DNA from: Sphaerisporangium album
GTDB lineage: Bacteria > Actinomycetota > Actinomycetes > Streptosporangiales > Streptosporangiaceae
NCBI RefSeq assembly: GCF_003323745.1
Contig: NZ_QOIL01000008.1
Coordinates: 62,001 to 126,000, forward strand
Length of the DNA stretch: 64,000 bases
Reading direction: 5' to 3'
The notes under the pieces are model-generated. The model ran no database searches. It was not told the DNA's origin and was given only the letters and a program-made list of their open reading frames with translations. Numbering within the stretch: the stretch's first letter is position 1; each line of letters starts with the position of its first letter. The position numbers and the translations under genes are program-made. Shown here piece by piece: positions 1-64,000 of this stretch.

Positions 1-1308
1 TCGCCGGGCCGTGCGGGGAGTCACTCCGAGCATGCGCCCGGCGCTCTCCGCGTCCACGATCGTGTCGCCGCCCTCAAGCTTGGCGGCCAGCCGTGCGAGC
101 ACCTCCACGCCCTTCGGCCTGCCCTGGCCGGGTGCCTGAGGAGGCATCCGGGGAGCGGGCACCAGCGTGCGGCCCTCCCTGTCCACCGCGAAGCCCTGAG
201 GCTGCTTCCCCGCCTGTGTACGGGCCAGGGCGGCCCTCGCGTGGGTCTCCGCGTCGTGGGTGGTACGGCCCATGCCCACGCCCACCTCGACCGCCAGGCC
301 GAGCTCGTCGCGGATGCGCGCGGCGAAGGGCAGAATGCGGAAGCCGTCGGTGGCGGCGGCCATGGAGCCGCGCGTCGCCGTGACCAGGTAGCTGTGATCG
401 TCGATTGCCCATACGGCGGCGTTCATCCTGTTGGCCTCCTGCACCAGAAGCCGGTGCAGGGAGAGCCTCAGCTCGTCACGCCAGTACCTGGGTGCGGCCC
501 GCCGTACGGGCTCGCGTAACGTCGGCACCTCGATCAGCACGACCGTGAGCTGGGATTCCTCCAGCCTGTGGTGCGCGCCGAGCAGCGCCGCGGTGTGCAG
601 CGCCGAGCGGATCGCCGCCGAGGTCGGCCGCACGCGTACCGTCGGCACGCCCGCCGCCGTCAGCCGGTCGGCCACCGCGGGCAGGCACGTGAGCGCCCCA
701 GTGGTGCTCCCCTGCCTGATCAGGCGCTCGTGGTAGGCCGCGACCGTTCCCGTCGCCCCGGGCTCCTCCCGGGTCTGCACGCCCGCCGTCGGCAGGCCGA
801 GGTCGGCGTACGCCTCCTCGACGTCCGACCGGCTGAGCAGGTCGACGCTTATCCTGCGCGGGTCGATGCGTTCGTCCAGCGCCGCCCGCGCGAGCGCCGC
901 CGTGAGCGCCGGGCCGCCCAGTTGCACGTACGTCGCGGGGATCGTCAGGACCCCCGAACGCCTCGCCAGCTCGTACGGCACCGGGCTCGCGAACAAGCAC
1001 GCGTCCACCCCCGGCCCGAGCCGGACCACCTTGTCCGCGGCCTCCTGTTCGTCTCGGTACGCCGCGGCGACGAGCCGGCTGGGAACCGGTGCCGCCGCAT
1101 GACCCATCAACATCACTCGCTCGACCAGATCGTGGGGTCCCACCACCCCGATCGTGAGGTCCGGGGCCGACGCGCCCACGCGCGACCCCCGAGGAGTTTC
1201 TTCGGCCCTCTCGACCAATGTTCGTCCCATCCCGCCATACCTCTGCTCGAGGCCACCCCGCCGCACGGTGGCGTGAACCGACGTTCCGGTCCCGTTCGCG
1301 TTCGGCAT
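1..1308 (-). CDS. GGDEF-like/HTH transcriptional regulator, 3'-truncated by window edge
   Basis: Open minus-strand frame of 436 codons with no stop, running off the left edge, so the C-terminus is missing. The ATG start at 1308 is supported by a GGAGG ribosome site 6 bases upstream. Residues about 50-200 look like an alpha/beta sensor region (begins LTIGVVGPHDLVE). Residues about 300-370 include EVGVGMGRTTHDAETHA, which resembles the degenerate GGDEF-like domain of PucR/CdaR-type regulators. The last visible residues (GGDTIVDAESAGRMLGVTPRTARR region) look like the beginning of a helix-turn-helix. I infer a one-component regulator; the ligand and target are unknown. It lies 240 bp upstream of the 3' end of murA with no link I can see. 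An internal ATG at about 1232 is a possible alternative start. Confidence 0.6.
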   Translation of the reverse strand, partial: MPNANGTGTSVHATVRRGGLEQRYGGMGRTLVERAEETPRGSRVGASAPDLTIGVVGPHDLVERVMLMGHAAAPVPSRLVAAAYRDEQEAADKVVRLGPGVDACLFASPVPYELARRSGVLTIPATYVQLGGPALTAALARAALDERIDPRRISVDLLSRSDVEEAYADLGLPTAGVQTREEPGATGTVAAYHERLIRQGSTTGALTCLPAVADRLTAAGVPTVRVRPTSAAIRSALHTAALLGAHHRLEESQLTVVLIEVPTLREPVRRAAPRYWRDELRLSLHRLLVQEANRMNAAVWAIDDHSYLVTATRGSMAAATDGFRILPFAARIRDELGLAVEVGVGMGRTTHDAETHARAALARTQAGKQPQGFAVDREGRTLVPAPRMPPQAPGQGRPKGVEVLARLAAKLEGGDTIVDAESAGRMLGVTPRTARR

Positions 1309-1548
1309 GGCGACCTCCAATCCACTGGTCGATTCCGCCGCGCGGGGGCCGCCGGGCGGGCCGCCATCAGGCGATCCAGGGCGTTCCCGGCGCGGGTTCT
1401 TCTCCCATCCGGTCTAGTCCTCTTTGGAACGATCGCTCGCCAAGGCACTAATGTCACGCCCGGATTTGCCGGAATGCGACCCAGCCATGCCGACAAGGTA
1501 TGGATGAGATGGTCATAAGAACAGGTCAGAGGCGGTTTACGGGCTCAG

Positions 1549-2820
1549 TCACGAGCTAGAGGAAATTTCTCTTACCACATCTCCACCCAGGGCCTTCATA
1601 CGCGCCGCGAGGTCGTGGTGGCCCCGGTCGATGAGATATCCAGGGGAGACGACGGTCTCGCCGGACGCCGCGAGACCGGCGAGCACGAGCGCGATTCCGG
1701 AACGCAGATCGTGCGCGGTCACATCTGTTCCGGTCAGTGCCGTGGGGCCGTGGACGACCGCCCGGCTTCCGTCGATCTCGATGCGCGCCCCCATCTTGTT
1801 GAGCTCGCCCGCGAGCGCGAACCGCCCGTCGAAGATTCGCTCGTGGATGTAGCTCGCGCCGTCGGCCAGCGAGGCCACCGTCATGATGGGCGACTGCAGG
1901 TCGGTCGCGAAGCCGGGGTAGGTGTCGGTGATCACGTTGATCGGCCGCAGCGGACGGTCGCGCCGCACGTGGAGCACCGCGCCGTCGGTCGCGAACTCGA
2001 CGCCCATCTGCTCCAGCTTCCAGCGCACGACGCCCAGGTGCTCCAGCGACGCGCCGACGAGGTTCACCTCGCCGCCCGTGATGGCCGCCGCCATCGCGAA
2101 CACCCCGGCGTCCAGCCGGTCCGGCATGACCCGGTGCTCGACCGCCGTGAGCTCGTCCACCCCCTCGACGGTGATGAAGCCGGTGCCGCCGCCGCCGATG
2201 CGCGCGCCCATCTTGGTCAGCATGTCGATGACGTCGAGGACCTCCGGCTCCAGCGCGGCGTTCTCGATGATCGTCGTTCCCTTGGCCAGGGCCGCCGCCA
2301 TGATGAGGTTCTCGGTGCCCGTGTGCGAGGGCGTGTCGAGGTACAGCGGCGCGCCGGTCAGCCCGGCCGCCTTGACGTGGATGACGCTCTCGCCCTCGTC
2401 CACCATCGCGCCGAGCCGCTTGTACCCGAGGTAGTGGAAGTCCAGGTTCCGGCTGCCGAGGTTGCAGCCGCCGACGCCCTCGATGAGCGCCTCGCCGAGG
2501 CGGTGCAGCAGCGCCGGGACGAACAGGACGGACCCGCGGAACCGCCGGGCGATCTCGGCGGGCAGCACGGGGCTGGTCAGACGCGAGGCGTCGATGACCA
2601 GCGTGCGCTCCGCCTCGTGGAGCTCCACCTTCGCGCCCACGGCCTCCGCCAGCTCGACGGCGCGCCGGACGTCTTCGATGATCGGCACATTGCGCAGGAC
2701 TGTGCGGCCTTCGGAGGCGAGCAGAGCCGCACCGATCATCGGGAGCACGGCGTTCTTGGCTCCCTGGATGAAGGCGGTTCCGCGCAGGGCGTTGCCACCG
2801 CGCACGCGGTAACGAACCAT
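1549..2820 (-). CDS. murA: UDP-N-acetylglucosamine 1-carboxyvinyltransferase (MurA family)
   Basis: 423 residues, full length for MurA, which transfers enolpyruvate from PEP to UDP-GlcNAc in the first committed step of peptidoglycan synthesis in the cytoplasm. The N-terminus has the family GAKNA-type element (IQGAKNAVLPMIG). The catalytic loop carries Cys119 (GVGGCNLGSRNLDFH), equivalent to E. coli Cys115. The C-terminal half has the FATDLQSPIM and DLRSGIALVLAGLA elements typical of EPSP-transferase folds. The loop is divergent: GGCNLGSRN instead of the common GG(C/D)AIG-R-P. This may be a second, diverged MurA-like copy rather than the housekeeping enzyme; the window cannot decide. Start ATG at 2820; the gene stands alone. 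Confidence 0.88.
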   Translation of the reverse strand: MVRYRVRGGNALRGTAFIQGAKNAVLPMIGAALLASEGRTVLRNVPIIEDVRRAVELAEAVGAKVELHEAERTLVIDASRLTSPVLPAEIARRFRGSVLFVPALLHRLGEALIEGVGGCNLGSRNLDFHYLGYKRLGAMVDEGESVIHVKAAGLTGAPLYLDTPSHTGTENLIMAAALAKGTTIIENAALEPEVLDVIDMLTKMGARIGGGGTGFITVEGVDELTAVEHRVMPDRLDAGVFAMAAAITGGEVNLVGASLEHLGVVRWKLEQMGVEFATDGAVLHVRRDRPLRPINVITDTYPGFATDLQSPIMTVASLADGASYIHERIFDGRFALAGELNKMGARIEIDGSRAVVHGPTALTGTDVTAHDLRSGIALVLAGLAASGETVVSPGYLIDRGHHDLAARMKALGGDVVREISSSS

Positions 2821-2969
2821 ATGATGTGGCTCCTTGAAATCATGGAATCGGTGGAGATACGCGCCTGAACTGCCCGACGGCGGCGAAGTTATCCGCCCAC
2901 ATTAGCCGTTTGCGGATGCCGGCCCGGCCCGTTTCCCCTCACTGCGCCGCCCGCGGAACCGGGCGTCGC

Positions 2970-4022
2970 TCACCGTGCCGGCCGGACCGCGGCGCCCGCC
3001 GGGGAGTCCGGGGAAGCGGCGCTGAGCAGCGTGTTCGCGCGCTGGTCGACGATACGCGTGACGACCTGCTGCGCGTAGCCGAACACCACGGCCCACACCA
3101 GGATCGACGTCTGGGAGCTCAGCCCGGAGAATCCCGGCACGAACCCGGAGTTGAGGATGAGCAGGCCCGCGATCGCGGTGGCGACGCCCGCCGGAGCCTT
3201 CAGCAGGTTCTGCGCGACGGCGAGCGAGTAACGCGTGGACAGCTCCGAACGCGTGGACAGGCTCGCGGCCGTGGCCAGCGCGGCGCCCAGCATGCCGACG
3301 AGCGCGACCAGCGGCACGTCCCCGTGGGACGGCGCGCCGTTGCCGCTCGGGCACACCTGGCTGCCGCCCACGCCGAGGGTGGCGAGCAGGGTGCGGTTCC
3401 CGCACATCGGGACCGCCGACGGCCACACCGCGCCGACGGCGACCAGCCCGGCCACGATGACCGTCAGCGCCGCCACGCCGCCGAGCAGCATGTTGCGGAA
3501 GCTGCGCACCCGGCCGCTCTCGATCGCCGCGGTCGCGTACGCCGCGCGCAGCACCGACTGCAGCAGCGAGCGGTCGGTCTCGGCGATGTCGCCCGCGGCG
3601 AGGCGTGCCGCGAGCTGGGTGATGCGCGCGTCGTCCGCCGGCAGGTACGCGCGGCCGACGGCGAGCACCTCGGGCGCCCTCGGGTTCAGCTCCCGCTCCG
3701 GGAGCATGCCGAACAGCATGATGGTCGCGCCGTACAGGTTCGCCCACGCCCCCTCGATGGCCTGACCGGTCAGCCAGCGCCGCCAGCCCTGGCGCTCCCG
3801 GATGTACTCGCGGGCGATGCCGAGCTGGCGCATGATCGAGGCGTGCAGCGCGGCCATGGCCGGGTCGCCCGGCCGGGCCGCGAGACAGCGGTCGGCGTCG
3901 GCCTGCACCTCCTCGGCGCGCGAGGCGATGGCCACCCGCCACACGCCCGGCCAGCGCAGCGCCTCACGGTCGCCGGGAACCTCCGGCGTCTCGTTCTCCC
4001 GCACCGCCGGCTCGGCAGTCAT
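2970..4022 (-). CDS. Integral membrane protein of unknown function
   Basis: 350 residues from the ATG at 4022, chosen because GGAAGGAG sits about 7 bases upstream; a longer frame to 4085 has no such site. The N-terminal 180 residues are soluble, rich in Ala, Arg and Glu, and probably helical. Hydrophobic segments follow at about 185-205, 244-264, 283-303 and 310-330. Two Cys (in AVPMCGNRTLL and SQVCPSGN) lie in the loop after the first segment and could form a disulfide outside the cell. I do not recognise the family. It lies between murA and purD on the same strand with gaps over 100 bp, so an operon is not obvious. Confidence 0.7.
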   Translation of the reverse strand: MTAEPAVRENETPEVPGDREALRWPGVWRVAIASRAEEVQADADRCLAARPGDPAMAALHASIMRQLGIAREYIRERQGWRRWLTGQAIEGAWANLYGATIMLFGMLPERELNPRAPEVLAVGRAYLPADDARITQLAARLAAGDIAETDRSLLQSVLRAAYATAAIESGRVRSFRNMLLGGVAALTVIVAGLVAVGAVWPSAVPMCGNRTLLATLGVGGSQVCPSGNGAPSHGDVPLVALVGMLGAALATAASLSTRSELSTRYSLAVAQNLLKAPAGVATAIAGLLILNSGFVPGFSGLSSQTSILVWAVVFGYAQQVVTRIVDQRANTLLSAASPDSPAGAAVRPAR

Positions 4023-4209
4023 ACGCGCGCTCCTTCCGGATTCGCCCCTTTCCGGATCATCGCCCGTGGCGGGCGTCCGCGCCACCGCACCGCTCTCATC
4101 GTGACGCGGAAGTCACCTGCCGGCCTTTCCAGGCGCGCGCGTGCGACCCCTGGCGCGTGCCGGGCGGTAGGTGTGTTCCAGAGCGTCCTGAGCGCGTCCA
4201 GGAGCCGTT

Positions 4210-5442
4210 CTAGGCGCGCGCGGCGATGTCGGAGCGGTGGTGGGAGCCGCGAAGCCGGATGCGGTCCACGAGCGTGTACGCGGCGGCGCGCGCGGCGGCG
4301 ATGTCCGGCCCCGTGCCGACCACGCTGAGCACCCGGCCGCCCGCCGAGACGACCCGGCCCTCGGCGTCGAACGCCGTGCCCGCGTGGATGACGTACGCGT
4401 CCTTCACCGGGGTCTCCAGGCCCTCGACGCGGTCGCCCTTCACCGGATCCGCGGGGTAGTTCTCGGCGGCCACCACGACCGTCACGGCCGCGCCGTCGCG
4501 GTACCTCGGCGCGGGCTCGTCCGCCAGCGTGCCGGTCGCGCAGGCGTGCAGCAGGCCCGCGAGCGGGGTCTCCAGGCGGTCGAGCACGACCTGCGTCTCC
4601 GGGTCGCCGAAGCGCGCGTTGAACTCGATGACCCGCGGCCCCGCGGACGTCAGCGCCAGCCCCGCGTACAGCACCCCCGAGTACGGAGTGCCGCGCCGGG
4701 CGAGCTCGCGGACGGTGGGCAGCACGACCTCGTCCATGACGCGCCCGGTCAGCCACTCGGGCGCCCACGGCAGCGGGGTGTAGGCGCCCATGCCGCCGGT
4801 GTTCGGGCCCTCGTCGCCGTCGTAGGCGCGCTTGAAGTCCTGCGCGGGCTGGAGCGGCACGGCCGTGGCGCCGTCACACAGCGCGAACAGCGACACCTCG
4901 GGGCCGTCGAGGTACTCCTCGATGACCACACGCTCACACGCCGCCGCGTGCGCGAGCGCCTCGTCGCGGTCGGACGTCACCACGACGCCCTTGCCCGCCG
5001 CCAGCCCGTCGTCCTTCACGACGTACGGCGCGCCGAAGGCGTCCAGCGCGGCCTCGGCCTCCTGCCGGGTGACGCACACGCGCGCGCCCGCCGTCGGCAC
5101 GCCCGCCGCCGTCATCACGTCCTTGGCGAACGCCTTGGAGCCCTCGATGCGGGCGGCCTCCTTGGACGGGCCGAAGCAGGCGATGCCCGCCGCGCGCACG
5201 GCGTCGGCGACGCCCGCCACCAGCGGCGCCTCCGGGCCGACCACGACGAGCTCGGCGCCGAGGCGCGTGGCCAGCGACACGACCGCCCGCGGGTCGGTGG
5301 GCACCACCGGATGTACGGTGGCCACCGCGGCGATGCCGGCGTTGCCGGGGGCGCAGTGCAGCTCCGACACGGAGGGGTCGAGCCCGAGGGCACGGCACAG
5401 GGCGTGCTCGCGGCCGCCGGATCCAATCACAAGAACGCGCAC
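4210..5442 (-). CDS. purD: Phosphoribosylamine--glycine ligase (GARS)
   Basis: 410 residues, close to the usual length for PurD, the ATP-grasp ligase that joins glycine to phosphoribosylamine in the second step of purine synthesis. The N-terminus [15 protein letters not shown] is the family signature. Further ATP-grasp elements are [14 protein letters not shown] and [14 protein letters not shown], and the family motif [13 protein letters not shown] is intact. The start is GTG at 5442 with no clear ribosome site. A TAGACT hexamer six bases upstream suggests a leaderless transcript. Another purine gene (purA) lies at 16.5-17.8 kb. The 3' end is separated by 187 bp from the membrane protein gene. 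Confidence 0.95.
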
Positions 5443-5683
5443 GTGGGGAGTCTACGGGTCCGCTCCGGGGTCGCCGGACCGCGCCCGCGTCGCCTGTGGA
5501 CAACGCGCGTACGGGGGGTCCGGGGGTCGCGCGACGCCCGCGGGTCACGCAATGGGCGGCGGCCTTTGTGGCGATATTCATGATCCAATCTGTAAGGGCG
5601 ATGTAAGCTAGGGGTGCGGCGCCCGCCTGTGGTAAGTTAGGGCGGCTCAGGGCCGTCTCTCGGCGATTGGAGGTGGAATCGGG

Positions 5684-5767
5684 ATGACTTCTGGTGATCC
5701 CAGCAGTACGTGCTCGCGCACGTACGTCGTGCGCAAACCCGACCACTCCAACTCGGTGTCCGACTGA
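5684..5767 (+). CDS. Small ORF (27 aa), possible leader peptide upstream of corA
   Basis: An ATG preceded by a good ribosome site (GGAGG, eight bases upstream) opens a 27-codon frame containing CSRTYVVRKPDHSN and ending in TGA. A terminator-like hairpin starts 23 bp after the stop, and corA starts 89 bp after the stop on the same strand. The layout (promoter-like TAAGCTA/TAAGTTA repeats near 5606 and 5633, ribosome site, short ORF, terminator, transporter gene) is that of a translated leader or an independent tiny gene. I do not recognise the peptide. It could be chance, since short ORFs are common, but ribosome site plus terminator make it worth recording. Confidence 0.45.
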   Translation: MTSGDPSSTCSRTYVVRKPDHSNSVSD

Positions 5768-5790
5768 GAGCCACGCGCTGATTTCTTGTT

Positions 5791-5818
5791 GGCGGCGTTT
5801 GCCGCCCTTATTTATTTC
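5791..5818 (+). terminator. Rho-independent terminator or attenuator before corA
   Basis: Perfect 6-bp stem GGCGGC/GCCGCC with a GTTT loop, followed by the T-rich tail CTTATTTATTTC. It lies between the small ORF (stop at 5767) and the corA start (5857). An intrinsic terminator here either ends a tiny transcript or attenuates transcription into corA. Confidence 0.65.
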
Positions 5819-5856
5819 GCGCATGGTTTCACCAGGTCGGGCGGGAAGGGACCGCC

Positions 5857-6987
5857 ATGCGCTCGTCCACCCTGTTCCAGCGGATCAACCTGCACCAGCG
5901 CCCCACCCACGTCCGCCTCGGCGCCTCGTCCGGCGCCAAGGGGTCCCGGCGTGAGCTCAACGGCCGGTGCGTGCCCCCTAGTGACTCCGTCGTGGAGTTC
6001 GGCGCCTACATCGGCGGCAAGCGGGTCGACGTCCCCGGCATCCCGGAGGCCGTCACCCTGGTGCGGGAGCACAACGCCGCCTCCGAGACCGGCGGCGCCT
6101 ACGTCTGGGTCGGCCTGCACGAGCCCGAGGCGCCCGAGGTCGGCTGGCTGGCCGAGGTCTTCGGCCTGCACCCCCTCGCCGTCGAGGACGCCGTCAAGGC
6201 CCACCAGCGTCCCAAGGTCGAGCGCTACGGCGACTCGCTGTTCGTGGTGCTCAAGACCGTCGCCTACCTCGACCACGACGAGCCCGCCGACTCCCACCAG
6301 ATCATCGCTACCGGCGAGATCATGGTGTTCGTCGGCTCCGACTTCGTGGTGACCGTCCGCCACGGCGAGCACTGCCCCCTGGCCGACGTGCGCAAGCGCC
6401 TGGAGGACAAGCCGAAGCTGCTCGCGCGCGGCCCCTCCAGCGTGCTGCACGCCATCGCAGACCACGTCGTGGACAAGTACCTCTCGGTGTCGGACCTCAT
6501 GCAGGCCGAGCTGGAAGAGGTCGAGGCCGCAGTCTTCGCCGACGTCAGCTCCCGCGACATCACCCGCATCTACCAGCTCAAGCGCGAGATGATCGAGATG
6601 AAGCGCGCGGTGACGCCGCTGCAGACGCCGTTCAACGCGCTGCCCACCCGCCGCATGATCCCCTCCGAGATGCGCGAGTACTTCCGTGACGTCGTCGACC
6701 ACCTCTCGCGGGTCTGCGAGCAGGTCGAGTCCTCCAACGAGCTGTGCAACTCGATCCTCCAGGCCGCGCTCGCGCGGTCCAACGCCCTGGCGAACGAGGA
6801 CATGCGCAAGATCTCGGCGTGGGTCGCCATCATCTCGGTCCCCACGATGATCGCCGGCATCTACGGCATGAACTTCGACCACATGCCCGAGCTGTCCGCC
6901 ATGTGGGGATATCCGGTCGTCCTCGGCTTCATGCTGGTCGTCTGCTCACTGCTCTACCGGGGCTTCCGCCGCAACAGCTGGCTCTGA
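5857..6987 (+). CDS. corA: CorA-family magnesium/cobalt transporter
   Basis: 376 residues; a pentameric inner-membrane divalent cation channel. The large N-terminal part (about 1-315) is the cytoplasmic funnel domain. Two C-terminal membrane helices follow at about 319-336 and 350-368. The signature YGMN (336-339, in GIYGMNFDHMPE) at the end of the first helix is the selectivity filter of the family. The tail RGFRRNSWL is basic, as usual. Start ATG at 5857 follows GGGAAGGGA. The upstream hairpin at 5791-5818 and small ORF suggest transcriptional attenuation, perhaps sensing magnesium; that is inference. Cobalt or zinc specificity cannot be read from sequence. Confidence 0.93.
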   Translation: MRSSTLFQRINLHQRPTHVRLGASSGAKGSRRELNGRCVPPSDSVVEFGAYIGGKRVDVPGIPEAVTLVREHNAASETGGAYVWVGLHEPEAPEVGWLAEVFGLHPLAVEDAVKAHQRPKVERYGDSLFVVLKTVAYLDHDEPADSHQIIATGEIMVFVGSDFVVTVRHGEHCPLADVRKRLEDKPKLLARGPSSVLHAIADHVVDKYLSVSDLMQAELEEVEAAVFADVSSRDITRIYQLKREMIEMKRAVTPLQTPFNALPTRRMIPSEMREYFRDVVDHLSRVCEQVESSNELCNSILQAALARSNALANEDMRKISAWVAIISVPTMIAGIYGMNFDHMPELSAMWGYPVVLGFMLVVCSLLYRGFRRNSWL

Positions 6988-7090
6988 CCCGTCCGGCCGC
7001 GGCTCTGAACCGTCCGACAGACTGACCGGCCCCCCGAGCCGGTCGAGGTCGGCCTGTACTGGCATCAGCCCCGTACCGGCCGGCGCCGCC

Positions 7091-7792
7091 TCAGACGGGC
7101 CAGGACTCCTGGCGCCACGAGGCGTCCCAGAACATCCACTCATAGCGGGCCGTCGTGACGAAGTGCGCGAGCGCGACGGCGCGCTGCCGGGGCGTCGAGT
7201 CCGCGCCCGTACGGTCGGTCAGGTTGACCACCCGGCGCACCACCTTCTGGAACGCGGGGTCGCCGTAGGCGGCGATCCACTGGGCGTACAGCGGGTCGGG
7301 CGACGACTTCGCGAGCAGCGCCTCGCCGACGCGGGCGTAGATCCAGTAACAGGGAAGCACGGCCGCCAGGCCGTCCAGGAACGAGCCGCCGTACACCGTG
7401 GCCAGCAGGTAGCTCGTGTACGCGCGGGTGGTCGGCGCGACGGGCAGCTTCTCGGCCTCCTCGGCCGAGCCGCCGAGCTGGTACATGAACTCCGAATGCA
7501 TCTCCTGCTCGGCCGCGACCGCGTTCACCGCATCGCGGGCGAAGGCGCGCACATCGTCCTCGGTGGGCGACTTGGCCGCGCACAGCGCGAGCGCCCGCGC
7601 GTAGTCGCGCAGGTAGTGCGAGTCCTGCACGACGAAGTGGCGGAAGGCGTCGTGCGGCAGCGTGCCGTCGACCAGGCCCGTGATGAACGGGTGGTCGAGT
7701 ATGGCCGTGTATGTGGGACCGATGGCCTCCCACAGTTCCTCGCTGAACGGACTGGACGGCCCCAGCGAAGCAGTGGACTCGGATGTCTCCAT
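7091..7792 (-). CDS. tenA: TenA-family thiaminase II / aminopyrimidine aminohydrolase
   Basis: 233 residues from the ATG at 7792, which is preceded by GGGAG at the 3' end of the riboswitch. TenA enzymes hydrolyse degraded thiamine pyrimidines to salvage the HMP moiety. The family core is visible: HPFITGLVDGTLPHDAFRHFVVQD near residues 35-60, YLRDYARALAL, and LPCYWIYARVGE, where the Cys is the expected nucleophile. The C-terminal FWDA also fits the family. It is a single-gene unit controlled by the adjacent TPP riboswitch, which supports a thiamine salvage role. No other thiamine gene is in the window. Confidence 0.92.
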   Translation of the reverse strand: METSESTASLGPSSPFSEELWEAIGPTYTAILDHPFITGLVDGTLPHDAFRHFVVQDSHYLRDYARALALCAAKSPTEDDVRAFARDAVNAVAAEQEMHSEFMYQLGGSAEEAEKLPVAPTTRAYTSYLLATVYGGSFLDGLAAVLPCYWIYARVGEALLAKSSPDPLYAQWIAAYGDPAFQKVVRRVVNLTDRTGADSTPRQRAVALAHFVTTARYEWMFWDASWRQESWPV

Positions 7793-7800
7793 AAGAACAA

Positions 7801-7890
7801 GCTCCCTACGCCGGCATGACCCGGTCAGGTTCGAGCGGTCAGCGGCCGCAGCAGCCACACTCTCAGCCCGGTACGCCAGGCTCCCGCGGT
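7801..7890 (-). promoter_or_regulatory. TPP riboswitch (THI element)
   Basis: Reading the minus strand, the sequence gives GGGAGCC, then GGGCTGAGAGTG, then GAACCTGACCGGGTCATGCC and GGCGTAGGGAG, in the order and spacing of the thiamine pyrophosphate aptamer (CTGAGA and CCTGA...TAGGGA motifs). Its last element GGGAG lies eight bases before the tenA ATG and serves as the ribosome site, so ligand binding probably blocks translation initiation. Confidence 0.95.
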
Positions 7891-7899
7891 TGTCGTAGC

Positions 7900-8230
7900 A
7901 AGGCTAACGCGGTCGTGTGATCGAGGCTAACTCAACATCCCTAACTCCCGCCCCGCAAAACCCCCAAACCACCGCCACCCCCACAACTCGCCCCACCAAA
8001 TCACCCGACATAACCGAATACAAGCCATTCCACCCCCCCAAACCAGAATCAACCCCCACTCAGGCCGTTGTCCCATGGCTTGGCTCGTCAACCACGCCCA
8101 CCTGTGGCGAGGGCGAACCCGATCGGGTGGCGAACCTGGCCAGGAACGCGGCGGCGGCCTGATGGCGCTCGGCCGTGCGCCCCAAGCGTCATAGGCGGAT
8201 GGAGTGGGGAGGGAACCGATCACGGCAGTA
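7900..8230. other. Gene-poor interval with C-rich tract
   Basis: About 330 bp between the riboswitch and the MarR promoter. The part from 7938 to 8055 is strikingly C-rich on the + strand (runs such as CCCCCAAACCACCGCCACCCCC) and has an A/C-only flavour unlike neighbouring coding DNA. Frames on both strands encode Trp- or Pro-rich nonsense with no recognisable motif, so I call no gene. Confidence 0.5.
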
Positions 8231-8232
8231 AC

Positions 8233-8268
8233 TTGCCTTTGCTAACTTAGCAAGCTAAGTTAGCGGGT
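8233..8268 (+). promoter_or_regulatory. MarR promoter with perfect palindromic operator
   Basis: Two 11-bp arms, GCTAACTTAGC (8241-8251) and GCTAAGTTAGC (8254-8264), form a perfect inverted repeat with a 2-bp centre. A promoter overlaps it: TTGCCT (8233-8238), 17-bp spacer, TAAGTT (8256-8261). The predicted transcription start falls on or one base before the ATG at 8269, so the mRNA is probably leaderless. Regulator binding would cover the whole promoter, which fits autorepression. Confidence 0.8.
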
Positions 8269-8706
8269 ATGGAACGTGACCTGAGCTTGAACCTGCACGT
8301 GCTCACCGCTCGCCTCGATCGGGCGGCCGACCGCCTCCTGCGGGCGGAACGCGACGTGTCCTACAGCCGCTTCCTGGCACTGACCTTGGTGGGGGAGCTG
8401 GGAGCCACGACACAACGGGTGCTTGCCGACTACCTCGGCGTGACCGAACCGTCGGTGAGCCGCATGACGGGCGTCCTCGCCGCGGACGGGCTTCTCGACG
8501 TCCGGCCCGACCCGGGTGGGGGAAACCGTCGGCAGCTGAGCCTGACGGACGAAGGAAAGCAACTGGTGGCTTCGGTCCGGCAGGACTTCGAAGACCGGCT
8601 GGCCGCGCTCGTCGCAGCGAGTGGCGTGCCGTACGCCGAGTACGCCGAGTACACCGCGCGACTGCTGGAGACGTTCGACCGGATGGAAAGGGAGGCGGGC
8701 AGGTGA
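8269..8706 (+). CDS. MarR-family transcriptional regulator
   Basis: 145 residues, normal for MarR. The winged helix runs from about residue 30 to 100: the recognition region is VLADYLGVTEPSVSRMTGVL and the wing is DVRPDPGGGNRRQLSLT, followed by a dimerisation helix rich in Glu and Arg. MarR proteins are dimeric repressors that usually respond to small phenolic or other toxic ligands. The gene starts immediately behind a perfect palindrome that overlaps its promoter, indicating autoregulation. It overlaps the following hydrolase gene by GTGA, so that enzyme is very likely its regulated partner. Confidence 0.9.
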   Translation: MERDLSLNLHVLTARLDRAADRLLRAERDVSYSRFLALTLVGELGATTQRVLADYLGVTEPSVSRMTGVLAADGLLDVRPDPGGGNRRQLSLTDEGKQLVASVRQDFEDRLAALVAASGVPYAEYAEYTARLLETFDRMEREAGR

Positions 8707-9548
8707 ACCGCACCGTACCGACCCCAACCGTGCGTCGGCGCACGGTCACCTCGGCCGACGGCACGGCGATCGGTTACCAGTCGATGGGTTCCGGGCCAGG
8801 CCTCATCGTGGTCGGCGGCGCCCTGCAAACGTCGGACGACTATCTGACGCTGGCCTCCGTCTTGGCCGGTTCCTTCACCGTGCACGTGGTGGACCGGCGG
8901 GGACGTGGCGCCAGTGGTCCTCTGGGCCCCCACTACGCTCTGGGGAAGGATGTGGAGGATCTCCTCGCCGTCCAGGCGGACACCGGGGCGCGCCTGGCGT
9001 TCGGGCACAGCTACGGCGCGCTCGTCGTCCTTGAGGCGGCGCGCTCGTCGCGGCCCTTCGATCGCATCGCGGTCTACGAGCCCGGAGTGCCCTGCGCTCC
9101 CGTCCCCACCGGCTGGATGACTCCGTACCGGGAACGGCTGGCCGCAGGGGACCCGTACGGGGCGTTCGTTCACTTCATCCGTGGCTCGGGCGGCGCGCCG
9201 CCCGTTGTCGCCAAGATGCCGCACTGGTATCTCCGCGCAGTGTTGCGTGTCGGTTTCCGCGGAAAGAAATGGCAGCGGATGAGGCCCCTTCTGGAGGCCA
9301 ACCTGGCCGAGCACGAGCAGCTCGCGGCCCAGCACGGCCGGCTCTCCGAGTTCTCGGCCGTCACCGCGCCGGTGCTGATCCTCTGCGGGAGCCGCACAGC
9401 GCGCGAGATGACAGCGGGGTTCGGCGCCCTGCGCGACACCCTGCCCGACGCCACACTCGAAACCCTGGAGGGCCTCAACCATTTCGGGCCAACGGAACGG
9501 AAAACCGCCCCGGTTCTGGCGGAGCGCACTCTCGCGTTCTTCCTGTGA
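8703..9548 (+). CDS. Alpha/beta-fold hydrolase
   Basis: 281 residues starting with GTG that overlaps the marR stop (GTGA). The fold is indicated by the nucleophile elbow GHSYG with Ser103, the oxyanion-region segment VVGGAL near residue 37, and a late His (GLNHFGP, about residue 260). The usual acid residue after strand 6 is not obvious in LILCGSRTAREM, so the triad may use another acid. Substrate unknown; families of this kind include esterases, epoxide hydrolases and lactonases. Co-transcription with a MarR repressor suggests it degrades the inducing compound. Confidence 0.85.
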   Translation: MNRTVPTPTVRRRTVTSADGTAIGYQSMGSGPGLIVVGGALQTSDDYLTLASVLAGSFTVHVVDRRGRGASGPLGPHYALGKDVEDLLAVQADTGARLAFGHSYGALVVLEAARSSRPFDRIAVYEPGVPCAPVPTGWMTPYRERLAAGDPYGAFVHFIRGSGGAPPVVAKMPHWYLRAVLRVGFRGKKWQRMRPLLEANLAEHEQLAAQHGRLSEFSAVTAPVLILCGSRTAREMTAGFGALRDTLPDATLETLEGLNHFGPTERKTAPVLAERTLAFFL

Positions 9549-9666
9549 CGGTCCCCCCGGGACCCAGGGGTCGTGGGAGTGGCGAGATGCAGCAGGCCGG
9601 GAGGCCAGGGCCCGGCCCGCCGTCCGCGACATCCCTGGGCATCGCGTTCGACGGGCCGCCGGACGC

Positions 9667-12600
9667 TCAGCCGCGGACCAGGAGAAGGACGTCCCGGGGA
9701 GTGATCGACCCGGAGGCGCGGCACTCGAAGGTCGCCAGGACGTGCACCGCCTCCATGAACGGCGTGATCGCGACGGGGTCGGTGTCGGCGACGCCGAGGG
9801 CGACCAGGAGCGCGGCCGCCAGGGCGCCGATTCGCGCGGCCCGCACCAGATCTTTGTCGTACGGAGCGCGGCGGTCGGCCATCGGCTGCAGTACGGCGAC
9901 GATGTCCGTCACAAGTTGGTTCAACATCGGGACGAGCGCAAATCCGGGACGGCTCTCCAGCTTGCCCCTCACGTCGACCAATGCCGAAAGGAGAAGGCCG
10001 GGCAGGTCGCCGGGCACGGTGTCCATCGGGTTGTGCCCGGGCATGAAACGGCGGACGGCCGTGGTGGGCAGATCGTCCAGGTTCTTCGGCACCCACTGCC
10101 AGACGGGGTGACGATCGGGGGAGGTGCCGAGCCACCAGGTGAGGCAGAGCGTCGCCGACCCGAGCAGCAACAGCCGGTGTCCCGGCCCTTCTCCGTCGCC
10201 CGCGCGCAGGGGGTGTGACTCACCCTTGGTCATTATCTGATCCGCCAGCTCGTGCGCGGCGCGAAGGAGCCGCCGGTAGTCACGGTGGAGGCTCTTTCCC
10301 TCGGTGCCGTCGGTGGTGAGCGCGAGAAGTGGACAATTCTCGTGCACGAGTCCGCCGACCTCGCGCAGGACATGACCGAATGTGCGGTCTATCGTCTTGA
10401 TTCTCTCGTCAGCCGGGCGCGTCTGGTCGATATGGAGGCGCTTCACGAGCTGGCGGATCTTCTTGATACCGGGGTCTGTGGTGGTGCTCGCCTCATCGTT
10501 CAGCATACGAGCACGGATCGCGGTCAATCTCAGCTCGAAACCCATGTCCTGGAATTCCGTGCGGGCGTTGAGATGGACGAGCTCACGCTCGATGATCACC
10601 TGACGAACGACGTCGTGGGCGTGCAGCGAGTACGCGAGGAGCGGGCTCAGGTGTACCGCGAACTGGTGCTCGACGGTGGACAGGCGCATGGTGCGCAGGT
10701 CCTTCGCGGTGCCGAGCAGGGTGAGCACGGTGGCGGTGAGCAGGAACGGCCCGATCCGCTCGTAGGCGAACAGCGGCATCTCTGTCAGTCGCCGGATGGC
10801 GGCCTCCTCGGACGCGTCGTACGCGAACGAACCGTGGGAGGCTTCCGTGCCGAACAGTATGGTGTCGCCGCCGTCCTCGGCCCAGGCGCGAGAACGCGTC
10901 AGGTCCGCCACCACGCGGATCGCCGGATCGGAGAGCTCGGCGGTGGTCGGGAGGCGGTAGGTGGACCCGTCGGCCGAGAGGGAGTTCAGCCAGTCCACGA
11001 ACCGCGTCACGTCGTTCGGCCACAGCCCTGTGATCGGGGTCTCCGGGCTCGGCCAGCCGCCGGTGGCCATGTGCTCCGGGGGATGGTGGGGGCTGATGGC
11101 GTACGCGTCCTCGACGAAGAGCCGGTAGAGGTCGGTGGGGACCGGGTGGGCGCAGAGCGCGGTGCCCTCCTGCATGCGGATCACGTCGCGGAGGGCGCGG
11201 TTGACCTTGATCGCGGTGATCAGCCGGGAATGGTCCTTCGCGTCGGCACTCTCGGAGGTGGGGGACGACAGCAGGGACTCCAGGCGGTCCCGGAGGTCGG
11301 GGGACAGCTCGCGGGCCTCGTCGGCGCAGTCGAAGGCCAGGGCGAGGGCCCGTACGGTGCCGGAGGTCAGGCAGGATTCGACCACGGGGCTCGCGTCGGC
11401 GGTCGCCGACCACAGCAGGATCGTCTCCCGCCACGCAGGGTCGTCCACGCGCTTGGCGAGCAACGATGCGTGCTTCTCCTGCTTGATCTCGGTGGCGGCG
11501 AGGTACTCCTGCAAGGTCAGGTGCGCGAAGGCGAGGATGCCGCTCTCGCGTTCGATGATCAGGCCGCTCTTCTCGGTCTCCGCCAGGAACGCCTCGGGGG
11601 TGACGTCGGGGGAGACGCGGGCCAGCGCGGGCCCGATGGCCTGGCGTGCCCCCTCGACGGAGATGTCCTTCACGCCCCGGAGCATCATGGTCAGGGCAAG
11701 TTCGCGGACGACGCGCTCCTTCTGCTCGCCACGAAGGCCGGTTCCCTGGTCGGCCAGGCCCTTGGAGTCCTGCCGCCGGTGGAGGAGCACCTCGCACATC
11801 TCGCCGTACAGGCCGGCGCGGCTGCCGGGGAGCGCGCTCCGGTAGCGGTGGACGTTGGCGATCATCGTCAGCAGCAGCGGGTTGGCGGCGAGGTCGTAGA
11901 GGGCCGGCTTCTTGCGCAGGCGTTCGAGCAGGTCGTCGGCATGGTTCCGGGCGCGGGCCCGCGTCTCGGGGCCGGTCTCGCCGGTGCTGCGCTGGTCTAT
12001 CGCGAGGTACCAGCCGTGCAGGAACGCCGAGATCTGCTCGGGGGTGAACCGCCGCACCTGCAGGACGGTGGCGTCGTTCAGCGGGTTCTCGTGGTACCCG
12101 TGCGGCCGGGAGGTGACCACGAAGGTGTTGCCCGAGTATCGGATGGTCTGCCCGGACATCCACCGGACGACGGCCTTGCGGTCCTCCTCCTTCGCGACCT
12201 CGTCCAGGCCGTCCAGCATCACCCGGCAGCGGCCCTTCTGCAGGGATCGCTCGAACCAGGTGGCCGGGATCCGTCCCTTAAGCCAGGGTTGCCCGGCCGC
12301 GATCGCGCCGAGCGTGACGTCCGGATCGTCGAGGATCGCCTGGATGTGGTCGCGCAGGTAGAGGAGGATCGGCAGGTCGCCGCGCCGGGGCCGGCACAGG
12401 TCGAGGGTCGTCCGCCGCAGCAGGGTGGTCTTGCCCGAGCCCGGCGCCCCGATGACCGCGAAGACGCCGGTCCGGTCGGCGTCGAGGAAGGATCGCAACG
12501 AGCGCCGCTGGTCGGCCGTGACGGTCCGGGCCGATGGTTCCCGCGAGGTCCCGGCCGCGACGGTCCCGGCGAGCGGTTCCTGCGGGGGCTCGCCCTTGGA

Positions 12601-13041
12601 GGTCCCGGCCAGCGGTTCGCGAAGGGTCTCGTGGACGGCGCGGGGGACGAGGCTCACGTCCACGTACACCTGACGCAGTTCCAGGGCGTACTCGCCGATC
12701 GTGGTCAGGCCGCGCACGTCGATGTAGCGGATGCTCGCCGCCAATTGCTTGAGGTACGTCCTGCGGGTGCGGGCCAGGCGGTCCGTCACGGTCGCGTCGA
12801 CCAGGTCCGCGACGCGCTGCACCCATTTGTCCTGGACGGCCTTGCCGACCTGCCGCAGGAACTCGACGACCGCCAGCACGATCCAGTACCCGAGCAGCGC
12901 CAGCCCGCTCAGCACCGGATGCGTCCGGACGTCCGGCCACAGCCCCGCGCCGACGAGGGCGGGCGGGCCGAGCGCCGCGAGCGCCACGGCGAGACGCGCC
13001 CACGGCGTGGACGACGGTCCTAATGGGGGTTGCGCTGCCAT
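9667..13041 (-). CDS. Membrane-anchored NACHT-type STAND NTPase with SUMF1-like segment
   Basis: 1124 residues from the ATG at 13041, which has GGAG upstream; a longer frame to 13179 lacks a ribosome site. Two hydrophobic helices (about 16-34 and 44-62) anchor the N-terminus. A Pro/Thr/Glu-rich linker with imperfect EPLAGT repeats (about 140-175) follows. The NACHT module has the P-loop GAPGSGKTT (about 199-207), Walker B VMLDGLDEV (about 274-282) and VVTSRPHGY. A helical arm (ANPLLLTMI, FAHLTLQEYLAATE) follows. Near 640-700, ITGLWPNDVTRFVDWLN...YRLPTTAEL resembles a formylglycine-generating-enzyme (SUMF1) fragment. The final 400 residues are unassigned and include hydrophobic stretches. STAND NTPases are switch proteins; many bacterial NACHT proteins defend against phage. 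That role is inferred here. Confidence 0.85.
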   Translation of the reverse strand: MAAQPPLGPSSTPWARLAVALAALGPPALVGAGLWPDVRTHPVLSGLALLGYWIVLAVVEFLRQVGKAVQDKWVQRVADLVDATVTDRLARTRRTYLKQLAASIRYIDVRGLTTIGEYALELRQVYVDVSLVPRAVHETLREPLAGTSKGEPPQEPLAGTVAAGTSREPSARTVTADQRRSLRSFLDADRTGVFAVIGAPGSGKTTLLRRTTLDLCRPRRGDLPILLYLRDHIQAILDDPDVTLGAIAAGQPWLKGRIPATWFERSLQKGRCRVMLDGLDEVAKEEDRKAVVRWMSGQTIRYSGNTFVVTSRPHGYHENPLNDATVLQVRRFTPEQISAFLHGWYLAIDQRSTGETGPETRARARNHADDLLERLRKKPALYDLAANPLLLTMIANVHRYRSALPGSRAGLYGEMCEVLLHRRQDSKGLADQGTGLRGEQKERVVRELALTMMLRGVKDISVEGARQAIGPALARVSPDVTPEAFLAETEKSGLIIERESGILAFAHLTLQEYLAATEIKQEKHASLLAKRVDDPAWRETILLWSATADASPVVESCLTSGTVRALALAFDCADEARELSPDLRDRLESLLSSPTSESADAKDHSRLITAIKVNRALRDVIRMQEGTALCAHPVPTDLYRLFVEDAYAISPHHPPEHMATGGWPSPETPITGLWPNDVTRFVDWLNSLSADGSTYRLPTTAELSDPAIRVVADLTRSRAWAEDGGDTILFGTEASHGSFAYDASEEAAIRRLTEMPLFAYERIGPFLLTATVLTLLGTAKDLRTMRLSTVEHQFAVHLSPLLAYSLHAHDVVRQVIIERELVHLNARTEFQDMGFELRLTAIRARMLNDEASTTTDPGIKKIRQLVKRLHIDQTRPADERIKTIDRTFGHVLREVGGLVHENCPLLALTTDGTEGKSLHRDYRRLLRAAHELADQIMTKGESHPLRAGDGEGPGHRLLLLGSATLCLTWWLGTSPDRHPVWQWVPKNLDDLPTTAVRRFMPGHNPMDTVPGDLPGLLLSALVDVRGKLESRPGFALVPMLNQLVTDIVAVLQPMADRRAPYDKDLVRAARIGALAAALLVALGVADTDPVAITPFMEAVHVLATFECRASGSITPRDVLLLVRG

Positions 13042-13206
13042 CCTCGGCCACTCCGATACCGTCGCCGCGATCACCGGCCGCCACTGCACGGCGGCACACC
13101 GCGATCGTCCCACGATTCGATCTGCCGTGTATGCGTCCTTTCCTACGCGTTCCTGCGCGGCCGACGGAGGTGCGGCCATCCCGGGCAGGTGACCCGGCAG
13201 TGAACG

Positions 13207-14484
13207 TCAGGGGACGATGCGCAGCTCGGGGCGGTGGTCCGGGAGGCCCAGGAGTTGGCGGACGCGGGGGAGCGTCCAGGCCAGTTGGGCGGCCAGGGCG
13301 GGCAGGGTGAGGGCGGTTTCGGATGCCGCGAGGTCGAAGGCGTGGGACAGGAGGACGGGGTGTTCGCCGGGGTAGCCGGTTATGGGTTCGTTGGCGAAGC
13401 CGGGCTGGTCGCGTAGGGCGGCCAGGCGTTGGTAGGCGCGGCCGGCCGCCGAGTCGGAGAGGAGGCCGACCTCGCGGCAGCGGTACAGCAGGGAGTCGAC
13501 CGAGACGCCCCACACGTGCTTGAGCTCGGCCAGGCGGCGCAGGTCCAGGCGGCGGGGGAGGTCGGGGAGGATGCTGTCGCGGGGGGTGAGGAACTCGGCG
13601 GCGAAGGTGTCGGCCTCGCGCTCCTGCTGGACGTCGCCCGCCGCCGTCTCGCCGTGCAGGACGAGGTGTCCCAGCTCGTGGGCGGCGGTGAAGCGGTAGC
13701 GGTGGATGTCGTCGAACCGGTTGGCGGTCAGCACGACGATCGGCCGGGGGAGCTGGGACGTCGAGAACGCGTCGACCGTGGTCGCGTCCTCGTCCGGCGG
13801 GGGCAGGACGACGACGATGCCGTGGGCCTCCATGTGGCGCACCAGGTGGGAGATCGGGCCGGTGCCGAGGCCCCAGTGGCGGCGCAGCTCGCGGGCGGCG
13901 GCGGCCGGGTCGCGGGGCAGCTCGACGCCCGAGTGCACCTCGCCGCCGGAGAACCCCGGCAGGTCGACGTGCGGCAGTCGGACGCGCCTCTCCAGGGCGT
14001 GGGTGAGCTCCCACACCTGCTCGACGAACGCGACGGCCTTGACCCGCTGGTGGACGCGGGTGGAGCGCAGGCTGCGGAAATGCGCCATCGACCCGTCCAG
14101 CTTGGCGTGCGGACGGCCCGGCAGGAAGAACGCCATGGGGACGCCGAGGGTCTCGGCGAGCCGGGGGACGAGGTCGGGGCGCGGGTGGGTGGCCCCGGTC
14201 TCGTACTGCCCGACCGCGGCCGGGGTGACGCCGATGCGCTCGGCGAGATCCTTCTTGGTCAGCCCGGCGAGCCGCCGCGCCTGGGTGAGGCGGGCCTGGT
14301 CGAAGGCGTCGGCGACCGCCTGCGGCGTGGGTCCACCTCGTCCGGGGGCGGTCGGGTCGAAGAGGCGGACCTGGCCACGATCGCGGCCACCCCGCCGGGC
14401 CCCAGGGCGGCCTGGGTTCTGGCCAGTGACCTGGCCGCCGGCCTGGCCAGGATTCCGGCCGCCTCCATCGCTACGCTCGCTCAT
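13207..14484 (-). CDS. XRE regulator fused to ImmA/IrrE-type metallopeptidase (COG2856/DUF955)
   Basis: 425 residues. A Gly/Arg-rich N-terminal tail (1-50) is followed by an XRE helix-turn-helix (about 68-122, with KKDLAERIGVTPAAVGQYE). The zinc peptidase motif HELGH is at 269-273 (AAHELGHLVLHG), with a downstream acidic element EREADTFAAEFL that supplies the third ligand in the family. ImmA/IrrE peptidases cleave repressors or act as toxin-antitoxin or phage-switch components. The gene overlaps the preceding partner gene by 14 bp, so the two are co-translated. The adjacent NACHT gene lies 166 bp downstream on the same strand. Confidence 0.9.
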   Translation of the reverse strand: MSERSDGGGRNPGQAGGQVTGQNPGRPGARRGGRDRGQVRLFDPTAPGRGGPTPQAVADAFDQARLTQARRLAGLTKKDLAERIGVTPAAVGQYETGATHPRPDLVPRLAETLGVPMAFFLPGRPHAKLDGSMAHFRSLRSTRVHQRVKAVAFVEQVWELTHALERRVRLPHVDLPGFSGGEVHSGVELPRDPAAAARELRRHWGLGTGPISHLVRHMEAHGIVVVLPPPDEDATTVDAFSTSQLPRPIVVLTANRFDDIHRYRFTAAHELGHLVLHGETAAGDVQQEREADTFAAEFLTPRDSILPDLPRRLDLRRLAELKHVWGVSVDSLLYRCREVGLLSDSAAGRAYQRLAALRDQPGFANEPITGYPGEHPVLLSHAFDLAASETALTLPALAAQLAWTLPRVRQLLGLPDHRPELRIVP

Positions 14485-15319
14485 CGGCGTCGGCGGTCCG
14501 CGGTTCGTCGTGGGGCTCGCTGCGCACGGGGAACAGCGCGGGGTTCTCGCGCTCCACGGCCGGGCGGCGGGTGAGGGTGAGGTCGGGTTCGGCGGCGGCG
14601 TCGAAGCGGGCCGCCGTGTCGGGCGCGGCGTCCGGGCGGTCGAGCGGGACGGTCTGCGGCACCCACGGCGAGGACGCGGCGAGCAGCGGGATCGGCTCGC
14701 AGTGGAGCCAGTGGATGTGCCCCAGGTCGTCGACCAGCTCGGCCTCGCCCCAGTAGAGCCGCAGCAGGCTGGCCTGCGCGTTCGCGGCGTAGGCGACCGG
14801 GATCAGCCGCGTGTCGGCGGGCAGCCTCGCCAGCAGGGGACGCACCTCGTCCAGCTCGTCGTCGTGCTCGTCGACGCCGAGGTCGAGCTCCTCCTGGGTG
14901 TAGATCGTCCGGGGGCCGTAGCGGGTGAACAGCTCGCGGGCGAGCGCGGAGACGCGGCCGTCGCTGATGCGCGCCTCGGAGATGGGGGTCGTGTCGTCCT
15001 CGGCGTAGCGGAAGGGCAGGAACAGGTTGCCGTCCAGGACGACGAGGTGGTGCGGCGAGCGGTAGGGCCGGATGACCTGGAACCCCGGCTCGTTCCTGAA
15101 CCCGGCCACCAGCGCCTCGTAACGCCGCGCCATCAACGTCGAGCCGTACGCGTACCGCTTGTCGCTCCTGGACCACTTCTGCGCGTCCTGGGCGTTCTCG
15201 GCGGCCTCCCTGAGGGAGGCGGCGAGCTGACGTCTCACGTCCGCCGCGCGCGCGCCGAAGCGCTCGGTGGCCCAGCTCGACATGCGCGGCTCCGCCTGCA
15301 TCGGTGACCTCCGGTCCAT
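14471..15319 (-). CDS. Hypothetical protein, partner of the ImmA/IrrE gene
   Basis: 282 residues, no family recognised. A possible shorter start is the ATG at 15283. The N-terminal third is helical and charged (RRQLAASLREAAENAQDAQKW). The middle has LVVLDGNLFLPFRYAEDDT and the acidic segment LDLGVDEHDDELDE. The C-terminal 60 residues are Pro/Asp-rich and look disordered. No catalytic motif or membrane segment is visible. It overlaps the XRE-ImmA/IrrE gene by 14 bp and lies first in the pair, the position typical of a toxin or of the substrate of a dedicated peptidase. A GATGCG/CGCATC inverted repeat just upstream could be the pair's operator. Confidence 0.7.
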   Translation of the reverse strand: MDRRSPMQAEPRMSSWATERFGARAADVRRQLAASLREAAENAQDAQKWSRSDKRYAYGSTLMARRYEALVAGFRNEPGFQVIRPYRSPHHLVVLDGNLFLPFRYAEDDTTPISEARISDGRVSALARELFTRYGPRTIYTQEELDLGVDEHDDELDEVRPLLARLPADTRLIPVAYAANAQASLLRLYWGEAELVDDLGHIHWLHCEPIPLLAASSPWVPQTVPLDRPDAAPDTAARFDAAAEPDLTLTRRPAVERENPALFPVRSEPHDEPRTADADERA

Positions 15320-15327
15320 GGCGTCAG

Positions 15328-15345
15328 GATGCGTCGGATCGCATC
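15328..15345 (-). promoter_or_regulatory. Inverted repeat upstream of the ImmA/IrrE pair
   Basis: Arms GATGCG (15328-15333) and CGCATC (15340-15345) are perfect with a 6-bp spacer, only nine bases before the start at 15319. An AT-richer AACTAAAGT stretch lies further upstream on the minus strand. I infer an operator for the XRE domain encoded by the second gene. Confidence 0.4.
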
Positions 15346-15467
15346 AGGACGATGATCCCGCCACTTTAGTTCTCCGCACGATACTCCCGCGCCCACTCCA
15401 GTTGATGTTGTGACTCGCTGACGGATCGAGGACGGTCACCGGGCAGAGAGATCGGCCGAGGGGAGGG

Positions 15468-16418
15468 TCACGGACGGGCCGGACGCGGGCTCACGGCCGG
15501 ACGGGGCAGGGCGAGGCCGCGCCGGGTCCACAGGTCGCGCATGCGGTCCGGATAGTCGGTGACGATGCCCGCGACGCCGAGGTCGAGCAGGCGCGACGCC
15601 TCCTCCGGGTCGTTGACCGTCCACACCGCGACCGGCAGCCCGGCCTTCGCGGCCCGGGCCATCAGCTCCTCGTCGACCAGCACGCGGTCCGGGGACAGGG
15701 TGGTGGCGCCGACGGAGGCCGCGGCCGCCGCGATGTCGCCGCCGAAGTCGGCCACGTGGTCGAGATCGAGCCACGCCGGGTCCAGCGTCGCCTTCTCGAC
15801 CAGGGCGTAGCGCAGCGGCACCAGGTCGCGGGCGACGCGCAGGACGCGCCAGTCGAAGCTGAGGATCGCCGCGCCGTCCAGCCGCTTGTGCCGGTCCAGC
15901 TCGGCCACGACCAGCTCGGTCAGCTCCCGCGGGTCGCCGGACAGGTCCGGCCGGGTGGGGTCGGACTTGATCTCGACGTTCATCCGCACGTCGTCGGCCC
16001 CGTAGGCGGAGGCCAGGCCGAGTACGGCGCCGAGCGTCGGCATGCGGGCGCCGGGCACGCGCGCCTGGGTGAGGGCGAAGCCGTCGTCCTTGGTCCTGGG
16101 GCGGCGCACGCCGACGTCGAGCATGCGCAGCTGCGTCAGCGTGAGGGAGCGGATCGGCTTGCCGACGTAGGGGAAGCCGGGGTCGTCCTCCGTGAAGGGG
16201 GCGGTGTCGGCGCTGGTCACGGCCGACACCGTCAGGTCGTGGGTCAGCACCAGCCTGCGGTCGGCGCTGAGCGCGACGTCGAACTCGATCGCGTGGACGC
16301 CGAGCTCCAGCGTGAAGGCCATGCCGGGGAGGGTGTTCTCCGGGCGCAGGCCCCGTGCCCCCCGGTGGCCGTGTATCTCCGGTTTCTCCACCTGCACACG
16401 GCGCACCCTATCGTCCAC
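15468..16418 (-). CDS. Glycerophosphodiester phosphodiesterase
   Basis: 316 residues from a GTG at 16418 (a second GTG at 16391 is also possible; neither has a clear ribosome site). The TIM-barrel GDPD signature HGHRGARGLRPENTL is at the N-terminus, with the metal-binding EFDVALSADRRLVLTHD following. AVWTVNDPEE and GIVTDYPDRM near the C-terminus are also family hallmarks. The enzyme hydrolyses glycerophosphodiesters to glycerol 3-phosphate and an alcohol. No signal peptide is visible, so it acts in the cytoplasm. The gene follows purA with about 140 bp of repeat-rich DNA between them. Confidence 0.92.
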   Translation of the reverse strand: MDDRVRRVQVEKPEIHGHRGARGLRPENTLPGMAFTLELGVHAIEFDVALSADRRLVLTHDLTVSAVTSADTAPFTEDDPGFPYVGKPIRSLTLTQLRMLDVGVRRPRTKDDGFALTQARVPGARMPTLGAVLGLASAYGADDVRMNVEIKSDPTRPDLSGDPRELTELVVAELDRHKRLDGAAILSFDWRVLRVARDLVPLRYALVEKATLDPAWLDLDHVADFGGDIAAAAASVGATTLSPDRVLVDEELMARAAKAGLPVAVWTVNDPEEASRLLDLGVAGIVTDYPDRMRDLWTRRGLALPRPAVSPRPARP

Positions 16419-16463
16419 GTGTCCCGGCCCGGTTCAGGCGGGGCCGTGAACGTACGGGGAACC

Positions 16464-16521
16464 CCGGCCAAGCCCCGCGGGAGCCGGCCAAGCCCCGCGG
16501 GCCCCGGCCAAAGACCGGGGA
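16464..16521. repeat. 20-bp tandem repeat ending in a terminator-like hairpin
   Basis: The 18-mer CCGGCCAAGCCCCGCGGG occurs at 16464-16481 and 16484-16501, and its first eight bases again at 16504-16511, a 20-bp period. The last copy merges into the hairpin CCCCGG-CCAAAGA-CCGGGG (about 16503-16520), 40 bp beyond the purA stop, which may terminate purA transcription (no T tail). Confidence 0.6.
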
Positions 16522-16557
16522 GCAAGACGGACGCCGGGCGGGGGGACCGGCGCGTCG

Positions 16558-17841
16558 TCAGATGAGCGGGCGCAGCGAAAGGGTCTGGTCGCGGCCGGGG
16601 CCGACGCCGATGGCCGAGATGCGCGCCCCGCTGAGCTCCTCCAGCGTCCGCACGTAGTCCTGGGCGTTCTTGGGCAGGTCCTCGAAGGACTTGGCCTCGG
16701 TGATGTCCTCCTCCCACCCCGGGAACTCCTCGTAGATCGGCTTGGCGTGGTGGAAGCCGGTCTGGGTCATCGGGATCTCCTCGTGGCGCTCGCCGTCGAC
16801 GTCGTAGGCGACGCAGACCGGGATGCGCTCCAGGCCGGAGAGCACGTCCAGCTTGGTGAGGAAGAAGTCGGTGACGCCGTTGACGCGGGTGGCGTACCGG
16901 GCGATGATCGCGTCGAACCAGCCGCAGCGGCGGTTGCGGCCGGTGGTCACGCCGTACTCGCCGCCGGTCGTGCGCAGCCAGTCGCCCATCTCGTCGGTCA
17001 GCTCGGTGGGGAACGGCCCGGAGCCGACGCGCGTGGTGTACGCCTTGAGGATGCCGATCACGCGGGTGAGCCGCGTCGGCGGGATGCCCGAGCCGATGCA
17101 GGCGCCGCCGGACGTCGGAGAGGACGACGTCACGAACGGGTAGGTGCCGTGGTCGATGTCGAGCAGGTTGCCCTGGCCGCCCTCCAGCAGGACGACCTTG
17201 CCCTCGTCGAGCGCCTGGTTGAGGATCAGCGAGGTGTCGGCGATGTGCGGCTTGAGCCGTTCGGCGTAGCCGAGGTACTCCTCCAGCACCTTCGCCGGGT
17301 CGATGCCCCTGCGGTTGTAGACCTTGGTCAGCACCTGGTTCTTCTCGTTCAGGGCGACGTCGATCTTCTGGCCGAGGATGCCCGGGTCGAGCAGGTCCTG
17401 CACGCGCACGCCCATGCGCGCGATCTTGTCCCCGTACGCCGGGCCGATGCCCCGCCCGGTCGTGCCGATGCGGGCCTTGCCCAGGTAGCGCTCGGTCACC
17501 TTGTCGAGCGCCTTGTGGTGGGGCATGATCAGGTGCGCGTTGGCCGAGATCAGCAGGCGGTCGCACGAGATGCCGCGCTCCAGCAGGCCGTCGATCTCCG
17601 CGAGCAGCACTCCGGGGTCGATGACGACGCCGTTGCCGATCACCGGGACGACCTCGGGCGAGAGGACGCCGGTCGGCAGCAGGTGCAGCGCGTACTTCTG
17701 GTCGCCGATGACGACCGTGTGCCCCGCGTTGTTGCCGCCCTGGTAGCGGACGACGTAGTCGACCTCGCCGCCCAGCAGGTCGGTGGCCTTACCTTTGCCC
17801 TCATCGCCCCACTGGGCGCCCACGAGAACGACAGCCGGCAT
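16558..17841 (-). CDS. purA: Adenylosuccinate synthetase
   Basis: 427 residues, standard length. It joins IMO's relative IMP to aspartate with GTP to give adenylosuccinate, the first step from IMP to AMP. The N-terminal [14 protein letters not shown]-loop-like signature is intact, as are [31 protein letters not shown]-type elements and the C-terminal [11 protein letters not shown] at 17841 is preceded by GGGAG at good distance. A terminator for the upstream DUF3151 gene lies immediately before it, so purA probably has its own promoter. Confidence 0.97.
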
Positions 17842-17857
17842 GGTTAACTCCCGCGCA

Positions 17858-17895
17858 CAAAAACGTAAACCCCTGGCGCAAGCGCGACAGGGGCT
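17858..17895 (-). terminator. Rho-independent terminator after the DUF3151 gene
   Basis: On the minus strand GAGCCCCTGtCGC pairs with GCGcCAGGGGTTT around a GCTT loop, followed by TTTACGTTTTT. It lies between the DUF3151 stop (17944) and the purA start (17841). Confidence 0.8.
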
Positions 17896-17943
17896 CTTGC
17901 GTTGAGAGACTACCCGAGCAGGCTGATGCCGCCCAAGCGCGGC

Positions 17944-18363
17944 TTAGTGGTTATTGAGGGCCTTTACCGCCTCCGGGCTGCTGTCACGCAGGAACTTCGA
18001 GCAGCGTTCGGCCTCGTCCTTCTCGCCGATCGCCTGCGCGGCGCGGGCAAGAGCGTTCAGGCAGCGCAGAAACCCCCTGTTGGGCGCGTGGTCCCAGGGG
18101 ATGGGGCCGTGGCCCTTCCACCCGGCGCGTCGCAGCTGGTCCAGGCCCCGGTGGTAGCCGGTGCGCGCGAAGGCGTACGACGTGACGGCGTGACCTTTGG
18201 CGAAGAATTCGTCGGCGAGGGCCGCCCAGGCCGCGGAGTAGGCCGGGAAGCGCGCGGCGACATCGCTGGGCTTGGCACCGGATTCAAGGGCCTCCCTCGC
18301 CTCCGGGGTGTCCGGAAGGAGGGTCGGCGGGGGCCCGGCGAGGAGGTTCTCGTGCGTTTCCAT
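17944..18363 (-). CDS. DUF3151 family protein
   Basis: 139 residues from the ATG at 18363 (a GTG two codons upstream is possible). The sequence begins METHENLLAGPPPTLLPD and has the family core FPAYSAAWAALADEFFAKG, YAFARTGYHRGLDQLRRAGWKG and PNRGFLRCLNALARAA. DUF3151 is a small cytoplasmic helical family confined to actinobacteria and commonly near purA; its function is unknown. A terminator separates it from purA. Confidence 0.88.
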   Translation of the reverse strand: METHENLLAGPPPTLLPDTPEAREALESGAKPSDVAARFPAYSAAWAALADEFFAKGHAVTSYAFARTGYHRGLDQLRRAGWKGHGPIPWDHAPNRGFLRCLNALARAAQAIGEKDEAERCSKFLRDSSPEAVKALNNH

Positions 18364-18494
18364 GAGCACAGTCTTACCTGTGATCCGGCTGTTCGGTCAT
18401 ACCGGCTGCTGTGATACGGGGTGATATCGAGAAATCGTTCTGTCGCGGTGACCTGGCGCGGCGGCCGGGAGCGCCTACGGCCCAAGATCGATGA

Positions 18495-20150
18495 TCAGCG
18501 CAGGCGCCGCAGCAGGGCCCTCGGGCCGCGCGGGCGTGTCGTGGACGGTCCCAGCGCCCGGGTGGGCGCGGCCCCGTTCTCCGGCTTCGCCTGCCCCTGC
18601 CCGGTTTCCGTGGTCGCGGCGGCGAGCTGCTCGGTCAGCCGGGCGTTCTCGGCGCGCAGCCGCGCCACCTCGCGCTTGAGGGCCGGGTCTTCGGCCTTGC
18701 CCCGCTTGGGCGGCTCGGCCTCTCCGGCGGGCAGGAAGCCCAGCGTCGCGCCGTCCATCCACCGGGTGCCGGCCACGTCGTCCACGGCCGACTCCAGCGG
18801 CTCGTCCGGCGCGCGCACGAGCCGGGCCCGGGCGAACGCGCCGGTGTGCTCCAGCCGGGCCGCGATCACCTCGTCGGTCTCGTCCAGGGCGACGCTGACC
18901 AGCCCGTACCCCTGGTCGGACGCCTGCTCGACCAGCTTGCGCAGCGTCTCGGGCCCGGGAACCCAGCCCGCCGGGCACAGCATCCGGTACGGCGTCGGCG
19001 CGGCCGTCTCGGGGGCCTGCTCGGCGAGGCGCACGCGCGGCTCGGCGCGGTAGAGGCCGCGCAGCAGGACCAGGTCGAGCATGGCGCTTCTCAGCGGGTC
19101 GCGCCGGTCCTCGCGGGCCTGGCTCCACGGCGCAACGAGCGTGATCGCGAGGTCGTTCAGCGTGCTCGCCAGGAATCCGTCCACGGTCGCCCGCGCGTCC
19201 TCGTACGAGGCGCCGGTGACGTCGACCACGATCTCGACGTACGGCACCTGCCACTGGCGGCGCGGGTGGGTGCGGAGCCAGCGCATGACCGGGATCTGGT
19301 CGGGCACGAACGCCTGGTTGTACCGGCGCACCTGCTCGCCGTCGCGCATCATCATCGAGGTGCCGAGGTGGCGGCTGCGCGCCTCGGGGGCCAGCACGAA
19401 CGCCGCGCCCCGCTGGGCGAGCCGGTAGCCGAGCTCGCTGTCCTCTCCGAGGACGAGCCCGGTGTCCAGCGGCCCGGCCTCGCGCAGCAGCCTGGCGTTC
19501 ACCGAGGCCGCGTTGGTGACGTGCACGCGGTAGGCCAGGTCGCGCTCGGTGCGCAGGCCGTTCGTGCGCTCGGCCAGGTCGACGATCCACGCGTGTGGCT
19601 CGCTCGCGGCCTCGTCGAAGAGCGTCTCGGTGGCGGCGGAGGCGACCGCGTCGCGCACCTGCTCGGGGGTGGGCGTGCCGGGCGTGTGGTCGACGAAGCG
19701 GACGTACCCCATCACGACGAGGTAGTCGGCGAGGTGGTGCCAGCGCATGTGCGCCTCCACCTCGTCGTGGAAGGTGACCATGTCGGCGTCCAGCCAGTGG
19801 ACGACGTCGCCGGAGGCGTGGGCGAGGCCGGCGTTGCGGGCGTTGGAGCGGCCGCGCGAGCCGGGCTCCGTGGTGATCAGGAGGGTGTTGTCCGGGACGA
19901 TCTCGGGCAGGCGCAGGGCCGGGAGGGTGCCGTCGTCGACGACCACGACCTCCAGGAGGTGCCGGGGGTAGCTCTGCGCGGCCAGCGCGGCGAGCGTCAG
20001 GTCGAGCTTGTCCTGGTGCCCGTACGCGGCGATCACCACGCTCACCGACAGCGTGGGGCTCCAGGTGCCCGGCGCGGGGGGTTTCAGGACGCCGTAGTCG
20101 TTGTGCCGGATCCTCGGCTGCCCGGCGGCCGTCTTGTACCGCTGTGTCAC
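18495..20150 (-). CDS. GT2 family glycosyltransferase with C-terminal coiled coil
   Basis: 551 residues from a GTG at 20150, chosen because GGAG lies eight bases upstream; a GTG three codons earlier is less well placed. The GT-A core is at about 35-270: SVSVVIAAYGHQDKLDLTL, VVVVDDGT, the nucleotide-binding NARNAGLAHA and DXD-type WLDADMV. The C-terminal third is unassigned, ending in a short coiled coil (LKREVARLRAENARLTEQL region) and a basic tail. It is the last gene of a four-gene operon, with 13 bp or less to the previous stop. It probably adds sugars to a surface polymer; donor and acceptor are unknown. Confidence 0.85.
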   Translation of the reverse strand: MTQRYKTAAGQPRIRHNDYGVLKPPAPGTWSPTLSVSVVIAAYGHQDKLDLTLAALAAQSYPRHLLEVVVVDDGTLPALRLPEIVPDNTLLITTEPGSRGRSNARNAGLAHASGDVVHWLDADMVTFHDEVEAHMRWHHLADYLVVMGYVRFVDHTPGTPTPEQVRDAVASAATETLFDEAASEPHAWIVDLAERTNGLRTERDLAYRVHVTNAASVNARLLREAGPLDTGLVLGEDSELGYRLAQRGAAFVLAPEARSRHLGTSMMMRDGEQVRRYNQAFVPDQIPVMRWLRTHPRRQWQVPYVEIVVDVTGASYEDARATVDGFLASTLNDLAITLVAPWSQAREDRRDPLRSAMLDLVLLRGLYRAEPRVRLAEQAPETAAPTPYRMLCPAGWVPGPETLRKLVEQASDQGYGLVSVALDETDEVIAARLEHTGAFARARLVRAPDEPLESAVDDVAGTRWMDGATLGFLPAGEAEPPKRGKAEDPALKREVARLRAENARLTEQLAAATTETGQGQAKPENGAAPTRALGPSTTRPRGPRALLRRLR

Positions 20151-20163
20151 TGCTCGCACTCCA

Positions 20164-22206
20164 TCAGTCGGCCTCCATCAGTCGGCTGGGCCGGAATCCC
20201 CGCCACTGGTCCTTCGCGCGGGCGAGGAAGTAACCGACGGGCTCCTGCCAGGTATGACCGCCCCTCGCCGCCCTGCGGGCGACGAAACCGAGGCCGTGCG
20301 TGCGGTAGATGGCGCCGCCGGCCCGCATCAGGTCCTGGAAGAAATGGACGTCCACGGCGCGCGCCACCGGCCGGAAGCCGCCGAGCGCCTCGAACGCCGA
20401 ACGCGACACCACGAACGTGCCGCCCGCCACGTGGTTGGACATCGTCTCGCTGGTCCAGTCGCGGCGGATCGTGACGTCGATCTGCTGGAGGTAGAAGAAC
20501 TCCGAGGCGGCGCCCACCAGCTCGGCGCCCGAGTACGCCCGGGCCAGCGCCATGTCCGCCAGGTGGTCGGGCCCGTACCAGTCGTCGTCGTCCCACTTGC
20601 TGAGGAACGTGCCACTCGCCCGCGAGGCCGCCAGGTTCAGCACGGAGCCGAACGGCAGGGACGCGTCCGCCTCGACCACCGTGATCGGGCGCTCGAAGTC
20701 CCGTACGGCCCGCCGGACCTCGGGCGCGGAGGCGGGCACGCCGTGCAGCGTGAGGACGACCTCCAGGTCCACCCCCCGCTGCCGGGCGATCTGGCCGAGC
20801 GCGAACGGCACCAGCTCGGCGCGCCGCGTGCACATGACGACCGAGATCGGGGGCGGCGGCGGGACCGGCACCCCGGCGCGCGCGGCCATCGACCGCCAGC
20901 GCGCGGTGGTGCCGTGGCGGCCGAGGGCCAGCCGGCGCAGCCGCACGCTGTGCTCCTCGCGGCGCAGCTCGCCGGCCAGGTCGTTCTCGGTGGCGCCGGC
21001 GGGGAGCGCGGCCAGGTCGGCCCCGAGGCCGTCCACGGCCCAGGGGGGCGGCGCGTCGGAGATCAGCGGGATCCCGGCGGCGGCGAGCCCGGCCACGGCC
21101 CGGACGGCGGCGATCGGGCCGGTGTGCGAGGGACGCCACGCGAATCGCAGTCCGCGCGCCCGGCGCAGGCGGCCGACGTCGGCGTCGGTGATGCCGCCGG
21201 ACGCGGGCACGCGGACGACCGTCCGGCCCTCCAGGTCGATCTCCCAGCGCCCGTCGCGCTGGACGATCTCGGCCATCGGCTGCTTGGGCGTCTTCACGAA
21301 GCCCCGGGGGTTGACCGACCGCTCGTCCACCGGGGGGATGACGTCGGGCTCGATCTCCAGGGCTCGCAGCGCCCGGTAGCCGCCTGGGGAGCCGAACCGC
21401 GCCCAGGTCAGGTCCACGGGGCGGTCCACGACGGGGACGCGCGCGTCGATCCAGCCCTCCTCGGCCGCGCCGGGGCCGTCGGAGAACGAGGTGGCGGGCG
21501 CCTCCGGGGACGAGGTGGCGCGGCCCGCGAGGCCGGCGGGGCCCGAGGGCGGGGTGGCGCGGACGGCCAGGTCGGCGGTGGGGACGTCGGAGCGGTCGGG
21601 CGCGGGGCCGCGCTCGTCGGCGAAGGCCACGTTCGGGTCGCCCGGACGCCAGTCCGCGAGCCCGGGGCCCGCCAGGCCGGCCATAGGAAGGGCGTACCCG
21701 GCGAGGTGGTGGCCGCCGAGGCTCCTGGCGACGGCCGCCGCGACCTCGCCGGAGGGCAGCGGCTCGGAGAAGCGCGCCGCGACCCGCCACCCCTTCGCGC
21801 CGTACCGGGTGACGCCGAGGTCGCGCAGCAGGCGCCGGCCGAGGCTCGGCGACAGGGGAAGTCCGGGCGCGTCGCACCACGACGGCGCCTCGGCGATGAT
21901 CACGCAGGTCAGGGGCGCCGACGGCAGCGCGGTCCCGAGCGTCACGGCCCGGCGCAGGTCCGTGGGCGTCCGGGCGACGATCACGACGGCCGGCGGGTCG
22001 GGACGGGTCCACGGCGCGGGGCCCATCGTGTCCACGTCCGCCACCTCGTACGCCAGCCCCGGCAGCAGCGCGTCCAGGCCGTCGGTGTCCACCCCCGCGA
22101 CGGCCACGGCGATCTTCGCGCCGGCGCGGGTCAGCCTGGCCGTCGTCTCGGCGGGCAGCAGCGCGGCCGTCATGCCCGTCCCCGGGTGGTCACCTGGGCG
22201 CCCCAT
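20164..22206 (-). CDS. Large protein with C-terminal GT2 glycosyltransferase domain
   Basis: 680 residues; an internal ATG at 22173 is an alternative start. The N-terminal 430 residues begin with a Rossmann-like region (AKIAVAVAGVDTDGLDALL) and include a Pro/Ala-rich linker; no family is recognised, though the overall layout suggests a second, degenerate glycosyltransferase module. The GT2 domain starts near 430: PISVVMCTRRAELVPFAL, SVLNLAASRASGTFL and the metal-binding KWDDDDWYGPDH. HFFQDLMRAGG matches the GT2 ED/QD catalytic region. One base separates it from the methyltransferase gene upstream and a few bases from the next glycosyltransferase. Confidence 0.83.
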   Translation of the reverse strand: MGRPGDHPGTGMTAALLPAETTARLTRAGAKIAVAVAGVDTDGLDALLPGLAYEVADVDTMGPAPWTRPDPPAVVIVARTPTDLRRAVTLGTALPSAPLTCVIIAEAPSWCDAPGLPLSPSLGRRLLRDLGVTRYGAKGWRVAARFSEPLPSGEVAAAVARSLGGHHLAGYALPMAGLAGPGLADWRPGDPNVAFADERGPAPDRSDVPTADLAVRATPPSGPAGLAGRATSSPEAPATSFSDGPGAAEEGWIDARVPVVDRPVDLTWARFGSPGGYRALRALEIEPDVIPPVDERSVNPRGFVKTPKQPMAEIVQRDGRWEIDLEGRTVVRVPASGGITDADVGRLRRARGLRFAWRPSHTGPIAAVRAVAGLAAAGIPLISDAPPPWAVDGLGADLAALPAGATENDLAGELRREEHSVRLRRLALGRHGTTARWRSMAARAGVPVPPPPPISVVMCTRRAELVPFALGQIARQRGVDLEVVLTLHGVPASAPEVRRAVRDFERPITVVEADASLPFGSVLNLAASRASGTFLSKWDDDDWYGPDHLADMALARAYSGAELVGAASEFFYLQQIDVTIRRDWTSETMSNHVAGGTFVVSRSAFEALGGFRPVARAVDVHFFQDLMRAGGAIYRTHGLGFVARRAARGGHTWQEPVGYFLARAKDQWRGFRPSRLMEAD

Positions 22207-22207
22207 G

Positions 22208-23431
22208 TCATCCCTTGTCCCGCCTGAGCACCATGGCCCCCTTCTCCGCGGGGTAGGCCGACGCGGTCAGCTCGGGGAACTCCCTGAGCCACCGGTCGGC
22301 GACCTCGCGTTCGGCGGGGCGGGCACCGTCGTCCAGGACGAACCAGGCGTCGGGCGCGCAGCGCGGCAGCAGGACGGGCATCGCCGGGTAGCGCACCATC
22401 GGCGCGGTCGCCCCGGGAGGGCCGTCCACGAAGACCAGTCCGATGTCGGTCAGGTCGTCCAGCGCCCGAGTGTCGTACCAGGGGATCGTCTCGCCGCCGG
22501 CCGTCCAGGAGGTCAGCGGCGCGTGGCGGACCTCCACGACGTCCTGGAGCCCGTGGGCGAGCACCAGATCGCGGGACGACCGGGCGAACCGCTCGTCGTG
22601 CTCCAGCGCGATCACGCGTCCACCGCCGAACCGCTGGGCGGCGTACCCCAGCCAGACGGTGGACGCGCCGCTGCCGCACTCGACCACGATCTTGGCGTGG
22701 TCGACCGCGATCCGCTCGACCAGCAGGCGCAGGACGTCCGGCGAGGCCGCCCACCCCCGCAGCCGGGGCATTGGGGCGCGCGGCTGGAGGAGGGCGCGCA
22801 CGTCGATCAGCGCTTCTAGCTGGGCGTAGTTCTGCCGCACGGCCCCCGACAGCTCCGACCGCCCGTCGCGGACGGCCTCGCTGAGCGCGTCCAGCCGCTC
22901 GCCGATCTGCCGCACGGTCTGGGCGACGCCGCCGGTGGTCTCGTCGTGGAGGAGTCCGCGCATCTCGCGCAGCTCGGCGGCGTTGTCGCGCACGAGGGCC
23001 CGGATCTCGGACATCGACTCAGAAAGCTCGGCCAGGCGGCCGGCCTGCGTGGTGAGCGTCATGCGGTCCTCGCCGAGCGCGGCCAGGACCGAGCCCGACT
23101 GGCTGCGGGAGGCGTCCACCAGGCGGCCGGTGAGCCCGTCCAGGGTGGCGGTGAGCTGGGTGAGGGTGCGCTCCGCCCGCAGCAGCGCGGCGTCCTGGCG
23201 CTTGGTCCTGTTGTCGATGCGCAGCGCCTTGCCGTCGGTCCTGCGCACGCTCGCGACGATCGCGGCGGCGGCGGCGAGAAGGAGCAGCGAGGCGGCGAGC
23301 TGGACCGCGGTGACCGGGTCCACGGCTCCGGCGACGGAGAGCGCCACCAGCACCACCACCGCGAGGCCTGCGAAGGCGGCGCTGCCGATCAGCAGGAGGC
23401 GGGGGGACAGTGTCAGCGTCGTCCGCGTCAT
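22208..23431 (-). CDS. Membrane-anchored SAM-dependent methyltransferase-like protein
   Basis: 407 residues; ATG at 23431 follows AGGAAAA. Two N-terminal membrane helices (about 10-33 and 40-62) are followed by a long helical coiled coil (about 70-195, LTQLTATLDGLTGRLV...). The C-terminal domain has the SAM-binding type motif VVECGSGASTVWLGYAA and ALEHDERFARSS, as in class I methyltransferases of the FkbM/sugar-methylating kind, and LVFVDGPPG. It may tether a glycan-modifying enzyme to the membrane. Gene spacing (49 bp downstream of the AsnB-like gene, 1 bp before the glycosyltransferase) places it in the same operon. Confidence 0.82.
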   Translation of the reverse strand: MTRTTLTLSPRLLLIGSAAFAGLAVVVLVALSVAGAVDPVTAVQLAASLLLLAAAAAIVASVRRTDGKALRIDNRTKRQDAALLRAERTLTQLTATLDGLTGRLVDASRSQSGSVLAALGEDRMTLTTQAGRLAELSESMSEIRALVRDNAAELREMRGLLHDETTGGVAQTVRQIGERLDALSEAVRDGRSELSGAVRQNYAQLEALIDVRALLQPRAPMPRLRGWAASPDVLRLLVERIAVDHAKIVVECGSGASTVWLGYAAQRFGGGRVIALEHDERFARSSRDLVLAHGLQDVVEVRHAPLTSWTAGGETIPWYDTRALDDLTDIGLVFVDGPPGATAPMVRYPAMPVLLPRCAPDAWFVLDDGARPAEREVADRWLREFPELTASAYPAEKGAMVLRRDKG

Positions 23432-23480
23432 CCGATTTTCCTAGCCTTTCTTCTACGCTGAAGAGAGAGGGGGGCGTCGC

Positions 23481-25133
23481 TCAGGCGAGCGGACTCCAGC
23501 GGAGGCGGGAGCCGTACTGAGTACGCCAGCAGGCGAGCATGCTCGCCCACTGCAGGACGTACAGCGGCCCCGACCAGCGGGTCTGCCGCGCGCGGAGCTC
23601 GGGATCGGTCAGGGCGGCCAGCATCCGGGGTCCGAGCAGCGAGCGTACGTCCTCGCTGGTGGTGATGCTCGCGGCGAGGGCGGCCAGCGCCGCCGGGCTG
23701 GTCTTGCGCTGGGGGCCGGGGGCGGGCCTGTCGCCCGGGTCGTTGGTCGAGGGCAGCGAGGCCACGGTCGGCGCGCCGTACCGCAGCATCGCCAGGTAGT
23801 AGGCGTGGTCGCGGCGCGCGGACAGCGGCACGCTCATGGCGGCCGTGACCACGTCCGGGTCGGCGAAAGGGAGCCAGAGCTCGGCCTCCGGGCCGAGCAG
23901 CCAGGCCGGGGAGGTGTAGATCCCCCGGTAGCGGGTGTTCAGCCGGGCGAGGACGGGGGCGGCGTGGTGCCCGTCGAAAGGGCGCATCACCCGGTGGAAC
24001 GCCGACAGGCCGAGTTCGGCGATCGCGTCGCCGACCCCGGGCGCCCAGACCTCGGGCTGGCGGGGGAAGTGCGTCGACAACGCCTTCCACGTGATCTCCC
24101 GCGCCTCGTCGGCGCTCGCGGCCCCGGCCACCTCGGCGTGGTCGCCGCGGGTGCGGAACAGGCCGTCCCCGAGGCAGCCGTCGATCAGCGGCGCGCGCAG
24201 GCAGTGCACCGCGCGGGCGTACGGCATGGCCCACGCGTGGTGCAGGGTCTGGTACTGGGTGCGCCGCCACACCTCGCGATGCTCCTGGAGCCACGACTCC
24301 GGCCCCGGCCTGACCACGTGGTGCGGCACGCCGAGCGTCGCGGCGACGGTCCGCGCGTGGGGGATGTCGAGGTCGAGCCCGTCGTCGGTGCTGGTGGTCC
24401 AGGCCTCGATCTGGGCGGCGGGGCGGCGTACGGCGAGGGCGGCGAGCAGGCGGGAGTCCCAGCCGCCGCTGAGGCCGATCGCCACGGGCCCGGCGCGGTG
24501 CGGGATCCGGTCCGCGATCAGGTCGACGACGTCCTCGGGCGCGGGGGGCTTGTCCGGGCCGGCGGCGAGCCAGCCGGGCTCGAACCGCTCCACCCGCAGC
24601 CCGCCGGGGACGTCCCGACCGGCGCGCCACGCGGTCGCGGGCTCCATGTGGCGGATCTCCGCGAACGGCGTCTCGTCCCCCAGCGGGGTCATCATGACCA
24701 GCAGGTTCGCCCAGGCCGACCAGTCGATCGCGAGGGGACAGTCGTCCAGCCGCGTCAGCGGGTCGATGCGGGCGGCGAAGTAGAGGGCGTCGCCGATCCG
24801 GCGGACGTTCAGCTCGTGCAGGCCGAGGGCGTCGGTGTGCAGGACGGCCCCGCCGGGTTCGAGGACCAGGCCGGCGGCGAGGCGGCGCTCGGCGGCGTCC
24901 CGCCAGGAGTGCGGCTGGGGGGGAGCACCGGCGGCGGGCCACCACAGGTAGCCGGAGCGTGGTCCCTGCGACCAGTTCTCCGGCTCGCCGGTGGACCACA
25001 GGGTGGCCAGTGGGGATCGGTGCACCTCGTCAAGCCCTCGCGGGGAGGCCGACACCAGCCGCTCCGCTATGCGCGCATCCCACTTTCCGATGGCACCGCA
25101 CACATATGGACGCGCTCGGTAGGAGATGGACAT
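23481..25133 (-). CDS. Asparagine synthase-like (AsnB-type) protein without the N-terminal Cys
   Basis: 550 residues. The PP-loop synthetase domain has IGLSGGWDSRLL (SGGWDSR at 222-228) and the later segment DGCLGDGLFRTRGDH. The N-terminal domain has the beta-sheet pattern of a glutaminase domain but begins MSISYRARPY and lacks the Cys2 nucleophile, so it should use ammonia or another nucleophile. Such non-canonical AsnB proteins form amide bonds in natural-product or cell-surface pathways. It is the first gene of the operon with the methyltransferase and two glycosyltransferases. No ribosome site precedes the ATG, and TACCAT lies seven bases upstream, so the transcript may be leaderless. Confidence 0.82.
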   Translation of the reverse strand: MSISYRARPYVCGAIGKWDARIAERLVSASPRGLDEVHRSPLATLWSTGEPENWSQGPRSGYLWWPAAGAPPQPHSWRDAAERRLAAGLVLEPGGAVLHTDALGLHELNVRRIGDALYFAARIDPLTRLDDCPLAIDWSAWANLLVMMTPLGDETPFAEIRHMEPATAWRAGRDVPGGLRVERFEPGWLAAGPDKPPAPEDVVDLIADRIPHRAGPVAIGLSGGWDSRLLAALAVRRPAAQIEAWTTSTDDGLDLDIPHARTVAATLGVPHHVVRPGPESWLQEHREVWRRTQYQTLHHAWAMPYARAVHCLRAPLIDGCLGDGLFRTRGDHAEVAGAASADEAREITWKALSTHFPRQPEVWAPGVGDAIAELGLSAFHRVMRPFDGHHAAPVLARLNTRYRGIYTSPAWLLGPEAELWLPFADPDVVTAAMSVPLSARRDHAYYLAMLRYGAPTVASLPSTNDPGDRPAPGPQRKTSPAALAALAASITTSEDVRSLLGPRMLAALTDPELRARQTRWSGPLYVLQWASMLACWRTQYGSRLRWSPLA

Positions 25134-25143
25134 TTAGCACATG

Positions 25144-25162
25144 GTAACGACGTATTCGTTAC
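25144..25162 (-). promoter_or_regulatory. Inverted repeat at the promoter of the glycan operon
   Basis: GTAACGA (25144-25150) and TCGTTAC (25156-25162) are perfect arms with a 5-bp spacer. On the minus strand the repeat ends in the TACCAT hexamer that lies seven bases before the AsnB-like ATG (25133), so a bound regulator would block the promoter. The surrounding 70 bp are unusually AT-rich. The regulator is not evident in the window. Confidence 0.55.
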
Positions 25163-25214
25163 AGAAGTCGCGAGACCACCAGTTTTTACTTGCATTCTCA
25201 GTGAATTCACAGAA

Positions 25215-25238
25215 GGGGCGGGCCGGCGGGCCCGCCCC
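25215..25238 (-). terminator. Strong hairpin between fba and the glycan operon
   Basis: Perfect 10-bp stem GGGGCGGGCC/GGCCCGCCCC with a 4-base loop, 43 bp past the fba stop. There is no T tail on either strand, so termination there is likely but not certain. A GTGAATTCAC palindrome sits next to it at 25201-25210. Confidence 0.6.
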
Positions 25239-25280
25239 TCATCGTCCACACCGGCGCCCGCGCTCGGCGGGCGTCCGGGC

Positions 25281-26303
25281 TCAGGCCAGCTTGTTGCCGG
25301 CGGACAGCAGGTCCTGGCAGGCCTGCGTGACGCGCGCCGCCATGCCCGCCTCGGCCGACTTGCCCCACGAACGCGGGTCGTAGTCCTTCTTGTTGCCGAC
25401 GTCGCCGTCGACCTTGAGGACCCCGTCGTACTTGCGGAACATGTGGTCGGCCACCGGGCGGGTGAAGGCGTACTGCGTGTCGGTGTCGATGTTCATCTTC
25501 ACCACGCCGTAGGAGATCGCCTCGCGGATCTCCTCCAGCGACGAGCCCGACCCGCCGTGGAACACCAGGTAGAACGGCTTCTCGACGCCGTACTTGGAGC
25601 CGACGGCCTCCTGGATCTCGTGCAGCACGCTCGGGCGCAGCTTCACGTGACCCGGCTTGTACACGCCGTGCACGTTGCCGAACGTCGCGGCCAGCAGGTA
25701 ACGGCCGCGCTCGCCGAGGCCCAGCGCCTCCGCGGTGGCGAGCGCGTCCTCCGGCGTGCTGTACAGCTTCTCGTTCATCTCGCCGACGACGCCGTCCTCC
25801 TCGCCGCCGACGACGCCGATCTCGACCTCCAGCACGACCCTCGCCGCGGCGGCCTTCTCCAGCAGCTCGCGGGCGATCTGGAGGTTCTCGTCCAGCGGGC
25901 ACGCCGAGCCGTCCCACATGTGGGACTGGAACAGCGGGTCCTTGCCCTCGGCCACCCGGCGCTGCGAGATCTCCAGCAGCGGGCGGACGAAGCCGTCGAG
26001 CTTGTCCTTCGGGCAGTGGTCGGTGTGCAGGGCGATGTTCACCGGGTACTTGTCGGCCACCACGCGGGCGAACTCCGCGAGGGCCACGGAACCGGTCACC
26101 ATGTCCTTCACCGTGGGACCGGACAGGTACTCGGCGCCACCCGTCGACACCTGGACGATGCCGTCGCTCTCGGCTTCGGCGAAGCCGCGCAGCGCGGCGT
26201 TCAGCGTCTGCGTGGACGTCACGTTGATCGCCGGGTATGCGAAACCATTGGCCTTGGCCCGGTCGAGCATTTCGGCGTAGACCTCTGGGGTCGCGATGGG
26301 CAT
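25281..26303 (-). CDS. fbaA: Class II fructose-bisphosphate aldolase
   Basis: 340 residues, normal length for class IIa. It cleaves fructose 1,6-bisphosphate into two triose phosphates in glycolysis, reversibly. The zinc site is visible as ALHTDHCPKDKLDG (His93, Asp95, His96), with YLVFHGGSGSS and VVKMNIDTDTQYAFTRP binding the second substrate phosphate. The N-terminus (YPAINVTSTQTLNAALRGF) is typical. ATG at 26303 follows AGGAG eleven bases upstream. A strong hairpin ends the gene. It is transcribed divergently from the DedA gene. Confidence 0.96.
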   Translation of the reverse strand: MPIATPEVYAEMLDRAKANGFAYPAINVTSTQTLNAALRGFAEAESDGIVQVSTGGAEYLSGPTVKDMVTGSVALAEFARVVADKYPVNIALHTDHCPKDKLDGFVRPLLEISQRRVAEGKDPLFQSHMWDGSACPLDENLQIARELLEKAAAARVVLEVEIGVVGGEEDGVVGEMNEKLYSTPEDALATAEALGLGERGRYLLAATFGNVHGVYKPGHVKLRPSVLHEIQEAVGSKYGVEKPFYLVFHGGSGSSLEEIREAISYGVVKMNIDTDTQYAFTRPVADHMFRKYDGVLKVDGDVGNKKDYDPRSWGKSAEAGMAARVTQACQDLLSAGNKLA

Positions 26304-26525
26304 CGGAAGTCAACTCCTAGAACGTGTGGGTGGCGGGGGCTGGATCCCCGGGGCAAGTATTGCGAAGGAGCGGCGGGCGAGGAAGGAGGGGTCCAGCATG
26401 TGTCCGGCGCCGGAGCAGGCGCTCCCGTAGCCGGGTCATCCCCTCGCCGCCCGCTTTGGACGGACTACGACTGGTCCTACCCAGTGGCACGTACACCCCG
26501 CCCTTCGGCGGTAGTCTCATCGGTG

Positions 26526-27251
26526 ATGGACCTCACAAACCTTCTCGACGCCCAGTGGTGGATCGTCACCTTCGGGCTCATCGGCATCCTCGTGATCATC
26601 TTCGCCGAGACGGGGCTGCTGATCGGCTTCTTCCTCCCCGGAGACTCGCTGCTGGTCGTGGCGGGCATGGGCGCGTCCGCGGCGGTCGCGTCCTCCGTCG
26701 GGCTCGACGCGCCGTTCCCGCTGCCCGTCCTGCTGGTATGCGCCCCGCTGTGCGCGATTGTGGGCGCACAGCTCGGCCACTACATCGGCGCGAGGACCGG
26801 CCCGAGGCTGTTCGCCCGGCCCGACTCGCGGCTGTTCAAGCAAGAGTACGTCGAGAAGGCCGAGCACTATTTCCAGAGGTTCGGTCCCTCGCGCGCCGTG
26901 GTGCTCGCGCGGTTCATCCCGATCGTCCGCACGTTCCTCAACCCGGTCGCCGGCATGCTCGGCATGCGCTCGTCCACCTTCCTGATGTGGAACGTCGTGG
27001 GCGGAATCCTGTGGACCGAGTCGATGCTGCTCATCGGTTACTTCGCGGGCAGCACGATCCCGAACGTCGACCACTACATCCTGCCCGGCGCGGCGCTGAT
27101 CATCCTGCTGTCGATCATCCCGATCATCCGCGAGGTGCTCAAGAGCCGCAAGGAGTCCAAGGCGCTCAAGGCCGCCGCCGAGCCGCGCGGACGTCACCAC
27201 CGGGACCAGAGCGGTCACTGGGACGCGGGAGACCCCACCGCCCCGCGCTGA
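26526..27251 (+). CDS. DedA-family membrane protein
   Basis: 241 residues. The reading frame is open far upstream, but the protein starts at the ATG at 26526 (a GTG one codon earlier is possible): MDLTNLLDAQWWIVTFG. Family features are ETGLLIGFFLPGDSLLVVAG near residues 25-45, a second motif with FARFIPIVRTF-like VVLARFIPIVRTFLNPVAGM, and GGILWTESMLLIGYFAG. Five or six membrane helices are expected. DedA/SNARE-associated proteins translocate undecaprenyl phosphate or other lipids across the membrane. A TAGTCT hexamer just upstream suggests a leaderless or short-leader mRNA. The tail (RGRHHRDQSGHW) is charged. Confidence 0.92.
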   Translation: MDLTNLLDAQWWIVTFGLIGILVIIFAETGLLIGFFLPGDSLLVVAGMGASAAVASSVGLDAPFPLPVLLVCAPLCAIVGAQLGHYIGARTGPRLFARPDSRLFKQEYVEKAEHYFQRFGPSRAVVLARFIPIVRTFLNPVAGMLGMRSSTFLMWNVVGGILWTESMLLIGYFAGSTIPNVDHYILPGAALIILLSIIPIIREVLKSRKESKALKAAAEPRGRHHRDQSGHWDAGDPTAPR

Positions 27252-27357
27252 GGCGATCTCCCGCCCCTCACCCCTGGTGGACGGGGTGTCGAGGCCGGTC
27301 ACAGGAGTCCTGGCGACCGCTCGGTGAACGCCCTGCTCACGGGCTACCCTCCGAAGT

Positions 27358-27810
27358 GTGGGACGCCATCGGTCTGACCCCATGGGCATCGCCCGCCTGC
27401 TGGTCGTGGGCGTCGCGATCCTCGCCCTGCTGGCGTTGGTCGTCGTCGGCGTCATCGCCCTGGTCGGGGCGCTGAGCTCCGACGGCGCGCAGGGCGCCCC
27501 CGCCGGAAGCGCCACGCTCAGCACCTCTCCCGCCGCGCCCCCGCCGCCGGTGGAGACCTCCGTCGCCGAGACGCCCACCGTGTACGTCGAATGCCGGGCC
27601 GACCGCTGCCCGATCTTCGTACGGGTCAGCGGCGGCGACATCGTCGAGGACCGCGACCTCAGCCGGGGCCAGCAGGCGTTCTACTCCCAGCCGTCGCTCG
27701 ACGTGGTGCTCGCCGACGCCTCCACGGTGTACGTCGAGGTCAACGGCGAGCCGCGCTCCCCGGGCAGGCCGGGGGAGCGCCAGCACTTCACCGCCCGCCG
27801 GGACGGCTAG
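27358..27810 (+). CDS. Single-pass membrane protein with small extracellular domain
   Basis: 150 residues from a GTG at 27358; the ATG at 27382 is an equally good start. One membrane helix (about 11-38) is followed by a Pro/Ser/Ala linker, then a compact beta-rich domain with VYVECRADRCPIFVRVSGG, VVLADASTVYVEVNGEPR. The two Cys (CRADRC) probably form a disulfide outside. The pattern resembles the RodZ C-terminal (DUF4115-like) domain but is too short to be sure. It lies 106 bp after the DedA gene and converges on pyrE. Confidence 0.68.
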   Translation: MGRHRSDPMGIARLLVVGVAILALLALVVVGVIALVGALSSDGAQGAPAGSATLSTSPAAPPPPVETSVAETPTVYVECRADRCPIFVRVSGGDIVEDRDLSRGQQAFYSQPSLDVVLADASTVYVEVNGEPRSPGRPGERQHFTARRDG

Positions 27811-27832
27811 GCCCGACCCGGACGGCTCGCCC

Positions 27833-28369
27833 TCAGCTCAGGCCGAGGTCGGTCATCGTGTACGCGGTGCGGTACGTCAGGCCGGTCTCCTCGATCGTGG
27901 ACCCCGCGCCCCGGTCCACGATGGTGGCCACGCCGACGATCTCCGCCCCGGCCTCGCGCAGCGCCTCCACCGCCGTGAGCACCGATCCGCCGGTCGTCGA
28001 GGTGTCCTCCACGGCCAGCACCCGGCGGCCCGTGACGTCCGGGCCCTCGATCCTGCGCTGGAGCCCGTGCGCCTTGCCCGCCTTCCGGACCACGAACGCG
28101 TCCAGGGCACGGCCCCGCGCGGCGGCGGCGTGCAGCATGGCGGTGGCGACGGGGTCGGCCCCGAGGGTCAGGCCCCCCACCGCGTCGTAGCCGAGGTCCT
28201 CGGTGAGGTCGAGCATGACGTTGCCGACCAGCGGGGCGGCGGTGCCGTCCAGGGTGATCCGGCGCAGGTCCACGTACCAGTCGGCCTCGCGGCCCGAGCT
28301 GAGCACGACCCGGCCGTGCACCACTCCCTTTTTCTTGATCTCGTCGAGAAGTTTCGCGCGGTCATTCAT
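27833..28369 (-). CDS. pyrE: Orotate phosphoribosyltransferase
   Basis: 178 residues from the ATG at 28369; a longer open frame continues upstream but lacks sense. The enzyme makes orotidine 5'-phosphate from orotate and PRPP in pyrimidine synthesis. The N-terminal substrate loop SSGREADWYVDLRR, the VVRKAGKAHG flexible catalytic loop and the PRPP-binding VLAVEDTSTTGGS are all present. Length is slightly below the 200-residue average, which is common in actinobacteria. It stands alone between the small membrane protein gene and the divergent NYN gene. Confidence 0.95.
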   Translation of the reverse strand: MNDRAKLLDEIKKKGVVHGRVVLSSGREADWYVDLRRITLDGTAAPLVGNVMLDLTEDLGYDAVGGLTLGADPVATAMLHAAAARGRALDAFVVRKAGKAHGLQRRIEGPDVTGRRVLAVEDTSTTGGSVLTAVEALREAGAEIVGVATIVDRGAGSTIEETGLTYRTAYTMTDLGLS

Positions 28370-28603
28370 GGAGGCCAGCCTAGAGACCCCTGCGACGTGC
28401 GCCGACGGGGCCACTCGTTTATCACCCAAGGTCGGTAATAGCAGGCAAACTGGTACGGTCTGCGGGAACCATCCTAGATATGGGCATGCGCGGGCCGAAT
28501 CGCCGGGATTCACCCTCGCGCGATCAGTGCCTTCATTACCCTGAGATAGGGCCGGGCTTCGGCTGCCACCGGAGCTGGGCCATGTACGAAAGGGCGGTGT
28601 CGC

Positions 28604-31381
28604 GTGGATCGCTGCGCGCTGTTCGTGGACGCTGGCTATCTGCTGGCGGACGGCGCGATGGCCGTGCATGGGACCCGCCATCGCGAAGCCGTCGCCTGGG
28701 ACTACCCCGGCCTGCTCCAACTTCTGTCCACACTGTCCCGCGAGCGTACCGACCTTCCGCTGCTGCGCTGCTACTGGTACGAGGCCACCGTCGAGGGCAG
28801 GCGCACGCCCGAGCACGACGCGCTCGCCGACATCCCCGGCCTCAAACTGCGCCTCGCCCGCATCAGGCCCGGCCGCCGGGAGGGCGTGGACGCGCAGGTC
28901 CACCGAGACCTCATGACGCTCGCCCGCAACAACGCCATCTGCGACGCCGTGGTGGTCAGCGGCGACGAGGACCTCGCCCAGGTCGTCAGCGACGCCCAGG
29001 ACCTCGGCATCCGCGTCACCGTGATCCACATCGCGGCCGAGGGAGGGTGGGCGGTGTCGCGCACGCTCCAGCAGGAGTGCGACGACCTCATCGAGATCGG
29101 CAGCGGCCATCTGCGGCCGTACGTCAACCTGGTCACGGGCAACGTCGCCGCCGGGCCCGACAGCGGCCCGTCCACCGGGCTCCACCTGCCCCAGCCGATC
29201 GGCAACGGCCGCGCCCGCGACTCCTCGCAAGCGTACAACGGACGGCCCCCCGCCTCGACCGGCGCCTTCGCCGCCGTCTCCGGCCTCTCCTCCACGCCGC
29301 CCTCTCAGCCCTCGCACGGCCCGTCCGCGTCCCCGCCGCAGGGCTCCTTGGCGGGCACGTCCGCGCACGGTCCCGGCCCCTCGCCGGGCTCCCGGGGCGC
29401 CGGTTCGCACGGGGCCGACCTGTCCCAGACGTCCGGCCTGGGCTCCCAGCAGTCCCCCTCCGACCCGGGCGGCCTGTCGTCCGGGCCCTCGGGGTCGTCC
29501 GGATCCCACGACCCGAACTCGCTCGGCTCCAGCTCGCTCGGCACTGGAGGGGTGGGCTCGACGTCCCTCGGTTCGACGTCCCTCGGGCACGCCTCCCACG
29601 GTCCGCCCGCCACCGGCGATCCGATGGGCGGCCGGCTCGGCGGCCACGGCTCCGGCCTCCTCGGCGGCGGCTCCTCCTCGGGAGCCCACGGCTCCCCGGA
29701 CACGGAGACGGCCGCTCCGCACAGCGGCGGGTTCACGAGCCCGCCCGGCACAGGCTCGCACGGCACAGGTTCACACAGCACAGGTTCACACAGCGCGGGT
29801 TCGCACGGCACAGGCTCGCACGGCGCCAGCGGTACGGGGTCCTACGGCACAGGGGGAACGGGGCAGCGCGGCGCCGGGCTCGGGGGTTCCCACGGCTCGG
29901 GGGACGCGGGTTCGCGCGACTCGGGCATGACGGGCTCCCATGGCGGTGGGGCGGCGGGGGCGCGCGGCACGGGCGTGACAGGCTCCCACGGAGCGGGTTC
30001 GTACGGCGGGATGACGGGCTCCCAGGACTCCGGGGGCGGCACCACCGGGCCCATCTACGGACCGCCCGCCCAGGGCTCCCACGGTTCGCTCTCGACGGGC
30101 ACCGGTTCACACGGTTCGCTCTCCTCCGGGCGGGGATCCCACGGCCCTCAGGCGGAGGGCACGGGCGCGCACGGCACTCTCGGCGACGGTCCGCAAGCCC
30201 CGGCGGGCGGGGGCACGTACGGCTCCCTCGGCGGCGGCTCCCAAGGATCGACGAGTGGTGGTTCGTACAGCTCGGGCGGGGGTGACTCACGTGACTCACA
30301 CGGCCTGGGCTCCGGCGCGCGTGAAGGCGCGGACGCGGGCGGTGGTCCGCACGGCTCGGGTCCGCATGGCTCCGGTTCACAGGGCTCGGGTCCGCACGGC
30401 TCCGGTTCGCACGGCTCGGGCGGCTCACGGGGTTCGGCCCCGGGCGCCGGTTCTGGCGCGGACGGCGGCCCGTACAGCTCCTACGACACAGCGCCTCCCG
30501 GAACCCTCACGGGCGCGATGCCCGCGATCGGCCCCCTGGGCCCCGGTTCCTACGGTCTGAGCTCAGCCGGCCCCTCCTCGGGCACCGGCTCCTACGGCGG
30601 GAACTCCGCCGGTCCCTCGTCCGGTCCCGGATCGCACGGGCAGGGGTCGTCCACAGGCGGGTCCTATGGGCCGGGTTCGGGCGGGTCGTCTTCGGGCGGC
30701 GGGTCCTATGGATCCGGTTCCGGTGGGTCGTCTTCAGGTGGTGGGTCCTACGGGTCGGGTTCTGGTGGGTCGTCTTCGGGCGGCGGGTCTTATGGATCCG
30801 GTTCCACCGGTTCGGGGTCGCGTGGGCTGAGTTCCGCCGGCCCGTCGTCCGGCACGGGATCGCACGCCTCACCCGGCCGACCCTCCGGCCCGCCGCGCTC
30901 CTCCCAGCCCGCGCTCCCGGCGCCCTATCCGACCTATTCGTCCGACTCCCCGCCGTCCTCGCACGGCTCCCCGCCGCCGACGCCTCCGCTGGCCGCGCCC
31001 GTACCCCCGCAGGCCTCCGGCCAGTACACCCTGGGCGGCTCCGGCGGCCCGCCGCCGTACCCCGGGCCTCAGCTCGGCCCGTACACCGGCCCGCAGCCCG
31101 CCCCCGTGCCCGCGCAGGCCGGCTCGCCCGGAACGACGACCCTCGCCGACGCGGTCAAGGCCGCGCACAAGGAGGGCCACGACTTCGGCGAGTCCGTGGC
31201 CAGGGACGCCCCGGCGCTCTGGCTGGAGGCCGTGCTCGCCCGCAAGCCCCGCATGCCCTCCGACCTGGAGGCGCGCCTGCTCCAGGGCTCCTCTCTGCCC
31301 ATCGACTTCCTCCTGCACGACGAGGTCCGCCACGCCCTGCGCCGGGGCTTCTGGGACGCCCTCGAACGCGCCCGCCGCTGA
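28604..31381 (+). CDS. NYN-domain protein with giant Gly/Ser/His-rich region
   Basis: 925 residues from a GTG at 28604. Residues 1-165 form an NYN (PIN-like) domain as in LabA: FVDAGYLLADG with the first acidic residue, CYWYEA, VDAQVHRDLMTLA and VVVSGDEDLAQVVSDA, all acidic metal-site positions present, suggesting an RNase. Residues about 185-845 are low-complexity Gly/Ser/Thr/His/Pro (many GSHG, GTGSHG and SSGG copies), including four 14-residue units of the GGSYGSGSGGSSSG type. A conserved-looking helical C-terminus (ADAVKAAHKEGHDFGESVARDAPALWLEAVLA...) follows. The low-complexity region is likely disordered and could drive condensation with RNA. Such an extreme linker is unusual for the family. 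Confidence 0.88.
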   Translation: MDRCALFVDAGYLLADGAMAVHGTRHREAVAWDYPGLLQLLSTLSRERTDLPLLRCYWYEATVEGRRTPEHDALADIPGLKLRLARIRPGRREGVDAQVHRDLMTLARNNAICDAVVVSGDEDLAQVVSDAQDLGIRVTVIHIAAEGGWAVSRTLQQECDDLIEIGSGHLRPYVNLVTGNVAAGPDSGPSTGLHLPQPIGNGRARDSSQAYNGRPPASTGAFAAVSGLSSTPPSQPSHGPSASPPQGSLAGTSAHGPGPSPGSRGAGSHGADLSQTSGLGSQQSPSDPGGLSSGPSGSSGSHDPNSLGSSSLGTGGVGSTSLGSTSLGHASHGPPATGDPMGGRLGGHGSGLLGGGSSSGAHGSPDTETAAPHSGGFTSPPGTGSHGTGSHSTGSHSAGSHGTGSHGASGTGSYGTGGTGQRGAGLGGSHGSGDAGSRDSGMTGSHGGGAAGARGTGVTGSHGAGSYGGMTGSQDSGGGTTGPIYGPPAQGSHGSLSTGTGSHGSLSSGRGSHGPQAEGTGAHGTLGDGPQAPAGGGTYGSLGGGSQGSTSGGSYSSGGGDSRDSHGLGSGAREGADAGGGPHGSGPHGSGSQGSGPHGSGSHGSGGSRGSAPGAGSGADGGPYSSYDTAPPGTLTGAMPAIGPLGPGSYGLSSAGPSSGTGSYGGNSAGPSSGPGSHGQGSSTGGSYGPGSGGSSSGGGSYGSGSGGSSSGGGSYGSGSGGSSSGGGSYGSGSTGSGSRGLSSAGPSSGTGSHASPGRPSGPPRSSQPALPAPYPTYSSDSPPSSHGSPPPTPPLAAPVPPQASGQYTLGGSGGPPPYPGPQLGPYTGPQPAPVPAQAGSPGTTTLADAVKAAHKEGHDFGESVARDAPALWLEAVLARKPRMPSDLEARLLQGSSLPIDFLLHDEVRHALRRGFWDALERARR
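30646..30815 (+). repeat. 42-bp tandem repeats inside the NYN gene
   Basis: Four consecutive units encode 14 residues each (GGSYGPGSGGSSSG, twice GGSYGSGSGGSSSG, then GGSYGSGSTGSGSR). DNA identity is high between units (for example GGGTCGTCTTC recurs), implying recent expansion in frame. Confidence 0.85.
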
Positions 31382-31473
31382 CCCTCCCCGCACCGGTGGC
31401 TTCCGGGACGCTATGGAACGTGCCCGCCTCGCTCCGCGCCGGGGGTTTCTGGACGTTCTGGAACGTGCCCGCC
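31346..31473 (+). repeat. Three degenerate copies of the NYN gene 3' end
   Basis: The 3' end of the gene (GGCTTCTGGGACGCC...GAACGCGCCCGCC, 31346-31376) recurs twice after the stop codon at 31398-31428 and 31444-31473, each encoding a close relative of the terminal GFWDALERARR (FRDAMERAR, GFLDVLERARR). The copies lie outside the reading frame of the gene, in the gap before lacI. Confidence 0.8.
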
Positions 31474-31497
31474 GCCGACCCCGTCCTGCGAGAAAGG

Positions 31498-32544
31498 TTA
31501 CGGACGTCCGCTCGGGGGAGGGGGTGCGGTGCTCGCGCGCAGGACGACCCGGCCCTGGACGCGCTCGACGCGGTTGCGGGTGGTGGTGCCGCGCCGGAGG
31601 GCCATGGCCATCGCGCGCCTTCCCACCTCCTCCAGCGGAAGGGCGACCGTGGTCAGCGGCGGCGTGAGGTCCTGGACCAGCGGAATGTCGTCGAACCCGG
31701 TGAGGGACACGTCGTCCGGCACGGACAGCCCATGGTTGCGCAGGGCCGCCAGCACGCCGACGGCCATGAGGTCGGTCGCGGCGAACAGGCACGTGGCCCG
31801 CAGCCCCCGGCGGATCAGCTCGGTGGCCGCCGCGTAGCCGCCGTCCCGGTTGAACGCGCCCTCCACCACCTGGTCGGGGCGCAGCTCGATGCCCGCCCGG
31901 GCGAGCCCGTCGCGGAAGCCGGCCAGGCGGTCGGCCGCGGTGGTGAGCGTGGCGGGCCCGGACAGGACGGCGAACTCGCGGTGGCCGAGCTCGACCATCG
32001 CCCTGGCCAGCTCGGCGGCCCCCGTGCGGTTCTGCGGGAGCACCGCGTCCACGTGCAGCCCGCGATGCCGGCTCACGGCGGTGACCCGGCCACCGGTGGC
32101 CACGTACCTGTCCAGTTCCCGGCCCATGGCCTCCTGCCAGGCGGCGTCCTCGAACCCGGAGCCGATCAGCAGGATCGCCCGGGCGCGCTGGCCGCGCATC
32201 ATGCCGACGTAGGCGATCTCCCGCTCCTGGTCGCCGAAGGTGCTGCCGAGCGTCACGTGGAGGTCGTGCTCGCTGGCCATGCGCATGACGCCCCGGATGA
32301 TGCCGGCGAAGTAGGGGTCGCCGATGTCGTGGCAGATGACGCCGACGACCTGGCTGGTGGCGCGGGCGAGCGCCTGGGCGTGGCTGTTGGGCGTGTACGC
32401 GAGGGAGGTGGCGGCGGCCAGCACGCGTTCGCGCATGTCGGCACGTACGGCGGCGGTGTTGTTGAGCACCCGGGACACGGTGGCGGGGGACACGCCGGCG
32501 GCCTGGGCCACGTCCTCCAAGGTCACCAACGACCGCTCGCTCAT
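31498..32544 (-). CDS. LacI-family transcriptional regulator
   Basis: 348 residues. The N-terminal lambda-type HTH (TLEDVAQAAGVSPATVSRVL) with hinge helix is intact, followed by a periplasmic-binding-protein-like sugar domain (VVGVICHDIGDPYFAGII, HREFAVLSGP, FAATDLMAVGVLAAL, GFDDIPLVQDL). ATG at 32544 follows GGAGAT. The 15-bp motif ACGGAAAGCGCTTAC lies 170 bp upstream and its exact reverse complement lies in front of the adjacent operon, so I infer that this protein represses itself and that operon until a sugar or polyol binds. The same-strand operon lies upstream of it, ending 291 bp before the lacI start. Confidence 0.94.
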   Translation of the reverse strand: MSERSLVTLEDVAQAAGVSPATVSRVLNNTAAVRADMRERVLAAATSLAYTPNSHAQALARATSQVVGVICHDIGDPYFAGIIRGVMRMASEHDLHVTLGSTFGDQEREIAYVGMMRGQRARAILLIGSGFEDAAWQEAMGRELDRYVATGGRVTAVSRHRGLHVDAVLPQNRTGAAELARAMVELGHREFAVLSGPATLTTAADRLAGFRDGLARAGIELRPDQVVEGAFNRDGGYAAATELIRRGLRATCLFAATDLMAVGVLAALRNHGLSVPDDVSLTGFDDIPLVQDLTPPLTTVALPLEEVGRRAMAMALRRGTTTRNRVERVQGRVVLRASTAPPPPSGRP

Positions 32545-32711
32545 CCGATCTCCTCGAACACGGGTGACCTCGGCCTCCTCGGGGGACGTTCTTCCAGGCC
32601 GCCCGCTGTGGAAGAGTCCGGCGACCTTTCCTTCGGACAGATGAGTTCACCGGACGCACCGCGCCCTTGATCAGCCCATGAGGCAGTCCTAGGGTACACC
32701 GGCGCACGCGC

Positions 32712-32726
32712 ACGGAAAGCGCTTAC
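32712..32726 (-). promoter_or_regulatory. LacI-type operator in front of lacI
   Basis: ACGGAAAGCGCTTAC, containing the palindromic AAGCGCTT core of LacI-family operators. On the minus strand it is followed by TACCCT (about 32692-32697) as a possible -10. Identical in reverse complement to 36162-36176. Confidence 0.75.
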
Positions 32727-32835
32727 TGATCATGAGTTCACCCGGTGCGGAAAGGCGTCATGTCTCCCGCGCATGAGCCCCAGGCGCGCGGCACGGGCTG
32801 AATCCCCGGCCTTCACTTTCAGGCCGGGGAACGCG

Positions 32836-33705
32836 TCAGAGGACCTCGGTGACGTACCGGCGCATCATCGTCGCGAGCACGTCGGACCCGTCGGCGGCCC
32901 ATACCTCGGCGTTGAAGATCTCGACCTCGATGTCCCCTTCGTACCCCGCGTCGTGGACGGCGGCGTACAGCGGCCGGAAGTCGATCACCCCGTCGCCCAT
33001 CATGCCCCTGCCCAGCAGCGGATCGGCGGGCAGCGGCACCAGGTAGTCGCAGACCTGGAAGCTCGCGATCCGCCCCGCTGCCCGCGCGATCTGCCGGAAG
33101 ACGTCGGGATCCCACCACACGTGGAAGGTGTCGACGACGACCCCGACGCTGTCCGCCGGCCATCGCTCGGCCAGGTCCAGGGCCTGGCCGAGCGTCGACA
33201 GCACGGCCCGCTCGGCGCAGTACACCGGGTGCAGCGGTTCGAGCGCGAGCCGCACCCCCGCCTGCCGCGCGTACGGCTGGAGCTCGGCGAGCGCGTCGGC
33301 GACCCGCGCCCGTGCCCCCGCCAGGTCGCGCGACCCTTCGGGCAGCCCGCCGACGACCACGACCAGGCAGTCCGTCCCAAGCGCCGCCGCCTCGTCGACG
33401 GCCCGCCGGCCGTCCTCGGCGGACCGGCCCGGCATGCTGAGCCCGGTCGCGCGGCAGAGCGAGGAGACCCGCAGCCCCGCGTCCCGGACCAGCTTGGCGC
33501 TGGCGACCAGCCCGTGCTCGGCGACCTGCTGCCGCCAGAGCCCGATCGCCGGGATCCCGGCGCGCACGCACCCCTCGACCGCCTCGGCCACGCCCCAGCG
33601 CCGGGTGGTCCACTGGTTGAGCGACAGCCGGGCCAGCCGTTCGTCGCCAGGCCCGGGGGTCGGGATCGCGGCGGGGAGGCCGCTGGGCACGTCCAGGACG
33701 GTCAC
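32836..33705 (-). CDS. TIM-barrel sugar isomerase/epimerase
   Basis: 289 residues from a GTG at 33705 that overlaps the stop of the DUF993 gene by GTGA. The xylose-isomerase-like barrel is recognisable: LSLNQWTTRRWGVAEAVEGCVRAG, LALEPLHPVY with the metal-site Glu, GVVVDTFHVWWDP, FQVCDYLVP and GDGVIDFRPLYAAVHDAGYEGDIEVEIFNAE, which supplies the final Glu. Members interconvert ketoses, epimers or keto-inositols. Third gene of the LacI-controlled operon, so likely a catabolic step for a sugar or cyclic polyol. The substrate cannot be told from sequence. Confidence 0.9.
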   Translation of the reverse strand: MTVLDVPSGLPAAIPTPGPGDERLARLSLNQWTTRRWGVAEAVEGCVRAGIPAIGLWRQQVAEHGLVASAKLVRDAGLRVSSLCRATGLSMPGRSAEDGRRAVDEAAALGTDCLVVVVGGLPEGSRDLAGARARVADALAELQPYARQAGVRLALEPLHPVYCAERAVLSTLGQALDLAERWPADSVGVVVDTFHVWWDPDVFRQIARAAGRIASFQVCDYLVPLPADPLLGRGMMGDGVIDFRPLYAAVHDAGYEGDIEVEIFNAEVWAADGSDVLATMMRRYVTEVL

Positions 33706-34850
33706 CGGGTCACCCCGGCGACGGTGAGCAGCGCGCGCATGCGGGCCTCCGCGAGGTCGGGGTCGGGCAGCAGCCCGGCCTGGTCCGCCAGGCGGAACAC
33801 CTCGGCGAGGTGGACGACGGATCGCGCGCTCTGCGCGCCGTTCACCATCGCGAACGCGTCCTGGTGTCCCGCGAGCCAGGAGAGGAGGACCAGCCCGGTC
33901 TTGTAATGGTAGGTGGGCGACTCGAAGATCTTGCGTGACAGTGCCACGGTGGGCCGCAGGATCTGCGTGTAGCGGACGGTGTCGCCCACGTCGAGGGCCT
34001 GGAGGGCGGTGGCCGCGGCGGGGGCGATGGCGTCGAAGATGCCGAGCAGGGCGTGGCTGCCCGAGGCGATGAGGTCCGGGTAGTTGAAGTCGTCGCCGGT
34101 GTAGAGCTTGACGCCGGGCGGGAGCGCCGCCCGCAGCCGCGTCTCGTGCCCGGCGTCCAGCAGGGACACCTTGACCCCGTCGACCTTGTCGGCGTGCCGG
34201 TGGACCAGGTCCAGGAAGGTGCCGGTGGCCTTCTCCAGGTCGGCCGAACCCCAGTAACCGGTCAGCGCGGGGTCGAACATCTCGCCCAGCCAGTGAAGGA
34301 TCACCGGCCGGTCGGCGCGGCCCAGGAGCCTGCCGTAGACGAGGTGGTAGTCCGCGGGATCCTCCGCCAGGGCGGCCAGGCGGCGACTGGCCATGATGAT
34401 CACGGTGGCGCCGGCCGACTGGATCACCTCCATCTGCTCGGTGTAGGCCGAGACGACCTCGTCCAGCGTGGCGGCCCCCGGGGCGTGGTCGGTGCCGGCC
34501 CCGCAGGCCAGCAACGCCGAGGGGTCGCCGAACGCGCGGGCCTCGGCGGCCGAGCGCCGGATCAGCTCGCGGGTGGCGGGCCAGTCCAGGCCCATGCCGC
34601 GCTGGGCGGTGTCCATCGCGTCGGCGACCCGGAAGCCGTACGACCACAGGTGCCGGCGGAACCGCAGCGTGGCGTCCCAGTCGACGGCCGCGGGCGCGCC
34701 CGGCGTGTTCTCGGCGAGGGGGTCGGCGACGACGTGCGCGGCGGCGTAGGCGATGCGGCTCCTGGGCGGGCCGTCCGGCCGGGGCCAGGTGACCGGGGCG
34801 CGGAGCGTGTAGGACGAGAGGTTCCCGTCCGCGGTCGGCAGCGTGATCAC
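33702..34850 (-). CDS. DUF993 family protein (aldolase-like barrel)
   Basis: 382 residues from a GTG at 34850, overlapping the dehydrogenase stop by GTGA; the frame is open further upstream but that is the dehydrogenase gene in another frame. The family resembles dihydrodipicolinate synthase barrels: HLWSYGFRVADAMDTAQRGMGLDW, ACGAGTDHAP, VIIMASRRLAALAEDPADY, ILHWLGEMFDPALTGYWG, KVSLLDAGHETRLR with the likely Schiff-base Lys. DUF993 genes commonly sit with Gfo/Idh/MocA dehydrogenases and TIM-barrel isomerases in sugar catabolic operons, exactly as here. The reaction is unknown. Confidence 0.9.
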   Translation of the reverse strand: MITLPTADGNLSSYTLRAPVTWPRPDGPPRSRIAYAAAHVVADPLAENTPGAPAAVDWDATLRFRRHLWSYGFRVADAMDTAQRGMGLDWPATRELIRRSAAEARAFGDPSALLACGAGTDHAPGAATLDEVVSAYTEQMEVIQSAGATVIIMASRRLAALAEDPADYHLVYGRLLGRADRPVILHWLGEMFDPALTGYWGSADLEKATGTFLDLVHRHADKVDGVKVSLLDAGHETRLRAALPPGVKLYTGDDFNYPDLIASGSHALLGIFDAIAPAAATALQALDVGDTVRYTQILRPTVALSRKIFESPTYHYKTGLVLLSWLAGHQDAFAMVNGAQSARSVVHLAEVFRLADQAGLLPDPDLAEARMRALLTVAGVTR

Positions 34851-35998
34851 AGGCCGAGCTCCGGCAGCTCGATGCGGCGGCCCTCGGCGGACGAGCGCAG
34901 GCCCAGCTCGGCGAGCTGGACGCCGCGGGCCCCGGCCATGAAGTCGTACGGCCATGGCGCGTCCTCCAGGACGTGCCGGACGAACATCTCCCACTGGATC
35001 TTGAAGGCGTTGTCGAACTCGCCGTTGTCGGGCACCGTCTGCCAGTCGTCACGGAAGGAGTGGGTGACCGGCAGGTCCGGGTTCCAGACCGGCTTGGGCG
35101 TGGCGCCGCGGTGCTGGATCCGGCAGTCGCGCAGCCCCGCGACCGCGCTGCCCTCCGTGCCGTCCACCTGGAACTCCACCAGCTCGTCCCGGTTCACCCG
35201 GACGCACCACGAGGAGTTGATCTGCGCGACCACGCCGCCGCTCAGCTCGAAGATCCCGTACGCCGCGTCGTCCGCGGTGGCCTGGTACTCGCGGCCCTTC
35301 TCGTCCGTCCGCGTCGGGATGTGCGTGACCGCCCGCGCGGTGACCGCCTCGACCCGGCCGAACAGGTTGTCCAGCACGTACGACCAGTGGCAGAACATGT
35401 CGAGCACCATGCCCCCGCCGTCCTCCGCCCGGTAGTTCCACGACGGCCGCTGCGCGGACTGCCAGTCCCCTTCGAAGACCCAGTACCCGAACTCCCCGCG
35501 CACGGACAGCACGCGGCCGAAGAACCCCCCGTCCAGCAGCCGCTTCAGCTTGAGCAGCCCCGGCAGGAACAGCTTGTCCTGAACGACGCCGCTCCTCACC
35601 CCCGCCTCCCGCGCGAGCCGGGCCAGCCAGAGCGCGCCGTCCAGCGTCTCGGCGACCGGCTTCTCGGTGTAGACGTGCTTGCCCGCCGCGACGGCCTGGC
35701 TGATCGCACCGAGCCGGGCCTGCGTCACCTGGGCGTCGAAATAGATGAGGCTGCCCCGGTCCGCCAGCGCGGACTCCAGGTCCGTGGTCCATTGCTTGAT
35801 GTTGTGGCGCTCGCACAGCTCCCGCAGCTTGGCCTCGCTGCGGCCGACGAGCGTCGGTTCGAGCAGCACCCGCCCGCCGTCGGCCAGCGGTACGCCGCCC
35901 TGCTCGTTGATGGCCAGGATCGACCGGACCAGGTGCTGGTTGTAGCCCATCCGGCCGGTGACCCCGTTCATCACGAGGCCGACGGTGCGTGTGGTCAT
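34847..35998 (-). CDS. Gfo/Idh/MocA-family oxidoreductase
   Basis: 383 residues. An N-terminal Rossmann domain (GLVMNGVTGRMGYNQHL) is followed by the signature EKPVAETL with Glu112-Lys113-Pro114, where Lys is catalytic. The C-terminal alpha/beta domain has MVLDMFCHWSYVLDNLFG. Such enzymes oxidise a sugar or polyol hydroxyl with NAD(P). First gene of the LacI-controlled operon; it overlaps the DUF993 gene by four bases. ATG at 35998 follows AGGAGG five to ten bases upstream. Confidence 0.92.
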   Translation of the reverse strand: MTTRTVGLVMNGVTGRMGYNQHLVRSILAINEQGGVPLADGGRVLLEPTLVGRSEAKLRELCERHNIKQWTTDLESALADRGSLIYFDAQVTQARLGAISQAVAAGKHVYTEKPVAETLDGALWLARLAREAGVRSGVVQDKLFLPGLLKLKRLLDGGFFGRVLSVRGEFGYWVFEGDWQSAQRPSWNYRAEDGGGMVLDMFCHWSYVLDNLFGRVEAVTARAVTHIPTRTDEKGREYQATADDAAYGIFELSGGVVAQINSSWCVRVNRDELVEFQVDGTEGSAVAGLRDCRIQHRGATPKPVWNPDLPVTHSFRDDWQTVPDNGEFDNAFKIQWEMFVRHVLEDAPWPYDFMAGARGVQLAELGLRSSAEGRRIELPELGL

Positions 35999-36147
35999 GG
36001 AAATCCTCCTAGGGGGCCCGCCGGTGACGGCGCGGCACCGGGCGGGCGGGGGTGTGTGGATCCGGGGGGTCAGGACACGCCGAAGACGTCATGGAAGGAC
36101 AGGAGCAGAGCGGTCATCCTCGGTTCGAGTCGTGCCGGGCATGATCA

Positions 36148-36176
36148 GAAAGCGTTTTCAGGTAAGCGCTTTCCGT
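36148..36176 (-). promoter_or_regulatory. Double LacI-type operator in front of the sugar operon
   Basis: GTAAGCGCTTTCCGT (36162-36176) is the exact reverse complement of the lacI operator at 32712-32726. An adjacent related site GAAAGCGTTTTC (36148-36159) gives two sites in tandem, 150 bp before the dehydrogenase start and just before the truncated enolase-superfamily gene. Confidence 0.75.
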
Positions 36177-36197
36177 GTACGGTAGGACCGCGCCACG

Positions 36198-36656
36198 AAC
36201 AGGTCAAGAGCAAGTGAGCCAGCTGAACGTGCCGCGTCCCCGCTGCCCGTGGCCCTCGACGAGAGCCTGCGCCACCCGACCGATCTGGCCACCTTCGTCC
36301 GCCTGGACGCGATCGACGTGGCCATCGCCAAGGTCCAGCGCAGCGGCGGCCTCACGCTGTCCCGCCGCCTCTGCCAGCTCGCCGAGGACTGCGGCGTCCG
36401 CCTGATGGGCTCCGGCCTCACCGACTCCGACCTCGGCCTCGCCGCCTCCCTCCACCTCTTCGCGGCCTACGGCATCACCGGCCCCGTCGACCTCAACGGC
36501 CGCCAGTTCATCGGCTCCCCCTACGCGAGCGGCCCCACGGTCAAGATCGCCACCGGAGTCGCCCAGGTCCCCACCGGCCCCGGCCTCGGCGTCGAGGTGG
36601 ACGAAACCGTCGTCCGCGACCTCGCCGTGGACGTCCTGACCCGGACCGCCCTCTAG
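36198..36656 (+). pseudogene. 5'-truncated enolase-superfamily (MR/MLE) gene
   Basis: Residues matching the C-terminal third of mandelate racemase/muconate lactonising enzymes are encoded: ASPLPVALDESLRHPTDLATF, DVAIAKVQRSGGLTLSRRLCQLAEDCGVRLMGSGLTDSDLGLAASLHLFAA and ending DLAVDVL. The readable frame can be traced back to about 36198, where homology stops at the operator region, so the N-terminal domain and most metal ligands are missing. A GTG at 36249 could start a 135-residue product, but it could not be an active enzyme. It is probably a relic of a dehydratase belonging to the same catabolic set. Confidence 0.75.
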
Positions 36657-36742
36657 TACCGTCCTGGTCCGCGGCCCCGCGCGAGCCACCCGAACACCTT
36701 GGTCTGGCCGGTAATGATGGGCTCGCTCCGCACATAGGGAAG

Positions 36743-37339
36743 ATGTCCACATTCCCTGCCCGCAAAGGAAACCGCCCATGGGAACCGCCCGTGGATAGCG
36801 AACGACCGGCCGCCTTCGAGGCCGTCTACAGGCAGACATATGGCCAAATAACGGCATACGCGGCCCGCCGTTGCGACTCGCCGCAGGACGCCGCAGACGT
36901 GGTCGCGGAGACCTTCGCCATCGCCTGGCGGCGCATGGACGAACTGCCGCCGGGGGACGAGGCCGTGCTGTGGCTCTACGGCGTGGCGCGCAAGGTGCTC
37001 GCCAACCACCTTCGCGGTGAGGCCCGTCGCCGGGCCCACCGCGCCGAGTTCGACGCCGGGATGGCCGACCTCTACGCGGCCTCTCCCGACCGCGGGATCG
37101 AGCTGAAGGTGATCGCCGAGGTCTTCCGGAGCCTGCCCGACGACGACCGTGAACTGCTGTCGCTGGTCGCTTGGGAGGGCCTGGACCGCCGCCAGATCGC
37201 GACGGCGCTCGGTCTGTCGCGCAACGCCGTACGCGTCAGGCTCCACCGCGCCCGCAGGCGCTTCTCCCGCGCGCTCACCGAGGCCGGCATCCGTTCGACG
37301 CCAGAGTGCCGGCTCGTCCCGGCGGAGAGGTCGCTGTGA
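36743..37339 (+). CDS. ECF RNA polymerase sigma factor
   Basis: 198 residues from the ATG at 36743; a GTG at 36791 may be the true start. Sigma region 2 has AFEAVYRQTYGQITAYAARRC, DAADVVAETFAIAWRRM and VLWLYGVARKVLANHLR. Region 4 has SLPDDDRELLSLVAWEGLDRRQIATALGLSRNAVRVRLHRARRRF, split by a linker. It recruits RNA polymerase to alternative promoters. The next gene starts at the last base of its stop codon (TGATG), so the two are translationally coupled, typical of a sigma factor with its membrane partner. Confidence 0.92.
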   Translation: MSTFPARKGNRPWEPPVDSERPAAFEAVYRQTYGQITAYAARRCDSPQDAADVVAETFAIAWRRMDELPPGDEAVLWLYGVARKVLANHLRGEARRRAHRAEFDAGMADLYAASPDRGIELKVIAEVFRSLPDDDRELLSLVAWEGLDRRQIATALGLSRNAVRVRLHRARRRFSRALTEAGIRSTPECRLVPAERSL

Positions 37340-38316
37340 TGAGCACCGACGAGATCGACGCGACGACCCGGTTGCTGGCTCGGGTCGAACCCGGAAAGCC
37401 GGGCGGCGACCCGTCCGCCCCGGAGGCGCGCGCGCTGCTGGTCCTGATCACGGCGGGGGACTTCGGCCCGGCCGAGGAGCACGGCGGGGCCGTCCCCGGA
37501 CCTCGTCGTGTCCGCCGGTACGGCCCCCAGCGGCTGCTCCTCGGCCTGGTGGCCGTGGCCGTGCTCGCCGCGGGCGTCGTGGTCGGCCCGAGCCTGCTGG
37601 GAAACGGCCTCGGCCCCGCCACCTCCTACGCGAGCTCCGACATCGACATCCGCCGCGAGGCCGACCTGTACGTCGCCCGCATCAAGAATCCCTACGCCGA
37701 CCACCAGAGGTACCGCGAGGCGTTCGGGACACTCGGCCTGGACGTCGACGTGCGCGTCGTTCCCGCGGCGCCCCGCAAGGTGGGCCAGGAGTTGTCGGTG
37801 GGTGTTCATGGAGGTGTACGTGAATCGTCGGGGAGAACGCCCGAATGGCTCTCCTCCGGCATGGAGGAACCGGACGGGACACCGTGCATGGCTGGGCAGG
37901 ACGGCTGCTACCTGGTGCTCCGCGTTCCGGTCGGCCTGACGGGACAACTCGTTGTCCGGCTGGGACGTCCGGCCAGGGCCGGCGAGGTCTACGACGAGGC
38001 GGGAGTGACGACCGCCACCACTGCGGGAGGGACGCTCGCCGGGTACCGCGTGGACGAGAAGACCGTGGGTGAGGTCGTGCCGGAGATCGAGAAGCGCGGC
38101 CTGAAGATCACGTACCTGATCGCCACCGTCGCCCCCGAAAACCCGGGCGGTTATGGCATGGACCCGGACAAGCAGGACACCCCCGTCGGCAAGGACTGGA
38201 TCGTCTGGGAGGCGGAGGAATCCGCTCCGGACACCGTCCGCCTGATCGTCACCGACGAGCGCTACGACAAGAACCCCGTCTACGGCGGCCCCCGCGACAC
38301 CGTCGTCAAGGACTAG
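37339..38316 (+). CDS. Membrane protein coupled to the ECF sigma factor
   Basis: 325 residues, ATG at 37339 overlapping the sigma-factor stop, with GGAGAGG upstream. The cytoplasmic N-terminus (1-60) precedes one membrane helix at about 65-88 (LLLGLVAVAVLAAGVVVG). The remaining 235 residues are extracellular, with no recognised domain: one CysX6Cys pair (PCMAGQDGCYLV) and a Tyr/Asp-rich C-terminus. The topology fits an anti-sigma or a sigma-associated sensor, but the usual zinc-binding anti-sigma motif (HxxxCxxC) is absent. I therefore call it only a likely partner. Confidence 0.75.
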   Translation: MSTDEIDATTRLLARVEPGKPGGDPSAPEARALLVLITAGDFGPAEEHGGAVPGPRRVRRYGPQRLLLGLVAVAVLAAGVVVGPSLLGNGLGPATSYASSDIDIRREADLYVARIKNPYADHQRYREAFGTLGLDVDVRVVPAAPRKVGQELSVGVHGGVRESSGRTPEWLSSGMEEPDGTPCMAGQDGCYLVLRVPVGLTGQLVVRLGRPARAGEVYDEAGVTTATTAGGTLAGYRVDEKTVGEVVPEIEKRGLKITYLIATVAPENPGGYGMDPDKQDTPVGKDWIVWEAEESAPDTVRLIVTDERYDKNPVYGGPRDTVVKD

Positions 38317-38452
38317 CGAACCTTCGGTGGTCGGTCGTCGCCGTGCCGCCGCCGGCTCTCGGTGGGGTGACTCACTTCAGGTCTAGTGGACGGGCCTCTC
38401 CAGTTGCCGCGTTACGTTGGCGGCAAGAGATATCCGTCCTGATGGAGGTTCT

Positions 38453-38806
38453 GTGCCATACCGGGGACCGCTTTCGAAGAGGGCGATCGGCCGTTTCAAC
38501 TCTTGTGTCGTGACATTGCGCTCGTCCCCTCGATGGGGTCGGCTCGTCAGCAGGCGCCTCACGGTCGTCACCTACACGGGACGCCGTTCTGGACGCACCT
38601 TCAGCACGCCCGTCGCCTTCCGGCGCTCGGGTGAGACGGTCACGATCGGCGTCCAGTTCCCCGACGCCAAGAAATGGTGGCGCAACTTCGTGGACGAGGG
38701 AGGACCGATCTCGCTGCAACTGGATGGGATCGACCGCACCGGGCACGCGGTCGCCACGCGCGACGAAGCGGGCCGTGTCACCGTCACCGTCCGTCTGGAG
38801 GGCTGA
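38453..38806 (+). CDS. DUF385 / F420-dependent nitroreductase-like protein
   Basis: 117 residues from a GTG at 38453, preceded by GGAGG five bases upstream. The split-barrel family pattern is clear: VVTYTGRRSGRTFSTPVAFRRSGETVTI, FPDAKKWWRNF and a final strand VTVTVRLEG. Relatives of Mycobacterium Ddn bind the deazaflavin cofactor F420 and reduce quinones or nitro compounds. Shorter than the 150-residue Ddn proteins. A strong terminator lies 25 bp downstream. Confidence 0.85.
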   Translation: MPYRGPLSKRAIGRFNSCVVTLRSSPRWGRLVSRRLTVVTYTGRRSGRTFSTPVAFRRSGETVTIGVQFPDAKKWWRNFVDEGGPISLQLDGIDRTGHAVATRDEAGRVTVTVRLEG

Positions 38807-38830
38807 TGATCGGGTGCCGCGGAACAGGGC

Positions 38831-38869
38831 GGGACGCCGAGCGTCGGCTATGCGGCGGCTCGGCGTCCC
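38831..38869. terminator. Bidirectional terminator-like hairpin
   Basis: Perfect 12-bp stem GGGACGCCGAGC/GCTCGGCGTCCC with a 15-base loop, between the convergent DUF385 and phospholipase genes. Flanking T tails are weak (CGATTA on the + side). Confidence 0.7.
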
Positions 38870-38894
38870 GATTACCTGAGGTGCGTGGAGGGGA

Positions 38895-39416
38895 TTACGC
38901 TCCGGCGTTCTCGGCGTTACGCTCGGCGGTCTTGCGGACCTGGTCGATCTGCGCCTGGGTGACGTTCAGGGAGCCGAACTGCTTGACCGCCTGGTAGTAG
39001 GTCCAGGCGAGGCCGTCGCAGGTGGACTTCGAGACGCCGGAATATCTGGCGCAGACCTGCTTCATATCGAAATAGAAAGCGTCGTCGACGTGGGACTTGT
39101 TGCCGGGGAACTGGCCGACCGCCTTGTAGTTGCGGTAGCCGAAGTCGTGACGTCGGCACGGCATTCTGAAGTCGTAGCCGAGCGGCTGGTCAGGGCTGCT
39201 CGAACACAGGTCGGTCGACCAGTCGAACGCGTAGTCCGCCCAGGCCGCCTGGTTCTGCCACGCGGAGGTCCAGCTGGCGGCGCTGCTCGACGTGGGCTGG
39301 GTGAAAGTGGAAAGTGCGGCGAGTTTTTGCTCCAGCGTCACCGCGAATGCGGGGAGCGTTAATCCGAGTATTGCGGTGAGGGAGAGGGACACTAGCGCGA
39401 GGGCTCGCTTGACCAT
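38895..39416 (-). CDS. Secreted prokaryotic phospholipase A2
   Basis: 173 residues from the ATG at 39416. The N-terminus (MVKRALALVSLSLTAILGLTLPAFA) is a Sec signal peptide, probably cut after the Ala-x-Ala. The mature part has the catalytic dyad CRRHDFGYRNY (His90-Asp91), a calcium loop DQPLGYDF, and HVDDAFYFDMKQVC; Cys residues fit two disulfides. It matches the Streptomyces phospholipase A2 family (PF09056), which hydrolyses the sn-2 ester of phospholipids outside the cell. Standing alone; it shares a terminator with the DUF385 gene. Confidence 0.93.
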   Translation of the reverse strand: MVKRALALVSLSLTAILGLTLPAFAVTLEQKLAALSTFTQPTSSSAASWTSAWQNQAAWADYAFDWSTDLCSSSPDQPLGYDFRMPCRRHDFGYRNYKAVGQFPGNKSHVDDAFYFDMKQVCARYSGVSKSTCDGLAWTYYQAVKQFGSLNVTQAQIDQVRKTAERNAENAGA

Positions 39417-39802
39417 GGGGCTCTGCCTTCGTCCAGGGGGTGGGGCGCGCGACAGGTGTCTGCCAATGCACAAGAATGAGCTGAAATATCCCCTACCGCC
39501 GGAACAGACCTCGATCAAGATCCAGGCCGATATTCACGAACAATCGCTCTTTACAGCCTGACAAGCGCCTGTAAGGCTGGTGATTTCCCCCTGCGGGGGC
39601 CCATGGACAGCGGGCCCCGCCCGGACGCGCCACCGCTCTTCGCGCCGGACCCCTCGATCGACGCGCGGCCCGACGTGGTGGAGAAGGCGGTCTACCAGCG
39701 GCTTGGCGAGCCGCGTGGCCCTCTGATCATCACAGTCCGCGCAGCCACGCCACCATCTGTCAGCGCGGCAGAATCCGTCGGTCGCCTCGGCGACTCATCC
39801 CC
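39417..39802. other. Interval with possible coding relic
   Basis: 386 bp between two minus-strand genes. 39417-39560 is AT-richer and should hold the phospholipase promoter. From 39603 the + strand reads about 60 coding-like residues (PDAPPLFAPDPSIDARPDVVEKAVYQRL region) without a family I know; it could be a gene fragment or chance. I call no gene. Confidence 0.4.
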
Positions 39803-41116
39803 TCAGACAGCACTCGCGGGTTCGGGGGCCAGCATCTTGCGGAACTCGGCGACGGATGGGCGGTTCTGCTCGTGGTGGGGTACGGCACGGAGGATCATGC
39901 GGCCGGTTTCGATGATGTTGCCGCTACGGTAGGTGAGTGGGAGCGTGTCGATGGTCGTCGTCGCCTGGCGCAGACCCTCATCGATGCCGCCTCGAACGAC
40001 GGTGCAGAGGGCCCCATGGAGCTGGACATTGGTGCGGTACTGGTATTCCGGAGCGAACTTGAGGACGTTCTCCCGGGCCGTATCCGCCGCCGACTCCTGG
40101 CCCGCAGCGGCATACGCCCAGCTTTCGGCGAAGTGAATCTGGTCGGGCTTCCAGAAGCCGTACCGGTCCGCTGTGACGCCATTCTCCACGGTCCTGTGGA
40201 GCTTGTTCAGCGTCTTGATCGCCTCATCGTGTCGATGTAGCAGGGACAGCGCCTTGACCTCGGTGGTCAGCAGATCAACGGTCGGTTCTCCGGCAAGTCG
40301 CTGAGCGTGGTGCACTAGCCGCAGCACGGTCTCCGGGGCACGTTGGCCGTACAGGCCAAGCCCTGCCTCCTCGCCTCGGACCATCAGCCCGAGTGCCAGA
40401 TCACCCGAAGCGTCGGCGGCTTGGCGTGCGGTGTACGACCAGTGGATGGCCGCACCATGATCGCCGAGACGGGTCAGCGCATTGGCGTGGACGGACGCAA
40501 GGACCGCCATGATCCGGTGCAGTTCGGTCGCATCGGGCGGAGTGGCGGTGTCGAGCTGGCGTCGTATCGCGAGCAAGTCGATCAGAAGTGCGGCAGAGAC
40601 CTGTGAGGGGGGCCGGGTACGGAGTGCGTGCAGGTGGTCGGCGCAGGCCAGTTCCCACTCTTCTATCGGGCGGTGGGCCTGCCCGAGGGAGAGGTCGAGG
40701 AACTGGCGCAGAGATTCGCCCGAACTCCCGAGAGCGCCGAATGTGCCGATTCCGGCGAGGAACTGGAGGGCGGCCCGGCGTTCCATATCGTCGTCTCCAT
40801 TGCGATATGCGGGGATTTCCATGCACATACCCGCGCGCAGCCGGTCCGACTCGGCGGCGGCATTAAGGCGCACCAACGTGCCATAAAGGGCGGTCAGAAT
40901 TCCGCGTGCGCCGTACACCTCATCCAGGCGGGAGACCATCTCGGCCGGGGGCGTGCGCTCGCCTCGTTCCCATTTGGCCAGGTTGGAATAGTCGACGTAG
41001 AGGTTGGCCGCCGCGCGGCGTAGGGCGATCTTGGGTTCGCTCTCCCGGCAGCGGCGCATGACCGCGCCGAACAGGTGCCAGGCGGAGGCGTGCGGGTCGA
41101 TCGCGTCTGCGGCCAT
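39803..41116 (-). CDS. XRE-family regulator with TPR-like C-terminus (whiJ-like)
   Basis: 437 residues from the ATG at 41116, which has GAGGAGTG upstream; the frame is open further but not coding. N-terminal HTH (about 10-70): FGAVMRRCRESEPKIALRRAAANLYVDYSNLAKWERGERTPP. The rest is all-helical with tetratricopeptide-like repeats (EVKALSLLHRHDEAIKTLNKL, ESWAYAAAGQESAADTAREN). Actinobacteria carry many paralogues of this kind, often next to a small protein and an ATP-binding protein as here, in whiJ/abaA-like loci that affect development and antibiotic production. It is divergent from those two genes. Confidence 0.88.
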   Translation of the reverse strand: MAADAIDPHASAWHLFGAVMRRCRESEPKIALRRAAANLYVDYSNLAKWERGERTPPAEMVSRLDEVYGARGILTALYGTLVRLNAAAESDRLRAGMCMEIPAYRNGDDDMERRAALQFLAGIGTFGALGSSGESLRQFLDLSLGQAHRPIEEWELACADHLHALRTRPPSQVSAALLIDLLAIRRQLDTATPPDATELHRIMAVLASVHANALTRLGDHGAAIHWSYTARQAADASGDLALGLMVRGEEAGLGLYGQRAPETVLRLVHHAQRLAGEPTVDLLTTEVKALSLLHRHDEAIKTLNKLHRTVENGVTADRYGFWKPDQIHFAESWAYAAAGQESAADTARENVLKFAPEYQYRTNVQLHGALCTVVRGGIDEGLRQATTTIDTLPLTYRSGNIIETGRMILRAVPHHEQNRPSVAEFRKMLAPEPASAV

Positions 41117-41306
41117 GAACACTCCTCGCGCTCGTGGTCCGGCGCGCCCACCGATGACCACACCGTTCCCCTGCTGCCAGCGTCGATCACTGTCCATGAT
41201 TGCACTGCTACGGCCCGTGGTGGGCATGAATGGCGGGACCCGCAGATGCCGGACCGCCGTGCGGACCCCTCGATCAGGAAGACCAGGAAGGTGGTATTGC
41301 CAGGTG

Positions 41307-41645
41307 GTGCAGACCAAGCGGCGATGGAGCCTCTTCGGGCGCCGCGGCTCCCGGCGGCCCGGCCGTCACAGCGTCGGACAGCCCTACGTACGGGTCGAGG
41401 CCGGCAACCCGGACCCGGGCGACCGCGCCGCCGCCGTCCTCCTCGACCGGCTCGAACCGGCCTGGACGATCATGTACGGCCCGTGGAGCCGCCGCTTCTA
41501 CGCCCTGCCCCTGTTCCGGACCCCGGACCCGCTGATCCTGGAGGCGACCACCGCCCAGGACCTCACCGCCCAGATCCGCGAGGCCGAACGGGACTTCCTG
41601 ATCACCGGCGGACTCGCTGCCTCAGGCTGGCGAGCCGCCGCATGA
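41307..41645 (+). CDS. Small basic protein of whiJ-like locus
   Basis: 112 residues from a GTG at 41307. The N-terminal 30 residues are strongly basic (RRWSLFGRRGSRRPGRH). The remainder, WTIMYGPWSRRFYALPLFRTPDPLILEATTAQDL, contains many aromatic residues. No family is recognised, but a similar small protein often precedes an ATP-binding protein in actinobacterial XRE loci. Its stop overlaps the next ATG (ATGA), so the two are co-translated. Confidence 0.7.
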   Translation: MQTKRRWSLFGRRGSRRPGRHSVGQPYVRVEAGNPDPGDRAAAVLLDRLEPAWTIMYGPWSRRFYALPLFRTPDPLILEATTAQDLTAQIREAERDFLITGGLAASGWRAAA

Positions 41646-42145
41646 CCCGTCCCGACACCCGCACCTGCCGGACGGAGACCGTGACCTTCCCCGCCACCGG
41701 CCCGTCCGTGGGGGAGGCCCGCCGCTGGCTGAGCAAGCTCCTCGACGGCCACCCCCGCCACGACGACGCGGTCCTGCTCCTGTCAGAGGCGGTCACCAAT
41801 TCGCTCGTACACACCGATTCCCCCACCGTCGGCGTCACCGTGGCGATCGAGCAGACCGGCGACGTACGGATCGAAATCGCCGACGAGGGCGGTCCCACCA
41901 TCCCGAGCATCCCCCCGCACCCGGCTGACGACGCAGACGACGACCCGGCTAGCTCCGGCCGCGGCATCCGCCTGATCCGCACCCTTTCCACCCACTGGGG
42001 CTTCACCGAGTCCCGCCCCCACTGCATCCTCTGGTTCGTCCTTGCGCTTAGTCATGAAAGGGATGAGGGCTGTGGGGTTCAGGATGCGATGCCCGGCGGC
42101 GATCCATATGTGGTCATGGGCTGTACAGTGCGCTCGGAAAGTTGA
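41642..42145 (+). CDS. HATPase (RsbW/AbaA-like) ATP-binding protein
   Basis: 167 residues, ATG at 41642 overlapping the previous stop. The Bergerat ATP fold is visible: LLSEAVTNSLVHTDSPTV (N-box), IEIADEGGPTIPS (G1) and GRGIRLIRTLSTHWGFTES (G2). Such short proteins act as anti-sigma kinases or modulators in actinobacteria. The last 30 residues (ERDEGCGVQDAM...) extend past the usual end of the domain into the oppositely oriented small gene, as if the original stop were lost. 32 bp overlap with that convergent gene. Confidence 0.87.
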   Translation: MTRPDTRTCRTETVTFPATGPSVGEARRWLSKLLDGHPRHDDAVLLLSEAVTNSLVHTDSPTVGVTVAIEQTGDVRIEIADEGGPTIPSIPPHPADDADDDPASSGRGIRLIRTLSTHWGFTESRPHCILWFVLALSHERDEGCGVQDAMPGGDPYVVMGCTVRSES

Positions 42146-42338
42146 GGTCGGCGTGGCGTTCGGCGTACGTGAAGGCCAGGAACTCCGCCAGCTCCTCATC
42201 GGTCTCGAAAACGTGCGGTGCCGCGAGGTCGGCGAGGGACTTGATCGGACCGGCCTTCTTGGCTTTGACAAGTTCCTCCGGAGAGGTCTTCGGGTGAGCG
42301 GGTGGGTAGATGGGGCGGACAGGCCCGATCTCCTTCAT
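42114..42338 (-). CDS. Small hypothetical protein
   Basis: 74 residues from the ATG at 42338, with GGAGG six bases upstream, so the start is good. Sequence: Pro/Lys-rich N-terminus (IYPPAHPKTSPEELVKAKKAG) and acidic helical C-terminus (FETDEELAEFLAFTYAERHAD). No family recognised. Size and charge are compatible with an antitoxin or an adaptor. It overlaps the 3' end of the ATP-binding gene convergently. Confidence 0.6.
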   Translation of the reverse strand: MKEIGPVRPIYPPAHPKTSPEELVKAKKAGPIKSLADLAAPHVFETDEELAEFLAFTYAERHADLNFPSALYSP

Positions 42339-42420
42339 GCTGACCTCCTCGTCGGTCGGTGTATGGAGGCCGCGCTGCCGGTCTGGTGACCGACCATACT
42401 TCGAGTCGTGAACTGCGGGT

Positions 42421-42798
42421 TCAGGCCGAGGGGCGTTCGGAGTGGGAGGCCCGCAGTTGAGCGAGGTCGAGTTCGATGCGGCGGCCGTGCACGGTTACAA
42501 CGATGCTCGCGCTCTCGGCGCCGGTTGCCGTCAGATAGTCGTACAGGGTGGACAGCAGCATGTCGCCGCGATTCTCCAGCCGCGACACCACCCCTTGCCC
42601 CACTCCTAGCTTCTTGGCCACCTCAACCTGCGTCATCTGCCCTGCTTTGCGGATCATCGCCAGGTTCATCGCGTAGACGCGATCCATTTCCTGGGCCGAC
42701 TCGTTGGCCTCGGCGACCTCTGCGGCAAGGTTCGGATCGGACAGGAGACGATCCAGGTGTTCGTTGCCTCGGACGAAGGTGTTGTCGGACTCGGTCAT
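42421..42798 (-). CDS. higA: HigA-type XRE antitoxin
   Basis: 125 residues from the ATG at 42798. The helix-turn-helix is at about 50-95 (IRKAGQMTQVEVAKKLGVGQGVVSRLENRG). The tail EIDLAQLRASH-like region is predicted helical. It follows the toxin gene by 32 bp, the reversed toxin-antitoxin order typical of HigBA. It should neutralise the toxin and repress the operon through the palindrome at 43225-43246. Symbol given by analogy. Confidence 0.78.
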   Translation of the reverse strand: MTESDNTFVRGNEHLDRLLSDPNLAAEVAEANESAQEMDRVYAMNLAMIRKAGQMTQVEVAKKLGVGQGVVSRLENRGDMLLSTLYDYLTATGAESASIVVTVHGRRIELDLAQLRASHSERPSA

Positions 42799-42830
42799 GG
42801 CTTCTCCTCGTAGGATGTCTCCCGTTTCCA

Positions 42831-43202
42831 CTAGTCGATCAGTGGGTCGGCTCTAGCTGCGACGCTGTTGTAGAACAGGTCGCCCAACTGGGCCTTGTCC
42901 ACGGCGAACAGCGCGACGACGACCTTGCCGCTGTCCGGCGGGAACCAGCAGATCAGCCGCACGGCTACATCCGGATGGTAGGCGTGGGACACGCGCCACA
43001 GTATGTGGCGGCGCGACTGGCGAACCCACCGCAGCGTCGCCGTTTCCGATTCCTTCACCGGCGGCTCGGTCAGGTTTCGCAGCTGGTCCAAGGCGCGTGC
43101 CGTGAAGGCCAGAATGCGGCGTGCGCGTTCGTCGCCCGCCCGGCAGTCCGCCTCCAGTCGGTCGAGCCAGGTGCCGAAGTTGGCCGGCCAGTCGATGTCC
43201 AC
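42831..43202 (-). CDS. higB: HigB/RelE-type toxin
   Basis: 123 residues, ATG at 43202. The phage-Gp49/HigB-like core is visible: WLDRLEADCRAGDERARRILAFTARALDQL, then LRWVRQSRRHILWRVSHAYHPDVAVRLICWF and a KAQLGDLFYNSV end region. The basic patch RQSRRHILWRVSH fits a ribosome-dependent mRNA interferase. Followed on the same strand by its antitoxin, preceded by a near-perfect 22-bp palindrome. Symbol by analogy. Confidence 0.75.
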   Translation of the reverse strand: MDIDWPANFGTWLDRLEADCRAGDERARRILAFTARALDQLRNLTEPPVKESETATLRWVRQSRRHILWRVSHAYHPDVAVRLICWFPPDSGKVVVALFAVDKAQLGDLFYNSVAARADPLID

Positions 43203-43224
43203 CCAGGAATTATGTCATCAAGGC

Positions 43225-43246
43225 GATATGTCTTGCAAGGCATATC
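43225..43246 (-). promoter_or_regulatory. Palindromic operator of the HigBA-type pair
   Basis: Outer arms GATATG and CATATC flank TCTTGCAAGG, giving a 22-bp palindrome with one mismatch pair. It lies 22 bp before the toxin start in the AT-rich part of this gap, where the antitoxin is expected to bind. Confidence 0.75.
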
Positions 43247-43306
43247 ATTTGAGCTGTGGCTCGCCTGTACGGCGTGTTCTGTGACGGGGTGGGAGTCGGG
43301 CCTAAT

Positions 43307-43534
43307 TCACCGACGCCCATCGCGCAGGGCCTCTTGGACGAGGTCGGGGTCATGGGGTATAGGATCATCGGTAGCGATCTTCGCCATCACCTCCTCGATG
43401 GAGGGGATGGCGGCCTCCTCGCACAGCCTTTCCCGAAGGTAGGTGGTCAGAGACATCCCGCTGGCAGCGGCGCGCGACTTGAGGATCTCGACGACCTCCT
43501 CGGGGACGTCAAGGATCTTCACGGTAGTGGACAC
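43307..43534 (-). CDS. VapB-type ribbon-helix-helix antitoxin, no toxin found
   Basis: 75 residues: STTVKILDVPEEVVEILKSRAAASGMSLTTYLRERL is a ribbon-helix-helix of the VapB/FitA type, and the tail (PSIEEVMAKIATDDPIPHDPDLVQEALRDGRR) is the toxin-binding arm. A VapC gene would be expected directly downstream, but there the sequence reads GTGAATTAG and no PIN domain follows before the HigB gene. It is an orphan antitoxin or the relic of a VapBC pair. Confidence 0.75.
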   Translation of the reverse strand: MSTTVKILDVPEEVVEILKSRAAASGMSLTTYLRERLCEEAAIPSIEEVMAKIATDDPIPHDPDLVQEALRDGRR

Positions 43535-43639
43535 GCTCCAAGCCTGGCACGCAACGTGCGCGCATCAAAGGAAATCGCATGCTCATCGATTTCGCGAAGG
43601 TCCGTTGCCGCGAAGTTGTCGGGGCGGTTGATCGGGTGG

Positions 43640-44265
43640 TCAGCTGAGGGCGTCGAAGCCGGCTCTGAGGTGGGTTACGCGGTCGGTCAGGTCTTTCAGG
43701 GGGCCGGTCAGGCTGGTGCTGCCGTTGGCGTGTTCGGTGAGGTCGCGGATGCGGGCTACCTCTTCCTCCACGGCCGTCAGGCGGCGGGACAGCTCGGGGA
43801 GGACCTCGGCGCCCATGCCGTCGGGGAGTTCGACGCTGAGGCGTTCGCGGAGCAGGGAGGCCTGTTCGGCGAGGCGGCGGTTCATGTTGTAGAGCTCGAC
43901 GAAGACCGAGACCTTGGCGCGCAGGACCCAGGGGTCGAACGGCTTGGTCAGGTAGTCGACGGCGCCGGCGGCGTAGCCGCGGAAGGCGTAGTCGGGGGCG
44001 CTGTCGACCACCGTGAGGAAGATGATCGGGATGTTGCGGGTGCGCTCGCGCCGCTTGATGTGCGCGGCGGTCTCGAAGCCATCCATTCCTGGCATGCGCA
44101 CGTCGAGCAGGATCAACGCGAAGTCGATGCCGAGCAGAGCCTTGAGGGCCTCCTCGCCCGAGCGTGCCCGCACGGCGGTCACGTCCAGGGAGCTGAGGAT
44201 CGCCTCCAAGGCGATGAGGTTCTCCTCCCGGTCGTCGACCAGAAGGATCTTCGCTCGATCGGGCA

Positions 44266-44269
<4 letters not shown>
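43640..44269 (-). CDS. Response regulator (REC domain with coiled-coil C-terminus)
   Basis: 209 residues. The receiver domain has ILLVDDREENLIALEAIL, phospho-acceptor Asp56 (LILLDVRMPGMDG) and the switch LTVVDS with the conserved Lys in YLTKPFDPWVL. There is no DNA-binding domain; the last 70 residues form a coiled-coil-like tail (EVARIRDLTEHANG). ATGA overlap with the hybrid kinase gene places them in one operon, so it is probably a phosphorelay acceptor. Confidence 0.93.
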
Positions 44270-48432
<4,163 letters not shown>

Positions 48433-48554
48433 GAAGCCTCCTTCACGCTGCTCGGGCGGGAGTTCGGAGTAATGCCAGTCTGGCATGAAGGCGGCGATGC
48501 GGTCGCCCAGTCGATTGACCGCATGTAACGACGAGGTGTGGTAAGCACGGTGCG

Positions 48555-50138
48555 ATGACTAGTTCTTCCCGGGGTGTGCTGGCCGCATCCTTCGCGGCCG
48601 GCGGTACGGCCCTACCCGCGGCCATACGGTTCACGCGTGAGGTCATGACCGCTTGGGCCGCTGCTCCGATCAGGTCGGCCGCTGAGCGCCTGACCGGAGA
48701 ACTCGTGTCCGAGGTGCAGGATGTCCCATTTGAGATTGTATGGGTGCATCAAGGGGATTCCCTCCAGATAGAGGTGCGCCAGAAGGACCTCGACGAGCCC
48801 GTCGCCTCGGCCCCGTCGGCGCCGGTGAGCGTCTGGGGGGTCAGCTTCTCCGGCGCGCTGCGCACCCGCTGGGCCCGCCTGCCCCTGCCCGGGAACGCCG
48901 AGGTCGATGTGATCGACGACTGGAGCGCCGGGCGTGTCGCGCACGACGACTGGGCCCGCGGCGGCGCGTCGCAGGGCCCCGGCTGGCTGGGGTTCCTCGC
49001 CGACGCCAGCGACCTGCTCGCCGGCACCCTCGACCTGAACATGGTGCCCGCGCTCATCGCCCAGATCGTCGTCCCCCGGCTCGCCACCTGGTGCGCGGTC
49101 TACACGGCCGGGGCCAGCGGCGAGCCGCCCACGCCCGCCTATCTCTGGCACGCCGACGAGTCGCAGATCGACGCGCTGCGCGAGCAGCTCGACCAGGCCG
49201 AGATCCCCGCGCTGGACAACCTCAGCCCGATGCCGATCCAGCTCGCCGACTGGCAGTCGCTCGCCTTCCCGCTGACCGCGCGCGGGCGCAGCCTCGGCGT
49301 CATGTGCCTCGGGCGCGCCGGCCGCTTCCCCGACGACGTCGCCCAGCTCGCCGAGGACCTCGGGCGGCGCGCGGCGCTCGCCATGGACAACGCCCGGCTG
49401 TACGCCCAGCAGGCCGACGCCAACCGCGCGCTCCAGCGCAGCCTCCTGCCGCCCGGCACCCCCGCCGAGACCCCGGGCCTCGACTACTCCGTGGTGTACG
49501 AGCCGGCGGGCGAGACCAACGAGGTCGGGGGCGACTTCTACGACCTCTTCACCACCGGCGAGTCCTCCTGGCGGTTCGCGATCGGCGACGTCTGCGGCAC
49601 GGGCCCGGAGGCGGCCGCCGTCACCGGCCTGGCCCGTCACACGCTGCGCCTGCTCGCCCGCGAGGGGTACGACGTCGCCGCCGTCATGTCCCGGCTGAAC
49701 CGGGCGATCCTGGAGGAAGGGGAGCGCGCCCGGTTCCTCACCCTCCTGCACGGGGAGATCACCCGCACGAAGAAGGGGCTCGACCTCTCCCTGATCTCCG
49801 CCGGCCACCCCGAGGCGCTGCGGCTGCGGCCGAGCGGCGTCGTGGAGGGCGTCGTGACCTCGCAGTCCCTGCTGGGCGTGTTCCCCGAGGCCGAGTTCGA
49901 GGCCGACCACGTCCACCTGGCCCCCGGAGACGTCCTCCTGGGCGTCACGGACGGCGTGACCGAACGCCGCTCGGGCAGTCGCCTGCTGGACGACGACGGC
50001 GGCCTCGCCAAGCTCCTGGCCGAATGCGTGGACCTGTCGGCCCGCGGCGTCGCCGAGCGCATCCGCCGCGCCGTCGAGGAGTTCGCCGTCGAACCCAGCG
50101 CGGACGACCTGGCGATCCTGGTCCTGCGCGCCGACTGA
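48555..50138 (+). CDS. PP2C/SpoIIE-type serine phosphatase with GAF domain
   Basis: 527 residues from the ATG at 48555; the ribosome site is weak, so a later start is possible. The N-terminal 120 residues are unassigned. A GAF-like domain lies at about 145-275 (ADASDLLAGTLDLNMVPALIAQIVVPRLATWCAV). The SpoIIE phosphatase follows: SLLPPGTPAETPGLDYSVVYEPAGETNEVGGDFYDLF, GDVCGTGPEAAAVTGLAR and LLGVTDGVTERR, with the metal-site Asp residues present. Such proteins dephosphorylate anti-anti-sigma factors. Divergent from the hybrid kinase gene, so a shared stress-signalling role is likely. Confidence 0.9.
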   Translation: MTSSSRGVLAASFAAGGTALPAAIRFTREVMTAWAAAPIRSAAERLTGELVSEVQDVPFEIVWVHQGDSLQIEVRQKDLDEPVASAPSAPVSVWGVSFSGALRTRWARLPLPGNAEVDVIDDWSAGRVAHDDWARGGASQGPGWLGFLADASDLLAGTLDLNMVPALIAQIVVPRLATWCAVYTAGASGEPPTPAYLWHADESQIDALREQLDQAEIPALDNLSPMPIQLADWQSLAFPLTARGRSLGVMCLGRAGRFPDDVAQLAEDLGRRAALAMDNARLYAQQADANRALQRSLLPPGTPAETPGLDYSVVYEPAGETNEVGGDFYDLFTTGESSWRFAIGDVCGTGPEAAAVTGLARHTLRLLAREGYDVAAVMSRLNRAILEEGERARFLTLLHGEITRTKKGLDLSLISAGHPEALRLRPSGVVEGVVTSQSLLGVFPEAEFEADHVHLAPGDVLLGVTDGVTERRSGSRLLDDDGGLAKLLAECVDLSARGVAERIRRAVEEFAVEPSADDLAILVLRAD

Positions 50139-50148
50139 CGTCCTCATC

Positions 50149-50215
50149 CGGCACGCGTCGTGAAGCCGGTCGGCGTCCCGAACTCACCCGGCTCGCGTCT
50201 TGAAGCCGGTTGGCC
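50149..50215 (+). repeat. Imperfect direct repeat after the phosphatase gene
   Basis: CCGGCACGCGTCGTGAAGCCGGT and CCGGCTCGCGTCTTGAAGCCGGT, 44 bp apart, in the gap between two converging genes. No function evident. Confidence 0.4.
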
Positions 50216-50332
50216 CCCGAATGGTCTGGACCAGTTGGTCCGGACCGGGTGCGCGGCGGGACCGCGCCCCGGCTCCGAGGCATCAAAGCCTCAGCGGCCC
50301 CGAAACATCAGCCGCGCCGAGGCGTCAGGGCC

Positions 50333-52102
50333 TCAGAGGCCGACGTTCTTGCGGGCGAAGTCGAGCTGGGCCGCCATCTGGCGGATGCGCTCCTCCACCA
50401 CCAGCGAGCCGTGGCCGGCGTTGTACCGGTAGACCTCGAACTCGTGGCCGCGCTCGGCGAGCTTCTCCAGGTACTGCTCGATCTGCCTGATCGGCGAGCG
50501 TGGATCGTTCTCGCCCGCGAGAACGAGCAGCGGCGCCTGGATGCCGTCCAGGTAGGTCATCGGGGACGACGCCGCGTACAGGTCGGGCACCTCGCGGGGC
50601 GAGCCGCCGAACAGCGCGCGGTGGTAGGCGCGCAGGCCCTCGGTCTCGTCGTTGTAGGCGGCGGCGTGGTCGGCGATCGGCACGGCGGCGATCCCGGCCG
50701 CCCACCACTTGGGCTGGGTGCCGAGGCCGAGCAGCGTGAGGTAGCCGCCCCAGGACGCGCCCGCGAGCACGAGCCGCTCCGGGTCCACCAGCCGCGTGGC
50801 CAGGGCCCACTCGCGGACGGCCGCGACGTCCGACAGCTCGATGTGGCCGACGTCGCCGCGCAGCGCGTCCCGCCACGCCGACCCGTACCCGGTCGAGCCC
50901 CGGTAGTTGACGCGCACGACCACGAAGCCGGCGTCGACCCAGGCGGCGACGTTCGGCAGGAAGGAGTCGTCGTCCTGCGCCGCAGGGCCGCCGTGCAGCA
51001 GGAACACGGCCGGGTACGGACCCGTGCCGCTCTCGGGCCGCGACACCAGGGCGTGGACGCGCCCGCCCGGGCCCTCGACGAAGACGTCCTCCAGCGGAAC
51101 CGAGGGCGGCGCGGACGGGCCGGACTGGTTCATGACGACGCCCCCGTCACTGGACCTGATCACCGGGGGGTGCGCGCCGCTCGACCAGGAGTACTCGACG
51201 GTGCCGTCGGGCCGGGGCATCGCGTCGTGGATGACGCCGTGCAGGGTCTTGATCGGCGTGAGGCCGCCGCCACCGAGGTCGTAGCGGAACAGCTCGGTCC
51301 GCGCGCGGTTGTTGTGGCCGATCAGCAGGGCCCGGCCGTCGTGGTACCAGTCGGCGGTGATCTCGCCGGGCACGCGCAGCCAGATCTCGCGCTGCTCGCC
51401 GGTGAGCGGGTCCCAGACCAGCGGCTCGCGGCGGCCGCGCCGCTCGTGCAGGGTGAGGATGCGCCGGTCCGCCATCATCGGGGCGAACCGCACGCCGCTG
51501 AAGCCCTTGCCGGGCCCGTCGTGCAGGTCGCCGACCACCTGGCCGTTGGGCCTGATCACGCGCAGGGCGGGGTGGCGCGAGTCGCCGTGCTCGCTGTGGC
51601 TGACCGCGATCAGCGAGCCGTCCAGCGACATGCCCGCGACCTGCGCGAACTCCCGCGACTCGTAGATCACGGCGGGCCTGTCCTCGGAGCCGACGCGGAA
51701 GTGCAGCACCTGGAAGCCGTGGCGGCTGCTGCGCCCGACGGCGGCGGTGCCCGCGGACGAGAGCGCGAGGCCGGTCGGATGGCCGGGCGCGAGGTCCGGG
51801 TGGGCGGGGATCTCCGGGCCTCCGGTGAACGGCTGGCGCATCCAGATGCCGAACTCGTCACCGTAGGTGTCGGAGAACCACCAGATCCACTGGCCGGTGG
51901 GGTCGATCGCGGCGTGGGACGTGCCGCGCGGACGGCTGGTGACCTGCCTGGTGGCGCCGGTGGACCGGTCCCAGGCGTGGATCTCCCAGATGCCGGAGAT
52001 GTTGCAGCGGTACACGGCCCGGGCGGGTGCCAGCCGTGCCCAGACAGGCAGTGTCATACGTGCCGCGCGGAACCTGGCCTGCCAGCGTTCCTCGGCCTTC
52101 AT
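50333..52102 (-). CDS. S9 family prolyl oligopeptidase-like serine peptidase
   Basis: 589 residues; ATG at 52102 after GGGAGGGG. The N-terminal 330 residues form a beta-propeller (repeats such as RPRGTSHAAIDPTGQWIWWFSD). The hydrolase domain has the nucleophile GASWGGYLTLLG (Ser about 452), Asp in LAGENDPRSPIRQ and His in NAGHGSLV. Oxyanion region HGGPAAQDDDSF is present. No signal peptide, so cytoplasmic; it degrades short peptides. Single gene. Confidence 0.93.
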   Translation of the reverse strand: MKAEERWQARFRAARMTLPVWARLAPARAVYRCNISGIWEIHAWDRSTGATRQVTSRPRGTSHAAIDPTGQWIWWFSDTYGDEFGIWMRQPFTGGPEIPAHPDLAPGHPTGLALSSAGTAAVGRSSRHGFQVLHFRVGSEDRPAVIYESREFAQVAGMSLDGSLIAVSHSEHGDSRHPALRVIRPNGQVVGDLHDGPGKGFSGVRFAPMMADRRILTLHERRGRREPLVWDPLTGEQREIWLRVPGEITADWYHDGRALLIGHNNRARTELFRYDLGGGGLTPIKTLHGVIHDAMPRPDGTVEYSWSSGAHPPVIRSSDGGVVMNQSGPSAPPSVPLEDVFVEGPGGRVHALVSRPESGTGPYPAVFLLHGGPAAQDDDSFLPNVAAWVDAGFVVVRVNYRGSTGYGSAWRDALRGDVGHIELSDVAAVREWALATRLVDPERLVLAGASWGGYLTLLGLGTQPKWWAAGIAAVPIADHAAAYNDETEGLRAYHRALFGGSPREVPDLYAASSPMTYLDGIQAPLLVLAGENDPRSPIRQIEQYLEKLAERGHEFEVYRYNAGHGSLVVEERIRQMAAQLDFARKNVGL

Positions 52103-52217
52103 GGGCGTGCCCCTCCCTCACGCTCTCCCGGACCGGGATCGGCGGGTTGCCGTTAAGTATGTCGCTTCTAATCGGATGATGGCCTACAAAGTCGGGGAAA
52201 TTCGTAATTCGGGTATT

Positions 52218-53054
52218 CTAGGCGATCTTACGGAACAGGTAGATGTGGCATGACATTTCGACAGTTGTCAAGGCGGGCAGCGAGGACACATCGCGGTCCA
52301 AAGTGACGGGATCGATGTGATGCGCGCTCGGTCCCATACCGGCCACCGTGGCCACGGCGCGGTGGTCCAGCGACATCCGTGCCTCCTCCACCAGGTGCCC
52401 CGCCTCCGCGAAGTGCCCCCCGAGCGCCTCCCCGACCCGCCGGTCCTTGTCCTCGTCCACCGTCAGCAGGCCCAGCGCCTCGACGAGCGGCGTCAGGTGG
52501 CGGGGCGTCGGGGTCACCACGATCAGCGTCCCCCCGGGGCGCAGGACGCGGGCGAACTCGGGTGCGTTGCGGGGGGCGAAGACGTCCAGGACCACGTCCA
52601 CGCGGCCGTCCTTGACCGGCAGCGGCCGCCACACGTCCGCCACCACCGCGGCGATCCGCGGATGCGCCCGCGCCGCCCGCCTCAGGGCGTGCTTGGAGAC
52701 GTCCAGGGCGATCCCCACGTCCTCCGGGCGCAGAACCCGGCTCAGGTGGTACCCCGTGCCCGCTCCCGCGTCCAGGACGAGCGCGGGCTCGCGCTCGGCG
52801 GCCTTGTGGACGAGCGTGCGGAGCCGGTCGGCGAGCGGCGCGAAGTGCCCGGCGCCGAGGAACTCATCCCGCGCGGCGACCATGGCCGGGGTGTCGGCCG
52901 TGCCCGGGACGCCCGAGCCCGTCAGCAGGCTGACGTAGCCCTGCCGCGCGACGTCGAACGAATGGCCGTTGGCGCAGCGCACGACCTCGCCCGGCAGCGA
53001 CAGGTCGCCGCGGCAGACGGGGCAGGCGAGGGAGTCGATCGCGTCGGCCAGCAC
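52218..53054 (-). CDS. RlmA-like 23S rRNA (guanine-N1)-methyltransferase
   Basis: 278 residues from a GTG at 53054. The N-terminal zinc ribbon is visible: Cys11, Cys14, Cys27 and His31 (ACPVCRGD, RCANGH), followed by the family SFDVARQGYVSLL. The SAM domain has VLDAGAGTGYHLSRVL and FAPRNAPEFARVLRPGGTLIVVTPTPRHLTPLV. Matches RlmA, which methylates G745/G748 of 23S rRNA; in actinomycetes the RlmAII branch gives tylosin-type macrolide resistance. Which branch applies cannot be decided here. Confidence 0.9.
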   Translation of the reverse strand: MLADAIDSLACPVCRGDLSLPGEVVRCANGHSFDVARQGYVSLLTGSGVPGTADTPAMVAARDEFLGAGHFAPLADRLRTLVHKAAEREPALVLDAGAGTGYHLSRVLRPEDVGIALDVSKHALRRAARAHPRIAAVVADVWRPLPVKDGRVDVVLDVFAPRNAPEFARVLRPGGTLIVVTPTPRHLTPLVEALGLLTVDEDKDRRVGEALGGHFAEAGHLVEEARMSLDHRAVATVAGMGPSAHHIDPVTLDRDVSSLPALTTVEMSCHIYLFRKIA

Positions 53055-53185
53055 GCCCCCATCATCCCGAACGGGGTACGCGCCCTCGCGCGCGCACCCG
53101 GCCGCGAGTGGTCTGTACAGGTACGTACCACGATCAGCCTTTCAGCGGGTTTTGGATCTGTTTGATCAATTCCCGATCAGGCTGA

Positions 53186-53219
53186 CACCGGCCCCCAGGT
53201 GATCACCCGGGAGCCGGTG
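53186..53219. terminator. 34-bp near-perfect palindrome after the fad operon
   Basis: Arms CACCGGC...GGTGA and TCACC...GCCGGTG with two mismatched pairs, centred on TGATCA. It lies 30 bp beyond the fadB-like stop, and 132 bp upstream of the rlmA-like start. Probably a terminator, without a T tail. Confidence 0.5.
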
Positions 53220-53249
53220 GACGGTCGGGCACGGTGAGCCCGGCGACGG

Positions 53250-55343
53250 TCAGGCCGGGACGGAGGCCACGCCCGGCTGGAGGAAACGCCGCCCGTTGAC
53301 CTGTGTCGAGACGCCCGTCCGGTCGAGGTACGGCGTGATTCCGCCGGTGTGGAACGGCCAGCCGGCGCCGAGGATCATGCACAGGTCGATGTCCTCGGCG
53401 GCGGCCACGACGCCTTCGTCCAGCATCAGGCGCGCCTCCTCGGCCAGCGCCCGCAGCGCCCGGTCGCGGACCTCCCCGGCGTCCGGCCCGGTCAGGCCGG
53501 AACCCTCGAAGATCTCCCGCGCCTCGGGGTCGATCGAGAAGTCGGGGGCGAACACGCCCGGCTTTCCGGCCTTGACCAGCGTCGCGAGGCTCGCCGACAC
53601 CTTGTACCGGTCCGGGAACGCCTCGTGCAGCGTCTCGGCGACGTGCAGGGCGACCGCGGGGCCGACGAGCTGGAGCAGCGCGAACGCCGACATCGGCAGC
53701 CCCAGGCCGTCCAGCGCGCGGTCGGCCGTCTCGATCGGGGTGCCCTCGTCCACGGCGCCGATGACCTCGCCCATGAAGCGGGTGAGCAGGCGGTTCACCA
53801 CGAACGCCGGGGCGTCCTTCACGAGCACGCAGGACTTCTTCAGCGCCTTGCCGGTCGCGAACGCCGTGGCCAGCGTGGCGTCGTCGGTGCGCTCGCCGCG
53901 GACGATCTCCAGCAGGGGGAGCACGGCCACCGGGTTGAAGAAGTGGAAGCCGACGACCCGCTCGGGGTGGCGCAGGCCGGACGCCATCGCGGTGACCGAC
54001 AGGGAAGAGGTGTTGGTGGCGAGCACGCACTCCGGGCCCACCACGGCCTCGACCTCGGCGAAGACCTGCTTCTTGACCTTCAGGTCCTCGAAGACGGCCT
54101 CGATGACGAGGTCGGCGTCGGCGAACGCGTCCTTGGTCAGCGACCCGGACACCAGCGACCTCAGCCGGTTGGCCTGGTCCCCGCTCACGCGGCCCTTGGC
54201 GAGCAGCTTGTCCACCTCGGCGTGGACATATGCCACGCCCTTGTCCAGCCGCGCCTGGTCGAGGTCGGTGAGGACCACCGGCACCTCCAGGCGGCGCGCG
54301 AACAGCAGCGCGAGCTGGGAGGCCATGAGCCCCGCGCCGACCACCCCGACCTTGGTGACCTTGCGTGCCAGCGCCTTGTCCGGCGCCCCGGCGGGACGCT
54401 TGGCGCGGCGCTGCACGAGGTCGAACGAGTAGAGCCCGGCGCGCAGCTCGTCGCCCATGAGCAGGTCGGCGAGGGCCTGGGTCTCGGCCTCGAAGCCCTC
54501 GTCGCGCCCCGCAGTGCGGGCCAGCTCGACCAGTTCGAGCGCCCGGTACGGCGCGGGAGAGGCGCCGCGCAGTTTGAGGTCGACCAGCCCCCGCGCCGCC
54601 GCGACCGCGGACTCCCAGGCCGCCGCGTCGGCGGTGAAGGGCGGCCGGGTGACGACGGCCTCGCCGGTCAGCACGCGGCCGGCCCAGCGCAGGGACTCCT
54701 CCAGGAAGTCCGCGGGCTCGAACATCGCGTCGGCGACGCCCGTCCTGAACGCCTCGGCGCCCTTGAGCATGCGGTTCTGCGACAGCGGGTTCTCGATGAT
54801 CAGCTTGAGCGCGGCGGCGGGGCCGATCAGCCGGGGGAGGAGCTGCGTGCCGCCCCAGCCCGGCACGAGGCCGAGGAAGCACTCGGGCAGCGCGACGGCC
54901 GGGACGCCCGAGGAGATCGTGCGGTAGGTGCAGTGCAGCGCGATCTCCAGGCCGCCGCCCATCGCGGCGCCGTTGACGAACGCGAACGACGGCACGTCCA
55001 GCTCACCGAGGCGGCGGAACACGTCGTGCCCGAGCCGGCCGAGGTCCTCCGCCTGGCCGCGGGTCCGCACGAGCGCCGCGCCCTTGAGGTCCGCGCCGAC
55101 GGCGAAGATGAACGGCTTGCCGGTGACGCCGACGGCGGCGAGGTCGTCGCGGGCCTCGATGGCGTCCAGGGCCTTGTCCAGCTCGCGCAGGCCGCGCGGC
55201 CCGAAGGTGTTCGGCTTGGTGTGGTCGAAGCCGTTGTCGAGCGTGATCAGGGCCATCGTGCCCGCGCCGCCGGGCAGGCGGACGTCGCGGACGAGGGCCC
55301 CGGTCACGACCTCGTCGTCGAAGATCTCGGTGATGTCGCTCAC
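53250..55343 (-). CDS. fadB: FadB-type enoyl-CoA hydratase/3-hydroxyacyl-CoA dehydrogenase
   Basis: 697 residues from a GTG at 55343 overlapping the thiolase stop by GTGA. Crotonase domain (about 1-300): ITLDNGFDHTKPNTFGPRGL, FAVGADLKG, VNGAAMGGGLEIALHCTYR. Dehydrogenase part: VGVVGAGLMASQLALLFARR (Rossmann; GxGxxA instead of GxGxMG), catalytic His in VVGFHFFNPVAVLPLLEIV, and a second 3HCDH C-terminal domain. It catalyses hydration and oxidation steps of beta-oxidation. Operon with the thiolase under the adjacent TetR regulator. Confidence 0.94.
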   Translation of the reverse strand: MSDITEIFDDEVVTGALVRDVRLPGGAGTMALITLDNGFDHTKPNTFGPRGLRELDKALDAIEARDDLAAVGVTGKPFIFAVGADLKGAALVRTRGQAEDLGRLGHDVFRRLGELDVPSFAFVNGAAMGGGLEIALHCTYRTISSGVPAVALPECFLGLVPGWGGTQLLPRLIGPAAALKLIIENPLSQNRMLKGAEAFRTGVADAMFEPADFLEESLRWAGRVLTGEAVVTRPPFTADAAAWESAVAAARGLVDLKLRGASPAPYRALELVELARTAGRDEGFEAETQALADLLMGDELRAGLYSFDLVQRRAKRPAGAPDKALARKVTKVGVVGAGLMASQLALLFARRLEVPVVLTDLDQARLDKGVAYVHAEVDKLLAKGRVSGDQANRLRSLVSGSLTKDAFADADLVIEAVFEDLKVKKQVFAEVEAVVGPECVLATNTSSLSVTAMASGLRHPERVVGFHFFNPVAVLPLLEIVRGERTDDATLATAFATGKALKKSCVLVKDAPAFVVNRLLTRFMGEVIGAVDEGTPIETADRALDGLGLPMSAFALLQLVGPAVALHVAETLHEAFPDRYKVSASLATLVKAGKPGVFAPDFSIDPEAREIFEGSGLTGPDAGEVRDRALRALAEEARLMLDEGVVAAAEDIDLCMILGAGWPFHTGGITPYLDRTGVSTQVNGRRFLQPGVASVPA

Positions 55344-56539
55344 TTGGCGCCCTCCCAGGCGGGGTTCTCCCAGATGACCGTTCCGCCCATGCCCATGCCG
55401 ACGCACATGGTGGTGATGCCGTAGCGCACGTCGGGGCGCTCGCCGAACTGCCGGGCGAGCTGTGTCATCAGGCGCACGCCGGACGAGGCCAGCGGGTGCC
55501 CGAACGCGATGGCGCCGCCGTAGGGGTTCACGCGGGGGTCGTCGTCGGGGATGCCGAAGTGGCCGAGGAAGGCCAGCACCTGGACGGCGAACGCCTCGTT
55601 GATCTCGATCAGGCCGATGTCGCCGATGGCGAGCCCGGCCAGGCGCAGCGCCCGCTCGGTCGAGGGGATCGGGCCGACGCCCATCACCTCGGGGTCGACG
55701 CCGGCGAAGGCGTACGAGACCAGCCGCATCTTGGGCGTGAGGCCGAGCTCGGCGGCGACGTCCGCGGCGGCGATGAGGCTGCCGGTGGCGCCGTCGTTGA
55801 TGCCCGCCGCGTTGCCCGCCGTGACGTGGCCGTGTGGCCGGAAGGGCGTCTTGAGCGCGGCGAGGGCCTCCATGGTGGTGCCGGGCCTGGGCGGCTCGTC
55901 CTCGGTGGCGAGGCCCCAGCCCTCGGCCGCCTTGCGGGTCGCCATCGGGACCAGGTCGGGCTGGATCTTGCCGTTGGCGTACGCCTTGGCGACCTTCTCC
56001 TGCGAGGCCACGGCGTACGCGTCGGCGCGCTCCTTGCCGATCTCCGGGTAGCGGTCGTGCAGGTTCTCGGCCGTCATGCCCATGATCAGGGCCGAGCCGT
56101 CGACGAGCTTCTCGGACAGGAATCGGGGGTTGGGGTCGACGCCCTCGCCCATGGGGTGGCGGCCCATGTGCTCGACGCCGCCCGCGATGGCGACGTCGTA
56201 GGCGCCGAAGGCGATGCCGCCCGCGACGGTGGTGACCGCGGTCATCGCGCCCGCGCACATGCGGTCGATGGCGTATCCGGGGACGGACTTCGGGAGCCCG
56301 GCCAGCACGGCGGCGGACCGTCCGATGGTCAGGCCCTGGTCTCCGATCTGGGTGGTGGCGGCGATGGCGACCTCGTCGACGCGCTCGGGCGGCAGGCTCG
56401 GGTTGCGGCGCATGAGCTCGCGGATGACGCGGACGACCAGGTCGTCGGCGCGGGTCTCGGCGTACAGGCCCTTGGGGCCTGACCGGCCGAAAGGTGTGCG
56501 CACGCCGTCGACGAACACGACGTCACGGGACGTTGGCAC
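55340..56539 (-). CDS. fadA: Acetyl-CoA acyltransferase (thiolase)
   Basis: 399 residues from a GTG at 56539, chosen by GAGGAG eight bases upstream; a longer frame to 56587 would overlap the operator-like site. Catalytic Cys95 (IDRMCAGAMTAV), GGVEHMGRHPM, INEAFAVQ with His-bearing region GGAIAFGHPLASSGVR and the final CVGMGMGGTVIWE carrying the second Cys. It cleaves 3-ketoacyl-CoA, the last step of beta-oxidation. Co-translated with the fadB-like gene. Confidence 0.95.
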   Translation of the reverse strand: MPTSRDVVFVDGVRTPFGRSGPKGLYAETRADDLVVRVIRELMRRNPSLPPERVDEVAIAATTQIGDQGLTIGRSAAVLAGLPKSVPGYAIDRMCAGAMTAVTTVAGGIAFGAYDVAIAGGVEHMGRHPMGEGVDPNPRFLSEKLVDGSALIMGMTAENLHDRYPEIGKERADAYAVASQEKVAKAYANGKIQPDLVPMATRKAAEGWGLATEDEPPRPGTTMEALAALKTPFRPHGHVTAGNAAGINDGATGSLIAAADVAAELGLTPKMRLVSYAFAGVDPEVMGVGPIPSTERALRLAGLAIGDIGLIEINEAFAVQVLAFLGHFGIPDDDPRVNPYGGAIAFGHPLASSGVRLMTQLARQFGERPDVRYGITTMCVGMGMGGTVIWENPAWEGAK

Positions 56540-56571
56540 GGCTGGCTCCTCGTTGGTGGGTGGCTCCAGGC

Positions 56572-56583
56572 TACTCGTGAGTA
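56572..56583 (-). promoter_or_regulatory. TetR operator-like site before fadA
   Basis: TACTCGTGAGTA (arms TACTC/GAGTA, 2-bp centre) 33 bp before the fadA start, next to a TATGTT hexamer. The half-site TGAGTA recurs at 57518-57529 in front of the NAD(P)-binding gene, on the other side of the tetR gene. Confidence 0.5.
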
Positions 56584-56588
56584 ACATA

Positions 56589-56756
56589 ATGCCATGCTCC
56601 GCCCGCGCCCGCGCCCGGGTGGTACCCCTGCCGCCCCCAGGTCGTCCCCGCGTCGACTCCTACAGCCGCCTGTGGCCGGTGCTCGCCGCGTCCGGCGGCC
56701 TGTTGCGGCACATGCCCCGGCGCGTCCCGGTCCTCAAGGAGTACGCCGTGGGCTGA
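56589..56756 (+). CDS. Possible small protein (55 aa)
   Basis: ATG-initiated 55-codon frame: Arg/Pro-rich first half, then SYSRLWPVLAASGGLLRHMPRRVPVLKEYAVG. Divergent from fadA, whose operator region precedes it. No ribosome site is clear. Could be a relic or a real short protein; no family recognised. Confidence 0.3.
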   Translation: MPCSARARARVVPLPPPGRPRVDSYSRLWPVLAASGGLLRHMPRRVPVLKEYAVG

Positions 56757-56808
56757 GGTCCCGGCGGACGCCCACGAGAGTTCCGGCGGACGCCCGTGCG
56801 CGAGGCGG

Positions 56809-57423
56809 TCAGCGGACGCCGGCGAGGATCGTGCGCGCCAGGCCCGCCGCGAACTCGTCCACCGGCCTGGGCGACCCGTCCTCGCCCACGAACAGCCGCA
56901 GGAACGCCCGCTGGTAGCACGCGCCCAGCAGCAGCGCGGCCGCCGACTCCGGGTCGGCGTCGGCGCGGATGCGCCCGCCGTCGCGCAGGGCGCGCAGGTA
57001 GCCGGTGAGCGCGGCGAGCGGCTTGTGGGGGCCCGCGCCGAGCTTGCGCAGCCCCTCGCGGTGGCGATCCAGCAGCGCGGGCTCGGCGAACAACGACGAG
57101 GCGATCGGCATGCTGGCCTCGTAGAAGAGGGTGGCGGTGCGGGCGATCTCGGTGAGGCAGTCCTCGGTCGTCCGCTCGCCGGGGTCCTCCGACAGCGCCG
57201 CGATGAGGGAGCCGAGGGCGGGCAGGCGTTCCTCCAGCACCTTCACGAACAGCTCCTCCTTGCTGGAGAAGTGCCGGTAGAGCGCGGCCTCGGACAGCCC
57301 GGCCTCGCGGGCGATCTCTTTGGTGGTGGCCCGGGCGAGGCCGATCGTGCGCATGAGGTGCTCCGCGGCTTCCAGGATGCGCCGGCGGGTGCGGGCACCG
57401 GAGGCCGTGGGGTGCTGGGGCAT
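56809..57423 (-). CDS. TetR-family transcriptional regulator (fatty-acid type)
   Basis: 204 residues from the ATG at 57423, with GAGGTG seven bases upstream. The HTH (about 15-60) reads RRRILEAAEHLMRTIGLARATTKEIAREAGLSEAALYRHFSSKEELF. The C-terminal domain (AALLLGACYQRAFLRLF) is a ligand-binding helical bundle. Sits between fadA and the NAD(P)-binding gene; TGAGTA-type sites occur at both neighbours, so it probably represses both and itself, released by acyl-CoA. That ligand is inferred from context. Confidence 0.9.
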   Translation of the reverse strand: MPQHPTASGARTRRRILEAAEHLMRTIGLARATTKEIAREAGLSEAALYRHFSSKEELFVKVLEERLPALGSLIAALSEDPGERTTEDCLTEIARTATLFYEASMPIASSLFAEPALLDRHREGLRKLGAGPHKPLAALTGYLRALRDGGRIRADADPESAAALLLGACYQRAFLRLFVGEDGSPRPVDEFAAGLARTILAGVR

Positions 57424-57517
57424 CTGCGCACCTCTTCCTTTCTGCCGCTCCAAGGCTCAGACATTACGGACATCCGGCGTCGGGAGGGCGGGGGGCGGGT
57501 ACTCATTCTAGGATGTG

Positions 57518-57529
57518 AGTGAGTACTCA
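57518..57529 (+). promoter_or_regulatory. Palindrome in the tetR/NAD(P)-binding gene promoter region
   Basis: GTGAGTACTCAC, perfect 12-bp palindrome, 24 bp before the start at 57553, with a further GTACTCA at 57498-57504. TAGGAT (57509-57514) upstream may be the -10. Confidence 0.6.
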
Positions 57530-57552
57530 CCAACATACGGGAGAGGTGGCTC

Positions 57553-58188
57553 ATGAAACTCACCGTCCTCGGAGCGACCGGCGGTGTCGGCAAGGAAGTC
57601 GTCCGACAGGCCCTCGACGCCGGGCACCAGGTCGCGGCGGTCGTAAGGGACCCCGCGCGGCTGTCCATCAATCACTCCGCGCTCGAAGTGGTGACCGCCG
57701 ACGTGACGGTCCCCGGCGCGCTGCGCCCCGCGCTCGCCGGCCGCGAGGCCGTGATCTCGTGCCTCGGGCCGAGGACCAGGAAGGACGCGGGCATCGCCTC
57801 CATGGCCACCCGCTCGGTCCTCAAGGCCATGGAAGCCGGCGACGTACGGCGGCTCGTCGTGATCAGCGCCGTCCCGGTCGGCCCGATGCCCGAGGGCGAG
57901 GGCTTCCTGTACGCCAGGATCGCGCTGCCGCTGCTGCGCAGGTTCCTGCGGGACGTCTACGCCGACCTGGCGGCGATGGAGGCGGAGATACGGCGCAGCG
58001 CCACGGAGTGGACGGTCGTGCGCCCGCCGCGCCTGACCGACAGACCCCTCACCGGCACCTACCGGCGCGTCGTCGGCGGCAACGTCCCACGCGGCCACAC
58101 GATCTCCCGGGCCGACACCGCGCACGCGATGCTCGCCGTCCTGGACGATCCCGCGACGTTGAAGCAGGCCGTCGGGGTCGCGTACTAG
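57553..58188 (+). CDS. NAD(P)-binding atypical SDR (NmrA/SDR a5-like)
   Basis: 211 residues; ATG at 57553 follows GGGAGAGGTGG. N-terminal Rossmann signature LTVLGATGGVGKEVVRQAL, then VISCLGPRTRKDAG, LVVISAVPVGPMPEG. YXXXK is not present in the classic form, as usual for atypical SDRs that bind NAD(P) and act as redox sensors or flavin/quinone reductases. Divergent from tetR and probably under its control. Confidence 0.88.
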   Translation: MKLTVLGATGGVGKEVVRQALDAGHQVAAVVRDPARLSINHSALEVVTADVTVPGALRPALAGREAVISCLGPRTRKDAGIASMATRSVLKAMEAGDVRRLVVISAVPVGPMPEGEGFLYARIALPLLRRFLRDVYADLAAMEAEIRRSATEWTVVRPPRLTDRPLTGTYRRVVGGNVPRGHTISRADTAHAMLAVLDDPATLKQAVGVAY

Positions 58189-58239
58189 CCTTTCGCGTCC
58201 CGGCCATCGCGCGAGGCGAGGGTCGCCCGGGGACGCCGG

Positions 58240-59526
58240 TCAGGCGGCCGTGGCCGCCACCTGGAGCAGGAACGCGGCGTTCGAGGGCGTCTCGCGTACC
58301 CGGTCGAGCAGGACGGTCAGCGCCTGCTCGCGCTCCAGTCCGACCAGCACGCGCCGCAGCTTCCACACGACCTCCCGCTCGTCGCCGGCCAGCAGAACCT
58401 CTTCGCGCCGGGTGCCGGACCCCGCCACGTCGACGGCGGGGTACAGGCGGTGCTCGGCGAGGGCCCGGCTGAGCCGCAGCTCCATGTTGCCGGTGCCCTT
58501 GAACTCCTCGTAGAAGTTGTCGTCCATGCGGGAGCCCGTTTCGGCGAGCGCGGTCGCGAAGATCGTCAGCGAGCCGCCCTCGCGGAGCGCGCGGGCCGCG
58601 CCGAAGAGTCGTTTCGGCAGGTGGACGGACTGGGCGTCGATGCCGCCCGTCAGCGTCTTGCCGCCGTTCGGCGCGATGACGTTGTACGCCCGGCCGAGCC
58701 GGGTCAGCGAGTCCAGCAGCAGGACGACGTCCGCGCCCTGCTCGGCGAGGCGCTTGGCGCGCTCGACGGCGAGCTCGGCCAGCGCGGTGTGCTCGCGCTC
58801 GGGCCGGTCGAACGTCGAGGCGATCACCTCGCCCCTGACGGACTCGCGGAAGTCGGTGACCTCCTCGGGACGCTCGCCCACCAGGACCGCCATGAGGTGC
58901 GCGTCCGGGTGGTTGGCGGTCACTGCGTCCGCGATGGCCTTGAGCACGATGGTCTTGCCCGCCTTGGGCGGCGCGACGATGAGCCCGCGCTGTCCCTTGC
59001 CCACGGGGGAGACCAGGTCGATGATGCGGGTGATCGGGGAGGCGGTTTCGAGGAGCAGGCGCTCGCGCGGGTGGACGGGGGTCAGGTCGGCGAAGCGCGG
59101 CCTGTCCTGCTCCGGGGCGCGCCCGTTGACGGACACGAGCTCGGCCAGCCGGTCGTACGGCCTGCGGGCCGTCGCCTCGATAAGGTCGCCGGGGCGCAGG
59201 CGCAGCCGGTGGATCTCCGAGAGCGGCAGTCGCAGGTCGTCCTCGCCGGGCAGGTAGCCGCTCGTCCTGATGTAGGCGGCCTTGTCGCGGACGTCGACCA
59301 GCCCGGACACCGCACGTAGAGGGTGTTCGCCCTGGTCGGACCGCTCGGCGGTGGTCTGGGACCGGCGGGACGGCTTGGTGGGCCGGTCGGGCGGGGCGGA
59401 TGCGTGGTCGGCGGGGGCCCTGCGGCGGGTCCGCCTCTTGGGGACCTTCTCGGTGGCGTCACCGGGGTGAAGATCGGCGGGGATCCCGGCCGGAACCTCC
59501 GCCGGGATTTCGATGGATACGGTCAT
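58240..59526 (-). CDS. rho: Short transcription termination factor Rho
   Basis: 428 residues from the ATG at 59526, preceded by AAGGA. Rho is a hexameric RNA helicase that ends transcription. N-terminus (1-80) is a disordered Pro/Arg/Ser tail, followed by the RNA-binding domain (YIRTSGYLPGEDDLRLPLSEIHRL), P-loop APPKAGKT, VLVGERPEEV, LLLDSLTRLGRAYN, the Q-loop region GGKTLTGGIDAQ and R-loop FKGTGNMELRLSRALAEHRLYP. The large N-terminal extension of usual actinobacterial Rho (over 600 residues) is missing, and Asp of the usual V-DERPEEV reads Gly. It may be a second rho gene. Long leader upstream. Confidence 0.88.
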   Translation of the reverse strand: MTVSIEIPAEVPAGIPADLHPGDATEKVPKRRTRRRAPADHASAPPDRPTKPSRRSQTTAERSDQGEHPLRAVSGLVDVRDKAAYIRTSGYLPGEDDLRLPLSEIHRLRLRPGDLIEATARRPYDRLAELVSVNGRAPEQDRPRFADLTPVHPRERLLLETASPITRIIDLVSPVGKGQRGLIVAPPKAGKTIVLKAIADAVTANHPDAHLMAVLVGERPEEVTDFRESVRGEVIASTFDRPEREHTALAELAVERAKRLAEQGADVVLLLDSLTRLGRAYNVIAPNGGKTLTGGIDAQSVHLPKRLFGAARALREGGSLTIFATALAETGSRMDDNFYEEFKGTGNMELRLSRALAEHRLYPAVDVAGSGTRREEVLLAGDEREVVWKLRRVLVGLEREQALTVLLDRVRETPSNAAFLLQVAATAA

Positions 59527-59853
59527 GATGATGTCCTTCGGATTTTGAATAAAGGCCATAGGGAATGGCAAGAGAACCGCTCACCAGGAATCGAGACCCG
59601 GTCGACGGAAACGCGGAGAAACGCGGGAATGCGGCGGCACACGCGACCGCGAGGACGCGGGGTACGGCGGTGTCCGACGCCGGCGCGCACGACACGTGGC
59701 TGCGCGAAAGCGGTGGAATTTCGAAAAGGGCCGGGCCGGATGATGGTGGACCGGGCCGAGTGAGAGGGGGTGGGCCGGTGCGCGGGGCCGAGCCCGTCGC
59801 GCTGGAGCAGAGTGCCGAGACTCTGTCATCCGCAAACCTGATTACCCACCTCT
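59527..59853 (-). promoter_or_regulatory. Long leader of the rho gene
   Basis: From the promoter at 59854-59884 to the ATG lie about 327 bp without a convincing gene on either strand. The + strand ORF in this stretch has no recognisable features. Long untranslated leaders that let Rho terminate its own mRNA are known for rho genes. Confidence 0.5.
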
Positions 59854-59884
59854 ACTATAACAGCCGGACCCGCCCGGTGCGCAA
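59854..59884 (-). promoter_or_regulatory. Promoter of the rho gene
   Basis: On the minus strand TTGCGC (59879-59884) and TATAGT (59854-59859) are separated by 19 bp, in the only clearly AT-rich spot of this interval (TTATAGTAG). The spacer is slightly long. Confidence 0.5.
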
Positions 59885-59968
59885 GCCCCGCCCGTTTTGT
59901 CCCGTCGGGTACGTCCGGAACGTCCGGTCCTCATAGTGTTGGGGCGACGCCGAGCCAGAAGGAGTCCC

Positions 59969-60775
59969 ATGTCGTACGCCCCCAGGACGATCGCCGGTTT
60001 CGAGGTCACACCGCTCCTCGACGCGGTGGGCCCCATGGGCGAGGCGCTGAGGCGTCCGCTGCGGGAGCTCCTGAGCGGCGGGTCGCCGTCCGACTGGGAG
60101 GGCGTGTCCGAGGAGTGGATCCTGCACTTCCGCTGCTACCTGCTGCGCGACCGCGCCGGGCACGTGGTCCTGGTGGACACGGGCATCGGCGGCTCCGACT
60201 CCCCGGCGTCGAGCTGGGCGCCGGTGCCCGGGGGCCTCGTGGACGAGCTGGCCGCCGCGGGCGTCGAGCCGGGGGACGTCGGCACCGTCGTGCTGACCCA
60301 CCTGCACAGCGACCACGCGAGCGGGGCCGTCGCCGAGGGCGTGCCGGCCTTCCCGAACGCGCGGCACGTCATCCAGCGGGCCGAGGTGGAGTGGGTCGAG
60401 AAGTCCGGCCCGAACCCGCTGCTGGAGCGGGTGCTGCGCCCGCTGACCGGGCTGGTCGATGTCGTGGACGGGACCGCCGAGGTCGTGCCGGGCGTCCGCG
60501 TCGTGCACGCCCCGGGGCACACGCCGGGCCACCAGGTCGTGGAGGTCGGGCCGCTGACGCTGACCGGGGACGTGATCCTCCACCCCGTCCAGCTCGCCAA
60601 CCCGGCGATCACCTACGCCTTCGACGAGGACGCCGAGCAGGCCGTGGCCACCCGGGAGGCGCTACTGCGCCGGGCGCGCGCCGAGGGCGGGCTGATCGGC
60701 ACCGGCCACTTCCCCGTCCCCTTCACCGAGCTGACCCGGCTCGGCCCGTTCGGCGGCCTCGGCGGCGCGGGCTAG
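59969..60775 (+). CDS. Metallo-beta-lactamase-fold hydrolase
   Basis: 268 residues; ATG at 59969 after AAGGAG. The zinc motif HLHSDHASG (HxHxDH), the DTGIGG loop and the later APGHTPGHQ and LTGDVI elements identify the glyoxalase II/lactonase-like branch. Cytoplasmic; quorum-lactonase or other esterase function is possible. The 3' end overlaps the convergent MFS gene by 114 bp. Confidence 0.9.
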   Translation: MSYAPRTIAGFEVTPLLDAVGPMGEALRRPLRELLSGGSPSDWEGVSEEWILHFRCYLLRDRAGHVVLVDTGIGGSDSPASSWAPVPGGLVDELAAAGVEPGDVGTVVLTHLHSDHASGAVAEGVPAFPNARHVIQRAEVEWVEKSGPNPLLERVLRPLTGLVDVVDGTAEVVPGVRVVHAPGHTPGHQVVEVGPLTLTGDVILHPVQLANPAITYAFDEDAEQAVATREALLRRARAEGGLIGTGHFPVPFTELTRLGPFGGLGGAG

Positions 60776-61990
60776 GGCCTCCTTGGCGAGCCTGCGCGCC
60801 TGGGCGCGGTAACGGAGAACCTGGACGGCCCCGAGCCCCCACACCGCGAACTGCGTCGCGAACGCCCACCGGTAGTCGTCGAGCGCGGTCCCTCCCCGCA
60901 GGTCGAGGACGACGCCGATGAGCGCGATGACCGCCACGGTGGCCACGAAGCCGCCGCCGTTGACGATGCCGCTGGCCATGCCCATGCGCGCGGCCGGGTT
61001 GAAGGTGCGGGCGAAGTCGAACCCGAGCATCGAGCCGGGGCCGTTCCAGGCCATGACCACGACCAGCGGGACGAGCACCCACAGCGGCGCGCGTCCGGGC
61101 CACAGCAGGACGACCGCCCAGGCGCCGGCCGTGGAACCGATGACGAGCAGCACCATGCGGGAGCGGTGGAACGGGTGGCGTCCGGCGAGGTAGCCGAGCA
61201 CGGGACCGAACGCCATGCCGAGCAGGGTCAGCGTGCTCAGCAGCACGCCCGCCGTGGCGGGGGTGAGCCCCTGACCCTCGACGAGGAACGGATATCCCCA
61301 CAGCAGGAGGAACGCGGCGGACGACGACTGGGTGGCGGCGTGCGTCCACATGCCGAGCCGCGTGCCCGGCTCCGCCCACGCCTCGCGCAGGCGCGGCCGT
61401 TCGGTGACCCGGTTCGGCCGCGCGTCGCGCAGGACGGCCGCGACCATCACCAGCGAGACGCCGCCGAGCGCGGCGGCGGTGAGGAACGTGGGCGTCCAGC
61501 CGTAGTGGTGGAGCGCCTGGATGAGCGGCACGGCCGAGGCGATGGCGCCGACCTGCCCGAGCAGGCCGGTGAGCTGGACCACCAGCGGGTTGTGGCGGGG
61601 TGGGAACCAGACGTTGACCAGGCGGATCACGCTGATGAACGTCATCGCGTCGCCGCAGCCGACCAGCACCCGCCCGGCGACCGCGTCGAGCAGGCCGCCG
61701 GAGATCGCGAAGACGAGCTGCCCGCAGGCCATGACGCCCGCGCCGACGAGCAGCATGCGCTTGGAGCCGAGCCGGTCGACGAGGATGCCGACCGGGATCT
61801 GCATTCCCGCGTAGACGAGGAGCTGGAGCATGGCGAGCGTCGACAGGCCGGCCGCGCCGATGCCCAGGCGCTCGCTCGCCTCGATGCCGGCGACGCCGAG
61901 GGACTGGCGGTGGAACACGGCGATCGCGTAGGCCAGAACGCCGGTCGCCCAGATGATCCACACCCTGCGAGACGCTCTTTCCCCCGGCAT
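60662..61990 (-). CDS. Major facilitator superfamily transporter
   Basis: 442 residues with about 12 membrane helices. The NNP/oxalate-like MFS motif is LVDRLGSKRMLLVGAG between helices 2 and 3; ARTFNPAARMGMASGIVNGGGFVATVAVI lies in the second half. Exports or imports a small anion or drug; substrate unknown. The cytoplasmic C-terminus is Ala/Glu-rich. No ribosome site; TAATAT lies seven bases before the ATG, so the mRNA is probably leaderless. Convergent overlap with the metallohydrolase. Confidence 0.9.
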   Translation of the reverse strand: MPGERASRRVWIIWATGVLAYAIAVFHRQSLGVAGIEASERLGIGAAGLSTLAMLQLLVYAGMQIPVGILVDRLGSKRMLLVGAGVMACGQLVFAISGGLLDAVAGRVLVGCGDAMTFISVIRLVNVWFPPRHNPLVVQLTGLLGQVGAIASAVPLIQALHHYGWTPTFLTAAALGGVSLVMVAAVLRDARPNRVTERPRLREAWAEPGTRLGMWTHAATQSSSAAFLLLWGYPFLVEGQGLTPATAGVLLSTLTLLGMAFGPVLGYLAGRHPFHRSRMVLLVIGSTAGAWAVVLLWPGRAPLWVLVPLVVVMAWNGPGSMLGFDFARTFNPAARMGMASGIVNGGGFVATVAVIALIGVVLDLRGGTALDDYRWAFATQFAVWGLGAVQVLRYRAQARRLAKEALARAAEAAERAEPGQLGEGDGEVAGADQPALGARPAQ

Positions 61991-61997
61991 GAGAAAT

Positions 61998-62003
61998 ATA
62001 TTA
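61998..62003 (-). promoter_or_regulatory. Promoter -10 of the leaderless MFS gene
   Basis: TAATAT on the minus strand, seven bases before the ATG at 61990. No convincing -35. Predicts a transcript starting at the ATG, which excludes the structured element at 62113-62250 from this mRNA. Confidence 0.55.
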
Positions 62004-62112
62004 CTGTTTCGCCGTTTCCGAACCGTTACCGGGTTGCGCGCAGTTCCTCGCCCGCCTTGCCGCCTCGGCCCCGGCCGGCCCCGCGGGGACCGGCCGCCGC
62101 CCGGCGGGAAAT

Positions 62113-62250
62113 GTGTACGGCCCGCGCCTCCCCGTGGCCGCCGCCTCTCCCCCGGAGGCGGCCTGCTGGGCGATCGTCCCCCCTCAGAGCGATCCCCCGG
62201 AGTGGCCGCCTCCCCCGAAGAAGGCGACCGGCCAGGCGCGGGCCGTACAC
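62113..62250 (+). ncRNA. Cloverleaf-like structured element with three UCCCCC loops
   Basis: A perfect 17-bp outer stem (62113-62129 with 62234-62250; begins GTGTACGGCCCGCG) encloses three hairpins. A: stem GCCGCCTC (62140-62147) with GAGGCGGC (62155-62162), loop TCCCCCG. B: stem GATCG (62172-62176) with CGATC (62190-62194), loop starting TCCCCCC. C: CGCCT (62207-62211) with AGGCG (62222-62226), loop CCCCCGAAGA. A further TCCCC lies unpaired after the outer stem's left arm. All loops thus carry C-runs on the + strand. Strand and transcription are unproven; no promoter or T tail is evident. I infer an RNA with anti-Shine-Dalgarno loops, or an inverted-repeat element. Confidence 0.4.
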
Positions 62251-62348
62251 GATCAGGTGGGCCTCGGAAGACCCGTCAGGTGAGCCATGGAACGGACCAC
62301 GGATCGGCTACGGAATGGGTCGCGGATTCGGCTACGGAAGGGCCGTGG

Positions 62349-64000
62349 TCACACGCCGGCCGGGATCCGGTGGCGCGCCCGGAACGTGGGGTCCTCGTCG
62401 TCCCTGTCGTCCTCGTCGTCGCCGTGCGAGAGCTGCGGCAGCCAGCCCAGCCAGCGCGGCAGGTACCAGTTCCAGTCGCCGAGCAGCTTCATCGTGGCCG
62501 GCAGCAGCACCGCCCGGACGATCGTGGCGTCGATCAGGATCGCCGCCGCCAGGCCGACGCCCATCTGCATGAAGGTCAGCAGCGACAGGGTGGCGAAGGT
62601 GGCGAAGACCGCGACCATGATGAGCGCCGCGCTGGTCACCACGCCCGCCGTCGAACGGATGCCGAAGGCGACGGCGTCCTCGGTCCGCATGCCCTTGTCG
62701 TAGGCTTCGCGCACCCGGCTGAGGATGAACACGTGGTAGTCCATCGAGAGGCCGAAGAGGATCACGAAGAGGAACAGCGGGATCCAGTCGGTGATGTATC
62801 CGGTCGAGGTGAAGCCCAGCAGGCCCTCGCCGTACCCCTTCTGGAAGACCAGGACGAGCACGCCGTACGCGGCGGCGACCGACAGCAGGTTCAGCAGGAT
62901 CGCCTTGACCGCCACCACCAGCGAACGGAACGACGTCAGCAGCAGCAGGAACGCCAGGAGCAGGACGAACCCGAACACCAGCGGGATCGACCGGCCGAGC
63001 TGGTCGTTGAAGTCCATCGACCCGGCGATGTGGCCGGTGACGTGGGCCTCGCCGACCCCCGCGAGCGTCCCGGGGATCACCTTGTCGCGCAGGGTGCGCA
63101 CGGCGTGCTCGGCGGCGTCGCCCTCGCCCTTGAGGCCGACGGAGATCCGCGCGACCGTCCTGTCCGGGTTCACCTCGACGCCGAACGGCTCGTTGGCCTC
63201 CCCGGTCGCGAAGGCGCGCTCCTTGAACCTGTCGATGGCCGAGGTGACCTGCGGCGCGGTGACGTCGGCGGCCTTGAGCACGACCACGGCGGGCTCGTTG
63301 CCGCCCGGGAACGCCTGGTCGATCCGCTTGAACGTCTCGGCGATCGCGTAGTCGCCCTGGAGGTCGTCGAAGCCCTGCGGGCCGGTGCGCAGCGAGAACG
63401 CGGGGGCGGCCAGCGCCAGCAGCAGTCCGCCCGCGACGAGCGCGGACACGAGCGGGTGGCGCAGGACCGGCGTCAGCATGGCGTTCCAGACGCGGCCCTC
63501 GCCGCCGCGCCCGCCCAGCTTGCGCGCCCAGGTGACGCGGCCCCCGGTGACGAGGCGGACGGTGCCGTGGACGAGCCGCGCGTCGATCCTGTCGCCGATC
63601 AGCGAGAGCAGGGCCGGCAGGACGGTCAGCGAGCCGATCATCGCGACGAGGACGACGAGGATCGTGCCTTCCGCGAAGCCCATGAAGATGCCGTTCCCGG
63701 TGAGGAACATGCCCGCCATGGCGACCATGACCGTGATGCCGGAGATGAGGACCGCCCGTCCCGAGGTGGCCGCCGCGATCTCGATGGCGCGGCGCTTGTC
63801 CCGGCCCTTGGCCCTCTCTTCGCGCTCCCTGCGGATGTAGAAGAGGGAGTAGTCGACGCCGACGGCCAGGCCGATGAGCAGCATGAGGTTCGGGGTCGCG
63901 TCGTCCACGTGCAGCAGGTGGCTGGTCAGCCCCAGCAGGCCGGTGGCGCCGACGATGGCGGTCATGGCCAGGGCGAGCGGCACCAGCGCCGCGAGCAGCG
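62349..64000 (-). CDS. MMPL/RND-family transporter, 5' end outside the window
   Basis: About 550 residues of the C-terminal part; the frame continues past the right edge, so the start is missing. Membrane segments and the RND signature are visible: LMLLIGLAVGVDYSLFYIRRERE near the visible beginning, GNGIFMGFAEGTILVVLVAMIGSLTVLPALLSLIGDRI, a periplasmic loop (FDDLQGDYAIAETFKRIDQAFPG), then LFVILFGLSMDYHVFILSRVREAYDKG and FATFATLSLLTFMQMGVGLAAAILIDATIVRAVLLPATMKLLGDWNWYLP. MMPL proteins export lipids or lipidic natural products in actinobacteria. Substrate unknown. Confidence 0.92.
   Translation of the reverse strand, partial: LLAALVPLALAMTAIVGATGLLGLTSHLLHVDDATPNLMLLIGLAVGVDYSLFYIRREREERAKGRDKRRAIEIAAATSGRAVLISGITVMVAMAGMFLTGNGIFMGFAEGTILVVLVAMIGSLTVLPALLSLIGDRIDARLVHGTVRLVTGGRVTWARKLGGRGGEGRVWNAMLTPVLRHPLVSALVAGGLLLALAAPAFSLRTGPQGFDDLQGDYAIAETFKRIDQAFPGGNEPAVVVLKAADVTAPQVTSAIDRFKERAFATGEANEPFGVEVNPDRTVARISVGLKGEGDAAEHAVRTLRDKVIPGTLAGVGEAHVTGHIAGSMDFNDQLGRSIPLVFGFVLLLAFLLLLTSFRSLVVAVKAILLNLLSVAAAYGVLVLVFQKGYGEGLLGFTSTGYITDWIPLFLFVILFGLSMDYHVFILSRVREAYDKGMRTEDAVAFGIRSTAGVVTSAALIMVAVFATFATLSLLTFMQMGVGLAAAILIDATIVRAVLLPATMKLLGDWNWYLPRWLGWLPQLSHGDDEDDRDDEDPTFRARHRIPAGV

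Follow-up and report, generated by a model that had tools for sequence, protein, structure and literature searches.

Terminators and RNAs with comparable features

Terminators without a U-tract have been described from mycobacteria as I-shaped terminators, which, according to PMC12288462, lie within 50 bp of the stop codon. PMC8355165 describes clusters of hairpins as well as I-, L-, U-, V- and X-shaped terminator classes. Accessible UCCC loops are reported in PMC3861533 for small RNAs of the staphylococcal kind that pair with Shine-Dalgarno sequences, and an actinobacterial RNA with C-run loops, 6C RNA (RF01066), is described in PMC4046766.

The element considered here comprises 138 nt and lies 3' of an MMPL-family transporter gene in a stretch of 64,000 nt from Sphaerisporangium album, the whole of which is termed the window. 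It resembles the I-shaped mycobacterial terminators in that a very stable, G+C-rich hairpin follows a stop codon, at 25-98 nt in the three known copies, without a U-tract, but differs from them in being branched, with two or three hairpins set into one long closing stem, and in being much larger. With the U-, V- and X-shaped and clustered hairpin terminators it shares the presence of several hairpins at one 3' end and near-symmetric strands. In those classes (PMC8355165), however, the hairpins adjoin one another or belong to opposite strands, whereas here they are nested in the closing helix.

With regard to its + strand, the element is similar to 6C RNA in having C-run hairpin loops, while 6C RNA consists of two tandem hairpins and has no closing stem; the 6C covariance model gave no match to the element at E <= 10 in positions 61900-62400 and found 6C RNA elsewhere in the genome. 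The staphylococcal UCCC-loop RNAs (RNAIII, Rsa family) likewise feature C-rich hairpin loops, a similarity that would apply if the + strand was transcribed, whereas the loops on the strand of the MMPL gene are G-rich. No actinobacterial RNA with the shape of the element was found in the open-access literature, which constitutes weak evidence of absence. The preliminary description of this locus likewise knew of none, but C-run hairpin loops as such are known in Actinobacteria from 6C RNA, present in this very genome. The open-access literature on small RNAs of Sphaerisporangium led to Ms1.

Architecture of the element and its surroundings

The element is delimited by two arms, GTGTACGGCCCGCGCCT (62113-62129) and AGGCGCGGGCCGTACAC (62234-62250), that pair perfectly over 17 bp. 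Read in the sense of MMPL (- strand), the element has the latter arm at its 5' end, and the homologous arms are located in L047:3164-3309 and L048:3182-3274. Three inner hairpins are enclosed, at 62140-62162 (8 bp; loop TCCCCCG on the + and CGGGGGA on the - strand), 62172-62194 (5 bp; loop TCCCCCCTCAGAG on + and CTCTGAGGGGGGA on -) and 62207-62226 (5 bp; loop CCCCCGAAGA on + and TCTTCGGGGG on -). The second of these has the most paired cells after the closing stem when three homologues are compared. On the + strand the loop runs are C5, C6 and C5, and CCTCCCCG at 62127-62134 adds a further TCCCC beside the three loops. In agreement with the preliminary description, the perfect inverted repeat thus surrounds three hairpins, and the C5/C6 runs as well as the fourth TCCCC are found on the + strand. 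Alignment of the element with itself matched its own reverse complement at 69% identity over query positions 4-141.

The MMPL gene (62349-64000, - strand; TGA at 62349-62351; Pfam MMPL, E 3.3e-61) is represented by its 3' part and continues past the window. A spacer of 98 nt (62251-62348, -), in which two copies of TTCCGTAGCCGA were recognized by eye, separates its stop codon from the element. Read along the - strand, the element is followed by a separate, simple and terminator-like hairpin, GGCCGGCCCCGCGGGGACCGGCC (62073-62095), then by a promoter-like hexamer and finally by the downstream MFS transporter gene (60662-61990, -; Pfam MFS_1), for which a search at E <= 1e-80 gave matches in 15 of 60 genomes. 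Within 61990-62010, TAATAT is situated 7 nt before the MFS ATG, and TAAAAT was seen by eye at the same distance from the start in the genomes G003 and G002. The MFS gene is therefore apparently leaderless, as far as can be judged from the sequence, and the element is probably not its 5' UTR, just as had been proposed.

An Rfam scan of 61900-62400 did not reveal any family on the element; its two matches at E <= 10 lie off the element and far below the cut-offs. No T-run following a hairpin was found in the same interval, where the scan for canonical (L-shaped) terminators detected 0 terminator-like sites. A small open reading frame of 74 amino acids (62026-62250, -) starting exactly at a GTG of the element was considered and, by reasoning, rejected, as this GTG is the edge of the palindrome and the lengths of the three homologous elements (138, 146 and 93 nt) are not all multiples of three.

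Fold stability and rarity in the genome

For 62105-62260, fold z-scores of -5.9 (+) and -6.8 (-) were obtained, and none of 200 shuffles was as stable on either strand. Predicted energies of -95.4 (+) and -106.9 kcal/mol (MMPL-sense) correspond to the strong G+C-rich hairpin expected of a U-less intrinsic terminator. In the window copy the lowest-energy fold is, on both strands, a single long rod; the best three-hairpin form on the MMPL-sense strand reaches -101.0 and is thus 6 kcal/mol weaker, while enforcing the stems of the preliminary description on the + strand gives -87.3, 8 kcal/mol weaker than the rod. Branched folds represent the minimum only in the two homologues, with three hairpins in G008 and two in G007. 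The proposed cloverleaf is consequently not the minimum-energy fold of the window copy.

To what extent such a structure stands out was assessed in 864 kb, i.e., the window plus 800 kb of the same genome. Perfect inverted repeats of at least 17 bp with a spacer of 30-250 nt occur twice, the element included, compared with two in 5 x 864 kb of a third-order Markov control, so the stem alone is mildly unusual and not extreme. The triple of run-bearing loops is unusual: starting from 211 hairpins with a C5 or G5 loop (stem of at least 5 bp), three within 140 nt are present at two places. At least two within 140 nt occur at five places, two of them inside predicted genes and three intergenic according to rough gene calls, and the three intergenic clusters are 6C RNA, a conserved RNA candidate dealt with below and the element. 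In a fold-energy ranking over the 864 kb, calculated in 70-nt steps on one strand, the element lies outside the best 40 windows listed. After refinement its + strand energy of -95.4 is matched or exceeded among the remaining top places, which span -72.9 to -104.3, and stability by itself thus fails to set it apart from other strong hairpins. Nor does a branched shape count as evidence on its own, because a survey of 403 intergenic regions, itself too permissive, yielded branched minimum-energy folds commonly among the matches listed for this G+C-rich genome. Another branched fold, containing GGCCAAGCCCCGCGGG twice, is located in the window at 16419-16557, in the interval between two predicted genes on the - strand.

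Distribution and conservation

The element was detected in three of eleven Sphaerisporangium genomes, those of the window (G000), of G008 (locus L047) and of G007 (locus L048), with one locus each, which in all three cases lies shortly 3' of one and the same MMPL gene. By-eye matching to named records assigned G007/L068 to S. corydalis and G003/L094 to S. perillae. BLAST at E <= 0.01 matched 33 of 60 genomes, of which we kept the genome of the window itself and G008 (146 nt, 76% identical, E 5.6e-17), the remaining matches being short with E values of 4.7e-5 or worse; the G007 copy, 93 nt long with two hairpins, was identified by reading the 3' side of the MMPL gene. A query spanning L048:3090-3210 gave 14 of 200 matches, which are not counted because it consisted mostly of spacer and the end of MMPL and included just 29 bases of the element. 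A covariance search, as proposed in the preliminary description, was run with a model (R1) built from the three copies. It returned the same three genomes among the eleven of the genus and, under stricter filters, among 341 of the family, with a single locus each; G000 is hit twice because the model recognizes both strands of a single site. Apart from the reverse strands of the three known copies, matches outside the known element (17.6-21 bits) were weak and left unused. The MMPL gene itself is present at E <= 1e-150 in seven of the eleven genomes, own included, and is followed by the element in only three of these seven, while G003, G006, G002 and G009 have the gene without it. The distance between MMPL stop codon and element amounts to 98 nt in the window, 25 nt in L047 and 43 nt in L048; a U-less intrinsic terminator would be expected within about 50-80 nt of the stop codon.

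With this distribution, the suggestion that the element is a small mobile repeat could be confronted directly. The 17-bp terminal inverted repeats would suit a decayed MITE-like element. Yet there is one locus in each of three genomes instead of many copies, always in the same place, no phage or plasmid matched at E <= 0.01, and the flanks of the three homologues, inspected by eye, show no target duplication; a mobile origin is accordingly regarded as highly improbable.

In the three-row alignment, 87.3% of 134 cells pair and four of 54 pairs are changed on both sides. When the structure was slid along the alignment, 44-49% of the cells paired and 0-2 double-changed pairs were counted, and among 500 column shuffles the proportion of paired cells was attained once and the count of double-changed pairs 18 times. 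This suggests that the paired shape has been kept while the sequence drifts. Compensatory changes, proposed earlier as a check on the structure, are hence present, although as covariation evidence they are weak because three sequences only are available and the tested structure was derived mainly from G008. The first hairpin is poorly aligned (70% of its cells pair) and the third exists in two sequences only. In alignment A3, all three homologues have G-runs close to the apex of hairpins one and two, with variable stems, whereas G007 lacks the third hairpin and G008 has only GAGGG in it.

High self-complementarity, the change in size between 93 and 146 nt and the patchy presence would also be in line with a functionless quasi-palindrome, shaped by template-switch mutation between its arms, or with a cruciform site acting at the DNA level. 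Place and closing-stem sequence are, however, shared by three species, and branched folds are the minimum-energy state in two of the homologues, which makes this explanation a rather poor candidate in our estimation. The element is real and clade-restricted, and common to the species of the window and two sister species.

Strand and neighboring genes

The gene beyond the element differs between the carriers: an MFS gene in the window, a hydrolase-like gene in G008 and a convergent gene for a metallo-beta-lactamase-fold protein in G007. The MMPL gene is therefore the only constant neighbor, and the MMPL-sense strand would be the most consistently transcribed one. On this strand the window loops present GGGGG(A) and not UCCCC; what appears as C-runs in the loops of one strand turns into G-runs when the sequence is read onward from the gene, which corrects a tempting reading of the element.

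That tempting reading, an independent sRNA on the + strand with UCCCC loops pairing with Shine-Dalgarno sequences as in Staphylococcus, can draw on the precedents of the staphylococcal RNAs and 6C RNA cited at the outset, and on UCCCC runs that are found on this strand in all three homologues. On the other hand, Rfam gave no 6C match, and a source of transcription was sought in vain among TANNNT hexamers, the only promoter type scanned, other types being possible. In G008 and G007 none is present within 160 nt before the element on this strand; in the window there are two, 111 and 116 nt from the element and thus at the start of the MFS gene. Furthermore, the equivalent of the + strand is preceded by antisense hydrolase sequence in G008 and by the 3' end of another gene in G007, so that no constant source of transcription exists there. 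An independent + strand sRNA is left with its loops in its favor and the missing close hexamer and G-rich MMPL-sense loops against it, and we consider it distinctly unlikely. Nor does any TANNNT hexamer stand in the 120 nt that precede the element on the MMPL strand, be it in the window, G008 or G007.

What fits best among the options raised in the preliminary description is the 3' UTR of MMPL, because the element follows this gene in all three carriers. In G007, where it lies 45 nt from the stop codon of the convergent gene and 43 nt from that of MMPL, i.e., about equidistant from both, it could serve the convergent gene as well.

The slot after MMPL is occupied differently among sister species (L046, L047, L048, L049 and the window), namely by MFS, hydrolase-like, TetR-like or metallo-beta-lactamase-fold genes, the TetR-like gene being that of G006 as recognized by eye. 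Judging from these sequences, the slot is prone to insertion.

The region following MMPL genes in relatives

Of 80 loci kept from 365 relatives, 34 were examined (L068-L100 and L105), and 33 remained after L092, which ends at the stop codon, was dropped. They include two genus mates, one of which, L068, corresponds to G007 and enters the count through its first hairpin, which is separate from the element. A hairpin of at least eight pairs is present within 170 nt after the MMPL stop codon in 31 of the 33 loci and begins 5-28 nt past the stop in 29 of these 31, indicating that the region 3' of MMPL is a terminator slot. In the window, the element seems to fill this slot in an elaborated form. 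In G007 a simple hairpin of 12 pairs precedes the element.

TACGG[C/T] is shared by the 5' arms of five of the 31 hairpins. The apex, read along the MMPL strand, contains at least four G in nine loci and at least four C in four; the nine are not independent, since five stem from Herbidospora and two from Microbispora. A general association of G4 loops with terminators in this genome was rejected, as just one of 86 hairpins at 3' ends in the genome of the window has a GGGG loop and one a CCCC loop (rough gene calls).

A putative branched terminator without U-tract

On balance, we think that the element is probably a compound, branched and U-less intrinsic transcription terminator that forms the mRNA 3' end of MMPL. 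This reading is favored by its occurrence behind MMPL in all three carriers, whatever gene lies beyond. A polymerase proceeding past MMPL would first produce the GTGTACGGCCCGCGCCT arm, next two or three local hairpins with G-loops and last the closing arm. As has been proposed for I-shaped terminators and for hairpin clusters, the polymerase could then be made to pause by the stacked hairpins together with the G+C-rich closing helix and be released without a U-tract, and the resulting structure may protect the MMPL mRNA from degradation at its 3' end. Being almost identical to its reverse complement, the element could halt transcription arriving from the opposite side too, and in G007 it lies between convergent genes. 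The simple hairpin adjoining the element in the window (62073-62095) and in G007 could itself terminate, in which case the element may be redundant.

If it does act as a terminator, the element would be an end signal made of several nested hairpins that fits none of the I, L, U, V and X classes described so far, and its natural size variants of 93, 138 and 146 nt at one locus would offer a ready test of structural needs.

Other RNAs with run-bearing loops and further features

The conserved RNA candidate mentioned above (G000:C23:275085-275290 = L183:15085-15290, - strand) is situated downstream of an OsmC-like gene and looks like an sRNA from its sequence features. All eleven genomes of the genus have it, the ten copies besides that of G000 being 82-91% identical, and it was matched in 52 of 200 genomes of the family, representing 15 of 68 genera. 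Each of its three hairpins has a GGGGGA loop in the eleven genus rows, and the last hairpin is very stable; in a wider alignment, four rows that come from outside the genus have no more than GGGG in the middle loop. Upstream on the - strand, TAGTGT is present in 11/11 genus rows, while the wider alignment features TAnTGT in nine of eleven rows and TAACGT in two. No Rfam family reached its gathering score, the best sub-threshold match having 27.3 bits compared with a cut-off of 70. We regard this three-hairpin RNA as more interesting than the MMPL element itself.

The candidate bears on the possibility that the MMPL element is a regulatory or processing RNA derived from the 3' UTR, i.e., a part of the MMPL transcript that would be excised from it, RNase III acting on the long helix being one conceivable route, and would bind a protein or a C-rich RNA through its G-run loops. 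Intergenic clusters of C5/G5 loops are otherwise rare, with three in 864 kb (rough gene calls), and as the other two are 6C RNA and the conserved candidate, which has three GGGGGA-loop hairpins and is encoded in the same genome, there is room for a regulatory role. The G-runs retained close to the apex of hairpins one and two, in three homologues with variable stems, point in the same direction. Against this stand the occurrence of the element in three of 341 family genomes compared with 52 of 200 for the candidate, the reduction or loss of the third hairpin in G008 and G007, and pairing with 6C RNA that was no better than for shuffles. Overall, such a role seems unlikely to us. The more specific notion that the GGGGG(A) loops of the MMPL 3' end and of the conserved three-hairpin RNA are recognized by the same partner is very improbable; if true, arrays of G-loop hairpins would be a recognition signal shared in the family by a free sRNA and an mRNA 3' end.

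The gene for 6C RNA (L157:18570-18646, + = G000:C61:224570-224646; 61.3 bits) encodes two hairpins with C-run loops and is present in 11/11 genomes of the genus; one of its loop runs comprises 15 C in G008 vs. eight in G000. A function of the element as a sponge for 6C RNA was rejected, given that 36, 82 and 61 of 200 shuffles paired as well in G000, G008 and G007, respectively, where the longest exact complements of 9, 9 and 8 nt compare with shuffle means of 8.5, 8.1 and 7.7.

Close to the conserved candidate, a c-di-AMP riboswitch (RF00379, 74.5 bits) was found at L183:14518-14657 (-), upstream of an open reading frame of 247 aa. A short Rho paralogue (443 aa) with Rho RNA-binding and ATPase domains is encoded in the window at 58240-59571 (-), and the one other match in the genome is 62% identical and lies in an open frame of 675 aa (G000:C56:224196-225305). 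Also within the window, an imperfect palindrome, GGTGAGTACTCACTCACATCCTAGAATGAGTACCC, is located at 57424-57552 between a TetR gene (56809-57423, -) and a gene for an NAD(P)H-binding protein (57553-58188, +), and from its sequence and position it is a possible TetR operator.
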